A DNA stretch of 64,000 nt. It comes from Desulfuromonas sp. AOP6. GTDB lineage: Bacteria > Desulfobacterota > Desulfuromonadia > Desulfuromonadales > SZUA-540. Location of the stretch: the NCBI RefSeq assembly GCF_009731355.2, contig NZ_AP022810.1, positions 1,454,001 through 1,518,000 of the forward strand, in the 5' to 3' direction. Under the pieces are notes generated by a model. It saw nothing but the letters and a program-made list of their open reading frames with translations. It was not told the DNA's origin and did no database searches. A program made the translations under genes and the position numbers. Of this stretch, positions 1 to 64,000 are shown piece after piece; the stretch's first letter is position 1, and each line of letters starts with the position of its first letter.

Positions 1-223
1 TGCCCGTGCGGCGGCTCAACTTGTGCAGACCGCCAACCAATTCAAAAGTGAAATAACCGTCAGGAAAGACGATCTGGAAGTTAACGGAAAAAGTATCATG
101 GGGCTGCTTATGTTGGCCGCACCGCAAGGATCGATCATTCATGTGTCCGCTGATGGCGTGGACGAAGCTGAGGCGATGGCGGCTATTGGAAAGTTGATTG
201 ATGACGGCTTTGGAGAAGACTGA
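1..223 (+). CDS. ptsH: HPr phosphocarrier protein, C-terminal part (5' end outside the window)
   Basis: The reading frame is open from base 2 and ends with TGA at 221-223, so the gene starts upstream. The visible part begins ARAAAQLVQTANQF, which in HPr directly follows the phosphorylated active-site His (GLHAR); that His lies just off the window. The NGKSIMGLLMLAA segment is the typical HPr regulatory-serine region. HPr accepts phosphate from enzyme I and passes it to sugar-specific or regulatory EIIA proteins in the cytoplasm. It is followed at once by ptsI, as expected for a PTS pair. Family assignment is firm; the target EII cannot be told from here. Confidence 0.93.
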   Translation, partial: ARAAAQLVQTANQFKSEITVRKDDLEVNGKSIMGLLMLAAPQGSIIHVSADGVDEAEAMAAIGKLIDDGFGED

Positions 224-239
224 TCTTTTGCAGGATACC

Positions 240-1988
240 ATGCTCATTGGAATCGGTGCTTCACCCGGCATCGCTATCGGGGAGACCTATATGGTCAACC
301 GGGCGCGTATGTCCGCCGTGGAGCGAGCTATTGATGAGGGGGCCGTCGATCAGCAGATAGCGGCCTTTATGGATGCGGTCAATCTTTCCAAAAGGCAACT
401 TGAAGAGGTCAAGCAAAGCGTTACGGACAGGAACCTGTCCGAGCATATCTATATCATCGATACCCATCTGATGATCCTTGAGGATCAGATGCTTCTTGAT
501 GAAACCAGGAAGCTGATCCGTGAAGAAAGGATCAATGCGGAAGGAGCCCTGAAAAGGACGCTTGATAAGTTCCGCAAGGTCTTTGAAACGATTGAAGACG
601 AGTACCTCCGGGAGCGACGCTCCGACATGGATTTTGTCGGGGAGCGGCTCCTGCGGAACCTTCTTGGCGAACACCAGCAATCGCTCAAGGATATTGATCG
701 CAAGGTCATCGTCGTAGCCCACGATCTTTCACCCGCCGATACCATGCAGATGGACAAAAGCAAGATTGTGGGATTCGTGACCGACGTCGGCGGGAGAACC
801 TCCCATACCGCCATTCTAGCCCGCTCCATGGGCATTCCCGCGGTCGTTGGTCTTGAAAACGTTACCTCTTTTGTCCCTGGTGGTACCCCTGTCATTATTG
901 ACGGAACCGCCGGCCTCATGGTCCTGCACCCGACCGAAGATATCTTTAAGGAATATCTACGGAAAAAGCAGATTTTCGAGTATCGGGAGCGTGAACTTCT
1001 CAGCTATAGGGATTTGCCGGCGATCACCCTCGACGGTCATCGGGTGGCCTTGCGTGGCAACGTCGAAATTTCTGAAGAGGTTCCCCTAGCCCTGCAGCAG
1101 GGGGCTGAAGGAATAGGTCTCTACCGTTCTGAATTTCTATACATGAATCGACTGGTTCCCCCTTCAGAAGAGGAACAGGTCGAAGCGTATCGCGATATTG
1201 TCGAGCAGATGAAGCCCCATGTCGTGACGATTCGTACACTGGATGTCGGCGGCGACAAGTTCGTTCCCGAGATCAACCTGTCGGATGAGGCCAATCCCGC
1301 CATGGGGCTTCGGGCGATAAGGTTCTCCCTCAAGGAAAGACGTCTTTTTAAAACACAATTGCGTGCCATTCTAAGAACTTCCGCTTCCGGAAAGATTCGC
1401 ATCATGTTCCCTATGATTTCCGGTGTGGCTGAAATAAGGACGTGCAAATCATGCCTGGAAGAAGCCAGAGCCGAACTCGTCGCGGAGGGACTTCCCTTCG
1501 ATGAAAATATTCCCGTAGGGATCATGATCGAGACGCCTTCTGCGGCTCTCATTGCTCATCTGCTGGCCCGGGAGGTCGATTTTTTTTCTATCGGAACCAA
1601 CGATCTGATTCAATATTGTCTGGCCGTGGATCGTAGCAACGAGCATGTGGCCTATCTTTACGAGCCTCTGCACCCGGCTGTGCTGGCGGCCATAGGCATG
1701 ATCTGCTCAGCGGCTCAATCTGCCGGCATCGAGGTGGGGATGTGCGGGGAAATGGCTGGTGAGTCTATGTATGCCCTCGTGCTTCTGGGGTTTGGCTTCA
1801 CCGAATTATCGATGAACGCCCCCGGCATTCCCAGGGTCAAAAGAATTCTTCGGCAGGTACGGCGAGACGAAGCGGAAAACCTCCTCCATGAGATGATGAA
1901 GCTCTCAACAGCCAGCGAGGTGAAGCAATATCTTGAAGAGGCCATGACGAAACGATTCCCTGATCTTTTTGAGCAAAAATCCTTCTGA
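240..1988 (+). CDS. ptsI: Phosphoenolpyruvate-protein phosphotransferase (PTS enzyme I)
   Basis: Enzyme I takes phosphate from PEP onto a histidine and gives it to HPr. I place the start at ATG 240 because AGGA at 232-235 is well spaced and the protein then begins MLIGIGASPGIAIG, as in the family. An upstream in-frame TTG/ATG (198/201) would overlap ptsH further and has no clear ribosome site. The protein is 582 aa, near the family's usual length. Visible motifs are the phospho-His loop (GGRTSHTAILARSMGIPAVVG), the PEP-site GIGLYRSEFLYM, GIMIETPSA, and the C-terminal CGEMAG containing the catalytic Cys. It is co-transcribed with ptsH. Confidence 0.95.
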   Translation: MLIGIGASPGIAIGETYMVNRARMSAVERAIDEGAVDQQIAAFMDAVNLSKRQLEEVKQSVTDRNLSEHIYIIDTHLMILEDQMLLDETRKLIREERINAEGALKRTLDKFRKVFETIEDEYLRERRSDMDFVGERLLRNLLGEHQQSLKDIDRKVIVVAHDLSPADTMQMDKSKIVGFVTDVGGRTSHTAILARSMGIPAVVGLENVTSFVPGGTPVIIDGTAGLMVLHPTEDIFKEYLRKKQIFEYRERELLSYRDLPAITLDGHRVALRGNVEISEEVPLALQQGAEGIGLYRSEFLYMNRLVPPSEEEQVEAYRDIVEQMKPHVVTIRTLDVGGDKFVPEINLSDEANPAMGLRAIRFSLKERRLFKTQLRAILRTSASGKIRIMFPMISGVAEIRTCKSCLEEARAELVAEGLPFDENIPVGIMIETPSAALIAHLLAREVDFFSIGTNDLIQYCLAVDRSNEHVAYLYEPLHPAVLAAIGMICSAAQSAGIEVGMCGEMAGESMYALVLLGFGFTELSMNAPGIPRVKRILRQVRRDEAENLLHEMMKLSTASEVKQYLEEAMTKRFPDLFEQKSF

Positions 1989-2001
1989 GCTGGCAACGGT
2001 C

Positions 2002-2030
2002 TTGACAGTAAAGGACATTTTGGTTAGAGT
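2002..2030 (+). promoter_or_regulatory. Putative sigma-70 promoter for metK
   Basis: TTGACA at 2002-2007 and TAGAGT at 2025-2030 are separated by exactly 17 bp, 53 bp before the metK start. The -35 is a perfect consensus and the -10 matches 4 of 6. I see no SAM riboswitch-like structure in the short leader. Confidence 0.55.
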
Positions 2031-2082
2031 TTCGCGTTTCGAGCATTCATTGTTCACCACCTGACAAGGGAGACTAGAACCC

Positions 2083-3252
2083 ATGCCAATGACTGATTTT
2101 CTTTTTACGTCCGAGTCGGTAGGCGAAGGCCATCCTGACAAAGTTGCCGACCAGATTTCGGATGCCATTCTTGACGCTATTCTCAGCCAGGACACCAAGG
2201 CCCGCGTGGCCTGTGAAACCCTGGTGACCACAGGCATGGCCATGATTGCCGGCGAGATTACCACGAGCGCCTACGTGGATATGCCTCAGATTGTTCGCAA
2301 TACCATCAAGGAAATCGGGTACGACGATTCTTCCATGGGGTTCGATTACGAAACCTGTGCCGTCCTGACTTCTATTGACCGGCAGTCTCCCGACATTTCC
2401 CAGGGTGTTACGGAGGGGGAGGGGCTGTTCAAGGATCAAGGGGCCGGGGACCAGGGTCTCATGTTCGGCTATGCCTGCAACGAAACAGCTGAACTCATGC
2501 CGATGCCCATCATGTTTGCCCATCGTCTGACCAAGCGGTTGGCTGATGTACGCAAGGGCGGGCTGGTTTCCTTTCTTCGCCCTGACAGCAAGTCGCAGGT
2601 TTCCATCCAGTACATCAACGACAAGCCCATAAGGGTCGATTCAGTCGTTATTTCTTCCCAGCATACCCCTGATGTAAGTTATGACACTCTCAGGGAATTC
2701 ATCATGGATGAAGTCGTCAAGCCGATTATCCCTGCTGAGCTACTCGATGAAAATACCAAGTATTTCATCAACCCCACCGGACGTTTTGTCGTCGGTGGAC
2801 CCATGGGCGACTGTGGTCTCACCGGACGAAAAATTATCGTCGATACCTACGGTGGCCAAGGTTCTCATGGTGGTGGAGCCTTTTCCGGCAAGGATCCCAG
2901 CAAGGTCGATCGCAGCGCCTCCTACATGGCCCGTTATGTCGCTAAAAATATTGTCGCTGCCGGTCTTGCCAGTAAATGCGAAGTCCAGCTCGCCTATGCT
3001 ATCGGTGTTGCCGACCCTGTTTCGGTCATGATCAACACCTTTGGTACAGGTACGATCCCTTCCAACGACATTGCCCGGATTGTTCAGGAAGAATTCGACA
3101 TGCGTCCGGCCGGTATTATCAAGACTCTTGATCTTTTGCGTCCGATTTATCGCAAAACAGCAGCTTATGGGCACTTTGGCAGGGAGCTTCCCGAGTTTAG
3201 CTGGGAGAAAACCGACAGAATCGATTCCCTGCGCAAGCGCGCCGGCATCTGA
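2083..3252 (+). CDS. metK: S-adenosylmethionine synthetase
   Basis: Makes S-adenosylmethionine from ATP and methionine in the cytoplasm. The protein is 389 aa, the normal length. Motifs seen are GEGHPDK near residue 14 (ATP site), the [13 protein letters not shown] segment and [16 protein letters not shown] (phosphate-binding loop). ATG 2083 is preceded by AAGGGAG with good spacing. It has its own promoter and a strong terminator. Nearby sahR-like and ahcY genes suggest shared control of the SAM cycle, although I could not see an obvious common operator upstream of metK. Confidence 0.97.
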
Positions 3253-3265
3253 AACACTAGAACTT

Positions 3266-3309
3266 GAAAAGTAAAAAGGCGAACCTTCCGGTTCGCCTTT
3301 TTACTTTTC
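3266..3309 (+). terminator. Intrinsic terminator after metK
   Basis: A perfect 20-bp inverted repeat (arms 3266-3285 and 3290-3309) with a TTCC loop; the 3' arm contains a run of five T. It begins 13 bp after the metK stop. The 3' arm is followed directly by AGGAGG, the ribosome site of the next gene, so the stem ends right at that Shine-Dalgarno. Confidence 0.85.
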
Positions 3310-3320
3310 AGGAGGATGTC

Positions 3321-4451
3321 TTGGACCATTCCCCTCAAGCTGGCCCTAATCCTCAACTGTCCGTCATCGTGCCTGTCTATAACGAGGCGGCGAATCTTCT
3401 CGAGCTATTTTCAAGTCTTAAAAACCAGTCAGGTATAAGGTTTGAGGTGGTTCTGGTTGATGGGGGATCGACCGATGACACTTTCATGCAGTGCCAGCAA
3501 ATCGCCGCCACCGTTCATTTTGATTGCCGGGTCATCAGGGCGGATAAGGGGAGGGCGCAGCAGCTTAATGCCGGTGCCCGCCATGCCTCAGCTCCGGTCC
3601 TGTTTTTTCTCCACGCGGACTCCCGCTTTCCCCACCCTTTGGCTCTTGCTGACAGCCTGGAATCCCTGTCGATGGTTTGGGCGCGCTGCGGACATCGCCG
3701 CGTTGCCGGACGTTTCTCATTACGTTTCTGGCGACAGCACGGCAAGCCGCACCGGGGCTACTACTTTTATGAAGCCAAGGCAAGGCAGGATCGCTATCAG
3801 TGTATCCACGGGGATCAAGGCTTCATGATGGCTGTCGACTTCTTTGCAGAGATGGGACGCTTTGATGAGAATCTTCCCCTGCTTGAAGATACGAAACTGG
3901 CTGATCGCATTTTGACGAAGGGCCAGTGGTTGCTCTTTCCGGCAGAGATTCAGACCTCGGCCAGGCGCTTTGAAACCGAAGGTTTGGCTGCCCGGCAATG
4001 TCTCAATGCCATCATCGTCAATTTTTCCTGTATCGGATTCGACGCCTTTTTTGCAAAGGCGGCCGACATTTATCGCACCCAGGACCAAAGCGGCCCCCTC
4101 AAGCTATACTCCTTTTTCAAGCTGGCGCATCATCTTCTGGCACAGCAACCCGGCCGGCGTCAGCTGCAATTGTGGTATCGCACCGGCAAGTATGTCCGTT
4201 CCCAGGGCTGGCAGTTGGCCTTTTGGGTCGATGTTAACCGGGCTTTTAAAAGAGGCCTGCCGCCCGAAAGGGTGCACACCGCTTTTCTGAAACGGTTTGA
4301 CCGACTGTGGGATGCGACGACAGACCATGCTTTAGGGAACGGGATAGCGACGTTGCTGACCGCGATCTGCTTTTACCTGGCTTTTCTCGGGCTGGCGATA
4401 ACGAAAAACCGTTTTTCCAACAAGAACCCGCACCCGATCAAGGGAGGATAA
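3321..4451 (+). CDS. Family 2 glycosyltransferase with C-terminal extension
   Basis: A GT-A fold transferase moving a sugar from a nucleotide donor to an unknown acceptor. The N-terminal domain has LSVIVPVYNEAANL, a VLVDGGSTDDT loop, LFFLHADSRFP (the DxD-like metal/donor motif) and HGDQGFMM, resembling the GT2 subfamily sometimes found with radical SAM/selenium genes. At 376 aa it is longer than that subfamily (about 220 aa); the extra C-terminal part is of unknown role and ends in a hydrophobic segment (ATLLTAICFYLAFLGLAI), a likely membrane anchor. The start is TTG 3321, chosen because AGGAGG (3310-3315) sits 5 nt before it; an earlier in-frame codon lies inside the metK terminator. The next gene starts 2 bp after the stop, so the two are co-transcribed. 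Confidence 0.75.
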   Translation: MDHSPQAGPNPQLSVIVPVYNEAANLLELFSSLKNQSGIRFEVVLVDGGSTDDTFMQCQQIAATVHFDCRVIRADKGRAQQLNAGARHASAPVLFFLHADSRFPHPLALADSLESLSMVWARCGHRRVAGRFSLRFWRQHGKPHRGYYFYEAKARQDRYQCIHGDQGFMMAVDFFAEMGRFDENLPLLEDTKLADRILTKGQWLLFPAEIQTSARRFETEGLAARQCLNAIIVNFSCIGFDAFFAKAADIYRTQDQSGPLKLYSFFKLAHHLLAQQPGRRQLQLWYRTGKYVRSQGWQLAFWVDVNRAFKRGLPPERVHTAFLKRFDRLWDATTDHALGNGIATLLTAICFYLAFLGLAITKNRFSNKNPHPIKGG

Positions 4452-4453
4452 TC

Positions 4454-4864
4454 ATGACCGTTCCCAAAGCCACGATCGACTCCATTCATGAGATTCCGCT
4501 TCTAAAAACACTGGGAATTGTCGCTGTGGAAATTGGAGAGCGGCATGCCGTTATGAGGGCCACAATCGATGAGAGGCACCTGAATTATTACGGTGGCGCG
4601 CATGGTGGCCTGATCGCCACCCTGGTCGACACGGTATGTTTTTTCCCTGCTCCCCTCCTTCCTGCCGGTCTTGCTGTCACTACGTCCAATTTGAATGTGA
4701 ATTATCTGCGGGCTGTCCATCCTGGGGAGACTCTCATAGCCAAATCCGAAATTGTTCACTTGGGTCGTCGCACTGTCAGCCTCCGGGTTGTGGTGCACAG
4801 CGAGGAAAAACTTGTCGCTCAGGGCATGGCAACGCTGATTGTGCTGAACCCTTCGGCGGTTTAA
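4454..4864 (+). CDS. PaaI-family hotdog thioesterase
   Basis: Likely hydrolyses an acyl- or aryl-CoA thioester. The 136-residue protein has the hotdog signature: LNYYGGAHGGLIATLVDTVC (hydration/catalytic helix, with HGG-like turn and Asp) followed by LNVNYLRAVHPGETLIAKSEIVHLGRR. ATG 4454 follows AGGGAGGAT within the end of the glycosyltransferase gene. An upstream extension of the frame would overlap that gene by about 145 bp and has no supporting signal. Substrate unknown. Confidence 0.8.
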   Translation: MTVPKATIDSIHEIPLLKTLGIVAVEIGERHAVMRATIDERHLNYYGGAHGGLIATLVDTVCFFPAPLLPAGLAVTTSNLNVNYLRAVHPGETLIAKSEIVHLGRRTVSLRVVVHSEEKLVAQGMATLIVLNPSAV

Positions 4865-4921
4865 AGAGAGTTCGTCGTTTGGAAACTTCTCGATTCGCGC
4901 CCTTTTTGCTCCACATATCCC

Positions 4922-4950
4922 TTGACCTGACCCTATCCTTGTGTTAAATC
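4922..4950 (+). promoter_or_regulatory. Putative promoter of the sahR-like/ahcY operon
   Basis: TTGACC at 4922-4927 and TAAATC at 4945-4950 with 17 bp between them. The -10 is weak. It overlaps the inverted repeat at 4944-4971. Confidence 0.4.
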
Positions 4951-4971
4951 AAGAAATCCTGATCTATTTAA
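4944..4971. promoter_or_regulatory. Inverted repeat overlapping the sahR-like promoter (possible operator)
   Basis: TTAAAT at 4944-4949 and ATTTAA at 4966-4971 form the outer arms of an imperfect dyad with inner CA/TG matches. It covers the putative -10 and start region, where an autorepressor would bind. The link to the ArsR-type protein encoded next is inference from position only. Confidence 0.35.
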
Positions 4972-4986
4972 GCCGGAAATTTTGAT

Positions 4987-5928
4987 TTGACACTTTCTCT
5001 CTTAAAATCTCTCGCCGATTCAACGCGTCTGAGGCTGGTTGCCATTCTTTTCCGCGGAGAATTTACCGTTCAGGAGTTGACCGAGATTCTGGACATGGGG
5101 CAATCGCGGGTATCGCGCCACCTCAAACTCCTGTTGGATGAAAAAATCCTGAGTGTTCGGCGGCAAGGCACCTGGTCCTACTATCGTGCCTGCAAGGAAA
5201 ATCCCCTATTTGTCGAGATTTGGCCGGTCCTCGATGCCACTCTGGCCATGGAAGCCTTTCCTCGTGAAGATCTCGGGGCCATGGCGGCGATTTATGAAAA
5301 ACGTCGTCGCAAAAGCCAGGATTTCTTCAATCATCATGCCAGTGAATGGGATGGACTTTCACATCGTCTTCTCCCCACCACCCCTTACGCTGAGCAGCTT
5401 TTTGACCGGATTCTTCCTTGCCAAAACCTGGTGGAGGTAGGCGTCGGTACCGGCAATCTGCTCCCTTCTCTGGTGTTCTTGGCGCAGACAGTTGTTGGTG
5501 TGGATCAATCGCCGGCCATGTTGGCGCAAGCGCGTCAGCGCATCAGTCTTGATGGCCCTTGTCACATTGAGCTTCGCCTTGGCGAGATGTCTCATCTTCC
5601 TGTTCTTTCCGCTAGTGCTGACCTGGTCCTGGTTAACATGGTTCTTCATCACGCGGCCAACCCCGGAAAGGCCTTCAAGGAATTTGCCCGGATCCTCAAG
5701 GATGAAGGCAAGGTGGTAATCGCGGACCTGCTTCCCCACCAGTATGAATGGGCCCGCGAGAGCCTGGCTGATCTCTGGCTGGGTTTTGAGCGCGGCGATC
5801 TGGAAAGCTGGCTGGACGAAGCTGGTTTATTCCTGGCAGACTATCGGACAATTCATGGTACGGCCGACAGGCAGGGTGTCTTTATTTTAGAAGCGATCAA
5901 AAGGTGTACAGAGCAGATAACCAAGTGA
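4987..5928 (+). CDS. sahR: ArsR-type regulator fused to SAM-dependent methyltransferase-like domain (SahR-like)
   Basis: A 313-residue two-domain protein. Residues about 1-90 form an ArsR/SmtB winged helix ([32 protein letters not shown]); I see no metal-binding cysteine pair. Residues about 125-300 form a class I methyltransferase fold ([48 protein letters not shown]). Proteins of this design called SahR are known in Proteobacteria to sense S-adenosylhomocysteine and repress SAM-cycle genes. The gene lies 13 bp before ahcY, which fits. The start is TTG 4987 with a weak GGAA site. It could instead be an active methyltransferase; the regulatory reading is inference from architecture and neighbour. 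Confidence 0.75.
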
Positions 5929-5941
5929 AAAGGAGTCTTTC

Positions 5942-7234
<1,293 letters not shown>

Positions 7235-7253
7235 TTCAAAAGCCCAGCAGATA

Positions 7254-7294
7254 AAACAGCAAGAGCCCTGTCATTAACAGGGCTCTTGCTGTTT
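7254..7294. terminator. Bidirectional terminator between ahcY and lptG
   Basis: Perfect 18-bp inverted repeat, arms 7254-7271 and 7277-7294, with a 5-nt loop. It has A-rich and T-rich outer ends and lies between convergent genes, so it can serve both strands. Confidence 0.8.
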
Positions 7295-7320
7295 ATAGCA
7301 GGTTGTCGTGGCGACAAGGC

Positions 7321-8406
7321 TCAGCTGCGTGTCGACAGGAGCATCCACCCTCCGATCAGGGCAAAAAGCACATGGGCGGACCAGGCTGCCACGGCGGGGG
7401 GCGCCACCCCGGAATAGCCGAAAGCCTGCATGGCCGCCATGATGACATAGTAGGCGAAGCCGATGACAATGCTCAGGGCGACACCCGTGGCGACATTGGT
7501 CTGTCTTCCTCTCTGCAGGGCGAAAGGGATGCCAAGCACGGCCATGATGACGTTGGCAAAGGGTGTGGCGAGACGTGAATGCATATCCACCTTGTAGCGG
7601 ACCGGGCTATGCCCCTCGCTTTCCATTTTTTTAACCAGGGCAGAAAGTTGACGGAAGTTGAGGGCTTCCAGATCCGGTTGGTTTTCTTTGAAATCGTCAG
7701 GCGTCTTCGATAGGGGCAGGATTTCCTGAGCCAACTTCTTCTCGCCAAGCATCTCTCCGGATAGGGGTGTGAACTCCCGGTGCGTGACCTGGCGGAAGAC
7801 CCAGCCCCGATCATCCGTATAATGGCCTGAAACTGCATCCGTGCGTCGGGTTAGCCGAAAATGGTCGTCAATGTGATAAACGGTCATTCCGGTTATCGTT
7901 TTGCTTTCCGGTTCAACAAGGCTGATATTGACAATATCGGACCCTTCGCGAAACCATAGCCGATCGCGCTTAAAGGTAATGGAGGTCTTTCCCCTGACCT
8001 GTTCCTCATAAATCGTGTTGGCGGTCTTGACACTTAGGGGGAGGACGAATTCATTCATCGCCAGGATAGCCAGCGCTGTCAGCAGGGAGGCCAACAACAG
8101 GGGCCAGGTTGTTTTAATCAGGCTTAGGCCGCAGGATTTTATGGCGGTTAATTCATTGGTGCGGGTCAGGCCGCCGAGGGTCATGAAGACGGCCATAAGG
8201 ACGGCAAGGGGGGTGACCTGACTGACGATCAGCGGGATTTTGTTTGCAAAATAAAGCAGATACTGGGATGCGGACGCTCCGTGCTCAATGAAGTTGTCCA
8301 CTTTTTCGAAAAAATCGACCAGCAGGTAGATTCCGACGAAGGTAGCGCTGGCGAGAAAAAAAATCCGGATATAGATGGACAGGATGTAGCGGTTGAGTAG
8401 AGTCAC
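7321..8406 (-). CDS. lptG: LPS export permease LptG (YjgP/YjgQ family)
   Basis: One of the two permease subunits of the LptB2FG transporter that pulls lipopolysaccharide from the inner membrane into the periplasmic Lpt bridge. The 361-aa protein begins with a hydrophobic helix (IFFLASATFVGIYLLVDFFEKVDNF), has further N-terminal membrane segments, a periplasmic beta-jellyroll region in the middle, and C-terminal helices (FANVIMAVLGIPFALQ and on). The start is GTG 8406 with AGGAGG about 10 nt before it. It lies 4 bp after lptF on the same strand. I assign G rather than F from its second position and the VDFFEKVD sequence. Confidence 0.9.
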   Translation of the reverse strand: MTLLNRYILSIYIRIFFLASATFVGIYLLVDFFEKVDNFIEHGASASQYLLYFANKIPLIVSQVTPLAVLMAVFMTLGGLTRTNELTAIKSCGLSLIKTTWPLLLASLLTALAILAMNEFVLPLSVKTANTIYEEQVRGKTSITFKRDRLWFREGSDIVNISLVEPESKTITGMTVYHIDDHFRLTRRTDAVSGHYTDDRGWVFRQVTHREFTPLSGEMLGEKKLAQEILPLSKTPDDFKENQPDLEALNFRQLSALVKKMESEGHSPVRYKVDMHSRLATPFANVIMAVLGIPFALQRGRQTNVATGVALSIVIGFAYYVIMAAMQAFGYSGVAPPAVAAWSAHVLFALIGGWMLLSTRS

Positions 8407-8410
8407 GGGT

Positions 8411-9592
8411 CTACCTCCTGCGTTGGATTAGACGGCGGAACCGATCCATGCCTTCAAGGAGAAGATCAAGAAGGATGAAACGTCTCTCCATGGCCGCCAG
8501 ATGCAGAAGGTGCAGTCCGCCGGCAAAGAAAAGAATGGTTGGGGCCCACATCGTCGGAATTACAGGAAAAATCCCTTCGGTTGCCAACGTTTTGGTGAAG
8601 GAAAAAAGGATGTAATAGACCAGAAAAACAATCAGGCCAATGGCAAAGCCCCCCCCTTTTCCGGAGCGATGTGACTGGATGCCGAGCGGAATGCCGATCA
8701 GGGCAAAGAGGAGCGGCGCCAGGGGCAGGACCAGGCGTTTGTGCCACTGAACACGATAACGGAGGAGTTCTTCTTCGTTTTTTGCTTCCCTGATAGCTGT
8801 GCTTAATTCGGAAAAGCTGAAGTCCTTGTCCTTTTTCTTGACAGTCTGCCCGGCTTCCATTTCTTTTCCCATACTCAGACTGATGTCATAGGTGGAAAAT
8901 CCTATGGTCTGGTAGCTGTTTCCCTGGGATGATTTGGGTCTGCGGTGGATATTTCCGTCTTCGAGTCGAAGGGTCAGGGTGTAGTTTCCGGGATCTGAAA
9001 AAATACGCCCTCGTTCCGCAAAGATCGTCGAGCCTTCTTCATCCGTGCGCTGATCTGAAATAAAAACGCCCTTCATCACGCCGGATTGCTCATCGAATTC
9101 GTTGGTATACAGAACCAGTCCATCGAAATCATCATTGAAAACTTTTGGGGCTATACCCACCGTGGCTTTGCTGGCGGCGATTTCAAATACTTTACTGCGA
9201 AAAGCCGCATTGCCGGCCGGTTCACCGTAAAGAGTGAGAGTTCCGGTCAGTAAAGAAGCCAGCGCGGCCAACAGGAAGACAGGTTTGAGCATGCCGTACA
9301 GGCTGATGCCGGAAGCCTTGAGGGCTATGGTTTCGCTTTCGGAAGATAGGCGTCCGAAGCCGAGGAGCACACCCAACAGAAAGGAAAGGGGGATGGTGAT
9401 GACCAGAAAAGCGGGAAGCAGAAAAGCGAAAAGGAGAAATATCTCCTTGGCTGGTACCCCTTTGTTGAGCACCATCTCCACCAGTCGGATAATCCTGCCC
9501 ATGAGGATCATCAGGGTGAAGACGCTAAGTCCCAGCAGGGCTGGCGTCGCTATTTCCCGTGCAATGTATCGATGAATTCTAGAGGCTGGCAT
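8411..9592 (-). CDS. lptF: LPS export permease LptF
   Basis: Partner permease of LptG. The protein is 393 aa from ATG 9592, giving MPASRIHRYIAREIATPALLGLSVFTLMILMGRI, typical of LptF. The frame stays open a further 36 codons upstream but that part looks unlike the family and crosses the rpsB promoter, so I reject it. Membrane helices at the N terminus, a central periplasmic domain and three C-terminal helices (LPLAPLLFALIGIPLGIQ, IGLIVFLVYYILFSF, PTILFFAGGLHLLHL) are visible. The ribosome site is weak. It is divergent from rpsB with about 205 bp between them. Confidence 0.9.
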   Translation of the reverse strand: MPASRIHRYIAREIATPALLGLSVFTLMILMGRIIRLVEMVLNKGVPAKEIFLLFAFLLPAFLVITIPLSFLLGVLLGFGRLSSESETIALKASGISLYGMLKPVFLLAALASLLTGTLTLYGEPAGNAAFRSKVFEIAASKATVGIAPKVFNDDFDGLVLYTNEFDEQSGVMKGVFISDQRTDEEGSTIFAERGRIFSDPGNYTLTLRLEDGNIHRRPKSSQGNSYQTIGFSTYDISLSMGKEMEAGQTVKKKDKDFSFSELSTAIREAKNEEELLRYRVQWHKRLVLPLAPLLFALIGIPLGIQSHRSGKGGGFAIGLIVFLVYYILFSFTKTLATEGIFPVIPTMWAPTILFFAGGLHLLHLAAMERRFILLDLLLEGMDRFRRLIQRRR

Positions 9593-9649
9593 GGCTGCAG
9601 ATAATATAAGGTTATCCGCGCCTTGTAAACTGTAATCCTGAAATTTTCC

Positions 9650-9678
9650 TTGAATTCCTGGGGTGAGCATGGTATAGA
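9650..9678 (+). promoter_or_regulatory. Promoter of the rpsB-tsf-pyrH-frr operon
   Basis: TTGAAT at 9650-9655, 17-bp spacer, TATAGA at 9673-9678. Transcription would start near 9685, leaving a leader of about 110 nt with GGATCC-containing palindromic stretches (about 9707-9762) that could fold and may carry S2 autoregulation; that role is inference. Confidence 0.65.
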
Positions 9679-9797
9679 CACGCGTTATCCTAAAACGCAC
9701 GTCCTTGGATCCGGCCGGATGGTGCCTCCTGATGGGTCAGGGGGATCCGGAGGAAAAGAAGAGGGCGGAGGCAATCAACCGAAACAAGGAGAAAAAC

Positions 9798-10583
9798 ATG
9801 TCGCAGATCAGCATGAAGCAACTGCTGGAAGCCGGTGTTCATTTCGGCCACCAGACCCGTCGTTGGAACCCCAAAATGAAGCCCTATATCTTTGGGGCGC
9901 GCAATGGTATCTATATCATTGACCTGCAGAAAACGGTTCGCCACTTCAAAAATGCCTACAACTTCATCAAGGAGACCGTAGAGCGTGGCGATAAGGTACT
10001 TTTTGTCGGCACCAAAAAGCAGGCACAGGACGCCATCAAGGAAGAAAGCCTGCGAGCCGAGCAGTATTTTGTCAATGACCGTTGGCTCGGAGGTATGCTC
10101 ACGAACTTTTCCACCATCAAGGGGAGCATCGACCGCCTGAAGAAGATTGAAGTCATGAGCACGGACGGCACTTACGATCTTCTTCCTAAAAAAGAAGTTC
10201 TGCAGCTCGAGCGTGAAAAATCCAAGCTTGAGAAGAGCCTCGGCGGCATCAAAAACATGCACAAAATGCCCGGCGCCATTTTCGTGATTGACCCCAAGAA
10301 AGAAACCATCGCTGTTAAAGAAGCCCGCAAACTGGGTATCGCTGTCGTCGCTGTCGTTGACACCAACTGCGATCCTGACGATATCGATTATCTCATCCCG
10401 GGCAATGACGACGCGATTCGCGCCATCCGCCTCTTCACGGCCCGTATCGCCGATGCCTGCATGGAGGGAAGCCAGGCCAGAGAAGCCGCCATCCGTACCA
10501 AGCAGGAAGGTGCCGACGAGGCTCCGGAAGAGGCCGCTGCTAAAGAAGAGGTCTCCGGCCAGGCCGCTCCGGCGGAAGCCTGA
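9798..10583 (+). CDS. rpsB: 30S ribosomal protein S2
   Basis: Late-assembling protein of the small ribosomal subunit. From ATG 9798 (AAGGAG 7 nt upstream) it is 261 aa, beginning [46 protein letters not shown], a clear S2 start. The C terminus carries an Ala/Glu-rich tail (about the last 35 residues) that is longer than in E. coli. First gene of the usual rpsB-tsf-pyrH-frr cluster. A longer upstream frame is not used. Confidence 0.97.
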
Positions 10584-10608
10584 TCTTTCAAAACGAGTCA
10601 TTTATCTC

Positions 10609-10635
10609 AGGCGACCGGATAACCGGTCGCCTTTT
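10609..10635 (+). terminator. Intrinsic terminator or attenuator between rpsB and tsf
   Basis: Perfect 10-bp GC-rich stem (10609-10618 with 10623-10632), ATAA loop, followed by TTT. It lies 25 bp after rpsB and about 90 bp before tsf, so it probably lowers readthrough from the ribosomal protein gene to the rest of the operon. Confidence 0.7.
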
Positions 10636-10722
10636 CTCCGAAATAAGGGGTCTGCTTTCCGGTGTCCTGCTTGATGTAGGTCTGGAAATAGTCCCAAAAC
10701 ATATAAACAGAGGAGGACTTCT

Positions 10723-12377
<1,655 letters not shown>

Positions 12378-12382
12378 AAACC

Positions 12383-12940
12383 ATGTATAAAGATGTGCTT
12401 GACAACGCTCGGCAGAACATGGACAAGGCTCTTGATAACCTGAAAAGAGAGTTTTCCCGTGTCCGTACCGGCCGTGCCAACGTCTCTCTTCTTGACGAGG
12501 TTCGGGTCAACTACTATGGCACACCGACACCCCTTAACCAGGTGGGAACGCTTACGGTGCCCGAGCCTAGGCTGATCACGATTCAACCCTGGGAAAAGCA
12601 GCTGATTCCTGAAATTGAAAAAGCGATCTATAAGTCAGACCTCGGCCTGAACCCTTCATCCGATGGGCAGCTGGTGCGTATTGCCATTCCCCCTCTGACT
12701 GAAGAACGGCGCAAAGATATGGTCAAACAGGTCCGGCGCATGGGGGAGGACGCCAAAGTTGCCGTTCGCAACGCGCGTCGTGATGCCAATGAAATGCTTA
12801 AAAAGCTTGAAAAAGATAAAGAAATTTCTGAGGACGATCTCAAACGGGCGGAAAAGGAAGTCCAGGATCTCACCGACGCCCATATAAAAAAAATCGATGA
12901 CACTGTCGCCCATAAAGAAACAGAAATTATGGAGATCTGA
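12383..12940 (+). CDS. frr: Ribosome recycling factor
   Basis: Splits post-termination ribosomes together with EF-G. From ATG 12383 the protein is 185 aa, exactly the usual size, starting [24 protein letters not shown] at 12374 is in frame but sits 1 nt from AGGAG and overlaps the pyrH stop, so the ATG (10-nt spacing) is preferred. Motifs: [29 protein letters not shown] and the C-terminal three-helix-bundle residues. Last of the four translation genes; a ferredoxin gene follows 33 bp later. Confidence 0.96.
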
Positions 12941-12973
12941 TCTCCAGCAATATTTATCCAAAGGAGAATGACC

Positions 12974-13138
12974 ATGGCTCTTAAAATCACTGAAGATTGT
13001 ATTGCTTGCGGCACCTGTGTCGATACCTGCCCCCTCGGTGCCATTGTGGAATCCGGTGATACGTATGCTATCTCCGATGACTGTACCGAGTGTCAGGCAT
13101 GCGTCGACTCCTGCCCGGTAAACGCGATTGTGGCTTAG
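12974..13138 (+). CDS. Small 2[4Fe-4S] ferredoxin
   Basis: A 54-residue protein with two CxxCxxCxxxCP motifs (CIACGTCVDTCP at residues 9-20 and CTECQACVDSCP at 37-48), the classic clostridial-type bacterial ferredoxin with two low-potential clusters. It would carry electrons for cytoplasmic oxidoreductases. ATG 12974 is chosen over ATG 12968 because AAGGAG (12961-12966) is 7 nt from the former and only 1 nt from the latter. It lies 33 bp after frr without a promoter I can see and ends at a strong terminator, so it may be read from the translation operon. Confidence 0.93.
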   Translation: MALKITEDCIACGTCVDTCPLGAIVESGDTYAISDDCTECQACVDSCPVNAIVA

Positions 13139-13153
13139 CAATAGCCGTAGGTA

Positions 13154-13188
13154 AGGGGGGCGCTCTTGTAGCGCCCCTTTAGTTTTTT
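13154..13188 (+). terminator. Intrinsic terminator after the ferredoxin gene
   Basis: GGGGCGCT (13157-13164) pairs with AGCGCCCC (13170-13177) over a 5-nt loop, extended by flanking A/T pairs, then a TTTAGTTTTTTT tract. It ends the rpsB-to-ferredoxin unit. Confidence 0.85.
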
Positions 13189-13277
13189 TGTTTGGACGTC
13201 TCTTTCCTCGCCCCCTTTCTTTGGTACTAATCGTTTCTTCCACTCCCCCGGCTCGCCCGTTTCAATCGGGATTTCCC

Positions 13278-13306
13278 TTGTCAAATCCTCATACTGACGG
13301 TATCCT
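13278..13306 (+). promoter_or_regulatory. Putative promoter of the REC-histidine kinase gene
   Basis: TTGTCA at 13278-13283 and TATCCT at 13301-13306 with a 17-bp spacer, 41 bp before the chosen start codon. Confidence 0.45.
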
Positions 13307-13347
13307 ACCGCTCATTTCATGAATTATTGATGCAGGAGCGAGGAATC

Positions 13348-14520
13348 ATGCCCGATCAAGTACTGGTCGTCGATGATGAGAAAATCATTCTTGAACTCAC
13401 GTCCATGATCCTCAAAAGTAAGGGTTTTGATGTGCTCACGGCGGGTGGTGGCGAAGAAGGGTTACGCCTGGTCGAAGAGCACAGCCCCAGCGTGGTCCTT
13501 CTTGATTATATGATGCCGGCCATGGACGGTATGACTGTACTCAAGAGGATCCGTAAAAATTTTCCTGATACTTATGTCATTATGTTCACCGGCAAAGGCA
13601 GTGAAGAAATTGCCGTCGAGCTCATGAAGGCCGGGGCTTCCGATTACGTTCTCAAGCCTTTTAATAATCAGGATCTGATTGAACGAATTGAGAATGTTCT
13701 CAAAATCAGGCGAGTCGAACTTTTAAACAAGGAACTGCGCCTTGAGCGGGAACGTCTGCTGAGGGAAATCGAGGAATGGAATCTTGAGCTTGAAGGGCGT
13801 GTCGCGCAAAAGTCACGCGAACTCGAAAAGGCCCACGCTGAAATCGTGCAGGCGGAAAAGCTGGCAACCTTGGGTCATCTGTCGGCCGGCATGGCTCATG
13901 AAATTCGAAACCCTCTCAATTCTATCAGCCTCTTTGCTCAGATTCTCAGGCCGGTGCTGGCGGAAGATGCCGAAAAAGCCTCCTATATCGATAAAATCCT
14001 CAAAGAAGTGGATCGCATTGACGATATCCTGATCAAATTGCTTGCTGCCAGCAAACGTCCGCGGTTCGAACTGCAGAACCTGTCTGTAGCTGACATAATC
14101 CAAAGGTGTCTTTACAGTTTTCAGGAGCAGTTGATCAGCCAGGACATCGAAGTACGGCAGGACCTGCAGCCATCTCCTCCCATTCAGGCCGATTCTGCAG
14201 AGCTCGAGCAGGTCTTCAACAATCTTTTTGCCAATGCTATTTATGAAATGCCGCAGGGAGGAACTTTAAGTATTTCCCTGAATCACGATGACACGCATCT
14301 TTACATTATCGTGTCGGATACCGGTGGTGGTATTTCACCCGAACACATCAATATGATTTTTGATCCCTTCTTCACTACAAAAAAGAAAGGCACGGGTTTT
14401 GGCCTCTCCGTTGTTCTGCGTATTGTTAAGACATACAATGGTCATATCTCCGTTGACACGAAAGAAGGCCAGGGCAGTGTTTTTAAAATTCAGTTGCCTC
14501 TTGCTCAAACCTCAGTCTGA
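13348..14520 (+). CDS. Response-regulator receiver fused to histidine kinase
   Basis: A 390-aa soluble protein with an N-terminal REC domain (VLVVDDEK, LLDYMMPAMDG with the phospho-Asp, KPF), a coiled-coil linker (about 125-170), a HisKA dimer/phosphorylation helix (LSAGMAHEIRNPLNSIS) and a HATPase domain (NNLFANAIYEMP, DTGGGIS, GTGFGLSVV). There are no membrane segments, so it probably receives phosphate from, or is gated by, another kinase and passes a signal to an unlinked regulator. ATG 13348 is favoured by GAGG 4 nt upstream; other in-frame starts lie at 13327 and 13330. No output partner is encoded next to it. Confidence 0.88.
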   Translation: MPDQVLVVDDEKIILELTSMILKSKGFDVLTAGGGEEGLRLVEEHSPSVVLLDYMMPAMDGMTVLKRIRKNFPDTYVIMFTGKGSEEIAVELMKAGASDYVLKPFNNQDLIERIENVLKIRRVELLNKELRLERERLLREIEEWNLELEGRVAQKSRELEKAHAEIVQAEKLATLGHLSAGMAHEIRNPLNSISLFAQILRPVLAEDAEKASYIDKILKEVDRIDDILIKLLAASKRPRFELQNLSVADIIQRCLYSFQEQLISQDIEVRQDLQPSPPIQADSAELEQVFNNLFANAIYEMPQGGTLSISLNHDDTHLYIIVSDTGGGISPEHINMIFDPFFTTKKKGTGFGLSVVLRIVKTYNGHISVDTKEGQGSVFKIQLPLAQTSV

Positions 14521-14584
14521 TAACGTCTACCTGCGCTGCTTTTTTATGTCGTTCGATGGGCTTGTCAGGAAATAAGGAGAGGAT

Positions 14585-16186
14585 ATGCCTCTTCGATTGA
14601 GGGACCTCCCTCTGACTCTCGAACAAGACGAATCACTGCTTCCATCTCTTGTCGAAAAAGAACTTGGACTCAACGATGGAGAGGTTCATGATCTTCGTGT
14701 CGTGCGACAGGGGATTGATGCGCGCAAAAAACCGCGTGTTCTCCGGATTTATACTGTAGAGTTTCGGGTAAAGAACGAGGCGGCGGTATGGAAGCGAACC
14801 AGGAACCACCCTCGCTTGGAACAGGTTTCTCCACAACCCTGCTACGAGGCGCAACCCCTGGCTCTGCCAGGCAGGATTCTGGTCGTCGGTATGGGACCCG
14901 CGGGTCTTTTCGCGGCGCTTCGTCTGGCCCAGTACGGTTTTTCAGTGATGCTGCTTGAAAGAGGTCGGCCAGTCGAAGAGCGGGTCAGGGATGTGCGTGA
15001 TTTCTGGGCAGGCAAAGGGCTCTGCCCGGAAAGTAATGTGCAGTTTGGTGAGGGAGGTGCCGGGACGTTTTCTGACGGTAAATTGACTACCCGTGTCAAT
15101 CACCCATGGACGCGCCTTGTGCTGGAGACTTTGGTCCGTTTCGGGGCTCCCGCCGATATCCTCATTCAGGCCAAACCCCACGTGGGGACGGACAGGCTAC
15201 GTCTGGTCCTGATCCATTTTCGCCAGGAGCTTTTGCGGCTTGGCGTCGATATCCGTTATCAGACCAAACTTACCGATGTGCTGACTCATAAAGGCCATGT
15301 TTGCGGCGCGGTGCTCGGTGATGGACTGACTGCTGCTTGCGACGCTCTGGTCCTGGCGCCGGGTCACAGTGCCCGTGATACCTATGAGATGTTGGCGTCC
15401 GTGGGTGTCCGTATGCAGGCCAAGCCTTTTGCTGTCGGGGTCCGGGTCGAGCATCCGTCCGAGCGGATCAATAACATCCAGTATGGATTCCCCACACATC
15501 CACGTCTTCCGGCCGCTGAATATGCGTTGAGTTACAATAATCCTGAGAGCGGACGAGGGACCTATTCCTTCTGTATGTGCCCTGGTGGCGAGGTGGTGGT
15601 CGCTTCCTCCGAGGAAGAGGGCGTGGTGGTCAATGGCATGAGTTATCTCAGCCGGTCGGGACCTTTTTCCAACAGTGCGCTGGTCGTAAGCGTGCGCCCT
15701 GAGGATTTCCCGGGTGACGATTGTCTGGCCGGAATGCGATTTCAACGAGAGCTGGAAAAAAAGGCGTTTCTGGCTGGTGGCGCCGACTATAACGCTCCCG
15801 CGCAAAGTCTGATGGATTTCATGGGCCAAGGCAAACCGTCGCTGCCCCCTGTGTCGAGTTGTCGGCCGGGCATTCAGCAGGTGGATCTTGAGGCTCTATT
15901 GCCGGCGTTTGTCACGAGTGAACTTCGGGAGGCCTTGCCCGTCTTCCAGCGTCGCATGAAGGGGTTTGTCTGCCCTGAGGCTGTTCTCATCGGCCTTGAG
16001 ACCCGGACTTCGGCTCCTTTGCGCATTCTGCGCGGTGAGGATGGGCAATCTCTTTCCCATCCGGGGTTGTATCCCGCTGGCGAGGGCGCCGGATATGCCG
16101 GCGGCATTATGAGTGCGGCTCTGGACGGACTGAAAGTCGCCGAATATATTGCTCAGAAAGTAAAGGATGTGCATGGAACTGTCTAA
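14585..16186 (+). CDS. NAD(P)/FAD-dependent oxidoreductase (FAD-dependent dehydrogenase family)
   Basis: A 533-residue flavoprotein. An N-terminal domain of about 90 residues (MPLRLRDLPLTLEQDE..., ending before the FAD domain) precedes a Rossmann FAD site, RILVVGMGPAGLFAALRLAQYG, with the conserved GEGGAGTFSDGKLTTR loop of this family and a C-terminal GEGAGYAGGIMSAALDGLKVAE motif that closes over FAD. The family is widespread but its substrate is not established. AGGAGA precedes ATG 14585. Its end overlaps the start of the following nuclease gene by 14 bp, so they are translationally linked. Confidence 0.82.
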   Translation: MPLRLRDLPLTLEQDESLLPSLVEKELGLNDGEVHDLRVVRQGIDARKKPRVLRIYTVEFRVKNEAAVWKRTRNHPRLEQVSPQPCYEAQPLALPGRILVVGMGPAGLFAALRLAQYGFSVMLLERGRPVEERVRDVRDFWAGKGLCPESNVQFGEGGAGTFSDGKLTTRVNHPWTRLVLETLVRFGAPADILIQAKPHVGTDRLRLVLIHFRQELLRLGVDIRYQTKLTDVLTHKGHVCGAVLGDGLTAACDALVLAPGHSARDTYEMLASVGVRMQAKPFAVGVRVEHPSERINNIQYGFPTHPRLPAAEYALSYNNPESGRGTYSFCMCPGGEVVVASSEEEGVVVNGMSYLSRSGPFSNSALVVSVRPEDFPGDDCLAGMRFQRELEKKAFLAGGADYNAPAQSLMDFMGQGKPSLPPVSSCRPGIQQVDLEALLPAFVTSELREALPVFQRRMKGFVCPEAVLIGLETRTSAPLRILRGEDGQSLSHPGLYPAGEGAGYAGGIMSAALDGLKVAEYIAQKVKDVHGTV

Positions 16187-17330
16187 AATATTCATTGTGA
16201 ACATCAGAGAAAGAGATTTTGTCGACAGCCCTTTTCTGGTCAGAGACAAGGTCATGGCTATGGCCAAGAACGGCAAGCCGTATATGACGCTGAAGCTCGT
16301 CGATCGTACGGGAGAGGTCGAAGGGCGCGTCTGGGATCGCGTGGACGAATTCAACGATCTTTTCGGGAAAGACGACTTTATCCGCGTCAAGGGGAAGGCC
16401 AGCGTTTATCTGGGGAAAATGCAGCTGGTGGTGCAGGAGATCGAACGGCTCGATGAGGACAAGATTTCCCTCGCTGATTTTTTGCCGGTGAGTGCTCGCG
16501 ATGCCCAGGTTATGGCAGCCGAACTGCGGCAGAAGGTCGACTCTCTTCGCAACCCCCATCTTCAGGCTCTGCTGAAAGCATTCCTGGATGATGTTGCCTT
16601 TTTGCAAGCCTATTGCAAGGCGCCAGCCGCCAAGTCGATGCATCACGTTTATCTCGGCGGACTGCTTGAGCATTCCCTGGCCGTGGCCGATCTTGCGGAC
16701 GATATCTGCAGGCGCTATCCTGATCTTGACCGTGATCTTCTCGTCGCGGGTGCCTTGCTTCATGATATCGGCAAAGTCGAAGAACTTCGTTATGTCAGAA
16801 CCTTCGACTACACTGACGAGGGCAAGCTTCTGGGGCACATTGTCATGGGTGTCGAAATGATCGACGAGAAGCTTCGGGGGCTGGAAAATTTCCCCCGTCC
16901 GCTCGCTTTGCTGCTCAAACACCTGCTCCTGTCCCACCATGGCCAGTATGAATACGGTTCGCCCAAGCGACCCAAAACCATGGAGGCAGTGGTCCTCAAT
17001 TTTATTGATGATCTGGACGCCAAGATCAACGGTGTTCGTACTCATATCGAAAAAGAGCCTGACAGCGACAGTGCATGGACGAGTTATCATCGGCTGTATG
17101 ACCGCTACTTTTTTAAACCACAAGGCCTTTCCGAGTCGGTTAACAGTTCTGATGAGTTGCAGGAAAGAGCAGCTGTCATGGCGCCGGCTCTGTCGGCTCG
17201 GCCAGAAACAAAACCTAAAAAAATGGACAAAAAGCCTACTTTCGGCTTCTCACTTGCGGATCAATTAAAAGGTAAAAGCCTGGATCTTTTTGCCGCCAAC
17301 CCGGATAAGGAGGATGGCGATGATCGTTGA
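16173..17330 (+). CDS. OB-fold plus HD-domain nuclease (YhaM-like 3'-5' exoribonuclease)
   Basis: The 385-residue protein has an N-terminal nucleic-acid-binding OB fold (PYMTLKLVDRTGEVEGRVWD, DFIRVKGKASVYLGKMQLVV) and an HD metal-dependent hydrolase domain (HHVYLGGLLEHSLAVADLA, GALLHDIGKVEEL, LLSHHGQYEYGSPKRPKTMEAVVL), the arrangement of YhaM exoribonucleases. ATG 16173 sits 6 nt after AAAGG, while ATG 16167 directly abuts it. It overlaps the flavoprotein gene upstream and the MBL hydrolase gene downstream. The last 60 residues are a charged, low-complexity tail. RNA versus DNA substrate is not certain. Confidence 0.82.
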   Translation: MELSKIFIVNIRERDFVDSPFLVRDKVMAMAKNGKPYMTLKLVDRTGEVEGRVWDRVDEFNDLFGKDDFIRVKGKASVYLGKMQLVVQEIERLDEDKISLADFLPVSARDAQVMAAELRQKVDSLRNPHLQALLKAFLDDVAFLQAYCKAPAAKSMHHVYLGGLLEHSLAVADLADDICRRYPDLDRDLLVAGALLHDIGKVEELRYVRTFDYTDEGKLLGHIVMGVEMIDEKLRGLENFPRPLALLLKHLLLSHHGQYEYGSPKRPKTMEAVVLNFIDDLDAKINGVRTHIEKEPDSDSAWTSYHRLYDRYFFKPQGLSESVNSSDELQERAAVMAPALSARPETKPKKMDKKPTFGFSLADQLKGKSLDLFAANPDKEDGDDR

Positions 17331-17949
17331 ATGCCTTAGCGTTGGGCCTTTGCAGGTTAACTGTTTTATCATTGCGGACGAGCCTTCAAGGGAGGCCATG
17401 GTCGTTGATCCGGGAGATGAGGGCGAGCGCATCTGGCAGCATCTTCAAGAGAAGCGTTGGACCCTGAAATACATCGTCAATACCCACGGTCATTTTGATC
17501 ATATCGGCGGTAACCGTTCCCTTGTCGAAAAGGCGGGAGCGCCCCTCATGATTCATCCCGCCGATGTGCCGCTGTTGCAGAACGCCGCCCAGCATGCCGC
17601 CATTTACGGTTTGAAAACCGTTTCATCGCCAGAACCACAGCGCCTGCTGAACGAGGGGGATGTTCTGAATCTGGGCGATCTCGCGTTTTCCGTGCTGCAT
17701 GTGCCCGGACATTCCCCCGGCGGCATTTGCTTCTATGGTGAGGGGCATCTTTTCGCCGGTGACGTCCTTTTTGCCGGCTCTGTCGGTCGAACAGACCTTC
17801 CCGGCGGGGATCACGACACGCTGATTCAGGGTATCAAGCAGAAGCTGCTTGTGTTGCCTGAACAGACCGTCGTCCATACCGGCCATGGCCCCGATACGAC
17901 GATCGGGAGGGAAAAGAAATCCAATCCTTTTGTCGGGTTCGGCAGCTGA
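17320..17949 (+). CDS. MBL-fold metallo-hydrolase (glyoxalase II-like)
   Basis: Cytoplasmic zinc hydrolase of 209 aa with the metallo-beta-lactamase signature THGHFDHIGG (HxHxDH), a second His in HVPGHSPGG, Asp in LFAGDVLFAGSVGRTDLPGG and a final His in VVHTGHGPDTTIGREKKSNPF. This set is typical of stand-alone glyoxalase-II-like hydrolases that cleave thioesters. ATG 17320 is 6 nt after AAGGAGG; ATG 17314 abuts it. It overlaps the stop of the upstream nuclease by 11 bp. Confidence 0.88.
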   Translation: MIVECLSVGPLQVNCFIIADEPSREAMVVDPGDEGERIWQHLQEKRWTLKYIVNTHGHFDHIGGNRSLVEKAGAPLMIHPADVPLLQNAAQHAAIYGLKTVSSPEPQRLLNEGDVLNLGDLAFSVLHVPGHSPGGICFYGEGHLFAGDVLFAGSVGRTDLPGGDHDTLIQGIKQKLLVLPEQTVVHTGHGPDTTIGREKKSNPFVGFGS

Positions 17950-17978
17950 ATCATTTAAAGCCGAAGGGAGAACGCGGG

Positions 17979-19184
17979 ATGCTGAAAGGGAAAAAGATTA
18001 TACTGGGTGTCTCCGGCGGTATTGCTGTCTACAAAGCTGTCGAGCTGTTGAGGCTTTATGTGAAGGCTGGTGCGGATGTTTTTGTAATTATGACCAAAAA
18101 TGCCCAGGAATTTGTGGCCCCCCTCACGTTTCAGACCTTGTCGGGCAACCCTGTGCACACGGATCTTTTCGATCTATTCCAGGAAAAGGAAATCGGTCAT
18201 ATCTCTCTGGCCGATCGTGCCGATCTGTTTGTTGTCGCTCCGGCCACGGCAAACATTATCGGTAAAGTCGCTGCCGGCCTTGCCGATGACCTGCTGACCA
18301 CCACCATCATGGCCACCAAGGCACCGGTTCTTTTCGTGCCCGCCATGAACGTGAATATGTGGGAAAATCCTATCTATCGCCAAAATGAGGAAAAGCTCAA
18401 ATCCGTCGGCTATCAGGTGATGGAGCCGGCTCTGGGCATGCTGGCCTGTGGCTGGGAAGGGAAGGGAAAGCTTCCCGATCCTGTCGATATCTTGGCCGAA
18501 ACCGAAAGGCTGCTCCACCCGCGGGACCTGGTGGGAGAAACCGTCCTCGTCACGGCTGGTCCCACCCGGGAAGAGATAGATCCGGTCCGCTACATCAGCA
18601 ACTATTCTTCCGGAAAAATGGGATACGCCATTGCCCGGGCCGCTTTCCTGAGGGGGGCTCGCGTCATTCTAATCTCCGGTCCTACCTGTCTTACCCCGCC
18701 TTGCGGTCTGGAATTTCATCGTGTCGGCAGCGCCTGTGAAATGCAGCAGACCGTGCGGCAATTTGCCGATGAGGCCAGCATCCTGATCAAAGCCGCCGCG
18801 GTGGCGGACTACCGTCCCGCCCACGCCTCATCGCACAAAATCAAAAAGGAGCAGGCTGGGAGCCTCCATCTCATGCTCGAAAAAAACCCGGATATCCTGG
18901 CTGAACTAGGAAAAATCAAGGGGCAACGCCTTCTGGTAGGATTTGCTGCGGAAACAGACGACCTGCTGGAAAACGCCACACGCAAGCTGAGGGAAAAAAA
19001 CCTGGATATGATCGTTGCCAACGACATCACCGAAAAGGGCGCCGGCTTTGACGTCGATACGAATATCGTCCGTTTCCTTTTCGCCGACGGCAGCCAGGAG
19101 GCTTTGCCACAGATGAGCAAGGATGACGTGGCCCAGGCTTTGCTCGATCGGGTGAAGCGCCTGAAGGAGCAGACTGGCGGTTGA
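17979..19184 (+). CDS. coaBC: Bifunctional phosphopantothenoylcysteine decarboxylase/phosphopantothenate-cysteine ligase
   Basis: Catalyses two successive steps of coenzyme A synthesis. The 401-aa protein has the flavin-dependent CoaC domain (GVSGGIAVYKAVELLR, active-site His in SGNPVHTDLF, PAMNVNMWENP, catalytic Cys in MLACGWEGKGKLPDP) at residues 1-185 and the CoaB synthetase domain (VTAGPTREEIDPVRYISNYSSGKMG, KAAAVADYRP, LLVGFAAETDD) after it. GGGAG precedes ATG 17979. Fourth gene of a close-packed set starting at 14585. It converges on the phospholipase gene with only 12 bp between the stops and no visible terminator. Confidence 0.97.
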   Translation: MLKGKKIILGVSGGIAVYKAVELLRLYVKAGADVFVIMTKNAQEFVAPLTFQTLSGNPVHTDLFDLFQEKEIGHISLADRADLFVVAPATANIIGKVAAGLADDLLTTTIMATKAPVLFVPAMNVNMWENPIYRQNEEKLKSVGYQVMEPALGMLACGWEGKGKLPDPVDILAETERLLHPRDLVGETVLVTAGPTREEIDPVRYISNYSSGKMGYAIARAAFLRGARVILISGPTCLTPPCGLEFHRVGSACEMQQTVRQFADEASILIKAAAVADYRPAHASSHKIKKEQAGSLHLMLEKNPDILAELGKIKGQRLLVGFAAETDDLLENATRKLREKNLDMIVANDITEKGAGFDVDTNIVRFLFADGSQEALPQMSKDDVAQALLDRVKRLKEQTGG

Positions 19185-19196
19185 GATGGGCAGCTA

Positions 19197-20108
19197 TCAG
19201 GTCTGGGAAAGCATGGCGAGGAGTTGGTCGGGGTTGGTTATGCCGGCACGAAACTGCGGACGCAGTTCGGCGATAATGGTTTCCGCTTCCTTTTCAGGCA
19301 ATTTTCCGTCGAGCCAGAGCAGATTGAGGTTTTTGCGGATCATTTTAGCGGCATGCAGCGCCCGCTCTCCTGTTGGATCGGCCTTCCAGTAGGGACTGTT
19401 CTCGCCAAGAATCAGGATGCTTTCTGTCGCATCCCGGGCCAATCCGAGATATTCCTCGTGATATTCCATGGGAAGCACCCATTTGGACGTCGTGGAGAGG
19501 GACCGGATCATCTTCTGCCATTGCTGCAGGCGGTTGAGCAGCAATAGCGAGTTGAAAAGTCTTTTGTTGGTCGTAAAAGAAAAGATGGTGTCCGAGAGGA
19601 CCGATCGCAGCATGCGGTCATTGTCCTGAAAGTTTTTTCGGGCCACCGTCCGGGCTAATTCCCAGATGGCCGGATCGACTTTGGCCTCCAGCCGAAGCTC
19701 CCAATAGGCGTGTTTAAGCAGGATGGTGTTGAAGGTGCGCACCATCTTGAAGGGGACGAAATAAGAGTGCGCTACCGTGTCAGCGGCCAAGTGACTCAGA
19801 TAGCCATAGGCGCAGGCCAGCTGTGAATCACTTTTGGCTGCTTCGAGGATTTTTTTGCCCATCCGCCAACTGTGACAATGATTGAGATAGTGGGTGTGCT
19901 TTTTGCCAAGGGTGATGTCGGCACTCATGCAGCCATAGAGATAGTCGTTGGGATAGGTGCTGAGCAGGGTCTGCAGCGCAGGAGACAGGATGGAAAGGTT
20001 GGACAGAATATGCGAACCCAGTTGCAGATGTACCCCGACGCCCCAGGCGTAGGCGTCTGCGGGCAATAGAAGGAAAATTAGAAGGAGTAGTATAGTAGAA
20101 AAAGCCAT
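19197..20108 (-). CDS. Secreted zinc-dependent phospholipase C-like protein
   Basis: A 303-residue exported protein. The signal peptide is MAFSTILLLLIFLLLPADAYA with cleavage expected before WGVGVHLQLG. In the zinc phospholipase C/P1 nuclease fold the mature N-terminal Trp itself ligands zinc, and here a Trp falls exactly at the predicted cleavage site. Further likely ligands are His in GVHLQLGSHIL, DITLGKKHTHYLNHCHSW and YLSHLAADTVAHSYFVP, matching the HxxxD...HxxxH pattern. It belongs to the wider family annotated as zinc-dependent phospholipase C domain proteins; the real substrate is unknown. Divergent from the UDG gene with 62 bp between. Confidence 0.72.
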   Translation of the reverse strand: MAFSTILLLLIFLLLPADAYAWGVGVHLQLGSHILSNLSILSPALQTLLSTYPNDYLYGCMSADITLGKKHTHYLNHCHSWRMGKKILEAAKSDSQLACAYGYLSHLAADTVAHSYFVPFKMVRTFNTILLKHAYWELRLEAKVDPAIWELARTVARKNFQDNDRMLRSVLSDTIFSFTTNKRLFNSLLLLNRLQQWQKMIRSLSTTSKWVLPMEYHEEYLGLARDATESILILGENSPYWKADPTGERALHAAKMIRKNLNLLWLDGKLPEKEAETIIAELRPQFRAGITNPDQLLAMLSQT

Positions 20109-20170
20109 AGGCTGAAGAGTCTCGTTTTTTCTAAAAGATTAGTCCACCACCGGCATGATGTAAAGGGCTT

Positions 20171-20908
20171 ATGGGGAACGATGTAAAACAGCAAATCCTG
20201 GAAGTTTTGGGGCAGACAAGAGGTCTGCTCGAGGACTTAGCCTTGTCCGGAACGCATGAGATCCCTGTATTTTCCCGTGCTGAATCATTGCCGCGGTGTG
20301 AGTTGCTCCCAAGAGGTGAGGGGCCTGCGCCGGCTGTACTTTGTCAGCGCGAGAGTCTTGATGAAATTCTGGCCGATCTCGGTGATTGCCGCCGCTGTCC
20401 TCTCTGTGAAGATCGTAAAAATATTGTATTTGGCGTCGGCAATCCGCAGGCGCGGTTGGTCCTGGTCGGGGAAGCGCCAGGGCGTGAGGAAGATGAGAAG
20501 GGTGAACCTTTCGTCGGCGAGGCAGGGCGATTGTTGGACCGGATTCTTCGCGCCATGGGGTTGGGGCGCGACCAGGTCTATATCTGCAACGTGGAAAAAT
20601 GCCGACCTCCTGGCAACCGCGATCCTCGACCGGAAGAAATCGCGGCCTGCGAACCCTTCCTCATTCGCCAATTGGCCTCCATACGGCCCAGCGTGATAGT
20701 GGCTCTCGGCAAATTTGCCACCCAGACCCTGCTGCGGGATCAAACCCCCATCACCCGTCTCCGGGGAACGTGGAAAGATTACCATGGTATTCCTCTCATG
20801 CCCACCTATCACCCGGCCTATCTGCTGAGAAATCCCTCTGGAAAGCAGGAAGTTTGGGAAGATATGAAGCAGGTTCTCAAGCGGCTTCAGCAAGGCGAGG
20901 ACGGATGA
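20171..20908 (+). CDS. Family 4 uracil-DNA glycosylase (iron-sulfur type)
   Basis: Removes uracil from DNA to start base-excision repair. The 245-aa protein has a non-conserved N-terminal 65 residues, then the [4Fe-4S]-ligand CRRCPLC, active-site motif VGEAPGREEDEKGEPFVG, CNVEKCRPPGNRDPRPEEIAAC giving the remaining Cys ligands, and the C-terminal HPAYLLRNP motif. ATG 20171 follows AAAGGG. Its stop overlaps the next gene as ATGA, so repair enzyme and ABC ATPase are co-translated although functionally unrelated. Confidence 0.92.
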   Translation: MGNDVKQQILEVLGQTRGLLEDLALSGTHEIPVFSRAESLPRCELLPRGEGPAPAVLCQRESLDEILADLGDCRRCPLCEDRKNIVFGVGNPQARLVLVGEAPGREEDEKGEPFVGEAGRLLDRILRAMGLGRDQVYICNVEKCRPPGNRDPRPEEIAACEPFLIRQLASIRPSVIVALGKFATQTLLRDQTPITRLRGTWKDYHGIPLMPTYHPAYLLRNPSGKQEVWEDMKQVLKRLQQGEDG

Positions 20909-21678
20909 CGGCCGTCAAGGGGGCTTTGCTGGAGGCGGAAGGGGTCTGCGTGACACGCCGGGACGCCCAAGGATCGCCCGTAGAAATTCTCAGGAAAATC
21001 GACATGCGGGCTCATCCTGGCCGGCTGACCGTGGTCTTTGGACCTTCCGGTGGCGGCAAGTCGACTCTTATACGGCTGTTGAACAGGCTTGAAGAACCGA
21101 CCGCCGGCAAAATTCTTCTCGCTGGAGAAAATGTGATTCGCATGGATCCCATTCGGCTGCGACAGCGTGTAGGGCTTGTGTCGCAGCGCCCCTTCATATT
21201 TCCTGGCACCGTACTGGATAATCTGCAGCGCCCCTTCGCCTATCGTCGTCAGTCTCCACCCTCCGTGGATGGTGGTGAGATTCTCACCGTTTTGGAGGCT
21301 TGTCGCCTTTCTCGCGAGATGCTGACTCGGCAGGCCCGCACGCTGTCCATCGGGCAGCAACAGCGGGTTTCCCTGGCGCGAACGCTCATAACCGATCCGG
21401 AAGTACTTCTTCTCGACGAACCGACCAGCGCCCTCGACCGGCCAACGGGGGACCTCTTGGCGCAGACGCTGAAAAACATTTGCCAAACCCGTAACCTGAC
21501 GCTGGTGATGGTCAGTCATGACCTGCGCATGGTCGAACACATCGGGGATTATCTTTACTACCTTGACGGTGGCTGTATTCTTGAAGAGGGTAGTGTCAGT
21601 GATGTCCTGAGTCGACCCCAGACAGACTCTCTGCGGCGCTTTCTGGCGGAACCCTGGGAACGCGCGGTGGAGGAATAG
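20905..21678 (+). CDS. ABC transporter ATP-binding protein (FetA-like)
   Basis: A 257-aa ATPase with Walker A GPSGGGKST (46-54), Q-loop VGLVSQRPFIFPGTV, signature LSIGQQQRVSLAR, Walker B VLLLDEPTSALD and a switch His in VMVSHDL. It is immediately followed (1 bp) by a FetB-type permease, so the pair resembles E. coli FetAB, linked to iron export and oxidative-stress resistance. ATG 20905 forms an ATGA overlap with the UDG stop. The same frame is open for 102 codons upstream but that stretch is the UDG gene in another frame. Confidence 0.85.
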   Translation: MTAVKGALLEAEGVCVTRRDAQGSPVEILRKIDMRAHPGRLTVVFGPSGGGKSTLIRLLNRLEEPTAGKILLAGENVIRMDPIRLRQRVGLVSQRPFIFPGTVLDNLQRPFAYRRQSPPSVDGGEILTVLEACRLSREMLTRQARTLSIGQQQRVSLARTLITDPEVLLLDEPTSALDRPTGDLLAQTLKNICQTRNLTLVMVSHDLRMVEHIGDYLYYLDGGCILEEGSVSDVLSRPQTDSLRRFLAEPWERAVEE

Positions 21679-21679
21679 G

Positions 21680-22480
21680 ATGGAACAGGCGGAACTGATC
21701 GTTCTTGATACCATTGATCTTGTCTGGGCCTACGGTTTGATTCTGTTGACCTTCGGGTTGGCGCGGCTGCAGAAAGTCGGTCAGGAAAAAGAGTTTCTAT
21801 GGGCTTCTGTACGCATGGTCGCCCAACTGTTGGCCATCGGCTATACCCTGCATCTCGTGTTTGCCATTCGCAGTCCTTTGCCCGTTCTTCTCATCCTGTT
21901 GGTCATGGCTGGTTTTTCTGTCCAGGTCATGGCCGGGCGCGTCAAAGGAAGGATGCCCGGTTTTTACAGGGTCGTCGGCGTCTCAATCCTTGTTGGCTGT
22001 GGTCTGGTCTCTTTCTATTTCTGCCTGGTGGTGGTGGGGTTCACTCCTTGGTACGACCCACGCTATCTCATTCCCTTGGTCGGAATGATCATCGGCAACT
22101 CCATGAACGGCGCCAGTCTGGCGGCGGAACGACTGCACAGCGAGCTGGCTGAACGAAAGGACGAGATTGAAGCGGCCCTTTGTCTGGGGGCGACCTCACG
22201 GCAAGCTTCCCAGGAGGCCATGCGCAGCGCTTTTCGGGCAGCCTTGATCCCGGCGACCAATACCATGGCCGCCATGGGGATTGTTTCTCTTCCCGGCATG
22301 ATGACAGGGCAGATTCTGTCAGGCACCGAGCCCGTTGTGGCGGTCAAATATCAGATCGCCATCATGTGCGCCATTACCGGTGCTGTGGCCATCACCACCT
22401 TTCTCATTGTACATCGAGGCTATCGCACTTATTTCTCCCGGGCACACCAGCTTCTGGATTTGTCAGCGCCGAAATCCTGA
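21680..22480 (+). CDS. fetB: FetB/YbbM-type ABC transporter permease
   Basis: A 266-residue inner-membrane protein with about seven hydrophobic segments and the family hallmarks WASVRMVAQLLAIGYTLHLVF, LIPLVGMIIGNSMNGASLAAERL, EAALCLGATSRQASQEAMRSAFRAALIPATN and GIVSLPGMMTGQILSG. Homologues include E. coli FetB (putative iron exporter). GGAGGAATAGG precedes ATG 21680. Substrate assignment to iron is by homology only; aluminium and other roles have been reported for related plant and bacterial proteins. Confidence 0.83.
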   Translation: MEQAELIVLDTIDLVWAYGLILLTFGLARLQKVGQEKEFLWASVRMVAQLLAIGYTLHLVFAIRSPLPVLLILLVMAGFSVQVMAGRVKGRMPGFYRVVGVSILVGCGLVSFYFCLVVVGFTPWYDPRYLIPLVGMIIGNSMNGASLAAERLHSELAERKDEIEAALCLGATSRQASQEAMRSAFRAALIPATNTMAAMGIVSLPGMMTGQILSGTEPVVAVKYQIAIMCAITGAVAITTFLIVHRGYRTYFSRAHQLLDLSAPKS

Positions 22481-22534
22481 AACAACGACCGTCTGAACCC
22501 TATGGGGGAAGAAAGTCCAGGCGCGGCCCGGCCC

Positions 22535-23944
22535 TTAAGACTGTGGCTTGCGATGGGGATTGTCGAGGTTCAGTCGCTTCATCTTTTCCACGAGCGTCGT
22601 GCGGTTGATATTCAGCAGCACAGCAGCCTTGGCCTTAACTCCCTTACTCAACTCCAACGCTTCCGAAATCATGCCCCGTTCGATATCCGCCAGAATCTTG
22701 TCCATGTTGATCCCCGTGTCTTCCACCTTTGGGGCTCGGTAATCAGGCCTTGACGTATTGTATTCACCGCCACCGACGTGCTGGGGCAGATCCCGTCTCT
22801 CGATGCGCTCCCCATCGGTGAGGGCAACCGTCCTCTCAATGACATTTTCCATCTCACGAACGTTTCCCGGCCAGTCATAAGCTTCGAGGGCCTGCATGGC
22901 TTCGGGGGAGACAGACATGAGTGAACGTTTCATTTCCTTGCAGATCTTCTGCAGGAAGTGCCGTGCCAGCAGGGCAATGTCCTCGCGGCGGTCCCGTAGC
23001 GGTGGCAACAGGATAGGGATGACATTGAGGCGGTAATAGAGGTCTTCCCTGAATAGTCCTCTTTTGACCCGGTCTTCCAGGTTCGAGTTGGTAGCCGAGA
23101 CCACCCGGACGTTAAGTTTCAGCTTTTTGCTGCCACCAACCCTCTCAACTTCCTGCTCCTGGAGCACCCTTAGCAGCTTCATCTGTAAATGCATCGGCAT
23201 GGTGCCTATCTCGTCCAGAAAGATCGTACCATTGTTGGCAGTCTCGAATTTGCCGGGCTTGTCCAGCACCGCTCCGGTAAAAGAACCTCGTACATGGCCA
23301 AAAAGCTCGCTTTCCAGAAGGTCGGCCGGAATCGCCCCGCAGTTGATGGCGACAAAAGGTTGCTCCTTGCGACTGCTGTTGTAATGAATGGCGCGGGCCA
23401 CCAGTTCCTTGCCTGTCCCCGATTCACCCAGGATCAGGATCGTTGAATCGGTCTGGACGATTCTCTCCATGCGGGAAAAAACCTGCTGGATGGCCAGGCT
23501 GTTGCCGATAATATTTTCAAACTTGTATTTTCCGCGCAGTTGTCGGCGCAGGTAGAGGTTTTCGGCGACCAGTTGACTTTTTTCCAGCGCCTTGGCCACC
23601 AGTATTTTCAGTTTTTCGATATTGAATGGTTTGGTGATGTAGTCGAAAGCCCCTTCTTTCATGGCCTCTACGGCAGTTTCGGCCGAAGCGTTTCCTGTAA
23701 TCAGGATGACGTTGGTGTAGGGGGAGTCGACTTTGACTTTTTTGAGAATGTCGATGCCGCTGACGCCTGGGAGAAACAGATCCGTTATGACGATCTCAAA
23801 AGGTGTGCTCTGCATGATTTGCAGCGCTTCTTCACCGGACTCCGTTGCCTGGACGCTGTAGCCGGCGCTGGTAAGCAGCATGGACAGTGCATCCCTGTTG
23901 TTGGCTTCATCGTCGATGATCAAAATCTGTGAAAGGTTGTTCAT
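22535..23944 (-). CDS. Orphan NtrC-type sigma-54 response regulator with GSFTGA variant
   Basis: A 469-aa enhancer-binding protein with REC domain (ILIIDDEANNRD, TDLFLPGVSG, TKPFN; residues 1-120), AAA+ domain (GESGTGKELVARAIH Walker A, GTIFLDEIG Walker B, R-finger region FREDLYYRLNVIPI) and a Fis-type helix-turn-helix (AAVLLNINRTTLVEKMKRLNL). The sigma-54-contact loop reads GHVRGSFTGA, so the usual GAFTGA is GSFTGA. No kinase gene is adjacent. The gene is convergent with fetB and divergent from nfeD. Targets are not evident. Confidence 0.93.
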   Translation of the reverse strand: MNNLSQILIIDDEANNRDALSMLLTSAGYSVQATESGEEALQIMQSTPFEIVITDLFLPGVSGIDILKKVKVDSPYTNVILITGNASAETAVEAMKEGAFDYITKPFNIEKLKILVAKALEKSQLVAENLYLRRQLRGKYKFENIIGNSLAIQQVFSRMERIVQTDSTILILGESGTGKELVARAIHYNSSRKEQPFVAINCGAIPADLLESELFGHVRGSFTGAVLDKPGKFETANNGTIFLDEIGTMPMHLQMKLLRVLQEQEVERVGGSKKLKLNVRVVSATNSNLEDRVKRGLFREDLYYRLNVIPILLPPLRDRREDIALLARHFLQKICKEMKRSLMSVSPEAMQALEAYDWPGNVREMENVIERTVALTDGERIERRDLPQHVGGGEYNTSRPDYRAPKVEDTGINMDKILADIERGMISEALELSKGVKAKAAVLLNINRTTLVEKMKRLNLDNPHRKPQS

Positions 23945-24101
23945 GGCATCTCCTGAACGAAATGAAAGGAGGCGTCAGATCTTTGACGGTCTGTACCTTA
24001 GCATAGGGCTCTTCAAGTGGCAAGATCCCTTGTCACAGGTGTCACGAGGGTGACTGTTCGCATTTTTGACAGGCTGGGTGGGGTGCGGTAATCTTTTCTG
24101 C

Positions 24102-25484
24102 ATGAACGCATTTCTACGAACATGCCTGCTGCTGATACCCCTTTTTTTCTGGGCCACCCCGGCACCCGGGGAACCCGGAGCCGTTATCCGGGTTGTGCGC
24201 GTCAACGCGGCCATAACTCCCACCGTGGCCGATTTTATTGCGACTGAACTCAACAGGGCCAACGATAACGCAGACAAGGCCTTTTTGTTGGAGGTAGACA
24301 CACCGGGTGGCCTTGATATCGCCATGCGGGATATTATCAAGGCGATGTTGGCCTCGCGCATTCCCGTCATTGTGTATGTCTATCCTGCCGGCGCGCGGGC
24401 TGCTTCGGCCGGCGCACTCATTGCCCTGGCCGCAGATTTTGTGGTCATGGCACCCGGAACCAATATTGGCGCCGCTCACCCGGTAGCCGTTGGTCCTGGT
24501 GGCCAGCAGGACACGACCATGATGGACAAGGTGCTCGCGGATGCGGTGGCCTACGCCCGTAGCCTTGCCGAACAGCGCGGACGGAATGTGGACTGGGCCG
24601 AGCGCATCGTGCGGGAAAGTATTTCCACGTCGGCATCGGAAGCACTGCAGATTAAGGTCATCGATCTGATTGCCTCCGATGAAAAGGAACTGATCGCGGG
24701 GCTATCGGGTCGGCGCTATCTGCGCCAAGGGCAAGCCCTGATGCTGGACATTGCCGACTCCGAACTGCTCTTCGTCGAGATGAGCTGGCGACAGAAAATT
24801 CTCGCGACCATCAGCAACCCTAATGTGGCCTACATGCTCCTTATGCTTGGGATTATGGGGATATTTTTCGAGATCTCCCAACCCGGTGTGGTTTTTCCCG
24901 GGGCTCTTGGTGCTATCGCGCTTTTGCTGGCGCTCTTCGCCTTCCAGACACTGCCGATCAATTATGCCGGTGTTTTGCTGATTCTACTGGCTATCGTCCT
25001 TTTTATTCTCGAAGTGAAAATCGTCTCCTATGGCATGCTTTCTATCGGCGGTCTTGTCTCCATGACCCTGGGGTCTTTGATGCTCATAGAAAGTTCCGAG
25101 CCCTATCTGCAGATATCCCGTACCATCATCGCTGCCACAACGGCTGTTTTTGGCGGATTCTTCCTGTTGGTCGTATTTTTTGTTGTGCGAACACAGAAAA
25201 CCCGCTTTATCTCAGGGGCTGAGGGCATGGTTGGGGAACGGGGACAGGCAGTGACGGCCATCCACGAGGAAGGGAGGGTCTTCGTGCACGGAGAGTACTG
25301 GAATGCTTATTCTAAACAGCCAGTTGGCAAAGACCAGGCTGTTATCGTGGTCCGCATGGAGGGACATCTCCGGATGGAAGTGGCCCCATGGCCTGCCAGT
25401 GAACCCACGACCTACACTGTTCCTCAACAGAGTGCTGCTGACTCCAGGCATGACGTAACGACGGACAAGGAGGAGGATTCATGA
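24102..25484 (+). CDS. NfeD-family membrane-bound ClpP-class serine protease
   Basis: A 460-residue protein with a signal peptide ([23 protein letters not shown]), a ClpP-like protease domain ([45 protein letters not shown] with the likely nucleophile in AASAG), four or five membrane helices from about residue 240 ([40 protein letters not shown] onward in segments) and a C-terminal OB fold ([30 protein letters not shown]). Family members cut the partner stomatin, encoded next. ATG 24102 is the first sensible start for the signal peptide; its ribosome site is weak. The stop overlaps the slipin start as ATGA. Confidence 0.9.
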
Positions 25485-26260
25485 TACCTGTTGGTCTCAT
25501 CGGTTGGGCGGTTGTCCTAGGATTGTTGCTTTTTATTGTTGTCCAGGCGGTCCAGATTCTCATGGAATATGAGCGGGGGGTCGTCTTTCGTCTGGGGAGA
25601 TTTTCCTCGGTGAAAGGCCCCGGCCTCCGGCTGATTATTCCCTTTGTCGACCGGTTGGTTAAAATAAGTCTTCGCACGGTGGCCATGGACGTGCCACCTC
25701 AGGATGTCATCACCAAGGACAATGTGTCTGTCAAGGTCAACGCCGTTCTCTACTTTCGCGTGCTTTCCCCCGAAAAGGCTCTGATTGAAGTGGAGAACTA
25801 TCTGTACGCAACCAGCCAGTTGGCCCAGACGTCTCTGCGCAGTGTGCTCGGGCAGTCTGATCTGGATGATCTGCTGTCCCACCGGGATCGTATCAATCAG
25901 GAACTGCAGAACATTCTTGACAGGCAGACAGATCCCTGGGGCGTCAAGGTTTCAAACGTTGAAATAAAGCATGTGGATCTGCCGGCGGAAATGCAGCGTG
26001 CCATGGCACGGCAGGCGGAAGCGGAAAGGGAAAGACGATCCAAGGTTATTCATGCCGAAGGGGAATACCAGGCTTCTCAGAAACTTTCTGAGGCGGCGGA
26101 GGTTATGAGCCATCAGCCCACGGCATTGCAACTGCGTTTTTTGCAAACCCTTACGGAAGTCGCCACCGAAAAGAACTCGACCATCATTTTTCCGGTTCCC
26201 ATCGACCTCATTCAACCTTTTTTGGATTCCCGCAAGAAAGGAATTTCCTCTTCTGATTGA
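25481..26260 (+). CDS. SPFH-domain slipin (stomatin-like membrane protein)
   Basis: A 259-aa protein with one N-terminal membrane helix ([21 protein letters not shown]) and an SPFH/band 7 domain ([54 protein letters not shown]) followed by a coiled coil ([25 protein letters not shown] in parts). Stomatins form oligomeric membrane scaffolds; NfeD-slipin pairs are conserved and thought to act in membrane quality control. ATGA overlap with nfeD, so translation is coupled. Confidence 0.93.
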
Positions 26261-26578
26261 TTGCCGTTGACCCCTTGGGCGCATAGAGGCTTTCAGGGGC
26301 TTGATATCTTTTCCCTATGCGAAATATGGGATGCCCTGTGAGATGGGGTTGGTTTTATGCTGTGGAATCAAGGTGTTAAAATATAGAACAATATTTTATA
26401 TTGACAAGTGTATTTGCCTTTTGGTTATATGTGCGTCATCTTGTTTGTTGATATAACTGTTTAAATTTACGTAAAAAAAATCATTGAGACTAAATTTTAA
26501 GTGCGCCTGTAAGTGTTTTATTTTTGATAAATAGTTTGTTTGAGGTCGAAGATTTCATTTTCTTCTGGAGGAGGTTGA
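26261..26578. other. A/T-rich intergenic region with the pyc leader
   Basis: This 318-bp stretch holds no gene I can support. It is strikingly A/T-rich in its second half. It contains the promoter at 26401-26430 and then a leader of about 140 nt before the AGGAGG site of pyc. No riboswitch was recognised. Confidence 0.6.
26401..26430 (+). promoter_or_regulatory. Promoter of the pyruvate carboxylase gene
   Basis: Perfect -35 TTGACA at 26401-26406, 18-bp spacer, TTATAT at 26425-26430, within A/T-rich DNA. The implied 5' leader is about 140 nt long. Confidence 0.6.
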
Positions 26579-29500
26579 ATGTCCGTCAAGAAATTCAAGA
26601 AAATACTGGCCGCCAATCGTGGAGAGATTGCTATTCGCATTTTTCGAGCTTGTACGGAATTGGGAATCAAGACCGTCGCTATTTACTCGGACGAGGATAA
26701 GCTGTCTCTTCATCGCTATAAGGCGGATGAAGCCTATCTGATCGGCAAAGGTAAAGGACCGATCGATGCCTATCTGGGTATTGACGAAATCATAGATCTG
26801 GCGAGGCGCAAAGAGGTGGATGCCATTCATCCTGGCTATGGTTTCCTCTCAGAAAATCCTGACTTTGCCGAAGCCTGCGCCCGTGCCGGCATTGCCTTTA
26901 TTGGACCCACCCCGGAGATTCAGCGACGTCTTGGCGACAAGGTTTCCGGACGGCAGGTGGCTCTGGCTTGCGGCGTTCCCGTCGTACCTGGAACCGAGAA
27001 GCCTATCGCCACGGAAGAGGAAGCCCTGATATTCGCCAAGTCATGCGGCTATCCCATCATCGTCAAGGCCTCCGCTGGCGGAGGCGGCCGTGGCATGCGC
27101 GTGGTTCGCAACCAGAAAGAGCTTCTGGAAGGGCTCAAATCCGCCGCCTCCGAGGCCAAGGCAGCTTTTGGCAATGCCGCTGTCTTTCTGGAAAAGTACA
27201 TTGAAAATCCAAAGCATGTCGAAGTGCAGATTCTGGGTGATTCCCACGGCAATATCGTGCATCTCTATGAGCGCGACTGCTCCATTCAGCGCCGACACCA
27301 GAAGGTGATCGAGATGGCACCGTCACTCTACCTCACTGAGGAAAAACGGGCTGAACTGTGCGGATATGCCATGAAGATTGCCCGCGAGGTGGGCTATGTC
27401 AATGCGGGCACCATCGAATTTCTGACAGACCGGGAAGGAAAATTTTACTTCATCGAGGTCAATCCTCGCATCCAGGTCGAGCACACGGTGACGGAAATGG
27501 TTACCGCGCGCAATCTGGTCCAGGCTCAGATCCGCATTGCTGAAGGACATAAACTGTCCGATCCGGAGATCAGCATCCAGAGCCAGGACGACATCCAGAT
27601 GCGCGGCTATGCCATTCAGTCGCGTATTACCACGGAAGATCCGCAGAACAGTTTTGCCCCTGATTTCGGCACCATCAAGGCTTTCCGCACGGCGGCCGGT
27701 TTTGGTGTGCGTCTTGACGCGGCGGCAGGTTATGCTGGCGCTCAGATCACCCCTCACTATGACTCTTTGCTCGTCAAGGTCTCCGCCCACGGTCTGACCT
27801 TCGCCGATGCCGCCCGCACCATGAACCGGGCCCTGCAGGAATTCCGCATCCGCGGGGTGAAGACGAATATCAGCTTCCTCGAAAAGGTCATCACCCATCC
27901 GACCTTTTTAGCGGGTAAGTGCGATACGTCCTTTTTGGATAACCATCCTGAACTTTTCGTCCTGCCTGCCAAGAAAGACCGGGCTACCAAGATTCTGCGC
28001 TGCATCGGCAACACGGTAGTCAATGGTTATCCTGGTATCAAGGTTCCGCTGCAGTTCAAGGACCTGCGTGAACCGGAGGTGCCGGATATCCCTTACGGCC
28101 AGGCCCATCCCCGTGGTTCAAGGGACATCCTGCTCGATAAGGGACCGGAAGGGCTGGCCGATTGGGCACTGAAACAGAAGAAGCTTCTGCTGACCGATAC
28201 CACTATGCGGGATGCCCACCAATCTCTTATGGCGACGCGCTTCCGTACTTTTGATCTCGATCGTATTGCCGAAGCAACCAGCCATTTGGGCGGTTCGCTG
28301 TTCTCGCTGGAGATGTGGGGCGGGGCGACTTTCGATGTTTCCATGCGTTTTTTGCGGGAAGACCCCTGGGAGCGGCTTGATCGTTTGCGCAAAAAGGTTC
28401 CCAATATCCTGTTCCAGATGCTGCTGCGTGGCTCCAATGCCGTCGGTTATACCAATTACCCTGACAACGTGGTGCAGGAGTTTGTGGCCAAGGCAGCCGA
28501 AAGCGGTATTGATATCTTCCGTGTTTTCGACTCGCTGAACTGGACCAAAGGGATGAGTGTCGCCATGGATGCCGTGCGCAAGAACGACGCCGTCTGTGAA
28601 GCGGCCATGTGCTATACCGGTGACATTACCGACCCCAAACGGCATAAGTATCCCTTAAAGTATTATGTCGATCTGGCTAAAGAGCTGGAAAAGATGGGAG
28701 CCCATATCCTGGCGATCAAGGATATGGCTGGACTTCTTAAACCCTTCGCCGCCGAGAAACTGATCAAGGCGCTGAAAAACGAAATCGGCATCCCCATTCA
28801 CCTGCATACCCACGACACCTCCAGCAACGGGGGAGCCATGCTGCTCATGGCCACCCAGGCCGGGGTGGATATCGTCGATTGTGCTCTCTCTTCCGTATCG
28901 GGCCTGACGGCGCAGCCCAACCTCAATGCTCTGGTTTCCACTCTTAAAGGGACTATCTGGGATCCCAAGGTCGACGAAGAGGGCCTGCAGAAGCTGGCCA
29001 ACTACTGGGAGACGGTCAGACCCTATTATGCCCCCTTTGAATCAGAACTTCGCAGCGGTACCGCTCAGGTTTACTATCATGAAATCCCCGGCGGTCAGTA
29101 TTCCAACTACAAGCCGCAGGTAGAAGGTCTCGGTCTCGGTCATCGCTGGGAAGAGTGCAAAGAGATGTACCGCAAGGTCAACGACATGTTCGGGGATCTG
29201 GTCAAAGTGACGCCATCTTCCAAAATTGTCGGCGACATGGCCATGTTCATGGTGCAAAACAATCTGCAGCCCGAGGACGTTTTCGAGCGGGGCGAGGAAC
29301 TCACCTTTCCGCAGGGTGTGGTCGATTTCTTCAAAGGGATGATTGGTCAACCATATGGTGGCTTCCCGGAAGAGTTGCAGAAGATCATTCTCAAGGGAGA
29401 GGCGCCACTGACCTGCCGGCCGGGAGAACTGCTGGAACCGGTGGATTTCGCCGCTAAGAAAGCCGAGGTGGAAAAGAAGCTTGGTCATTCCATAAGTGAT

Positions 29501-30025
29501 CGTGAGGTTCTTTCCGCTGTTCTTTACCCTGGCGTTTTTGAAGAGTTCGACCGCTATCGCCAGGAATACAGCGACACTTCATTCCTGCCCACCCCAGTCT
29601 TCTTTTATGGTCTGGGCGTCGGCGATGAGACCAGCATTGACATCGAACCGGGCAAGACCCTGATTGTCAAACTCAATGCCATCGGTCGCGTTCAGGAGGA
29701 TGGCACGCGCTCTATCTATTTTGAACTCAATGGCGAGCCTCGGCAGGTCACCGTCAAGGACCTCTCCATCGAAACCGGCGAGGTCTCTCACAAAAAGGCC
29801 GACCCTGACGATCCCAAGCAGATTGGCGCCCCGATGCCCGGCAAGATATTCAAGATTTTGGTCAACGCCGGGGACGAGGTCGCCGCTGGGGACACCTTGC
29901 TGTCGACAGAGGCCATGAAGATGGAGACCAACGTGAAAGCCAAAAAGGATGGTGTGGTGGCCGAGGTCTGCTTCAAAGAAGGAGAGCAGGTGCAGCAGGG
30001 CGATCTGCTGATTGTGCTGGAATAG
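26579..30025 (+). CDS. pyc: Pyruvate carboxylase, single-chain
   Basis: ATP- and biotin-dependent carboxylation of pyruvate to oxaloacetate, feeding the citric acid cycle and gluconeogenesis. The 1148-aa chain contains all domains: biotin carboxylase (residues 1-455; KILAANRGEIAIRIFRA, ASAGGGGRGMRV, EVNPRIQVEHTVTE), carboxyltransferase (about 530-820; LLTDTTMRDAHQSLMATR, HLHTHDTSSNGGAM with metal-binding HxH), the allosteric/PYC_OADA region, and a C-terminal biotinyl domain with EAMKMET where Lys1114 is biotinylated. GGAGGAGG precedes ATG 26579. Own promoter and terminator, so monocistronic. Confidence 0.97.
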   Translation: MSVKKFKKILAANRGEIAIRIFRACTELGIKTVAIYSDEDKLSLHRYKADEAYLIGKGKGPIDAYLGIDEIIDLARRKEVDAIHPGYGFLSENPDFAEACARAGIAFIGPTPEIQRRLGDKVSGRQVALACGVPVVPGTEKPIATEEEALIFAKSCGYPIIVKASAGGGGRGMRVVRNQKELLEGLKSAASEAKAAFGNAAVFLEKYIENPKHVEVQILGDSHGNIVHLYERDCSIQRRHQKVIEMAPSLYLTEEKRAELCGYAMKIAREVGYVNAGTIEFLTDREGKFYFIEVNPRIQVEHTVTEMVTARNLVQAQIRIAEGHKLSDPEISIQSQDDIQMRGYAIQSRITTEDPQNSFAPDFGTIKAFRTAAGFGVRLDAAAGYAGAQITPHYDSLLVKVSAHGLTFADAARTMNRALQEFRIRGVKTNISFLEKVITHPTFLAGKCDTSFLDNHPELFVLPAKKDRATKILRCIGNTVVNGYPGIKVPLQFKDLREPEVPDIPYGQAHPRGSRDILLDKGPEGLADWALKQKKLLLTDTTMRDAHQSLMATRFRTFDLDRIAEATSHLGGSLFSLEMWGGATFDVSMRFLREDPWERLDRLRKKVPNILFQMLLRGSNAVGYTNYPDNVVQEFVAKAAESGIDIFRVFDSLNWTKGMSVAMDAVRKNDAVCEAAMCYTGDITDPKRHKYPLKYYVDLAKELEKMGAHILAIKDMAGLLKPFAAEKLIKALKNEIGIPIHLHTHDTSSNGGAMLLMATQAGVDIVDCALSSVSGLTAQPNLNALVSTLKGTIWDPKVDEEGLQKLANYWETVRPYYAPFESELRSGTAQVYYHEIPGGQYSNYKPQVEGLGLGHRWEECKEMYRKVNDMFGDLVKVTPSSKIVGDMAMFMVQNNLQPEDVFERGEELTFPQGVVDFFKGMIGQPYGGFPEELQKIILKGEAPLTCRPGELLEPVDFAAKKAEVEKKLGHSISDREVLSAVLYPGVFEEFDRYRQEYSDTSFLPTPVFFYGLGVGDETSIDIEPGKTLIVKLNAIGRVQEDGTRSIYFELNGEPRQVTVKDLSIETGEVSHKKADPDDPKQIGAPMPGKIFKILVNAGDEVAAGDTLLSTEAMKMETNVKAKKDGVVAEVCFKEGEQVQQGDLLIVLE

Positions 30026-30047
30026 TAAGTTTCTAGGCAGCTTGAAT

Positions 30048-30092
30048 AAAAAAACAGGAGCCGGTGATTCTCTGCCGACTCCTGTTTTTTTT
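30048..30092. terminator. Terminator between pyc and prmA (both strands)
   Basis: ACAGGAGCCGG pairs with CCGACTCCTGT with one mismatch, flanked by A-run and an eight-T run, between convergent genes. Works for pyc on the plus strand and plausibly for the minus-strand genes. Confidence 0.85.
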
Positions 30093-30111
30093 ATGTGTGA
30101 TAAGTGACCAA

Positions 30112-30705
30112 TCAGTTCTTCTTCATCAGAACCGTGCTGAATTCGTCCAACATCCGGTTGCGAAGAATCTGGCAGCCGAGGCGTTCGTATTTTTGGCGTA
30201 CGTCGAAATTGTATTCCCAGAGTATCCCTGAAAGCAGGAGGAAGGCGCCTGGCGCCGCCCTGGGCACAAGCTCCTGAGCGACGGAGAGGAGAATGTCGCC
30301 GTAGATGTTCGCCAGAATGAGGTCAAAAGATCCGGCCGCGACCTGGTCCAGAGTGCCGCACAGGTGGTCAATTTTATCTTGGACGCCATTGAGATGACTG
30401 TGATGTCTGCAGGTGGTGACTGCCGCCGGATCGATATCGACACAAAGAGCGCGGGATGCCCCGAGTTTGAGGGCCGCTATGGCCAAAATGCCGGTGCCGC
30501 TGCCCAAATCGAGCAGCGTCTTTCCGGTGAAATCGGGGAGGTTCTCCAGGATTTCCAGGCAACTGGCGGTGGTTTCGTGTTCGCCCGAGCCGAAAGCTCC
30601 GGAAGCCATAATCAAGGGTAGACGATCATCCTGTACGGGGGCCTCTTCAGGGGGGTGAATACGAAAACGTTGTCCGATGGTAAAGGGAGCATACTCGCGT
30701 CCCAT
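30112..30705 (-). CDS. prmA: Short PrmA-like ribosomal protein L11 methyltransferase
   Basis: A 197-residue class I methyltransferase. MASGAFGSGEHETTASCLEIL matches the PrmA signature GxxFGTGxHxTT, followed by the SAM motif LLDLGSGTGILAIAALKLGA and the catalytic-type motif DLILANIYGDILL (N-[IL]-x-x). Ordinary PrmA is about 300 aa with an N-terminal L11-binding domain; that domain is absent here. ATG 30705 is supported by AAAGGA 9 nt upstream, so the short form looks genuine rather than a missed start, although the decayed gene upstream means a longer ancestral form cannot be excluded. Its protein target may not be L11. Confidence 0.75.
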   Translation of the reverse strand: MGREYAPFTIGQRFRIHPPEEAPVQDDRLPLIMASGAFGSGEHETTASCLEILENLPDFTGKTLLDLGSGTGILAIAALKLGASRALCVDIDPAAVTTCRHHSHLNGVQDKIDHLCGTLDQVAAGSFDLILANIYGDILLSVAQELVPRAAPGAFLLLSGILWEYNFDVRQKYERLGCQILRNRMLDEFSTVLMKKN

Positions 30706-30734
30706 AAGGGAATGTCCTTTCAAACTTATCCAGG

Positions 30735-31068
30735 TCAGGTAACACAGACGAATGTGCGTTGATCTTTAAGGCCGTTTCTACCGGCCCACTGGCGGATTTG
30801 TTGGCGGGCGCCGGCGGCACCAACCGTGATGAGCATTTTGCCTTGATCCGGCCGGACCTCTGGGCGGGCGATGGCCGGAGCTCCGTAGATGGTCTGGCCC
30901 ACTTTGCTGGGATTGACATCCACCCAGAGCCCCACGTGAAGTCCTTGGCCCAGGAGAGTCTTTCTCCAATTCTTGCCTTCCAGACCGTCGCCCCAGAGCA
31001 AGAGCGACAGGCAGGAAGCGTTCCTCGTTGCGCACGGCCAGTAGCAGCGATACGGCTGGTGAGGTTAT
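30735..31068 (-). pseudogene. Decayed family 2 glycosyltransferase: N- and C-terminal remnants with the middle deleted
   Basis: On the minus strand, 31068-31000 reads (I)TSPAVSLLLAVRNEERFLPVAL, a typical GT2 N terminus. A different frame, 31001-30735, then reads LLLWGDGLEGKNWRKTL...GARQQIRQWAGRNGL...FVCVT, which resembles the C-terminal domain (WGAGxxGKxW... VDxxPxKIGxxIxGxP... VGxxGARxxIR) found at the end of some GT2 proteins. About 200 codons of catalytic domain are missing and the two pieces are out of frame. The expected start codon is ATA, where ATG would make an ATGA overlap with the AEC gene stop. Clear gene decay; the exact ancestral product is inferred. Confidence 0.7.
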
Positions 31069-32009
31069 AGCCCCAGGCTGCGCAAAGCAAAAAGGGCGAT
31101 GCTGTAGGTGAGGGCCGACAGCAGGGTGGACATCATGACGATGGAGCCGGCCAGCTCGGCATCGCCTTTCATCTGGTGCGCCATGATGTAGGTGGCGGTC
31201 GCTGCCGGTGTTCCGGCCATCAGCACCCCGATCCCCAAATCCATGCCCCGAATTCCCATGCCGTAGAGTAAAAAGGCGCCCAGCAAAGGCAGCCAGACGA
31301 TTTTAATGCCCGTGGCGAAAGCCGCCCGCACCATATCGCCTTTAAGTTTTTCAAGGGAAAAAGAACCGCCGATGGCGATCAGGGCCAAGGGAAGGGTCAT
31401 GCCTGTGGCGATATCGAGGCTGCGGTCCAGAATCACTGGCATGGGCAGACTGAAAAAGCTCCAGGCGATGCCGGCAAAGGAAGCGACGATGAGCGGGTTC
31501 AGGGCAACCTGTCTCACCCAGAAGGACAGACCCCGGTTGCCATCCTGTCCGCGGTGGGGCAGCAGCAAGGCGAGGATAGCGAAAAAATTGAGAACGGGTA
31601 CCAAAAAACCTGTGAGGATACCGGCCCTCGTCAAGCCATCCGGTCCATAGGCGTTGAAAACAATAGCGAGTCCCATGTAGGCCAGATTTCCTCGAAATGA
31701 ACCCTGGCTGAAAGATCCGGCTGCTCCAGGAGGATAACGGCGGATAAGGGCATACCCATAAGAGGCGAAAAAGCCGATGGCGATGATGAGGGCGGAGCCA
31801 ATGACGAGCCTGCCATTGAAGTTGGTAAAGAAGTCGGCTGTGCCGATTTTATAAAAAAGCAGCAGCGGCAGGCCGATATAATAGACAAGACGGTTGGTCT
31901 GAAAGAGAAAGGCCGAATCGATCAAGCCGAGACGTTTCAAACCATATCCCAGCAGAACGACCAGAAATACCGGAATGACAATAGTAAGGATTTCCAGAAA
32001 AAGGGACAC
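31065..32009 (-). CDS. AEC-family (auxin efflux carrier-like) transporter
   Basis: A 314-residue membrane protein with about ten hydrophobic helices, beginning LEILTIVIPVFLVVLLGYGLKRLG, with the family's two inverted five-helix halves and the broken-helix motifs MGLAIVFNAYGPDG and LMAGTPAATATYIMAHQM. The latter (PxxxxxxxxA near the C-terminal half) is typical of bacterial malate/organic anion-type AEC carriers. AGGAGAAC precedes the ATG at 32009. Substrate unknown; bacterial relatives move small organic anions. Confidence 0.85.
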   Translation of the reverse strand: MSLFLEILTIVIPVFLVVLLGYGLKRLGLIDSAFLFQTNRLVYYIGLPLLLFYKIGTADFFTNFNGRLVIGSALIIAIGFFASYGYALIRRYPPGAAGSFSQGSFRGNLAYMGLAIVFNAYGPDGLTRAGILTGFLVPVLNFFAILALLLPHRGQDGNRGLSFWVRQVALNPLIVASFAGIAWSFFSLPMPVILDRSLDIATGMTLPLALIAIGGSFSLEKLKGDMVRAAFATGIKIVWLPLLGAFLLYGMGIRGMDLGIGVLMAGTPAATATYIMAHQMKGDAELAGSIVMMSTLLSALTYSIALFALRSLGL

Positions 32010-32173
32010 AGCGTTCTCCTTAAAGGGCGGATGTCAGGATACATGAACCCCTTTTGCCCTGTCCAACACAAATTGCCTGTTCTCAAATACCTGTCGCTAC
32101 TCCTTCCCGTCAGCAAATGACCGGCAGGGAAAAGTCTTGCGATTGTCTGGGGTATGAATTAAAAATGGTGACC

Positions 32174-33274
32174 ATGAAAAACTCCCCGCGACTTCGCCTG
32201 TTGACGATTGTAGCGCTGGTTCTTCTGGTCACCTCCATGCATTATCTGACCACGACCCATCGCCATGAATATCACGATATTTATCGACGTCTCTACTATA
32301 TTCCCATTGTTCTGGGGGGAATGTGGTTCGCCCTACGCGGCGGTCTGTTAACCTCGATGACCGTTTCGATACTGTATATCCCCCATGTTCTCATTCAGTG
32401 GAGTCATCACCCGCAAATTCGCCTGGAACAGTATCTTGAGATTCTACTGTATAATCTAATCGGCCTTTTGACGGGGTATCTGACCTCCAAAAAAAACGAA
32501 CAGCGGGATCGCTATCAGAGGACAGCAGAACAATTACGCGAAAGCTACAGCGAGCTGAAGAACAAGGCCGATCAGATTTTGGAAATCGAGGAGCAGTTGC
32601 GCCGGGCCGATCGCCTTTCTGCTCTGGGGGAGCTTTCTGCTGGCATGGCCCACGAAATCCGTAATCCGCTTGGTTCTATCCGGGGGACAGCGGAAATCAT
32701 TCAAGAAGGGATGGACCCGACTGACCGTCGCTACGAATTCAGTCGCATTATGATTCAGGAAGTGGATCGCTTGAACCGCGTGGTGCAGGATTTCCTCGAT
32801 TTTGCCCGTCCGGCGCCAATCGATCGGGATCGGGTGGATATCAATGCGGCTTTGGCCGACATCCTCGTTCTGGTCAGGCAAAAGGCAACAGCTAGCGGCA
32901 CGGTCATCACCTTTCCTTTTGAGGGCCGTCTTTATGTGCCCGGCAAGGAGGAGCATCTCAAGCAAGCTTTCCTGAACCTCACTCTCAATGCGCTGCAGGC
33001 TATGCCTGAGGGGGGGAGGCTGGACATCCTCACGAATCGATCCGGGGCTGAAGTTGAGATCCGTTTTAGTGATACGGGCAGCGGCATCCCGCAGGAAAAT
33101 CTTGATAAAATTTTTAATCCCTTTTTCACCACCAGGGAAAAGGGAACAGGGCTGGGACTGGCCATTTCCGCCCGCATTATTCAGGGGCATGGTGGACGCA
33201 TCTCTGTGGATAGCCAGCCTGGGAAAGGCACGACTTTCACCCTTTACCTTCCGGCCATGGACGGACAGGAGTAA
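32174..33274 (+). CDS. Membrane histidine kinase
   Basis: A 366-aa sensor kinase with four or five N-terminal hydrophobic segments in the first 115 residues (LLTIVALVLLVTSMHYL, YYIPIVLGGMWFALRGGLLTSM, LEILLYNLIGLLTGYL) and almost no periplasmic loop, so it probably senses within the membrane. A coiled coil leads to HisKA (LSAGMAHEIRNPLGSIRGTAEII) and HATPase (NLTLNALQAMPEGG, DTGSGIPQ, GTGLGLAIS) domains. Starts at 32165 (ATG) and 32174 (ATG) are both possible; the ribosome site is unclear. The partner sigma-54 regulator starts 3 bp after the stop. Confidence 0.9.
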   Translation: MKNSPRLRLLTIVALVLLVTSMHYLTTTHRHEYHDIYRRLYYIPIVLGGMWFALRGGLLTSMTVSILYIPHVLIQWSHHPQIRLEQYLEILLYNLIGLLTGYLTSKKNEQRDRYQRTAEQLRESYSELKNKADQILEIEEQLRRADRLSALGELSAGMAHEIRNPLGSIRGTAEIIQEGMDPTDRRYEFSRIMIQEVDRLNRVVQDFLDFARPAPIDRDRVDINAALADILVLVRQKATASGTVITFPFEGRLYVPGKEEHLKQAFLNLTLNALQAMPEGGRLDILTNRSGAEVEIRFSDTGSGIPQENLDKIFNPFFTTREKGTGLGLAISARIIQGHGGRISVDSQPGKGTTFTLYLPAMDGQE

Positions 33275-33277
33275 CCC

Positions 33278-34636
33278 TTGGCAGAGACCACCATTTTACT
33301 GATCGATGACGATGTCTCTTTGAGACGTGTTACGGAATTTACCTTGCAGGAAGCAGGCTATCGGGTATTGACTGCACCCGACGGAACTTCAGGTCTGCGT
33401 CAGTTCGAGGAACAGAAACCGGCCCTGGTCATTACGGATATCCAGATGCCGGGCCTGTCCGGTTACGATGTCCTCAAACGAGTCAAAGAGCTGAGTCCCG
33501 AAACCCTGGTCCTTGTCATTACTGCCTTTGGCACGGTGGAGAAGGCGGTTGAAGCGATGAAACTCGGGGCCTACGACTACCTGACCAAGCCTTTCGGTCG
33601 TGAGGAATTGCGCCTGACGGTGGAGAAAGCCCTGTCTTTCCGGGGGTTGAAAGAGGAAAACCTGCGCCTGAAGGAACAGATATCCCATCAGGCCGATTTC
33701 AGCCGGCTGGTCGGAACATCAGATAAGATGCAGCACGTTTTCGAATTGGTGCGCAGGGTGGCGCCAACGGAAGCCAACGTCCTGATAACCGGGGAGAGTG
33801 GAACAGGCAAAGAGCTGATTGCTCAGGCTATTCATCGCAGCAGTGAACGTCGCGCAGGGCCGCTGGTGGCTGTCAACTGTGCCGCCATTCCGGCCGATCT
33901 TCTCGAAAGCGAACTTTTCGGTCATGTCAAGGGGGCCTTTACCGGGGCGATCAAAGACCGCAAAGGAAAGTTTGAACAGGCCAATGGCGGCACGCTCTTT
34001 CTGGATGAAGTGGGGGACATGCCCCTCGATCTACAGCCCAAACTTCTCCGGGCTCTGCAGGAAAGGGAAATCGAGCCGGTCGGAGAAGGGGTCCCGCGAA
34101 AGGTAGATGTTCGCGTGGTGGCGGCCACTAATCAGGACCTTGAGGTAGCCATTGCCGATGGCCATTTTCGTGAAGATCTCTTCTACCGCCTGTCCGTGAT
34201 TCCCGTCGAGCTCCCCCCCTTGAGAGCCAGGCGGGAGGATATCCCGCTGCTGGTTCAGCATTTTCTGGGGAAATATGCCGCTGGCGCTTCCATCACCCTC
34301 TCTGAAGGCGCCTTGAAACGTCTTTATGACTACGAATGGCCCGGAAATGTCCGTGAGCTCGAGAACACCATGGAACGTCTGACTATTTTGCGCCGCTCAG
34401 ACACTATCGAAGTAGAGGATCTGCCAAGTAAGATCGGGGCGCTGAGCCGTTTGTCTAATGCAGTTTTGAATCTCCCGGACGAAGGGTATCCCCTGGAGCA
34501 GCTGGAAAAGGAAGCTGTTGAGGAAGCGCTTCGCCGCAACGACTGGAATCAGACTCATGCCGCTGCCTTCCTGCGGATTCCCAGGCATACCCTGATTTAC
34601 CGGATAGAGAAATATGGAATCACCCGGGGAAAATAG
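33278..34636 (+). CDS. Sigma-54-dependent response regulator
   Basis: A 452-aa NtrC-family activator paired with the kinase just upstream. REC domain (ILLIDDDVSLRR, TDIQMPGLSG, TKPFG), AAA+ domain (GESGTGKELIAQAIH, canonical GAFTGA loop, GTLFLDEVGDMP, RVVAATNQDL, FREDLFYRLSVIPVELPPL) and a C-terminal Fis-type DNA-binding helix-turn-helix (HAAAFLRIPRHTLIYRIEKYGI). The start is TTG 33278 with AGGAGT upstream. Closest in design to ZraR/HydG-type regulators. Targets unknown. Confidence 0.93.
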   Translation: MAETTILLIDDDVSLRRVTEFTLQEAGYRVLTAPDGTSGLRQFEEQKPALVITDIQMPGLSGYDVLKRVKELSPETLVLVITAFGTVEKAVEAMKLGAYDYLTKPFGREELRLTVEKALSFRGLKEENLRLKEQISHQADFSRLVGTSDKMQHVFELVRRVAPTEANVLITGESGTGKELIAQAIHRSSERRAGPLVAVNCAAIPADLLESELFGHVKGAFTGAIKDRKGKFEQANGGTLFLDEVGDMPLDLQPKLLRALQEREIEPVGEGVPRKVDVRVVAATNQDLEVAIADGHFREDLFYRLSVIPVELPPLRARREDIPLLVQHFLGKYAAGASITLSEGALKRLYDYEWPGNVRELENTMERLTILRRSDTIEVEDLPSKIGALSRLSNAVLNLPDEGYPLEQLEKEAVEEALRRNDWNQTHAAAFLRIPRHTLIYRIEKYGITRGK

Positions 34637-34755
34637 TTCGCGTCTGTTTTTCCCTGCTTCACGGTCAGTCTCAGGGGGAGAAATACTATGCCATTTCTCA
34701 TCGTGTTGGATAATAGTGGCTGTTAACCTGGATTGCTCTGATAAAGGAGATTTGC

Positions 34756-35217
34756 ATGGCTGAACTGCTTGTGGACGGCAACGAAGTCCGTCGTCCCGAG
34801 GAGGAGCAATTTCGCATGGAGGGATGGATCGCCTGCGCCCCCTGTGAAGACCTTCTTGGCATCCGTATCGAAAAGGCCGCGGAGGGGAAGGCTGTTCTCA
34901 GCATGCCTTTCACGGTCAAGTTGGCGCAAGGTGGTGGCTTCATGCATGGCGGCGCGCTGACAACCCTTGGTGATACGGCTGTGGCCATGGCGATTAAATC
35001 GGTCCTGCCAGGGGACACCCTCTTTGCCACCACCGCGCTGCACATGGAATTTGTGGCACCTGTCAAGGAAGGCCCTGTGAGGGCGGAGGCGGCCGTCACG
35101 GGACCGGTTCATCGAGTTTTCCAGGGTGCCGCCACCCTGTTCGATGCCGGCGGAGGAGTGGTGGCACGTCTTGAAACGCAATTCAAAGTGGCAAGAGGGC
35201 AAGGCTTTGATGATTGA
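34756..35217 (+). CDS. PaaI-family hotdog thioesterase (second copy type)
   Basis: A 153-residue hotdog protein with GGGFMHGGALTTLGDTAVAMAI (catalytic/hydration motif) and ALHMEFVAPVKEGPVRAEAAVTG. An extra 25 residues precede the domain compared with the thioesterase at 4454. AAGGAG is 9 nt before ATG 34756. It stands alone between the two-component pair and the tlpA-ccdA genes. Substrate unknown; likely an acyl- or aryl-CoA. Confidence 0.8.
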   Translation: MAELLVDGNEVRRPEEEQFRMEGWIACAPCEDLLGIRIEKAAEGKAVLSMPFTVKLAQGGGFMHGGALTTLGDTAVAMAIKSVLPGDTLFATTALHMEFVAPVKEGPVRAEAAVTGPVHRVFQGAATLFDAGGGVVARLETQFKVARGQGFDD

Positions 35218-35268
35218 GTCAGGTATTTTGACCGGTCTGGTTAAGAAGACTTAACCGCCCATGCTACC

Positions 35269-35297
35269 TTGACTTTTTTGAGGCCAACAGGTAGAAC
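35269..35297 (+). promoter_or_regulatory. Putative promoter for the TlpA-like/ccdA pair
   Basis: TTGACT at 35269-35274 and TAGAAC at 35292-35297 with a 17-bp spacer, 47 bp before the start codon. A GGTTAAG-AAGA-CTTAACC hairpin just upstream (35239-35256) has no T tract and could be the end of the previous unit or an operator. Confidence 0.5.
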
Positions 35298-35344
35298 ATC
35301 AGCAAGTTATTTCCTTTCCCGAATATAAAGAAAGGCCGATTGGC

Positions 35345-35875
35345 ATGTCCCGATTACTGACCTCTTCTCTGCTGATTCTTCTCACGTTGATGTTCCAGGG
35401 CATCTCGTTCGCTGCCGAGACCTCTGTGCCTGCAGGCCGCGTGGTTGTCGGCAGTGTCGCCCCAGATTTCACCCTGAAAAACCTGGATGGCGAATCGGTC
35501 TCTTTGTCACAATTTCGTGGAAAGGTGGTTTTTCTCAATTTCTGGGCGAGCTGGTGTCCACCGTGCCGTGAGGAAATGCCTTCGATGGAACGATTGAACG
35601 AAGTGTTTGGCAGCAGCGATTTCGTCATGCTGGCCGTAAATGTTGAAGATGACGGTCAGCGCTCTGTGCCTGAATGGCTTAAGAAAAATCCATACACTTT
35701 CCCGATACTTCTCGATCCACAAGGTCAGGAAAAGATGCGGTACGGTGTCACCGCCATCCCCGAGACCTTCCTGATCAATAAAAAGGGAGTCGTTGTTGAT
35801 CGTTTTCTTGGGGCCTACGATTGGTCCTCCGTGTACACTCTTAAAGAAATCTTCTCTTTAATCAACGAGGAATAA
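35345..35875 (+). CDS. TlpA/ResA-type periplasmic thiol-disulfide oxidoreductase
   Basis: A 176-aa exported thioredoxin. Signal peptide MSRLLTSSLLILLTLMFQGISFA, then a TlpA-like fold with VVFLNFWASWCPPCREEMPS (CPPC at 71-74) and cis-Pro region GVTAIPETFLINKKG. Proteins of this kind keep apocytochrome c or other periplasmic thiols reduced. The next gene, 1 bp after the stop, is CcdA, which would supply electrons across the membrane; the pair fits cytochrome c maturation in a cytochrome-rich organism. Confidence 0.92.
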   Translation: MSRLLTSSLLILLTLMFQGISFAAETSVPAGRVVVGSVAPDFTLKNLDGESVSLSQFRGKVVFLNFWASWCPPCREEMPSMERLNEVFGSSDFVMLAVNVEDDGQRSVPEWLKKNPYTFPILLDPQGQEKMRYGVTAIPETFLINKKGVVVDRFLGAYDWSSVYTLKEIFSLINEE

Positions 35876-35876
35876 T

Positions 35877-36626
35877 ATGACTGGTTCCGCTGATATCACC
35901 ATCTGGATTGCTTTTTCCGCGGGGATACTGTCGTTTTTTTCTCCCTGCGTATTGCCCCTCATCCCATCCTATCTGACTTACATAACGGGGCTTTCCTTCG
36001 GGCAGCTTAAAGATGCCCATCCCACCACCAAGGTCAGAGTAACGGTTTTTCTCCACTCCCTCATGTTTATCGCCGGTTTCTCCGTCGTTTTCATCACGCT
36101 GGGAGCCCTGGCCGGGGTGGCTTCATCTACCTTCCAGACACACATGCGTGAAGGTTTAATCTGGATCCAGCGGATTGGCGGCTTACTCATCTTTCTTTTT
36201 GGCGTCCATATGAGCGGCTTGTTTCATTTTGGCGTTCTTTTGGGCGAAAAACGCGTTCATGTGCAGCAAAAACCCAGCGGTTTCTTTGGGACTTTCCTCG
36301 TTGGTCTCGCCTTTGCCGCTGGCTGGACTCCCTGCATCGGGCCAATTCTTGGGGGTATTCTCACCCTTGCTGCCAGTTCTTCTGGCGGATATTTGCGCGG
36401 GGTGATCCTGCTTGCCTTTTATTCGGCGGGTCTGGGCATTCCTTTCCTGATCTCCGGCGTGCTTTTTCATGGCTTTCTTTCCTTTTTCAACAAGTTTCGC
36501 AAACATATCCGTATTATGGAGATTGTTACCGGCCTGTTGCTCATGATTGTCGGCGTCATGCTCTTCTTCAATATGTTCGGCAAACTTTCCGGTTATCTCT
36601 ATCGCTGGATTCCCATGGCCGGGTAG
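35877..36626 (+). CDS. ccdA: CcdA/DsbD-type transmembrane electron carrier
   Basis: A 249-residue inner-membrane protein with six helices. The two redox cysteines are visible in SFFSPCVLPLIPSYL and AAGWTPCIGPILGGIL, the paired motifs of CcdA. It moves reducing equivalents from cytoplasmic thioredoxin to periplasmic TlpA-like proteins such as the one encoded just upstream. ATG 35877 follows GAGGAATA at the end of that gene. Confidence 0.93.
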   Translation: MTGSADITIWIAFSAGILSFFSPCVLPLIPSYLTYITGLSFGQLKDAHPTTKVRVTVFLHSLMFIAGFSVVFITLGALAGVASSTFQTHMREGLIWIQRIGGLLIFLFGVHMSGLFHFGVLLGEKRVHVQQKPSGFFGTFLVGLAFAAGWTPCIGPILGGILTLAASSSGGYLRGVILLAFYSAGLGIPFLISGVLFHGFLSFFNKFRKHIRIMEIVTGLLLMIVGVMLFFNMFGKLSGYLYRWIPMAG

Positions 36627-36645
36627 GGAGCCTTCAGCAAGAGTC

Positions 36646-36675
36646 TTGACTTCATGCGGCCACCCCTGATATCTT
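36646..36675 (+). promoter_or_regulatory. Promoter of the fur-feoB operon
   Basis: TTGACT at 36646-36651, 18-bp spacer, TATCTT at 36670-36675. The -10 abuts and shares one base with the Fur box, the placement expected for Fur repression. Confidence 0.55.
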
Positions 36676-36689
36676 GAAAATCATTTTCA
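36675..36689. promoter_or_regulatory. Fur box (7-1-7 perfect palindrome)
   Basis: TGAAAATCATTTTCA is a perfect 15-bp 7-1-7 inverted repeat very close to the Fur consensus TGATAATNATTATCA. It directly follows the -10 element and lies 16 bp before the fur start codon. It implies that Fur represses its own gene and the ferrous iron genes behind it. Confidence 0.8.
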
Positions 36690-36705
36690 GAGAAAGGGGT
36701 GGCGC

Positions 36706-37140
36706 ATGCAGGAAGCCAAAAAAGTCTTTCGGGAATATCTGGCCAAGCAAGGTTTGAAGTCGACCCGCCAGCGCGAAATAATTCTGGACGAGTTTCTTCG
36801 TTGCGTTTCCCATCCCTCCACCGAAGACCTTTATATCAAGCTCCGCAAAAACCATCCTCAAATTGGTTACGCAACGGTACACCGCACCCTTAAGCTGTTG
36901 GCCGAGTGCGGTCTGGCTGAAGGGCATAATTTCGGTGATGGACAGACACGCTACGAGTCTTGTATCGACGAAAAGCATCATGATCACCTTGTCTGTACCC
37001 GTTGTGGCGCCATCATGGAGTTCTACGATCCCCGTATAGAGGCACTTCAGGAGGAGGTCGCCAAAACACACGGTTTCACGATCCGAAATCATCGACTTGA
37101 ACTCTATGGCCTCTGTTCCCAGTGCGGTCGCGACCAATAG
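36706..37140 (+). CDS. fur: Fur-family ferric uptake regulator
   Basis: A 144-aa metalloregulator with winged helix (KSTRQREIILDEFL, HPSTEDLYIKLRKNHPQIGYATVHRTLKLLAECGLA) and dimerisation/metal domain (DEKHHDHLVCTRCGAIMEF, GLCSQCG with two CxxC structural zinc pairs). It binds a Fur box when iron-loaded. GGGGTGG precedes ATG 36706. The Fur box at its own promoter and feoB 51 bp downstream support Fur rather than PerR or Zur. Confidence 0.92.
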   Translation: MQEAKKVFREYLAKQGLKSTRQREIILDEFLRCVSHPSTEDLYIKLRKNHPQIGYATVHRTLKLLAECGLAEGHNFGDGQTRYESCIDEKHHDHLVCTRCGAIMEFYDPRIEALQEEVAKTHGFTIRNHRLELYGLCSQCGRDQ

Positions 37141-37191
37141 CTGCCGGATTTACCATGATATCTCTCACCATTCTGTCTGAAGGACTCCTGC

Positions 37192-39153
37192 ATGGCCGCC
37201 GTTGATAAAGGGAATGAAACTCCCCGTATTGTTCTTGTTGGCAGTCCCAATGTGGGCAAGAGCTCCCTTTTTAACGAACTGACCGGAACCTACACCACCG
37301 TATCAAACTACCCTGGCACCTCTGTTGAAATTTCTCGCGGGCACTGTGACATTGCCGGGATCCGCTATGAAGTCCTCGACACACCTGGCATGTACTCGCT
37401 TATGCCGATCTCTGAAGAGGAGAAGGTAGCGCGGGACATCCTGCTGAATGAAACGCCCCATGTCGTCATTCATGTCATAGATGCCCGCAATGTCGAGCGC
37501 ATGCTCCCCATGACTCTTCAGCTCGTGGAAGCGGGGCTTCCCATGATGCTGGTCATTAATATTATGGATGAGGCGGAGCGCCTGGGCATCCGTATCGACT
37601 TTCCAGCCCTGCGAGAGCGTCTGGGCATTCCCGTCATAGCGGCAGCGACAGCGCGGCGCCGTGGCCTTCAGGAGATTAGACAGGCGATAGGGAATCAGGA
37701 CTTCGACATAGGGACTCCTTTTTCTTACTCACCGGATCTCGAAGACGATATTCGGGAGATATCTTCCTGTTTTCACGGTAAGTATCGCCTCAGCCGCCGC
37801 TCTCTTGCCCTGTTGCTTCTCCAGAAAGATCAGCACATTCAAGAGCTTGTTAGCGACGGGGAAGCGCAGTTGGCCGAGCCGCTGATGGAGTGTGTCAAAA
37901 AGGTCGCCTTTGCCAGGCGTTCTGATCTTCACCTGCATATCAGTCTGGAACGAAAAAGAATCACCCGCAATCTTCTCAGTGGGGCCCTGACCCAGGAAGA
38001 GGGTAGAAAGCCGTCACTGTCCGATCGCCTCTCCTCGCTGACCATGAATCCCTGGACTGGGTTCCCCTTTCTGTTGGCGACCCTCTATTTTGGGTTGTAT
38101 AAGTTTGTCGGCGGCTTTGGAGCCGGCACCGTCGTTGATTTTCTTGAATCGACCCTTTTTGAGTCCTATCTCATTCCCTGGCTCATAGATTTGGGAGACC
38201 GCTTCCTGCCATGGTATTGGCTGCACGAACTCTTAGTCGGAGAATATGGCATATTCACTCTGGCCATACGCTATGCCGTGGCCATTGTTCTGCCTATCGT
38301 CGGCACATTTTTTCTGGCTTTTTCTATTATTGAAGATACGGGGTATTTTCCTCGGTTGGCCATGCTGGTTGACCGAATTTTTAAAAACATCGGCCTGAAC
38401 GGCCGAGCGGTTATCCCTCTTGTTCTCGGTTTTGGCTGCGATACCATGGCGACTATTGTTACGCGCACCCTGGAAACCGTACGGGAGAGGATTATCGCCA
38501 CGGTGTTGCTGGCTCTAGCCATCCCCTGTTCTGCTCAATTGGGAGTTATTCTGGGTCTCCTATCCAGTGTACCCGGAGCCTTGGCGGTCTGGACCCTCAG
38601 TATGGTTCTTGTTTTTCTGCTCATCGGGTTGTTAGCTGCTCGCCTGGTTCCGGGAGAGCAACCCATGTTTTATATGGAGATTCCTCCCTTGCGCATGCCC
38701 CAGTTGCGCAATGTCATAACCAAGACTCTGACCCGGATGCAGTGGTATTTCGTCGAAATATTTCCCCTGTTCATTATCGCTTCCGTGCTGTTGTGGGCCG
38801 GCAAGCTCAGCGGGGCCTTGTCCTGGGTCGTCAAGGGGATGGAGCCCGTCATGACAATGCTTGGGCTGCCTTCGCAGGCCGCCGCCGCCTTTATCTTCGG
38901 TTTTTTCCGCCGAGATTTCGGTGCTGCCGGGCTCTATGACATGCAGACCTCGGGTCTGCTTACGCCAGTTCAATTGACGGTCGCCGCTGTCACTCTGACC
39001 CTTTTCGTGCCCTGTGTAGCTCAGTTTTTGGTTATGAACAAAGAGAGGGGATGGAAGGTATCCTTCGGTATCTTTATCTTCGTCACTCTTCTCGCCTTCG
39101 CCGTCGGTTGGCTTCTCAATAAGGTTTTGCTCTTTACGGCGGTGCTGTCATGA
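37192..39153 (+). CDS. feoB: Ferrous iron transporter FeoB
   Basis: A 653-residue Fe(II) transporter with an N-terminal cytoplasmic G domain: G1 VGSPNVGKSSL, G2 region NYPGTSVE, G3 DTPGMY, G4 NIMD. The membrane domain from about residue 280 has two gate repeats, including LGFGCDTMATIVTRTLETVRERIIATVLLALAIPCSAQLG (in parts), and FFRRDFGAAGLYDMQ. It lacks the long C-terminal extension of the 773-aa E. coli protein. It is in an operon with fur, a Cys-rich small protein and a DtxR-FeoA protein, so iron uptake and iron sensing are linked. Confidence 0.95.
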   Translation: MAAVDKGNETPRIVLVGSPNVGKSSLFNELTGTYTTVSNYPGTSVEISRGHCDIAGIRYEVLDTPGMYSLMPISEEEKVARDILLNETPHVVIHVIDARNVERMLPMTLQLVEAGLPMMLVINIMDEAERLGIRIDFPALRERLGIPVIAAATARRRGLQEIRQAIGNQDFDIGTPFSYSPDLEDDIREISSCFHGKYRLSRRSLALLLLQKDQHIQELVSDGEAQLAEPLMECVKKVAFARRSDLHLHISLERKRITRNLLSGALTQEEGRKPSLSDRLSSLTMNPWTGFPFLLATLYFGLYKFVGGFGAGTVVDFLESTLFESYLIPWLIDLGDRFLPWYWLHELLVGEYGIFTLAIRYAVAIVLPIVGTFFLAFSIIEDTGYFPRLAMLVDRIFKNIGLNGRAVIPLVLGFGCDTMATIVTRTLETVRERIIATVLLALAIPCSAQLGVILGLLSSVPGALAVWTLSMVLVFLLIGLLAARLVPGEQPMFYMEIPPLRMPQLRNVITKTLTRMQWYFVEIFPLFIIASVLLWAGKLSGALSWVVKGMEPVMTMLGLPSQAAAAFIFGFFRRDFGAAGLYDMQTSGLLTPVQLTVAAVTLTLFVPCVAQFLVMNKERGWKVSFGIFIFVTLLAFAVGWLLNKVLLFTAVLS

Positions 39154-39335
39154 AATGTGGTTTTTGTCAGAAGGAACTGCCGGATGACGCTCTTGAAAAA
39201 CAGCCTCGGTGCGGTATGTGTCCTGGTGGTTGCCGAAAGATACACTGCCCTTTCTGTGGTTACGACAACCCGGTCATGCCTTCCTACTTAAAACGTTTGG
39301 CCAGAAAAAAGGACGAACAAGGAGAATCCCAATGA
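39150..39335 (+). CDS. Small Cys-rich zinc-ribbon-like protein of the feo operon
   Basis: A 61-aa protein with four Cys pairs: CGFC (3-6), CGMCPGGC (21-28) and CPFC (33-36), then a Lys-rich tail. The spacing resembles a double zinc ribbon or an iron-sulfur binding module. It is coupled by ATGA overlaps to both feoB and the following dtxR-like gene, so it is surely translated with them. Its position matches small FeoC-like or FeoB-associated Cys-rich proteins, but I do not recognise it as a known FeoC. Confidence 0.8.
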   Translation: MKCGFCQKELPDDALEKQPRCGMCPGGCRKIHCPFCGYDNPVMPSYLKRLARKKDEQGESQ

Positions 39336-39979
39336 AGCTTTCTGAAAAAGCCGAAGAAATTCTCGAGGCTCTGTGGATTGCGACTGAAGAGGAAGGGGAG
39401 AATGCCGCTCACTTCCAGACCCTTGGCGTAGGCCCGGGGGATGATGGCCTTTGCGAGCTGGATCGCCTGGCCTATATCGATATCAGAGGAGAGCGTGTTT
39501 ACCTGCGCCAGGAAGGTCGCGAAGAAGCCAAAATGACTGTTCGTCGACATCGGTTGGCCGAACGCCTTATGATGGATGTGCTGGACATCAAAGGAGCGAG
39601 CGGGGACGCCAAGGCCTGTGAATTTGAACATCTGCTGCATCAGGGGGTTGATACCAAAATATGCACTCTGCTCAACCATCCCACGACCTGTCCGCACGGA
39701 AAGCCTATCCCCCCAGGTAAATGTTGTCTGGAAGCCCAGGCGCGCGGGGAAGCCGGCGTTGTTCCTCTCACGGAGGTCAATGCAGGGCAGCAGGGTGAGA
39801 TTGCCTATCTGTCCGTGACCGATCCCAAGAAAATGCAAAAACTCATGAGCCTTGGGGTTCTCCCTGGCAATCAGCTACGTCTGGCGCGAACTTTCCCCGC
39901 TTACGTTTTCACCGTAGGGAATTCAGAATTTGCCATCGACGAAGACCTGGCCAGGGAAATCTTTATAAGAAAAATCTGA
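39332..39979 (+). CDS. DtxR-type metalloregulator with C-terminal FeoA/SH3 domain
   Basis: A 215-aa protein: winged helix (EILEALWIATEEEG, LAYIDIRGERVYLRQEGREEA), metal-binding dimer domain (RRHRLAERLMMDVLDI, ACEFEHLLHQGVDTKICTLLNHPTTCPHGKPIPPGKCC in parts) and a FeoA-like SH3 domain (LTEVNAGQQGEIAYL, KLMSLGVLPGNQLRLARTFP). DtxR/IdeR proteins repress iron genes when Fe(II)-loaded. ATG 39332 overlaps the previous stop as ATGA. No separate feoA gene is present, so the FeoA domain may serve FeoB as well. The Cys-rich TCPHGKPIPPGKCC segment is characteristic of this subfamily. Confidence 0.88.
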   Translation: MKLSEKAEEILEALWIATEEEGENAAHFQTLGVGPGDDGLCELDRLAYIDIRGERVYLRQEGREEAKMTVRRHRLAERLMMDVLDIKGASGDAKACEFEHLLHQGVDTKICTLLNHPTTCPHGKPIPPGKCCLEAQARGEAGVVPLTEVNAGQQGEIAYLSVTDPKKMQKLMSLGVLPGNQLRLARTFPAYVFTVGNSEFAIDEDLAREIFIRKI

Positions 39980-40148
39980 CCTGTATCTCGACAGGAGGCT
40001 CATCGTGGTATTTTAACCATCATTTCTGATCTCGAAGATTTTGGAAAAAAACTTTACTTGATGCATGTTTCCTGATAGTTATTCACGGGTAAAGAATACG
40101 GTGCCCTTGTCGTTTTGCGACATTATTTCCTTTGGCTGGAGAGTAAAG

Positions 40149-41000
40149 ATGCACGCTGATTTGAAATCTGTTGTGGCGACGGTGGGGGATTTGCCCCCCA
40201 TGCCGGCGGTGGCTGTAAAAGTCATGGAGCTTCTGCAGGATCCCGAGAGTACCGCCGAAGGACTTGCTAATGCCATTTCTGCCGATCCCGCTGTTTCAGC
40301 CCGAATTCTCAAAATTGCCAATTCCTCTTTTTATGGACTGCAGCGGCAGGTGTCGACTCTGAAAGCCGCCATCGTTATTCTGGGGCAGAAGACCTTGAGA
40401 AGCCTGGTTCTTGCGGCCAGCCTGACAGGCATGCACAGAAAGTATGGGTTGCAGGAAAAAATGCTTTGGGAGGATTCCGTTGGTGCTGCCATCGCCGGAC
40501 GACTACTGGCACAGCATCTAAGGTCCCTTGATCCGGAAGAAGCGTTTTTGGCAGGTCTTTTCCGGCACATCGGTAAAGTCGTGCGTAGTAACAATAATAA
40601 CGAAGAGTTTACCAGCATCATTCAAGCGGTATATAATGGTGAGGGAACTTTCTCTGAGTTGGAAAAGCATTATTTTCCTCATAATCATGCCGTCGTTGGG
40701 GCTGCTGTTCTTGATAAGTGGAACTTTGCACCCGCCTTGATTCAAAGTACGCTGCACCATGAAGATCTGGATATTGATCCGGACGGCGATCTAAACGCCT
40801 ACAGGCTTACAGCAGCCATCAATCTGGCCGGCACCATGTGCCGAAAACTGGGGATAGGGCAACGTTCGCCGGAGGATGATCTGGATCTTTCTGCAACGGC
40901 TGGTGCGAAGGCCCTCGGGATGACCCAGGAAGACCTGGATGATCTGGTTGCTCAATTTAGGAAGGTCTATGCCGAGAACCGCGGACTCTTTGTTTCCTGA
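40149..41000 (+). CDS. HDOD-domain signalling protein
   Basis: A 283-residue cytoplasmic protein made of one HDOD domain (LPPMPAVAVKVMELLQDPESTAEGLANAISADPAVSARILKIANSSFYG in segments; AFLAGLFRHIGKVV in place of a full HD motif). HDOD proteins lack the complete HD catalytic set and are thought to be protein-interaction modules in second-messenger and stress signalling. GGAGAG precedes ATG 40149; an earlier ATG (40065) is possible but adds residues outside the domain. It has its own terminator. Confidence 0.85.
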   Translation: MHADLKSVVATVGDLPPMPAVAVKVMELLQDPESTAEGLANAISADPAVSARILKIANSSFYGLQRQVSTLKAAIVILGQKTLRSLVLAASLTGMHRKYGLQEKMLWEDSVGAAIAGRLLAQHLRSLDPEEAFLAGLFRHIGKVVRSNNNNEEFTSIIQAVYNGEGTFSELEKHYFPHNHAVVGAAVLDKWNFAPALIQSTLHHEDLDIDPDGDLNAYRLTAAINLAGTMCRKLGIGQRSPEDDLDLSATAGAKALGMTQEDLDDLVAQFRKVYAENRGLFVS

Positions 41001-41039
41001 TTCTGCTGCCAGTCCCTACCTGTTTAAACAGTCACTGCT

Positions 41040-41086
41040 AAATTCCGGAAGCCCTCGACGAAGGTGGGGTTTCCGGAATTTTTTTT
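41040..41086 (+). terminator. Intrinsic terminator after the HDOD gene
   Basis: AAATTCCGGAA (41040-41050) pairs with TTCCGGAATTT (41071-41081), a larger loop containing a secondary CCC/GGG pairing, followed by a T run. Confidence 0.8.
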
Positions 41087-41122
41087 CTTAACGGCACCTA
41101 TGGTCAAAACGGATAAACCCAC

Positions 41123-42949
41123 ATGGTAAATCGTGTCGATTTTCTGCCTACCTGCCTGGAAGATGTCAAAAAAAAGGGCTGGGACGCATTGGATGTCCTT
41201 TTTGTCAGTGGTGACGCCTATGTCGACCACCCTTCCTTTGGCGTACCTCTGCTGGCCCGTTATCTCCTGGCTCACGGTTTTCGTGTCGGGATCCTTGCGC
41301 AGCCTGATTGGCGACAGCGCGAGGCTTTTGAGGTGATGGGGCGTCCTCGCCTGTTTGCGGCACTCTCCGCAGGGGCCATGGACTCGATGGTTAATCATTA
41401 CACTGCTGCTCGTAAAAGACGCCGTGACGATGCCTACACCCCCGGTGGTATTGCCGGTGCTCGTCCCGACCGCGCCCTGATAACCTACACCGCTGCGGTC
41501 AAGGCAGCTTTTAGGGGGCTACCCGTCATTCTTGGCGGCATTGAGGGGAGTCTCCGTCGCCTGGCGCACTATGATTATTGGACGGATGCGGTGCGACGTT
41601 CCATTCTTGTTGACAGTAAGGCTGACCTGCTGGTTTACGGCATGGGAGAAAAGCCACTGCTAGAGGTTGCCCGGCGGATGCAGGCAGGCGAATCCCTTGA
41701 TTCGATTCAGGATGTTTGTGGAACAGCCTTTCTTGGTCGTGAGTGCCCGCCGGGGTCTGTCGAATTGCCATCCTTTGAGCAGGTCAGTCAAAACAAGACC
41801 GCTTTTAACCAAGCGTTCAGGCAGGCGTTCGATGAATCAAATCCCTTTAGGGGGCGCTCGCTTTGCCAGGGTCATGGGAATCGTTTGGTGATCGTTAATC
41901 CCCCTCAAAAGCCATTGAGCCAGGAGGAGATGGATCGCATCTATGCTCTGCCTTTTACCAGACGACCACACCCTGACTATTCAGTAACCATCCCGGCTTT
42001 CACCCAGATCCGTCACTCCATTACCTCACATCGCGGCTGCTTTGGCGGTTGCTCTTTCTGCGCCATTGCCGGGCACCAGGGTAAATCGATACAATCTCGA
42101 TCTGAAGCCTCCATTCTGGCAGAGGTAAACCAGATGGTCCTTGATTCGGAATTTTCCGGAACCATCACCGACGTCGGCGGGCCTACAGCCAACATGTATG
42201 GCCTGAAATGCAAAACCCTGGAAGCCGAAGCGGCTTGCCGCCGAGCCAGTTGTCTGTTTCCCCAGATCTGTCGAAACCTGGACACACGGGACGGCAAGGT
42301 TGTCCATCTTTTACAGACGATTCGCGAGACAAGGGGGGTGCGTCATGTCTTTGTAGCCTCCGGTGTCCGCTTCGATCTGTTTGAAAAACAACCGAAATAT
42401 TTTGATGAATTGCTGAAGCACCACGTTGGTGGATTGCTCAAGGTGGCGCCGGAATCGGCATCCGACGATGTTTTAGCCCTCATGCACAAACCCCCTGCAC
42501 GGATTTTCGAAGAGTTCCTTCAAGTTTTCCGTCAACTCAACCGTTCCCAGGCGAAGCGACTTGGAATCGTCCCCTATTTTATTTCGGGGCATCCAGGAAG
42601 TACCCTGTCTGCTTTAGTCGATGGAGCCATTTTTTTGTGTAGAAATGGTTTGCGCGTGGAACAGGTCCAGGAATTCACCCCAACGCCGGGGACGCTGTCA
42701 ACCTGCATCTATTACACAGGGGTGGATCCGTTCAGTGGCAAAGAGGTTTATGTGCCGCGCTCTGCCAGAGAACGAAGAATGCAGAAGTCGCTTCTCTTAT
42801 GGCACCTGCCCGAAAGTCGCCAGGATATCCTCGAAGCGTTGAGGCTGACAGGGCGGATGGAGGATGGTGCTGTGTTACTGAATCAATCCGGGTCAGGAGG
42901 CGGATTAAAAGAAAGAGGGACGAAGCGGCGGGCGGATAAAAAAAAATGA
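41123..42949 (+). CDS. YgiQ-family radical SAM protein
   Basis: A 608-aa radical SAM enzyme. An N-terminal UPF0313-type domain (VLFVSGDAYVDHPSFGVPLLARYLLAHGFRVGILAQPDW in segments) precedes the iron-sulfur motif RGCFGGCSFCAI with Cys306, Cys310 and Cys313. The C-terminal part contains VAPESASDDVLALMHKPP, FISGHPGSTL and QEFTPTPGTLSTCIYYTG, typical of YgiQ. Its reaction is unknown. The last 20 residues are Lys/Arg-rich. ATG 41123 has no strong ribosome site. Confidence 0.9.
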   Translation: MVNRVDFLPTCLEDVKKKGWDALDVLFVSGDAYVDHPSFGVPLLARYLLAHGFRVGILAQPDWRQREAFEVMGRPRLFAALSAGAMDSMVNHYTAARKRRRDDAYTPGGIAGARPDRALITYTAAVKAAFRGLPVILGGIEGSLRRLAHYDYWTDAVRRSILVDSKADLLVYGMGEKPLLEVARRMQAGESLDSIQDVCGTAFLGRECPPGSVELPSFEQVSQNKTAFNQAFRQAFDESNPFRGRSLCQGHGNRLVIVNPPQKPLSQEEMDRIYALPFTRRPHPDYSVTIPAFTQIRHSITSHRGCFGGCSFCAIAGHQGKSIQSRSEASILAEVNQMVLDSEFSGTITDVGGPTANMYGLKCKTLEAEAACRRASCLFPQICRNLDTRDGKVVHLLQTIRETRGVRHVFVASGVRFDLFEKQPKYFDELLKHHVGGLLKVAPESASDDVLALMHKPPARIFEEFLQVFRQLNRSQAKRLGIVPYFISGHPGSTLSALVDGAIFLCRNGLRVEQVQEFTPTPGTLSTCIYYTGVDPFSGKEVYVPRSARERRMQKSLLLWHLPESRQDILEALRLTGRMEDGAVLLNQSGSGGGLKERGTKRRADKKK

Positions 42950-42973
42950 AGATGATATATCAAGCCTGTTGTA

Positions 42974-45019
42974 TCAGGCGCAGTGTTTGTAGCGGTTTTT
43001 TCGACAAAGCTCGATAAACGCTTGTGTTATTTCCGGGTCAAACTGGACACCCGCCTGCTCCTCGATTTCTTCGATAGCCAGTTCGCAGGAGAGAGCCTTC
43101 CGATAAGGGCGATCTGATGTCATGGCGTCAAAAGTGTCGGCAACCGCCAGTATGCGAGCCTCAAGGCAGATATTTTCTCCAGCAATGCCATGGGGATATC
43201 CATGACCATCAAACTGCTCATGGTGCTGTTCGATGATCTTTGTGATGTCGCCCAGAAAGCGAATTGGCTCCAGAATGCGGACGCCGATGACCGGATGCTG
43301 CCGCAAGGCTTCAATGTCTCCCGGAGATAACGCATCCTCTTTGTTAAGAATAGTCGCGGCGATACCTATTTTCCCAATATCATGAAGAATGGCCGCCTGT
43401 TCCAGTCGCCTCACGGACAATTCGGGTAACCCGATATGTTTGGCCAGTTCAATACTGTATCGGCGGACACGATCTGAATGGCCACGCGTGTAGGCATCGT
43501 TGGCTTCAATCGCAGAAACAAGGGCTTGCACGGTGCTTAGGTACGTTGATTCCTGCTCCTGGTAAAGTTTTGCATTGTTGATAGCAACACTGGCCTGGGA
43601 ACCGATGGTCGATAGAAGATCGAGATCTTCCGAGCTGAATACTGTGCCATCGGTTCTATTGGCCATGCAGATGATCCCACTGACTTCGTTTTTAACCATC
43701 AGGGGGGCATACATGACCGACTCTCTTCTGAACCCGAAATAACTGAATTCGTCAAAACGTGGAGATTCTTTAAAATCCTTGAGCAGGAGGGGGCAGCGGT
43801 TCTGGATAACCCAGTTGGATATTCCTCCAACCCGCAGGGGGACCCGTGTTCCAATCCTGACGTGGGGGGGCAATCCGACAGCCGCCCCGATCCGCAGTTG
43901 AGCGCCGTCTTCTTCAATGAGAAGGATATAACCGATGCAGGCTCTGAGCGCTTCACGAGTCTTGCTGGTCATAAGCGCGAAGAGTCTTTCGGGGTCTATT
44001 GTTGAGTTCAGAGCAAAACTCATTTTATTCAGAGCCGACAAATGGGAGACCGCTTGTTCGAGAGTAACGTTTTTGCGCTCCAGTTCACTGGCCAGATCTG
44101 TAATGCGAAAATGAGCGTCTTCGATATCTTCAAGCCGCTCTTCAAGGGTTATATTGAGGTATTCAATCTCTTTAAGTCGTTCTTCCAGGGTAAGGTTCAT
44201 CTCCTGAATTTCGTCATGAAAGGCCAGCTTTTCCTGACTGACCGCCAACTCCCGCTCATGCCTGATCTTGGTGTCAATAAGGCCTTTAAGGCGATCCACC
44301 ATCATATTGAACTTATTTGTAAGCTCTGACATTTCGGCAGAGCTGTGGATTTCAGTGCGGGCATTGTCAAAATGTCCTTTTTCAACGTATTCCATGGAGC
44401 TCATAAGTTTTCGCAGGGGTGCATCCACATAAAAGAGAATAAAGGAGGTAATGGTCAAAATCAGTATGGCCAGCATCCCCATGGAGGAGAGCAGGGTGGC
44501 TTTCTGACCCTTGCTGCGGATGGCGTTTAAATCGCTCAGTGACATATCCACTTCAAGGATTCCCACGAGCGCCCTGTCCGGGGTATGACAACCCTGACAG
44601 CTGCTGGCGTTTGGTATGGGAATGAGGGTCTTTTGGTGTTCGTTGCCGAATACGAGCCTGGAATAGCTGACCTGACCCTTCTGGTAGGCCATCAGATCTT
44701 TGGAGGGCACATGTCCGCCGACCTCACTGGGGTCGGCGGAAACCAGAATGCGACCGGTTTCATCAAATATGCGAACCCCCCTAAAGGCTGGCTCGCTGGC
44801 GATTTTTTCAAACAGGGTGATTATTTCAGTCAGGTTACCGTGGGAGCTGTTCGTGGTGATACTGGTGCGAATGGTTTCGCCTAGAATGCGGCTGTTTTCC
44901 GTGGCGATTTGTGACAGGAGGGCTTTTTGTGTTTTCAGATTGTGCCAGACCGTCAAGCAGACGGCGCCAACCATGATGGCGATGGTCAGTCCCAGTATTT
45001 TAAATTTTAGGGAATTCAT
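42974..45019 (-). CDS. Haem-motif periplasmic sensor with HAMP, GAF and HD-GYP phosphodiesterase domains
   Basis: A 681-residue membrane signalling protein. Helix 1 (KILGLTIAIMVGAVCLTVWH), a periplasmic domain of about 145 residues containing CQGCH (141-145, a c-type haem attachment motif), helix 2 (SSMGMLAILILTITSFILFYV), HAMP, a coiled coil with two near-identical LEERL repeats, GAF (ALMTSKTREALRACIGYILLIEEDGAQLRIG in parts) and HD-GYP (AILHDIGKIGIA, HHEQFDGHGYP, all catalytic residues present). HD-GYP domains cleave cyclic di-GMP. The haem site suggests control by redox state or a gas ligand. Transcribed from the minus strand, convergent with the radical SAM gene. Confidence 0.9.
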   Translation of the reverse strand: MNSLKFKILGLTIAIMVGAVCLTVWHNLKTQKALLSQIATENSRILGETIRTSITTNSSHGNLTEIITLFEKIASEPAFRGVRIFDETGRILVSADPSEVGGHVPSKDLMAYQKGQVSYSRLVFGNEHQKTLIPIPNASSCQGCHTPDRALVGILEVDMSLSDLNAIRSKGQKATLLSSMGMLAILILTITSFILFYVDAPLRKLMSSMEYVEKGHFDNARTEIHSSAEMSELTNKFNMMVDRLKGLIDTKIRHERELAVSQEKLAFHDEIQEMNLTLEERLKEIEYLNITLEERLEDIEDAHFRITDLASELERKNVTLEQAVSHLSALNKMSFALNSTIDPERLFALMTSKTREALRACIGYILLIEEDGAQLRIGAAVGLPPHVRIGTRVPLRVGGISNWVIQNRCPLLLKDFKESPRFDEFSYFGFRRESVMYAPLMVKNEVSGIICMANRTDGTVFSSEDLDLLSTIGSQASVAINNAKLYQEQESTYLSTVQALVSAIEANDAYTRGHSDRVRRYSIELAKHIGLPELSVRRLEQAAILHDIGKIGIAATILNKEDALSPGDIEALRQHPVIGVRILEPIRFLGDITKIIEQHHEQFDGHGYPHGIAGENICLEARILAVADTFDAMTSDRPYRKALSCELAIEEIEEQAGVQFDPEITQAFIELCRKNRYKHCA

Positions 45020-45086
45020 GGCGACCCATGGTGGATCTTAGCATGGCTTAATCATTTGTAATTCCAAGGAGAAATCAATGTTGTCG

Positions 45087-45115
45087 ACTTTAACGGTGTA
45101 GCATATTTGTGTCAA
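45087..45115 (-). promoter_or_regulatory. Promoter of the HD-GYP sensor gene
   Basis: Read on the minus strand: TTGACA (45115-45110), 17-bp spacer, TAAAGT (45092-45087). The start codon follows about 68 bp downstream. Confidence 0.5.
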
Positions 45116-45237
45116 TTTAAAAATCCCGGGTCCAATTTGTTCATAAAAACAAAGAGTGTACTTTTTCGTTTTGGGAACAATATATAAATATATAGTAATT
45201 AAGGAAAAATCTTGTCTGATGGAGAATTCCCTACTCC

Positions 45238-45266
45238 TTGACAGTAGCGAGAGGAGAACATAAGAT
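45238..45266 (+). promoter_or_regulatory. Promoter of the DUF2065 gene
   Basis: TTGACA at 45238-45243, exactly 17 bp, TAAGAT at 45261-45266; a near-consensus sigma-70 promoter 57 bp before the start codon. Confidence 0.65.
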
Positions 45267-45322
45267 GTCCAGCGTTTGTGTTGTTGTAATCTTTCGCCAG
45301 TTGTCGCTGGCAGGGAAGAGGT

Positions 45323-45508
45323 ATGGAGTTCTTACTGATTGTTTTGGGTGTTGTTCTCGTTTTTGAAGGAATGCCTTGGTTTGTCTCCCCCGAAGCCACC
45401 AGGCGGGTTTTGCGGGAAATGCTTCGTGTCCCCGGAAAAAGTATGCGTTTAATGGGGTTTTTGTTGATGCTCACCGGTCTTTTTCTTGTCTACCTTGGGA
45501 CGGGTTAA
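45323..45508 (+). CDS. DUF2065 small membrane protein (YjeT-like)
   Basis: A 61-residue protein with two hydrophobic helices (FLLIVLGVVLVFEGMPWFV and MGFLLMLTGLFLVYLG) separated by a basic loop with PEATRRVLREMLRVP, the pattern of DUF2065. Function unknown. GAGG sits right before ATG 45323. It has a strong promoter of its own and lies 84 bp before queA. Confidence 0.82.
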   Translation: MEFLLIVLGVVLVFEGMPWFVSPEATRRVLREMLRVPGKSMRLMGFLLMLTGLFLVYLGTG

Positions 45509-45592
45509 CCTTCGAAAAGCGTTGACAGTATTCAGCGTTTATGGTTCATTTACAACCTGAATTTTGGGGATGGCACTGCCGCTGGTATTTAG

Positions 45593-46627
45593 ATGATGCG
45601 TCTTGAAGATTTTGATTTTGAACTGCCGGCAGAGCTCATAGCGCAGTATCCTCTCGATTCCCGTGAAGGATCTCGCCTGATGGTTCTGAACAGGCTTCAC
45701 CGGGATATACACTGCGGTAATTTTCCAGATATCGTAGGACACTTTCATGCCGGGGATGTTCTGGTTCTCAATGACACCCAGGTGATTCCCGCCAGGCTTC
45801 TAGGAACCAAGGCGTCTGGCGGGAAGATCGAAGTTTTTCTGGTGCGTCGACTCGACTCAAACCAGGAAGACTGGGTCTGCCTGACCAAATCATCCAAGAC
45901 TCCCAAAGTGGGCAGTCGTCTGCTGCTCGGCAACGAGATTGAAGGAACGGTTCTCGGTGAGGGGGAGGCGCCTTATAAGGTCATCCGCTTCAAGTTTGCC
46001 GGGGATTTTCATCAACTGTTGGAAAAGGTTGGCCGGATTCCGCTGCCGCCGTACATTCGCAGAGAAGACACTCTGGTAGATCGGGAGCGATACCAAACGG
46101 TATTCGCCTGTTCAAAGGGTGCCGTGGCGGCCCCGACCGCCGGTCTGCATTTTACGCAGGATATTCTCGCCGCTCTGCAGAGCAAGGGGGTTGAAATTGT
46201 TTCACTCACCCTGCATGTCGGCTTAGGTACTTTTTTGCCTGTGCGAGTCGATAATATCCTGGACCACCGCATGCATGGGGAATCGTTTCATATCCCCGAA
46301 ACGACCGCTAACATTGTCAATCTGGCGAAGAAAGAAGGACGTCGTGTGGTCGCCCTGGGGACGACAACGACTCGCACTCTCGAATATGCCCTGGCCGGAG
46401 AAAACTCTGTCAAAGCAGGTGAGGGCCTCAGTGATCTCTTTATTTATCCAGGTTTCAGGTTCAAGATTGTTGACGCGTTGATTACGAACTTTCACCTCCC
46501 CTGTTCCACTTTGATGATGCTTGTTTCCGCCTTTGCGGGCCGGGATTTTATATTCGAAGCTTATCAACGTGCGATAGACGAGCGTTTTCGTTTTTTCAGC
46601 TATGGCGATTGCATGATGATTGTATAG
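45593..46627 (+). CDS. queA: S-adenosylmethionine:tRNA ribosyltransferase-isomerase
   Basis: Adds the epoxycyclopentanediol group of queuosine to tRNA using the ribose of SAM. The 344-aa protein shows FDFELPAELIAQYP, DVLVLNDTQVIPARLLGTKASGGKIEVFLVRR (in parts), YQTVFACSKGAVAAPTAGLHFT and NFHLPCSTLMMLVSAFAGRD, all family-defining. ATG 45593 is followed at once by ATG 45596; either could be used and the ribosome site is weak. tgt follows 18 bp downstream, pairing two steps of one pathway. Confidence 0.96.
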   Translation: MMRLEDFDFELPAELIAQYPLDSREGSRLMVLNRLHRDIHCGNFPDIVGHFHAGDVLVLNDTQVIPARLLGTKASGGKIEVFLVRRLDSNQEDWVCLTKSSKTPKVGSRLLLGNEIEGTVLGEGEAPYKVIRFKFAGDFHQLLEKVGRIPLPPYIRREDTLVDRERYQTVFACSKGAVAAPTAGLHFTQDILAALQSKGVEIVSLTLHVGLGTFLPVRVDNILDHRMHGESFHIPETTANIVNLAKKEGRRVVALGTTTTRTLEYALAGENSVKAGEGLSDLFIYPGFRFKIVDALITNFHLPCSTLMMLVSAFAGRDFIFEAYQRAIDERFRFFSYGDCMMIV

Positions 46628-47767
<1,140 letters not shown>

Positions 47768-47831
47768 CTCTTTGCTCATTTTTGACCTTGATTTTTAACA
47801 CGAGTTTTCATCAACCAAGGAGGAATCAGTT

Positions 47832-48158
47832 ATGAATCTGTTCGGTGTATCTGAAGCATTTGCCATGGCAGGGGGAGCAGGCGCCCAAGGACAGGGTTCC
47901 GGCTATGAGGGTATTCTCATGCTGGTCATCATGTTTGCCATTTTTTACTTTCTGCTTATCCGTCCCCAGCAGAAAAGGGCCAAGCAACACAAGCAGCTTA
48001 TTGAATCTCTCAAGGCGGGTGATCAGGTCGTTACTGCAGGTGGTGTTCATGGTCGTGTTGCGTCCATCCAGGAGGGTGTGGTGACTCTTGAAGTTGCGAC
48101 CGGGGTTAAAATCAGGGTCAATCGTGCCTCCATCGTCAGCAGCAAGCAGGAACAGTAG
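47832..48158 (+). CDS. yajC: Preprotein translocase subunit YajC
   Basis: A 108-residue single-span membrane protein of the SecDF-YajC complex. The helix EGILMLVIMFAIFYFLLIRPQQKRAKQHKQL and the soluble SL KAGDQVVTAGGVHGRVASIQEG region (written here in parts) are diagnostic. AAGGAGG precedes ATG 47832. It sits directly before secD. Confidence 0.95.
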   Translation: MNLFGVSEAFAMAGGAGAQGQGSGYEGILMLVIMFAIFYFLLIRPQQKRAKQHKQLIESLKAGDQVVTAGGVHGRVASIQEGVVTLEVATGVKIRVNRASIVSSKQEQ

Positions 48159-48224
48159 ATTTCGGCCTGTTTGCCGACCTGGTTTCTTAAAGCCTAAAGT
48201 TTCCGAAAGGAGAACGAGACCTCC

Positions 48225-49823
48225 ATGTCCAAAAGCCTAAAGCTGCGGCTACTTCTGATATTGTTTTGTCTTGTGATTTCAATGGTCTCTCTGGCACCGA
48301 CCTTTTTCTCCAACAGCCTGCCTGGTTGGTGGACAAAGAACTTTGAACCCATCAACCTCGGGCTCGATCTGCAGGGTGGCATGCACCTTGTGCTGGGCGT
48401 TGATGTCGACAAGGCCGTTGAAAGCCGTCTGGACAGCTTCGTGGATCAGGCGGAATCACTTCTTGTTGAGAAGGACGTGATATTCAAGAGGGTGGAGCGT
48501 CTCGAAGGTCAGCGCCTGGCCATTACGGTCTATGATGAAAACGCCGGAGCCCAGGTCGATGACATTATGGCCAAGACATTTCCCAACTTGGAAGCCATGA
48601 CAATCCAGGATTCCAGCGGCTACATCCAGAAGAATTATCGACTCACCGATAATGATATCGCGGCGACCAAAGACTATGCCGTACGGCAGGCCCTTGAAAC
48701 CATGAGAAATCGTGTCGACCAGTTCGGGGTCAGTGAACCGACCCTGCAGAGGCAGAGCGGCAACCGGATTCTCATCCAGCTCCCTGGTATAAAAGATCCG
48801 GAGAGGGCGATCGCTCTACTGGGCAAAACAGCTCGACTTGAATTCAAAATGGTGGCCGAAGATGTCAACGTTCAGGACGCCCTCAAGGGGATCCTGCCGC
48901 CTGGTACCGCTCTGCTTTATGAAAAAGACGTCGATCCACGCACCGGTGTTGTCTCTGAACGGCCTATCGTTGTTTATGATAAAACGGCTTTGACCGGTGA
49001 TCTGCTTGCCGATGCCCAGGTTCGTATTGATACGCGCTTCAATGAGCCCTATGTTTCCATTGACTTCAATGCCGTAGGAGCCAAGCGCTTCGAGCAGATC
49101 ACGGCTGCCAATGTCGGTAAGCGTATGGCTATTGTGCTGGACGACTCAGTTTACTCGGCTCCCGTCATTCGTGAGCGCATTGCCGGTGGCAGTGCCCAGA
49201 TCAGCGGCTCTTTTAACGAACAGGAAGCTACGGACCTCGCCATTGTTCTGCGCGCCGGCTCTCTGCCGGCACCAGTCATCATCCTGGAAGATCGCACCGT
49301 TGGTCCGTCCCTGGGGATGGATTCCATCAAAAAGGGAATCCTTTCCGTTGTGGTCGGGAGTATTCTGGTCATTGTGGCAATCTTGGTTTACTACAATTTG
49401 TCAGGCCTTATCGCCAATCTGGCCCTTATTCTCAACGTATTCTTCATCCTGGCCATTCTTTCCCTGTTTAAGGCGACCCTGACTCTGCCGGGTATAGCTG
49501 GCATTGTTTTGACCATTGGTATGGCTGTCGATGCCAACGTGTTGATATTTGAAAGGATACGCGAAGAGCTCCGTCTTGGGAAAACCGCTCACAATGCGCT
49601 TGAATCCGGGTACGCCAAAGCCTTCTGGACAATCGTGGATGCCAACGTCACCACGCTTATAGCGGCACTGGTTCTTTTTCAGTTCGGGACCGGCCCTGTC
49701 AAAGGTTTTGCCGTAACGCTTTCCGTTGGTATCCTGTCTTCCCTGTTTACGGCAATCTTTGTCTCCAGGGCGATTTTTGACTTTATTCTGGAACGCCGTA
49801 ACATCAAGCGGCTGAGCATATAA
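48225..49823 (+). CDS. secD: Protein translocase subunit SecD
   Basis: A 532-aa membrane protein that uses the proton gradient to help pull exported proteins through SecYEG. Visible are the N-terminal helix, NLGLDLQGGMHLVLGVD, the periplasmic P1 region, and the RND-like membrane domain (LPAPVIILEDRTVGPSLG, ILTIGMAVDANVLIFERIREELRLG with the proton-relay Asp, and ALVLFQFGTGPVKGFAVTLSVGIL in parts). AAAGGAG precedes ATG 48225. secF begins 10 bp after its stop. Confidence 0.97.
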   Translation: MSKSLKLRLLLILFCLVISMVSLAPTFFSNSLPGWWTKNFEPINLGLDLQGGMHLVLGVDVDKAVESRLDSFVDQAESLLVEKDVIFKRVERLEGQRLAITVYDENAGAQVDDIMAKTFPNLEAMTIQDSSGYIQKNYRLTDNDIAATKDYAVRQALETMRNRVDQFGVSEPTLQRQSGNRILIQLPGIKDPERAIALLGKTARLEFKMVAEDVNVQDALKGILPPGTALLYEKDVDPRTGVVSERPIVVYDKTALTGDLLADAQVRIDTRFNEPYVSIDFNAVGAKRFEQITAANVGKRMAIVLDDSVYSAPVIRERIAGGSAQISGSFNEQEATDLAIVLRAGSLPAPVIILEDRTVGPSLGMDSIKKGILSVVVGSILVIVAILVYYNLSGLIANLALILNVFFILAILSLFKATLTLPGIAGIVLTIGMAVDANVLIFERIREELRLGKTAHNALESGYAKAFWTIVDANVTTLIAALVLFQFGTGPVKGFAVTLSVGILSSLFTAIFVSRAIFDFILERRNIKRLSI

Positions 49824-49833
49824 GGAGTTCGAG

Positions 49834-50748
49834 ATGCAGCTTATCAAACCAGATATCAATCTCGATTTTGTCGGCAAACGCAAATTCGCCGCGCTCTTTT
49901 CCGTGGTTCTGCTGGCGGTGGGCTTCCTGTCCCTGATTATGCACGGCGGCCCCAATTACGGGATCGACTTTTCCGGCGGGACGCTGGTACAGGTTAAGTT
50001 TGACCAGATGACCACCGCCGGCGATATCAAGTCAGCCCTCGCTGGACTCGAACTGGGGGGCGTCGTGGTTCAGCGCTTCGGGGATGAAGGCAATGAGTTT
50101 CTCATTCGAGCGCAGAACACGTCCACTGAACTCAAAAGTCTTTCTCTCGCCATTTCCAATGTTCTTGAAAAGAGCTATGGCGAAGGTCAGGTCGAGGTTC
50201 GACGTGCTGAAATGGTAGGGCCTCAGGTGGGAAAAGATCTCCGTGAAAAGGGTCTCATGGCCATCCTCTATGCCCTTGTCGGCATACTCATCTATGTGAC
50301 CTGGCGCTTTGAATTCCGGTTTGCCGTCGGAGCCATCGTAGCATTGGCACATGATGTTTTTATCACGCTGGGAGTATTCTCTCTTTTCGGTAAAGAAATC
50401 GATCTGCCGATTATTGCCGCTTTTTTGGCGATTATTGGTTATTCGCTCAACGATACCATCATTGTGTATGACCGTATTCGTGAAAATATGGGTAAACATG
50501 GCAAAGATGGGTTTGCGGCCGTTGTCAATCGCAGTATCAACGAGACCCTCTCCAGGACCATTCTGACATCAGGAACAACTTTGTTAGTTGTGCTGGCTCT
50601 TTTTAGCCTGGGAGGTGGAGTTATTCACAATTTCGCTTTTGCTCTTCTCGTCGGGATACTGATCGGGACGTATTCTTCCATATTTGTGGCAAGTACAATC
50701 CTCGTCTTTTGGGATAATTACCGTTCTGTCAAAAAAGCGGCAACCTAA
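49834..50748 (+). CDS. secF: Protein translocase subunit SecF
   Basis: Partner of SecD, 304 aa. MHGGPNYGIDFSGGTLVQVKF, VGPQVGKDLREKGLMAILYAL and FLAIIGYSLNDTIIVYDRIRENM with the conserved Asp are the SecF hallmarks, followed by RTILTSGTTLLVVLALFSLGGGVIHNFAFALLVGI (in parts). AAGGAG precedes ATG 49834. Same operon as yajC, secD and the downstream TPR protein. Confidence 0.97.
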   Translation: MQLIKPDINLDFVGKRKFAALFSVVLLAVGFLSLIMHGGPNYGIDFSGGTLVQVKFDQMTTAGDIKSALAGLELGGVVVQRFGDEGNEFLIRAQNTSTELKSLSLAISNVLEKSYGEGQVEVRRAEMVGPQVGKDLREKGLMAILYALVGILIYVTWRFEFRFAVGAIVALAHDVFITLGVFSLFGKEIDLPIIAAFLAIIGYSLNDTIIVYDRIRENMGKHGKDGFAAVVNRSINETLSRTILTSGTTLLVVLALFSLGGGVIHNFAFALLVGILIGTYSSIFVASTILVFWDNYRSVKKAAT

Positions 50749-50766
50749 GGAAAGGGACTCTCCCCC

Positions 50767-51339
50767 ATGAAGAACAAGGAAACTGTACTGCTTGTTGTCA
50801 TTGCCTTTATTGCCGGTCTTTTAGTGGGTGTACTCCTCAGCAAGGGAGGGAAAGGTTCGCCGACATCGCCACCGCCTGTCGCCACGCCCACACCAGTTGT
50901 CAATTATCAAAAAGAGATTGCCTTACTGGAGAAAATCGTGGTTGATGAGCCCTCCAACCGGCAGGCCTGGGTTAAACTCGGTCATAATTATTTTGACTCG
51001 GACCAGCCTATGAAGGCGATAGAGGCTTACACCAAGGCGCTGGAGCTCGACGGACGGGATGCCGATGTTCTCACCGATCAAGGCATCATGTTCCGTCGGG
51101 TAGGGTGGTATGACCGTGCGATCGAGAATTTTGTCAAGGCTGCCGAGGTCAACCCCAATCATGCCCAGAGCCTTTACAATCTCGGTATTGTCTATCGGTA
51201 CGACGTACAGGATTTTGCCAAGGCTAAAGAAGTCTGGACCCGCTTTCTTGTGCTGAATCCGACAGGGTCCGGCGCCGACCAGATACGCAGGGAATTGCAG
51301 TTCATTGAGGCGCACCCAGCAGGCGCGCCGCCAAAATAA
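50767..51339 (+). CDS. Membrane-anchored TPR protein
   Basis: A 190-residue protein with one N-terminal membrane helix (VLLVVIAFIAGLLVGVLLS), a Pro-rich linker (SPPPVATPTPVV) and about three TPR units (AWVKLGHNYFDSDQPMKAIEAYTKALELD, ADVLTDQGIMFRRVGWYDRAIENFVKAAEVN, AQSLYNLGIVYRYDVQDFAKAKEVWTRFLVLN in parts). The TPRs would face the periplasm and bind protein partners, plausibly cytochrome maturation or export clients. Last gene before the operon terminator. Confidence 0.85.
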   Translation: MKNKETVLLVVIAFIAGLLVGVLLSKGGKGSPTSPPPVATPTPVVNYQKEIALLEKIVVDEPSNRQAWVKLGHNYFDSDQPMKAIEAYTKALELDGRDADVLTDQGIMFRRVGWYDRAIENFVKAAEVNPNHAQSLYNLGIVYRYDVQDFAKAKEVWTRFLVLNPTGSGADQIRRELQFIEAHPAGAPPK

Positions 51340-51347
51340 ACGTGAGT

Positions 51348-51386
51348 GACACAGAAAAGCCGGGGCTCTCCCGGCTTTTCTGTGTC
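51348..51386 (+). terminator. Terminator of the queA-to-TPR Sec operon
   Basis: Perfect 17-bp inverted repeat (51348-51364 with 51370-51386) and a 5-nt loop, with a TTTT run inside the 3' arm but no tract after it. It lies between the TPR gene and the truncated recJ. Confidence 0.7.
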
Positions 51387-51392
51387 AGGACT

Positions 51393-51986
51393 ATGGATTC
51401 CCTTAATTTGGCCGTCATGATGAATCCGGTTATCAGAAAAAGATGGACTGAACGCAGGTCTAAATCAGAGCCCGGCAACGTTGCAGCCCTGGTATCCGCG
51501 CTTGGAATCGGTGAGATCACCGCCAGTATTTTATGCCGGCGAGGGATCGTCGAGGAACAGGCGGCGAAAGATTATGTTGAAAGCCTGCTGGCTTCTTTGC
51601 CCGATCCGTTTTTACTTCCAGGTATGGATAAGGGCGTCAACCGCCTCGCCCGTGCCTTGGAGCGAGGGGAGTCTATTGTCATTCATGGTGATTATGACGT
51701 GGATGGCATCACCGGAACAGCTCTGCTGGTCCAGGGCTTGCGCGACCTCGGGGGGGATGTCGATTATCACATCCCTTTGCGGCTTAAAGACGGCTACGGA
51801 CTTTCCGGTCAGGCTTTGTCCGCCGCCGCCCAAAAAGGTGCTTCCCTCGTAGTCTCAGTTGACTGTGGTGTGAGTGCGGTGCAGGAGGCCGCCTTGGCTC
51901 TGGAACTTGAGCTCGACCTGATTATTACCGACCAAACTGTGGAGCATTATCAATACGGCAATAAATATTGTTTGTTCTGGCAATAA
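51393..51986 (+). pseudogene. recJ: Resident recJ, 5' part only, cut by element insertion before the DHH motif
   Basis: Encodes the first 180 residues of a deltaproteobacterial-type RecJ single-strand 5'-3' exonuclease: IVIHGDYDVDGITGTALLV (motif I Asp cluster), GYGLSGQALSAAAQKG, SVDCGVSAVQEA, then LDLIITD. In RecJ this continues as DHH, but here the frame becomes D-QTVEHYQYGNKYCLFWQ and stops. The break lies at about 51934-51936. The rest of the catalytic domain, DHHA1 and OB regions are missing from the window. The start is uncertain (ATG 51393, 51417 or 51420; no good ribosome site). The stub lacks essential catalytic residues and should be inactive. Confidence 0.88.
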
Positions 51987-51987
51987 A
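51957..51987 (+). repeat. Pair of GGCAATAAA direct repeats at the left end of the element
   Basis: GGCAATAAA occurs at 51957-51965 and 51979-51987, 22 bp apart (two helical turns), within 25-55 bp of the recJ junction. CAATA...TATTG (51951-51970) also forms an inverted pair. Such spaced repeats next to a junction could be recombinase arm-binding sites; that is inference. Confidence 0.4.
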
Positions 51988-52092
51988 CCCAATATATAAA
52001 ACAACCTACCAGTGCATATGTTTATTTACATAGTTGTATTGGTTTGGCCTTAAAAATATATATGATTGAATTGTGGTTTATGTTAACAATGT

Positions 52093-53382
52093 ATGCCTAT
52101 GCGCGTTGTTGAGACGGTTCTAAAATCCGGTGAGCGTCACTCAGTCCTTGTTGATGAGCATGGAATTCCTGATTGGTGGTCATCCATGTGGGTCATCGAG
52201 AAGCTTCGTCCTCAAGGAGGAGCGGCAAATACCATATCTACGAAACTTAGAGCTGTAATGCTCCTATGCCGCGCGCTACCACAAGCGCAGGATCTAACAT
52301 CACGCCTAGCTCGCGGTAAATGGCTGAGCGTTCCGGAAATCGATCATCTGATTGAGCAAATGGGCTTACCTGCTGACTCGATTACCCCCTTAAATGTAAC
52401 GGAAGGCGACGATAATCGAACTGTCAAAAGACGCTCCAGAGTGGTCAGCTTAGAAAAATTACGTTCAAAGCTACGCATCCAGCAACAGCAGATGGTTACT
52501 TCAAGAACCAAGGCACTACGACTTCAGATCATTCGAGAATACCTTTGGTGGCGCATCAATGCACATATCCTCCGTTCGCGTGGTCAGACCAAAATCTCGC
52601 TAACTATTCTACGAGATGAAATCGACACATATATCGAATCTAAATCCACGAATATTCGTAATGCTTCTGGTATCGGGGAACCCAAGGGATTGTCTGAAAT
52701 TCAGCAAGCCGAATTGATAGAGGTGATTCAAACAAGCTCTCCACTCAATCCATGGAAAAATGACGCATTCATTCGTTCACGCAACCAACTTCTTGTAGAG
52801 CTCTTTTTAGCTTGCGGACCTCGGCGTGGCGCAATCCTCGGCATCAAAGTGCCTGATATCGACTCGCACGTAGGTCGCATATCAGTACTTCGCCGGCCGG
52901 ACGATCTCGAAGACCCACGTACAGTACAAACGGGGAATAAAAGTGGAGACTATAAGCTTCCTCTTGGCGACCGCTTGTTTCGGTTGCTAAGAGAATATCA
53001 GGTGCTAAGGCACAAGAAGGTGAAGGGGCGACATCAGTATTTGATTGTATCGGAGGATGGTAACCCCCTTGAACAGAGCTCTGTGAACTACATCTTCAGA
53101 TCGCTGCGCAAGGTTCCACAACTTACCAATCTTCATCCCCATTTGTTGCGACACACCTGGGCGAGTAACCATGCACGGCAACGCTATGCCGAGGGAGTAA
53201 GTATCGATGAGATTGAAAAGGAACTTCGCACGTTAGGTGGTTGGAGCGAGCGGAGCAAGATGCCTGCCTACTATACACGCCAGTTCGTTGACGAACATTC
53301 CTATGAGAGTTCGCTTCGATTGCAAAACAAGGCAACGCCCATTCGAACACAAAAGCAAGTGCCTACGGATGATGTAAGATGA
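52093..53382 (+). CDS. Tyrosine recombinase, first of trio (TnpA-like)
   Basis: A 429-residue site-specific recombinase. The catalytic domain is at about 200-400: Arg I in LFLACGPRRGAILGIKVPD (R244/R245), the H-x-x-R box HLLRHTWAS (H350, R353), LGGWSE in place of the third-box His region, and Tyr393/394 in MPAYYTRQF. All key residues are present, so it should be active. The N-terminal 190 residues are the core-binding part. ATG 52093 (or ATG 52099) has no clear ribosome site and lies about 155 bp from the recJ junction. It is coupled by ATGA overlap to the second recombinase. Confidence 0.9.
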   Translation: MPMRVVETVLKSGERHSVLVDEHGIPDWWSSMWVIEKLRPQGGAANTISTKLRAVMLLCRALPQAQDLTSRLARGKWLSVPEIDHLIEQMGLPADSITPLNVTEGDDNRTVKRRSRVVSLEKLRSKLRIQQQQMVTSRTKALRLQIIREYLWWRINAHILRSRGQTKISLTILRDEIDTYIESKSTNIRNASGIGEPKGLSEIQQAELIEVIQTSSPLNPWKNDAFIRSRNQLLVELFLACGPRRGAILGIKVPDIDSHVGRISVLRRPDDLEDPRTVQTGNKSGDYKLPLGDRLFRLLREYQVLRHKKVKGRHQYLIVSEDGNPLEQSSVNYIFRSLRKVPQLTNLHPHLLRHTWASNHARQRYAEGVSIDEIEKELRTLGGWSERSKMPAYYTRQFVDEHSYESSLRLQNKATPIRTQKQVPTDDVR

Positions 53383-54926
53383 ATGAACAATTCCATGTGG
53401 AGTGGCTTACCCAGATCGCTGATCAGCCTTTGCCCGAGGAGGTCAAAGCAAAGGATGGGAATGTGTTTGATCCACGCAAGAACCACTGGAAATACAAGAC
53501 TATTGGCAAAAATGTCAGCTGCAATTTCGAATCATTACCAGAAGTCTCTCCCATCTTTCTTCACGGTTTTAAGCTGGCGTTGATCGATGCTGCGATAAGT
53601 TTTTCAGGCGCGTCAGTCCAAAGCATCTTTAATGACACGCTTCGCCTCATTAGATTCTTGGCGAGCCGGCGACAGTCTATGTTCGATGAATTGAACTTTG
53701 ACCATATAACCCAATGGGCACGAAGCTCTCCGGGTGCTGAATCGCGGGCTGCTTCTACTAGATCATTCTTCCAAGACTGGGCAAAGCGACACTACCCAGG
53801 TATCTCGTCAGAACTTGCACATACCTACCCGTCCTGCAAGCAGGGGCCAACTGGTGAGGCAGTAGCCATCCAGGACCCAACCAAAGGTCCATTTGACGAT
53901 CAAGAATTCGAATCTATCCTCGAAGGCCTTAATCACGCACTTGAATCTGGAGACATTGAGCTTGATCGCGCACTGGAAGTCCGCCTAAGTGCCCTACTCG
54001 GACTGCGTCCAAAGCAACTTGCACTCGCAAAATGTTGCGATGTCAGCCGGGACAAGTATGGGCGTGTGATTCTACGTGTACCCATGATCAAGGGTGAAAA
54101 CCAAGGTTTGCGCGACGAGTTCCGCAATTGCCCTTTGGAACCCACAACAGGTGAAGTGTTGTTGGACTACTGCGAGATGGTCAAAAAAGCATTCTCCTCA
54201 TTGCTGGCTGATACGGGTGAGGCCCCTCTTTTCCCAGACACATCTGCAGATATCGTTACCAAATCTTATATTCCCATCCTTGCATATCACACGGCGGATA
54301 CGAATATGACAGGCCGAATTACCAGAACATTGAAGAATATCCAAGCACACTCGATTCGCCTGGGAGGAAAACGCGTTCCTGGGTCGGCGGTGCGCTTTCG
54401 GCGTAGCTTCGCACAGCGTGGTGCCGAAGAGGGGATCGACATCTTCACACTGGCTCATCTGATGGGTCACCGCAACACCAATAACGTAAAAGTGTACTTT
54501 GAAATCACCAATCGTATCCGTGCCAATTTCAGCAAAAAAATCGTATTTCAGATGGCTCCTCTAGCGCAAGCATTTGGTGCACAGCTGCATATCCTTCGCA
54601 GTGAAGCCGAAGCAACGCGCCCTTCACTCAGCAGTCGTATACCCGACCTAAGGCTCGATGAACACGGGAACTTGAAAACGCTGGCGAGTTGTTCAAGTTG
54701 TAGTCACTGTAGTCAATTGCGCCCCATCGCCTGCTACGCCGGATGCAGAAGTTTTGAGCCATGGCTAGACGCAGACCACGAATCAGTCTTAGATCGCATG
54801 TTGGCGGACCGAGAAAAGCATATCGAGATTGATGAGAGAATTGCAAAAATTCGGGATTTGGCGATCCTTGGCTGCACTCAGATCGTTCTTAGGTGCCGAG
54901 ATATTCTGGCCAAGAAAACGATATGA
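53379..54926 (+). CDS. Tyrosine recombinase, second of trio, with degenerate H-x-x-R box and Cys cluster
   Basis: A 515-aa protein. Arg I is in LLGLRPKQLALAKC (R210); the second box reads VRFRRSFAQ, keeping Arg341 but with Val338 where His is usual; the third box is LMGHRNTNNVKVYFE with His364 and Tyr373. The C terminus carries five cysteines in CSSCSHCSQLRPIACYAGCRSFEPW (residues about 438-456; shown in part), a likely zinc-binding module seen in Tn554-type transposases. It may need its partners for full catalysis. ATGA overlaps at both ends mean strict co-translation in the trio. Confidence 0.87.
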   Translation: MNEQFHVEWLTQIADQPLPEEVKAKDGNVFDPRKNHWKYKTIGKNVSCNFESLPEVSPIFLHGFKLALIDAAISFSGASVQSIFNDTLRLIRFLASRRQSMFDELNFDHITQWARSSPGAESRAASTRSFFQDWAKRHYPGISSELAHTYPSCKQGPTGEAVAIQDPTKGPFDDQEFESILEGLNHALESGDIELDRALEVRLSALLGLRPKQLALAKCCDVSRDKYGRVILRVPMIKGENQGLRDEFRNCPLEPTTGEVLLDYCEMVKKAFSSLLADTGEAPLFPDTSADIVTKSYIPILAYHTADTNMTGRITRTLKNIQAHSIRLGGKRVPGSAVRFRRSFAQRGAEEGIDIFTLAHLMGHRNTNNVKVYFEITNRIRANFSKKIVFQMAPLAQAFGAQLHILRSEAEATRPSLSSRIPDLRLDEHGNLKTLASCSSCSHCSQLRPIACYAGCRSFEPWLDADHESVLDRMLADREKHIEIDERIAKIRDLAILGCTQIVLRCRDILAKKTI

Positions 54927-57061
54927 CCACACGGCTTATTCCACGTTCAGCTCAGGAAGCACGCGCTAACCTCGATGCGTTCATTGAAAAATACAGTAGG
55001 TTAGGTGCATGGGGAAAGGGCGACCATCCATTTGATGACGATTCATGGCCTCTCGCAGGGATCGGCCAAAGAGGGCTACGGGGGGGGTACGTCTACTTTG
55101 CTCGCCGAAACTACAACCCAAAACGCCACATTGTGACCAAAATGCAAGCAGCAATGATTCCAACAGATCAGCTTCAACCTGATCTGTTCCGTCAATTCGC
55201 CAAAGCAATGCAAGCCCACTTATATCAAAATCGCCCTACGACCGGCGTCCAAGCAAGGAAGGCGGCGATGGATGCGCTACTTTCGGCACTCGAAAGCAAT
55301 GGAACCGATAACCCTACAGAGGTAACAACCGCCGTATTGGATAAAGCATGCGAAATTCTTCAATTTGACTGGAAGTTGAAATCGGCTGCCAGGATAGCAA
55401 CTCAATTATCAATTATTTGGGACGCAATATTGCTGAATGAATTGGTAGCCATGCCAACTTATTGGAGAAGCCCAATACGTCAAACGGGAACTAGGGACAT
55501 TCTCCGTCTCGGCCCTGAATTTGATGATTTACGTACAGAAAAGCTACCTGATCCCCGTGCGATCGAGGCGTGCGCCGAACTATTCTGTCGTGATGATACT
55601 GACCTTCGCACCACTATCACGACCAGCGCCATTGCGTTAATGCTCTGTTCACCAGATCGATCTGTTGAATTTCTGTTTGCACACGTCGATTTGCTCACAC
55701 CATGGACCGACCCAGAGACCCAGGAGCAAGGGGTAAGCAAGCGATGGAGGCCTGCCAAGGGAGCTCAGCCACTTCTCAAGAACGTAATACCAACCATGCG
55801 CGATATAGCTATTCGCGCACATGAACGGATATTGAGAATCACAGATCCTGCGCGTGAACTTGCGCTCTGGTATGAGGCGAATCCCAACCGGATTTATCTA
55901 CAACCTCACCTTGAGTATTTACGTCAGCAAACTGTACTTAATTTGCAAGAGGTGCGCGCTATCCTCTATGGTGGTGAAGTTCGAAAATTGGACAATCGTA
56001 TTAACCAAGAAGGCGGACGTATTGCACTTTTTCTGAAATCTCATCATGTGCCTCGCAAGATGAACAAAAAAACCGGCACAACCGTGAAGTTTTTCGACTT
56101 GGAGCAGGCAATACTAGGATTATTGCCCAAGAATTTCCCAATCATGGACGTTAAAACGGGCCTCAAATACAGCGAAGCCTTGTGTGTGCTACGATATCAA
56201 GAGCTCATGGAAGCTAAATCCGGATTCATGCCAGCAATGCTCCAACAGATCACGTACGGTATGTTTGCATCAGGGATTAAGAAGATTCCAGACAATCAGT
56301 ACCATAACATCACAATATTCAAGCGGCATGGCTACCACGATGGCCAGGGCGGATTTCTTTATCTCACTAGTCACCAATTGCGCCACTATCTCAATACATT
56401 AGTGCGCCGTGATGGAACGCTAACAGAACAGGAAATCGCTTATTGGTCAGGGCGCAAGGCCGTCTCACAAAACCCAGTATACGATCACGAATCCGTTGAT
56501 GATAAGTTGCACAAACTGGAATTCAGGCTCGGGTTTCATAGCGACACTCAACCATTTGGCAATATCAATGATCGCATCTTCATCCGGCGCGACCAGTTTG
56601 GCGAGATAGAGAAAATTACCGCTCACCTCAGCTTCCTTGGTTACTGCCTGCATGACTACATGCAGTCACCCTGCCAACTTTATGAAGACTGCATCCAATG
56701 TGCTGAATTGGTGTGTATCAAGGGAGACCAAAGATCTAAATCCGCACTTGAGACCCTCTATGCTGATTCTCTGGCACTGACACATGCAGCGCGCAAAGAT
56801 TGCGATGCGGATATGCTTGGAGCTGCAGAGTGGTTTCAGGCCCATAAAAGGAGAGAAAATTACATCAAGAATCTAAAGGATATCTTTGATGACGCTGAAA
56901 TTCCGGACGGAACGCCCATCCGACTGAATACCAGCACACCGAATAAGATCAAGGAAGCTATGGCGAGGCGCGTGATTCCAATCAAGCCAATAGCTCTTAA
57001 TATTCAATCTATTGAAGATGTTACTCGGCTTCTTGCGATTCCAGATGGAAGTTCTAAGTAA
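54923..57061 (+). CDS. Large tyrosine recombinase, third of trio (TnpB-like)
   Basis: A 712-aa recombinase, about the size of Tn554 TnpB (630 aa). The C-terminal catalytic domain has SHQLRHYLNTLVRRD (H-x-x-R), AYWSGRKAVSQNPVYDHES with the likely nucleophile Tyr, and a Cys-rich tail (LGYCLHDYMQSPC, YEDCIQCAELVC). ATG 54923 makes an ATGA overlap with the preceding stop; a start at 54893 would extend into that gene. The long N-terminal half is without recognised domains. It is followed 15 bp later by the TnpC-like gene. Confidence 0.87.
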   Translation: MTTRLIPRSAQEARANLDAFIEKYSRLGAWGKGDHPFDDDSWPLAGIGQRGLRGGYVYFARRNYNPKRHIVTKMQAAMIPTDQLQPDLFRQFAKAMQAHLYQNRPTTGVQARKAAMDALLSALESNGTDNPTEVTTAVLDKACEILQFDWKLKSAARIATQLSIIWDAILLNELVAMPTYWRSPIRQTGTRDILRLGPEFDDLRTEKLPDPRAIEACAELFCRDDTDLRTTITTSAIALMLCSPDRSVEFLFAHVDLLTPWTDPETQEQGVSKRWRPAKGAQPLLKNVIPTMRDIAIRAHERILRITDPARELALWYEANPNRIYLQPHLEYLRQQTVLNLQEVRAILYGGEVRKLDNRINQEGGRIALFLKSHHVPRKMNKKTGTTVKFFDLEQAILGLLPKNFPIMDVKTGLKYSEALCVLRYQELMEAKSGFMPAMLQQITYGMFASGIKKIPDNQYHNITIFKRHGYHDGQGGFLYLTSHQLRHYLNTLVRRDGTLTEQEIAYWSGRKAVSQNPVYDHESVDDKLHKLEFRLGFHSDTQPFGNINDRIFIRRDQFGEIEKITAHLSFLGYCLHDYMQSPCQLYEDCIQCAELVCIKGDQRSKSALETLYADSLALTHAARKDCDADMLGAAEWFQAHKRRENYIKNLKDIFDDAEIPDGTPIRLNTSTPNKIKEAMARRVIPIKPIALNIQSIEDVTRLLAIPDGSSK

Positions 57062-57076
57062 TGAGTGAGTTGACCA

Positions 57077-57520
57077 ATGCCTAATAAAAGTCGGCGTGAA
57101 CGCGCCCCAAACTTAACCGACGAAAATATTGAGCTTATTGTTCTTTTGCTTGATGGATGGGATCAGACCAAACTCACTTGGGATCTCCTGATTGCCCAAA
57201 TTCAGAAACAGTTCAAGGTCAGGTATACCCGGCAAGCACTGGACCGACATGCGCGCATCAGCGATGCCTTCCAAGCTCGTAAGAAGATGCTATCCGGACT
57301 GGATCGTCGTCCCAAAACCCCGAGTGACGCACGGATTGCAGCGCTAATGGCTGAGAACGAGCGTTTGAAGCAAGAAAATACCAACTTGCTTGAGCAGTTT
57401 AGGCGTTGGCTTTACAACTGTAGCCGGATTAGCCCGAATCTCATGGAGGAGGATTGGCGCAACCATCGCGAGACTCTGCGCAAAGCGCTGGACAAAGAAT
57501 TACCCCCTGCGAATCGATAA
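57077..57520 (+). CDS. TnpC-like small accessory protein
   Basis: A 147-residue protein with a basic, helical N-terminal half (TWDLLIAQIQKQFKVRYTRQALDRHARI, helix-turn-helix-like) and a heptad-rich coiled coil (IAALMAENERLKQENTNLLEQFRRWL in parts). It matches Tn554 TnpC in position, size (125 aa) and layout; TnpC influences the orientation and efficiency of Tn554 insertion. Homology was judged by eye from layout only. It lies between the recombinases and the second recJ. Confidence 0.65.
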   Translation: MPNKSRRERAPNLTDENIELIVLLLDGWDQTKLTWDLLIAQIQKQFKVRYTRQALDRHARISDAFQARKKMLSGLDRRPKTPSDARIAALMAENERLKQENTNLLEQFRRWLYNCSRISPNLMEEDWRNHRETLRKALDKELPPANR

Positions 57521-57636
57521 GCCTCTAAGGATTTACACAGTACAGCCAAAGAGCCCATCAAAAAGGACGAAGTTGTGACACGACTATTCAATAATGCAAT
57601 GCAAATGCCCATAGCCAACGGTGGATTGTTTTGCTC

Positions 57637-59322
57637 ATGAAACTCATTCGACGCAACCCCAACCCACTGATCGTCGAAAACCTCATCCGTGAGGGGCACA
57701 CCCCACTTATGGCAAGAATTTTCGCTGGTCGCGGCGTCACATCCAACACTGATATCTTGGATCAGCTTAAACAACTCCCTGACTTTCGCCTGATGAAGAA
57801 CATTGAAATTGTAGCTGCTCATTTGGCCGACGCAATCCAGGATCAGCAACGAATCCTTATCTATGGCGACATGGACTGCGATGGTGCAACTTCGACAACG
57901 GTTGGAATACGGGGTTTGCGTGCGATGGGAGCAATTTGCGACTTCTTTGTTCCCCGGCGAGACACGCTGGGTTACGGCCTTTCCCGGGCGGGCGTTGAAG
58001 CGGTCCTTGATCGAAAGCCAGACATCATCTTGACCGTGGATAATGGAATCTCGTCCATTGACGGTGTCCGTGCCGCTCACGAACACAATATTGAAGTCCT
58101 GATAACAGACCACCACGAAGTGGGTGATGAGTTGCCTGAGTGCCTAATCGTTAATCCCAATCAGCCTGGTTGCTCGTTCCCCGCCCCGTTGGCCGGTGTC
58201 GGGGTGATTTTCTATGTGTTGCTGGCTCTGCGCGCAGAATTGAGACAGCGTGGCATGTTCACTCAGCAGACCCAGCCCCAGCTGGCCGATTTGTTGGATA
58301 TCGTCGCACTGGGCACTGTAGCTGACATGGTCAAGCTCGATTCTGTGAATAGGCTTATCACTCATGCCGGACTTCAGCGCCTAAGACGAGGCAAGGCGAA
58401 TCCTGGCATCCGCGCGCTACTTGTAGCCGCGGGCAAGCACCTTGAAACTACGACCGTGTCTGAATTTGGTTTCATCGTCGGGCCGAGAATTAATGCCGCC
58501 GGCCGATTAGACGACATGACAGTGGGCATCCGCTGTCTGCTAACTGATGACCCAAATGAAGCGGCTGCACTTGCATTCCAGCTTGATCAGCTCAACCGTG
58601 AACGACGCGAAATTGAGGAGGAAATGAAGTCACAGGCCATCGAGGATCTCAAAGCTGTAACGGACCAGAATGGCTATTCCGTCGTGCTGTACAGTCCGGA
58701 ATTTCACCAGGGCGTAGTAGGACTACTGGCATCCCGTATCAAGGATCTTCATCACCGCCCAACCGTTGCCTTTGCGGACGGTGATGACGGCATACTCAAA
58801 GGCTCAGCCCGGTCCATACCTGGGATTCATTTGCGTGATGCTATCGATCTGGTGTCGAAGCGCGTGCCAGGATGTATAAAAGTCTTCGGGGGGCACGCGG
58901 GAGCCGCAGGGTTGTCGATCTATAAAGACCGTCTGGATGATTTCAGAATCACATTTGAGACTGTATGCCAGTCTTTGCTAAGTCCTGAGGATCTAGATGC
59001 ACATCTATACTCAGACGGTGAACTTGAATCGGTGGACGTCTCAATGGCCAATGCTCAGAACATACGCAACCGAGTCTGGGGCCATGGCTTTCCTGCCCCG
59101 ATCTTTGACGGCATTTTCGAAGTACAGGAACAGAAGCTACTACAGGACAAGCACTTAAAACTCAAACTAAAATCCAATCACGGCTGGGTCGCTTCAGGAA
59201 TCTACTTCAACCAAACGAAACTGTTGCCCATCGTGACTCGTTTGGCGTTTCGGATGGAAATCAATAATTGGCGCGGAAACATATCTCTACAGATGATAGT
59301 CGAAAAAGATTTCCCGGCTTAA
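57637..59322 (+). CDS. recJ: Element-borne full-length RecJ single-stranded DNA exonuclease
   Basis: A complete 561-aa RecJ. Motifs in order: IYGDMDCDGATSTT (76 onward), TVDNGISS (135-137 DNG), LITDHH (DHH 158-160), LAGVGVIFYVLLALR, LADLLDIVALGTVADMV, IVGPRINAAGRLDDM, FHQGVVGLLASRI, FGGHAGAAGLS, then an OB-fold tail. It degrades single-stranded DNA 5'-3' in recombination and repair. It differs from the resident stub (YGDMDCDG versus HGDYDVDG; DNG versus DCG) and resembles beta/gammaproteobacterial RecJ, so it is foreign. ATG 57637 is preferred over TTG 57631. It probably replaces the broken host gene. Confidence 0.93.
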   Translation: MKLIRRNPNPLIVENLIREGHTPLMARIFAGRGVTSNTDILDQLKQLPDFRLMKNIEIVAAHLADAIQDQQRILIYGDMDCDGATSTTVGIRGLRAMGAICDFFVPRRDTLGYGLSRAGVEAVLDRKPDIILTVDNGISSIDGVRAAHEHNIEVLITDHHEVGDELPECLIVNPNQPGCSFPAPLAGVGVIFYVLLALRAELRQRGMFTQQTQPQLADLLDIVALGTVADMVKLDSVNRLITHAGLQRLRRGKANPGIRALLVAAGKHLETTTVSEFGFIVGPRINAAGRLDDMTVGIRCLLTDDPNEAAALAFQLDQLNRERREIEEEMKSQAIEDLKAVTDQNGYSVVLYSPEFHQGVVGLLASRIKDLHHRPTVAFADGDDGILKGSARSIPGIHLRDAIDLVSKRVPGCIKVFGGHAGAAGLSIYKDRLDDFRITFETVCQSLLSPEDLDAHLYSDGELESVDVSMANAQNIRNRVWGHGFPAPIFDGIFEVQEQKLLQDKHLKLKLKSNHGWVASGIYFNQTKLLPIVTRLAFRMEINNWRGNISLQMIVEKDFPA

Positions 59323-59592
59323 CCGATTTCAGTGATGAGCCAGCAATGCGTATTAATGGTGTGTATTACGGAGAAACCGATCTCGGGAACGGGGGCTTTT
59401 TACTAGATTGCAGGGTATGTGAGAAAGAGTTATACCCATGCGACCGATCACGCAAACTTCAGCAGAACAACTTATAGGATGATAGCAGTCCTTTGGGTAC
59501 ACCACTAAGTGTTGTCAAACTGCGAGAGTTGACAGCTTGAAGGGCAGCATGGTAGTCTTAATGAGGTTATCTGTGTCCAAAAGGATTTTTTT
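59323..59592. other. Gap between element recJ and the efflux genes, with an inverted repeat and possible promoter
   Basis: No gene I can firmly support. A 43-codon frame at 59346-59477 with CRVCEKELYPC is possible but has no ribosome site. GTTGTCAA (59511-59518) and TTGACAGC (59529-59536) form an 8-10-8 inverted repeat with one mismatch; its right arm contains TTGACA, which pairs with TAGTCT (59553-59558, 18-bp spacer) as a possible promoter. This looks like an operator-promoter for the metal genes that follow. Confidence 0.4.
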
Positions 59593-60042
59593 GTGATTCG
59601 TATCTCTCTATACAAAAAATCGGTGTCGGTTCTTCTTGTTCTAGCCTACTTGCTTATTGGCTCAGGCATAGGGAACGCTTTAATTTGGTGCCAGGAGTCG
59701 GAGTCCTATTCCCACTTGGAGTACAATCCGGCCGGGGAATGCCAGGATCTATGTCTGCCTGAAAAACCAGGAAACAAAATTGACGGCCTGCAGGCAGCCT
59801 ATGCTGTTTTACAATCTTTCGAAAACGATTGTCTGGACAGCCAGACGTCCCTCTTCCATGCCCCCGTTCCTGCGGCAGAACGCCTTCTCGCTGATTCTCC
59901 TGCATCCGGCTGGACTGCAATCTTCCCTTTTCCTTCCCTTGGGAATCCTCCCGCCACAATCCTTGCTCGACTTAATCTGGTCGCACAACCTCCCCCACTT
60001 CATGCTCTTGTTGCCCTGCGTACTGTAGTCCTGTTGAATTGA
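59593..60042 (+). CDS. Secreted hypothetical protein ahead of the metal-efflux operon
   Basis: A 149-aa protein not recognised as a named family. A signal-like hydrophobic N terminus (YKKSVSVLLVLAYLLIGSGIGNALIWC) is followed by four cysteines (WCQESE, GECQDLCLPEK, FENDCLDS) and a Pro/Leu-rich second half. Small exported Cys-containing proteins often precede czc/cus operons and may bind metal in the periplasm, but this is inference from position. The start is GTG 59593 without a clear ribosome site. Confidence 0.6.
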   Translation: MIRISLYKKSVSVLLVLAYLLIGSGIGNALIWCQESESYSHLEYNPAGECQDLCLPEKPGNKIDGLQAAYAVLQSFENDCLDSQTSLFHAPVPAAERLLADSPASGWTAIFPFPSLGNPPATILARLNLVAQPPPLHALVALRTVVLLN

Positions 60043-60189
60043 TCCCCTCCCCCCAGCATTGCTAAAAGCCTAACTGCGGTCTTTGCCGCCGTGCAGGCTA
60101 ATTTTCCCCTTTTGCACGCTATAATACAGAGAACCTTGGGAAGCCTAAGGCTTTTTTGAGGGAAATATCAATTCGCAAGGAGATTAACT

Positions 60190-61557
60190 ATGCGCATTGG
60201 ACGATTTGTCCTGCCGGTTTTTCTGGTTGTTGTCATGACATCATCCGCCTGGTCTCAGGGGACGGATGCCTTCGAAACAACCATTTCGGCAACCGAAACC
60301 GAAGTATCTTTTTCCACAAAATCGTCAGTCGTTCCGGAACCCGGAACCAAAGTCCTCACTCTGGCCGAGGCTCTGAGTCTGGCCTTGAAACACAATCAAA
60401 CCCTGTCCGCCTTTGACGAAGAAATTCGCGCCAGGGACGCCGCAGCCCTTCAGGCGGGGCTGCTGTCCAACCCCGTTCTCGGTGTGGAGATGGAGAATTT
60501 CGCCGGAAAGGACGCCCTACAAGGCTTTGACGGCGCCGAGACTACCATCGCCCTTTCCCAGTTGGTTGAGCTGGGAGGGAAGCGGCTCAAGCGCCGCCAG
60601 GTCGCCACCCTGGAGAAAGACCTCGCCGGTTGGGACTACCAGAGCAAAAAACTCGATATGCTTACCGCCACCGCCATGTCGTTCATTCAGGTGCTGGCCG
60701 CCCAAGAGCAGGTGGCCCAGAATGAACAGCTGGCCCTTCTGGCTGAGCAAACCCTGGGAGCAGTAGCCGCAAGGGTCGAGGCCGGCAAGGTTCCGCCCCT
60801 GGAGCAGACCCGGGCCAAGGTCGAACTGGCCTCGGCTCGCACCGCGGCCGGCAAAGCCCGCCGCGAGTTGGTGGCGTCTCGCCACCGTCTGGTTGCTTTC
60901 TGGGGAAGAGAGCGGACCGACTTCAGTCAGGTGGTCGGTGATTTGACCACCCTGGCGCCATTGCCGGCCGAAGAAACCATCCAAGGCCTCCTGGGTAACA
61001 ACCCCGATGTGGCACGTTGGGGCACCGAACTGGAACAACGCGAAGCCTCCCTGAATCTGGCTCGGGCCCAAGCCGTCCCCAATGTAACCTTCAGCGTTGG
61101 GGTCCGCAACCTGCGGGAATCCGACAACAATGCCCTGGTGGCCGGCATCGAGCTGCCCTTGCCGTTCTTCGACCGGAATCAGGGCGGTGTTGGCGAAGCC
61201 CGAGCGAATCTGGAGAAGGCCCGCCGCGAACGTCTGGCCGCCGAAACCGAAACCCTGACCGGACTCGCCGAAGCCTGGCAGAGCCTCTCCGCTGCCCATC
61301 TTGAGTCAACTACCCTGCGTGATGAAATCCTGCCAGGGGCGCAAAGTGCCTTCGAGATCGCCGAATTCGGCTACCGTGAAGGGAAGTTCGACTTTTTGGT
61401 GATGCTCGATGCCCAGCGGACATTGTTTGAGGTCAAAGGGCAGTACCTGCAGGCGCTGGCAACCTACCACCAGACGCGTACCGAATTGGAACGGCTGATC
61501 GGCGCACCGCTTGAGAAACTTTCAGAAACCGCAACCCAATATATCGATTTGAGGTGA
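60190..61557 (+). CDS. CzcC/TolC-family outer membrane efflux protein
   Basis: A 455-residue outer-membrane channel of a metal RND pump. Signal peptide MRIGRFVLPVFLVVVMTSSAWS, then two TolC repeats (LTLAEALSLALKHNQTLSAFDEEIRARDAA, LLSNPVLGVEMENF, and the second-half REASLNLARAQAVPNVTFSVGVR, ELPLPFFDRNQGGVGEA in parts) with long helices. AAGGAG precedes ATG 60190. A TATAAT at 60120-60125 could be a -10 but lacks a good -35; a small AAGCC-TAA-GGCTT hairpin with T run follows at 60141-60157. Its stop overlaps the ribosome site of the adaptor gene. Confidence 0.9.
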   Translation: MRIGRFVLPVFLVVVMTSSAWSQGTDAFETTISATETEVSFSTKSSVVPEPGTKVLTLAEALSLALKHNQTLSAFDEEIRARDAAALQAGLLSNPVLGVEMENFAGKDALQGFDGAETTIALSQLVELGGKRLKRRQVATLEKDLAGWDYQSKKLDMLTATAMSFIQVLAAQEQVAQNEQLALLAEQTLGAVAARVEAGKVPPLEQTRAKVELASARTAAGKARRELVASRHRLVAFWGRERTDFSQVVGDLTTLAPLPAEETIQGLLGNNPDVARWGTELEQREASLNLARAQAVPNVTFSVGVRNLRESDNNALVAGIELPLPFFDRNQGGVGEARANLEKARRERLAAETETLTGLAEAWQSLSAAHLESTTLRDEILPGAQSAFEIAEFGYREGKFDFLVMLDAQRTLFEVKGQYLQALATYHQTRTELERLIGAPLEKLSETATQYIDLR

Positions 61558-61562
61558 ATTTG

Positions 61563-62861
61563 ATGAAAACCAAATCTTTGATTTTAACTTCCTTAATGGT
61601 CGGGGCACTCGCTTTCGCTGCGGCCACCTGGGGGCCGATTCCGACTCCTGCCCTGGCCCAGACCGTCCCTGATCACGATAGTCACGAGGATGCGGACCAC
61701 TCCGAACAGGAGAAGGACGGGCATGCCGATGAGGGGCATGAATCCCTCCAAGGGGATAATGACAGCCACGATGAACCTGGCGGGGAAGACGAGCACGGCG
61801 AAGAAGTGGTCCGTCTATCCGCGGACGAACTAAACGAATTCGGCATCAAGCTGTCCACCGCCGCTGCGGGCCCCCTCGACCAGTATGCGGAATTGCCTGG
61901 CGAGATCGTGCTCAACGCCGACCATCTGGCTCATGTGGTTCCCCGGATCTCCGGAATTGTGCGCGAGGTGAGAAAAAGCCTTGGTGATTTGGTCAAGGCC
62001 GGCGAGGTTTTAGCGGTGATTGATAGCCGTGACTTGGCTGAGGCTAAGTCTGCGTATCTTGCGGCCAGCGCGCGCCGCAATCTGGCTCAGGCCAAGTTCG
62101 ACCGGGAGGAGCGGCTGTGGCAGAAAAAAGTCACCAGCGAACAGGAATACCTCGACGCACGTCAGGGCCTTGCCGAAGCGCGGATCGAAATGAACTCGGC
62201 GGAACAGCAACTGCACGTCCTGGGTTTCTCCGATACCTACATCAAAGAGCTTCCCCGACATCAGGATATCACCTATACCCGTTACGAAATCCAGGCCCCC
62301 TTTGCTGGCACCATCATTGAAAAGCACCTGACCTTGGGTGAAAGCGTCAACGAGGACGCTGACATATTCACCATCGCTGATCTCTCCTCGGTGTGGGTCG
62401 ATATTAATGTCTACCAGAAAGACCTGGCCCAGATCCGCAAGGGACAAAACGTGGTGATCGAGATCGGTCATGGCATCTCCGAGGCGACCGGCAAGATCTC
62501 CTGGGTTGGTCCGCTGGTGGGTGAGGCGACCCGCACCGCCAAGGCTCGGGTGGTTCTCGCCAATCCTGACGGCACCCTGCGCCCAGGCCTATTTGTGACT
62601 GCCCAGGTGGCGGTTGCCGACACACCCGTCGGGATTGTCATCCCCAAAAGCGCCCTGCAGACTTTCGAAGGGCGCACCGTGGTCTTCGTGCAGGATGAGG
62701 ATGGTTTAGAACCGAAACCGGTCCAGACCGGCCGGGAAAACGCCTCACATGTGGAGATCGTTGAAGGGCTCAAATCCGGACAGACGTATGTCAGCCAAGG
62801 GGCCTTTACCATCAAGGCTCAGTTGTCCAAGGGCGCTTTCGGCGACGGTCACAACCACTAA
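61563..62861 (+). CDS. CzcB/CusB-family periplasmic adaptor of metal efflux
   Basis: A 432-aa membrane-fusion protein. After a signal peptide (LILTSLMVGALAFAAATW) comes a stretch of about 45 residues extremely rich in His, Asp and Glu (residues about 34-80), a likely metal-collecting segment. Barrel-sandwich and hairpin domains follow (VVPRISGIVREVRKSLGDLVKAGEVLAVIDSRDLAEAKSAYL in parts), then beta-barrel and membrane-proximal domains. ATG 61563 is 6 nt after GAGGTG; an earlier GTG at 61554 overlaps the czcC-like stop. It links the inner pump to the outer channel. Confidence 0.9.
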   Translation: MKTKSLILTSLMVGALAFAAATWGPIPTPALAQTVPDHDSHEDADHSEQEKDGHADEGHESLQGDNDSHDEPGGEDEHGEEVVRLSADELNEFGIKLSTAAAGPLDQYAELPGEIVLNADHLAHVVPRISGIVREVRKSLGDLVKAGEVLAVIDSRDLAEAKSAYLAASARRNLAQAKFDREERLWQKKVTSEQEYLDARQGLAEARIEMNSAEQQLHVLGFSDTYIKELPRHQDITYTRYEIQAPFAGTIIEKHLTLGESVNEDADIFTIADLSSVWVDINVYQKDLAQIRKGQNVVIEIGHGISEATGKISWVGPLVGEATRTAKARVVLANPDGTLRPGLFVTAQVAVADTPVGIVIPKSALQTFEGRTVVFVQDEDGLEPKPVQTGRENASHVEIVEGLKSGQTYVSQGAFTIKAQLSKGAFGDGHNH

Positions 62862-62876
62862 GGAGAGGTGCGCTTC

Positions 62877-64000
62877 ATGGAAAAAATCATCCGTTTTGTC
62901 TTGCACAGCCGGCTGCTGATGAGCGTGCTCGGTGTGCTGGTTCTGGCCGCCGGCTGGTTCAGCTATCAACAGCTGCCAGTCGATGCCTTCCCCGATGTCA
63001 CCCCGGCCCTGGTGCAGGTTTTTACCGAAACCGAGGGTCTAGCCCCGGAGGAGGTGGAAAAATACGTCACCTACCCAGTTGAGACGGCCATGAACGGCCT
63101 GCCCAACCTCAAGGAGATCCGCTCGGTCTCCAACTTCGGTCTGTCGGTCATCAACGTCTATTTCGAAGATGGCACCGACATCTACTTTGCCCGCCAATTG
63201 GTGGGAGAGCGACTGCAACTGGCCCGCGAGGAAATTCCCGAAGGTTTCGGGGAGCCGGAAATGGGGCCGATCGCCACCGGTTTGGGGCAGATTCTGTTCT
63301 ATGTGGTGGAGGATGAAACCGGTCAGCGCAGCCCCGAGGAGCTGCGCGAGATTCAGGATTGGCTGATCAAGTTCAACTTGCAGACGGTCCCCGGCGTCAC
63401 TGAGGTCCTCTCCCTCGGCGGCGAAGTCAAACAGTTTCAGGTCAAGGTTCGACCCGTCGACCTGCAGCGCTACGACCTGGCCATCGGTGAGGTGGTCGAG
63501 AAGGTCAAGGCCAACAACAGCAATGTCGGGGCCCAGTTCCTGGTCAAGAACGCTGAGGAATATATCGTGCGCTCGGTCGGCCTGGCCGAACAGATTGGCG
63601 ACCTTGAACGCATCGTGCTCAAAGTGCAGGACGGCACCCCGGTCTACCTCGACCAGGTGGCCGACGTGGTGGTCGGCGGTGAAATCCGCCGGGGCTTGGC
63701 GACCACCAACGGCACCGGCGAAGCGGTGGTCGGCATGGTGCTCAAGCTGATCGGCACCAATACCTCCACCGTCATCGCCGATGTTAAAGCCAAGCTGGAC
63801 GAAATCAACACAGTGCTCCCCACGGGGGTCAAAGTCGTCCCCTACTATGACCAGGCCACCCTGGTCGAGAAATGCGTGAAGACCGTCACCGATTCCCTGA
63901 TCTTCGGCGTGCTGCTGGTCGCCGGGGTGCTGCTGATTTTCATGGGTGGTTTTCGCGCCAGCCTGGTTGTGGCCCTCTCCATCCCTTTCTCGATTTTCTT
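62877..64000 (+). CDS. CusA/CzcA-family heavy-metal RND pump, N-terminal part (runs off the window)
   Basis: The frame is open from ATG 62877 (AGGAGAGG upstream) to the window end: 374 codons of an expected 1030-1060. It starts MEKIIRFVLHSRLLMSVLGVLVLAAGWFSYQQLPVDAFPDVT (parts), the classic HME-RND N terminus with the first membrane helix, then the pore domain (EGLAPEEVEKYVTYPVETAMNGLP, FEDGTDIYFARQLVGERL) and helix 2 near residue 340 (LIFGVLLVAGVLLIFMGGFRAS). It exports Cu/Ag or Zn/Co/Cd using the proton gradient. The metal cannot be told without the missing part. Confidence 0.93.
   Translation, partial: MEKIIRFVLHSRLLMSVLGVLVLAAGWFSYQQLPVDAFPDVTPALVQVFTETEGLAPEEVEKYVTYPVETAMNGLPNLKEIRSVSNFGLSVINVYFEDGTDIYFARQLVGERLQLAREEIPEGFGEPEMGPIATGLGQILFYVVEDETGQRSPEELREIQDWLIKFNLQTVPGVTEVLSLGGEVKQFQVKVRPVDLQRYDLAIGEVVEKVKANNSNVGAQFLVKNAEEYIVRSVGLAEQIGDLERIVLKVQDGTPVYLDQVADVVVGGEIRRGLATTNGTGEAVVGMVLKLIGTNTSTVIADVKAKLDEINTVLPTGVKVVPYYDQATLVEKCVKTVTDSLIFGVLLVAGVLLIFMGGFRASLVVALSIPFSIF

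Follow-up and report, generated by a model that had tools for sequence, protein, structure and literature searches.

The recJ gene of Desulfuromonas sp. AOP6 is interrupted at the codons of its DHH catalytic motif by a 22.9-kb element that, judged from its sequence, is a GInt (ginABCD, cargo and an AT-rich end). Very probably the GinABCD proteins of this element cut recJ there, the gamma/beta-type RecJ that it carries keeps the host RecJ-positive, and an independent GInt lineage proceeds likewise in ttcA. Site-specific elements are usually thought to limit the harm they do by using gene ends or by rebuilding the end that they cut off; the GInts in recJ and ttcA represent a different solution, in which a conserved catalytic motif is cut and a whole foreign enzyme is supplied. 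To judge by the literature searched, it is new that GInts of two independent lineages destroy the catalytic motif of a housekeeping enzyme and bring a whole replacement, and so is one chimeric replacement gene joined at the attachment core. That literature yielded no description of a GInt in recJ. Already known are the GInts themselves (PMC5385486) and, in the transposon Tn552-II, a target-gene-like gene for which a rescue role has been proposed (PMC12486829).

The window, i.e., the whole stretch of 64,000 nucleotides that was analysed, corresponds to G000:C1:1454001-1518000 of a complete genome of 3.27 Mb in a single contig. The 5' part of the resident recJ (51342..51934, forward strand) aligns to the recJ of a genome of the same genus, G395 (in which this gene is single and intact), up to position 51934 as the last matching base (...ATTACCGACCA|aactgtgg). 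The cut thus falls after the GACCA of the DHH codons, and a chance frame continues to a stop at 51986; the matches to the DHH domain and to TIGR00644 both end at LIITD, where the frame diverges. The 3' half begins beyond the window at G000:C1:1528829 (window-equivalent 74829), again at the DHH codons, and a domain search of the genome recovered it as DHHA1 and RecJ_OB without a complete DHH (1529402-1530025). The left flank aligns to recJ of G395 until 51934 and the right flank from 1528829, without gaps, with 5 bp in common (GACCA) and with no loss, and the two flanks match a contiguous locus of G395 over 4.5 kb and 6.2 kb. Because both flanks join in G395 with a 5-bp overlap, the break is an insertion (1505930-1528828, ~22,899 bp) and not a deletion or a misassembly. 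A deletion, rearrangement or assembly error beside an unrelated island, as the cause of the break in the resident recJ, has next to no probability in our view, since no point in favour of it was found and since, in addition to the overlap and the contiguous locus in G395, both recJ halves lie at the two ends of the element in a one-contig genome. The cut is probably recent, because the broken halves still show a dN/dS of ~0.1 against G395. An earlier note on this DNA had proposed an integration at the catalytic codons of recJ (LIITD/DHH), had looked to the far end of the island for the missing 3' half and had called for a close relative with an uninterrupted gene; the flanks that are contiguous in the intact recJ of G395, and the 3' half found 22.9 kb downstream on the complete chromosome, agree with it on all of these points. 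The interval that it gave for the island (51393-59322), however, is too short, as the element extends to 74828.

The putative left core (attL, CGACCA, 51929..51934, + strand) shares GACCA with the right end, its 6-bp boundaries being read off from the symmetry of the arms on either side. It is followed by an AT-rich left end (51935..52092, +, 29% GC) with the arm CTGTGGA, which is found inverted at the right end as TCCACTG. Four genes on the forward strand come next: ginA (52093..53382), encoding a tyrosine recombinase of 429 aa with a Phage_integrase domain (PF00589; 22-33% against GinA of known GInts); ginB (53379..54926), encoding a tyrosine recombinase of 515 aa that aligns with GinBs (NF041502, 301 bits) and overlapping ginA by ATGA; ginC (54923..57061; 712 aa), which overlaps ginB in the same way, aligns with GinC and keeps the HQLRH...W...Y motif; and ginD (57077..57520), encoding a small TnpC-like protein of 147 aa (48% to the GinD of plasmid pTROUS1). 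No Pfam or NCBIfam model matches GinC or GinD, although both align with their counterparts in known GInts. The carried complete recJ (57637..59322, +) starts 116 bp after ginD. Cargo begins within the window at 59593..64000 (+) with genes for an OEP outer membrane protein, a CusB-like protein and an AcrB-type efflux protein and runs to ~74350 (window-equivalent), about 15 kb behind recJ; past the window it comprises P-II-like, thioredoxin, DsbD_TM/CcdA-like, DsbB and DsbA-like genes and a heavy-metal ATPase. At its right end the element is AT-rich (40% GC in the last 450 bp vs 52.8% in the window), and the putative attR core (AGACCA) lies outside the window at 74828-74833 (G000:C1:1528828-1528833). 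GACCA is identical at both ends, and across 11 nt of the end repeats ~6 positions agree.

GInts were described in 2017 by Bardaji et al. and are defined by a gin operon, a cargo of 2.5-70 kb, a short AT-rich 3' end and site-specific integration; their ends are imperfect direct repeats of 10-17 nt, they excise as a circle with all four gin genes needed, and staggered cuts of 6-7 nt are expected from tyrosine recombination (PMC5385486). All four recombination proteins of the recJ element align with those encoded by ginABCD of plasmid GInts, the order and overlaps of the operon fit, and the tripartite structure (gin operon, ~15 kb of cargo, AT-rich right end) is present. Its ends may be imperfect repeats of this kind, and its insertion may likewise be site-specific; the described GInts, however, lie at gene ends or between genes and are said probably not to inactivate their target (PMC5385486), whereas the recJ GInt cuts a catalytic motif and brings a whole replacement.

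The earlier note had likened the island to Tn554, and the logic of this comparison stands. Tn554 inserts site-specifically in radC, itself a conserved DNA-repair gene, and breaks it, and its TnpC is the counterpart of GinD; unlike the recJ GInt, it has two large recombinases instead of three and is not known to bring a replacement of radC. Kinship in the strict sense was abandoned and the Tn554 family rejected, because the element is a GInt with three recombinase-type genes and GinD, not one with tnpA/tnpB and tnpC. RIT elements, which have three recombinases of 315-410 aa and 34-bp terminal inverted repeats (PMC10214605), were rejected on account of the sizes of the recombinases (429, 515 and 712 aa), the fourth gene and ends that show only short imperfect arms. 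The strand-biased circularizing elements (SEs) are similar in their four conserved genes and in the logic of a 6-bp core but have the order intA-tfp-intB-srap and proteins that cluster separately from GinC and GinD (PMC10214605); in the recJ element the large protein is third in order and aligns with GinC, and an SE was therefore rejected.

The carried RecJ (561 aa, with DHH, DHHA1 and RecJ_OB, directly after ginD) is the sole intact RecJ of the genome, which bears out the idea of a bundled whole replacement that the earlier note had put forward. Its motifs YGDMDCDG, VDNG, TDHH, GTVAD, NAAGR and FGGHAGAAG align with solved RecJ structures; it reaches 439 bits with TIGR00644 (above the cut-off of the model), and its top score is 580 bits with the E. 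coli-type model PRK11070. The protein is divergent from the host type, and both of its parts are nearest to beta/gamma RecJ, for which reason a chimera joined at DHH was rejected. It may plausibly compensate for the broken resident copy. We propose that GinABCD would integrate at the codons for the DHH catalytic motif of RecJ and thereby destroy the resident gene, and that putative expression of the foreign (gamma/beta) RecJ from behind ginD would rescue the host by keeping it RecJ-positive. The position of the core bases within catalytic codons would make the target constant across distant hosts, and dependence of the host on the carried copy may stabilise the island.

Outside the recJ element the genome contains one GinC/GinB match only, and this is part of a second GInt of 28.2 kb (at about 3013073-3041243), and the Gin proteins of the two elements are 27-31% identical for all four. 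On its left it is flanked by the first part of ttcA, up to ...GVSGGK, and the rest of ttcA begins at the right end, so that the gene is cut at its PP-loop codons (SGGK|D); in G395 the flanks are contiguous within an intact ttcA. A whole carried ttcA, the only intact one of the genome, overlaps the stop of ginD (the carried recJ, in contrast, is separated from ginD without a tight overlap), and in this lineage the cut in the PP loop would thus be answered by a ttcA serving as the fifth gene of the gin operon. Because an unrelated GInt in the same genome handles ttcA in the same manner, replacement looks like a repeated strategy and not an accident. The Rac prophage of E. coli also has a tyrosine integrase and ttcA as its attachment gene, but it enters near the N-terminus, leaves a variant TtcA and has no separate whole gene (PMC4632033). 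The cargo of the second GInt (G000:C1:3022635-3039005; L020, L183) is a phosphorothioation defence set, with SspA, SspB, SspC and SspD as well as SspF, SspG and SspH.

Two further ttcA-type elements were found among 277 genomes of the class, in G596 and G601. The element of G596 (35.8 kb) has the order ginABCD-ttcA with an ATGA overlap, the resident ttcA being cut at SGGK and its remainder lying at the far end; in G601 the genes have this order too and the left junction is the same, with contig ends at the cuts. All three ttcA-type elements enter at one and the same codon, and their Gin proteins are 77-96% identical. Between G596 and G601, the resident ttcA halves have a dS of 1.25, as against 0.11 for ginA and 0.22 for the carried ttcA, and therefore the element, ttcA included, moved horizontally after the split of the hosts and reached the same codon in separate hosts. 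The carried TtcA proteins of G596 and G601 score 413-420 bits with the E. coli-type model PRK10696; that the carried RecJ and TtcA are both of E. coli type suggests, at the level of sequence similarity, a gamma- or betaproteobacterial origin of both GInt lineages.

The carried ttcA of this genome has 91% DNA identity to the G596 copy over bases 60-126 and then 59% and 37%, and the drop comes directly after the SGGKDS codons, i.e., at the attachment core. Its C part resembles TtcA of Desulfuromonadia, and directly behind it lies what is left of a G596-type C part (residues 133-247, 83-90%) (chimeric gene and old remnant at L020:8931-9710 and L020:9717-10080 = G000:C1:3018931-3020080). Gin recombination at the core within the carried ttcA would explain the junction of this chimera; alternatively, recombination of the homologous or illegitimate kind, in the stretch of the gene that is most conserved, might have produced it. 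The putative cores are CGACCA/AGACCA in recJ and GGCAAG/GGGAAG in ttcA, with imperfect inverted arms on both sides, an arrangement that suits tyrosine recombination with its staggered cuts of 6-7 nt (PMC5385486). The right-end core has the same sequence as the one within the carried copy in both elements of this genome (AGACCA; GGGAAG), whereas the two differ in G596 (GGCAAG vs GGCAAA). The core in the carried gene might be a live recombination site, at which its 3' half is swapped with that of the host target and the enzyme is updated as the element passes between distant bacteria, the ttcA chimera being one product; we offer this as a tentative suggestion that has the odds against it. The codons by the core in the carried copies are unusual (ATA ACA in recJ, window 58099-58119, and ATA AGC in all three ttcA), the targets using ATY ACC or TCN at the same codons. 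A recoding of the carried copies against re-insertion was rejected, as it rests on few codons and is not significant.

To see how general such replacement is, the left flank of 80 GInts (main set) and 11 more, i.e., 91 in all, was compared with the 6 kb that follow ginD. The left-flank gene was also carried in only four of them, namely the one in recJ and the three in ttcA; cross pairs matched in 3 of 6320 cases in the main set, and the self-match of one locus (L058) was discounted, as its minus-strand frames are unrelated to its ssb target. Most of the other GInts sit harmlessly at the 3' end of ssb (58 of the 80 adjoin this gene, and at least 40 visibly preserve the acidic tail of SSB), and the single GInt recovered from a scan of viral contigs is of the ssb type as well. 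The nearest relatives of the recJ element (best 40%) are located at the 5' end of an ettA-like gene. No second recJ-type element occurred among the 80 loci, which came from a GinB-alignment scan of genome contigs, and phylum-wide searches with GinC and NF041502 (395 genomes each, at the thresholds used) gave no further GInt in other genomes; as a single recJ-type element is known, its site specificity is taken by analogy with the ttcA type. Two GInts of Caballeronia (L085, L094) cut ligD at the same place near RQEFVIGG, and no replacement of ligD was found in the 6 kb behind ginD of either. One of the ligD remnants contains a stop codon, and ligD is probably dispensable. Cutting and replacing are therefore not always linked: replacement accompanies insertion in recJ and ttcA but not every within-gene insertion, and a rule that every GInt carries its target was rejected on these counts. 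On a single contig of Tepidimonas fonticaldi (NZ_VJOO01000006.1), two GInts (L074, L075) with the same gene coordinates and scores lie ~21.7 kb apart, which looks like a tandem duplication at ssb.

It might be argued that the recJ behind ginD is ordinary cargo that matches the target by chance, because GInts take up varied cargo (PMC5385486) and a single recJ element is known. We consider this improbable, as the same coincidence is met for another gene in three elements of an unrelated lineage, each of which has that gene as the first one behind ginD, and as no other surveyed GInt matches a real target. Just as small a chance is given to a carried gene that serves the element itself, either through a RecJ that processes recombination or replication intermediates or as a docking or decoy site for the recombinase. 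RecJ does act in recombination, and the identity of the right-end and carried-copy cores in this genome would fit, although this match fails in G596. The authors who described Tn552-II also suggest that its carried gene and the target may cooperate in transposition (PMC12486829); a tRNA thiolase like TtcA, however, is without a plausible role in DNA movement, and the carried genes are whole, with their catalytic residues conserved and a dN/dS of 0.22 in the carried ttcA.

Replacement of the destroyed target, the reading that we prefer, has a precedent, since a 'target-gene-like' gene (tgl) was reported in 2025 for Tn552-II, a Tn554-like transposon, and a rescue role was proposed for it by the authors (PMC12486829). 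In Tn552-II, too, the recombinase genes are followed by a homologue of the interrupted gene, and an attachment core is also found inside the carried gene; it differs in having tnpABC, not ginABCD, and in its target, a yolD-like gene or a plasmid gene whose importance is unknown, and not a housekeeping enzyme hit at its active site (PMC12486829). With replacement, the most conserved DNA of a core gene would become a target available in many hosts, each of which the supplied copy may make dependent on the island, and some of the foreign recJ or ttcA genes of bacteria would be accounted for as products of mobile elements. A simple search rule follows, namely comparison of the first gene after ginD with the gene to the left of ginA.

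At the right end of the recJ element, an ATG that belongs to the element shares its frame with the 3' half of recJ (L017:10796-12046, a 416-aa frame), and at the right end of the ttcA element an ATG of the element likewise reads in frame into the 3' half of ttcA (L183 near 3041090-3041905, a 271-aa frame); in both GInts a truncated C-terminal protein could therefore be made.
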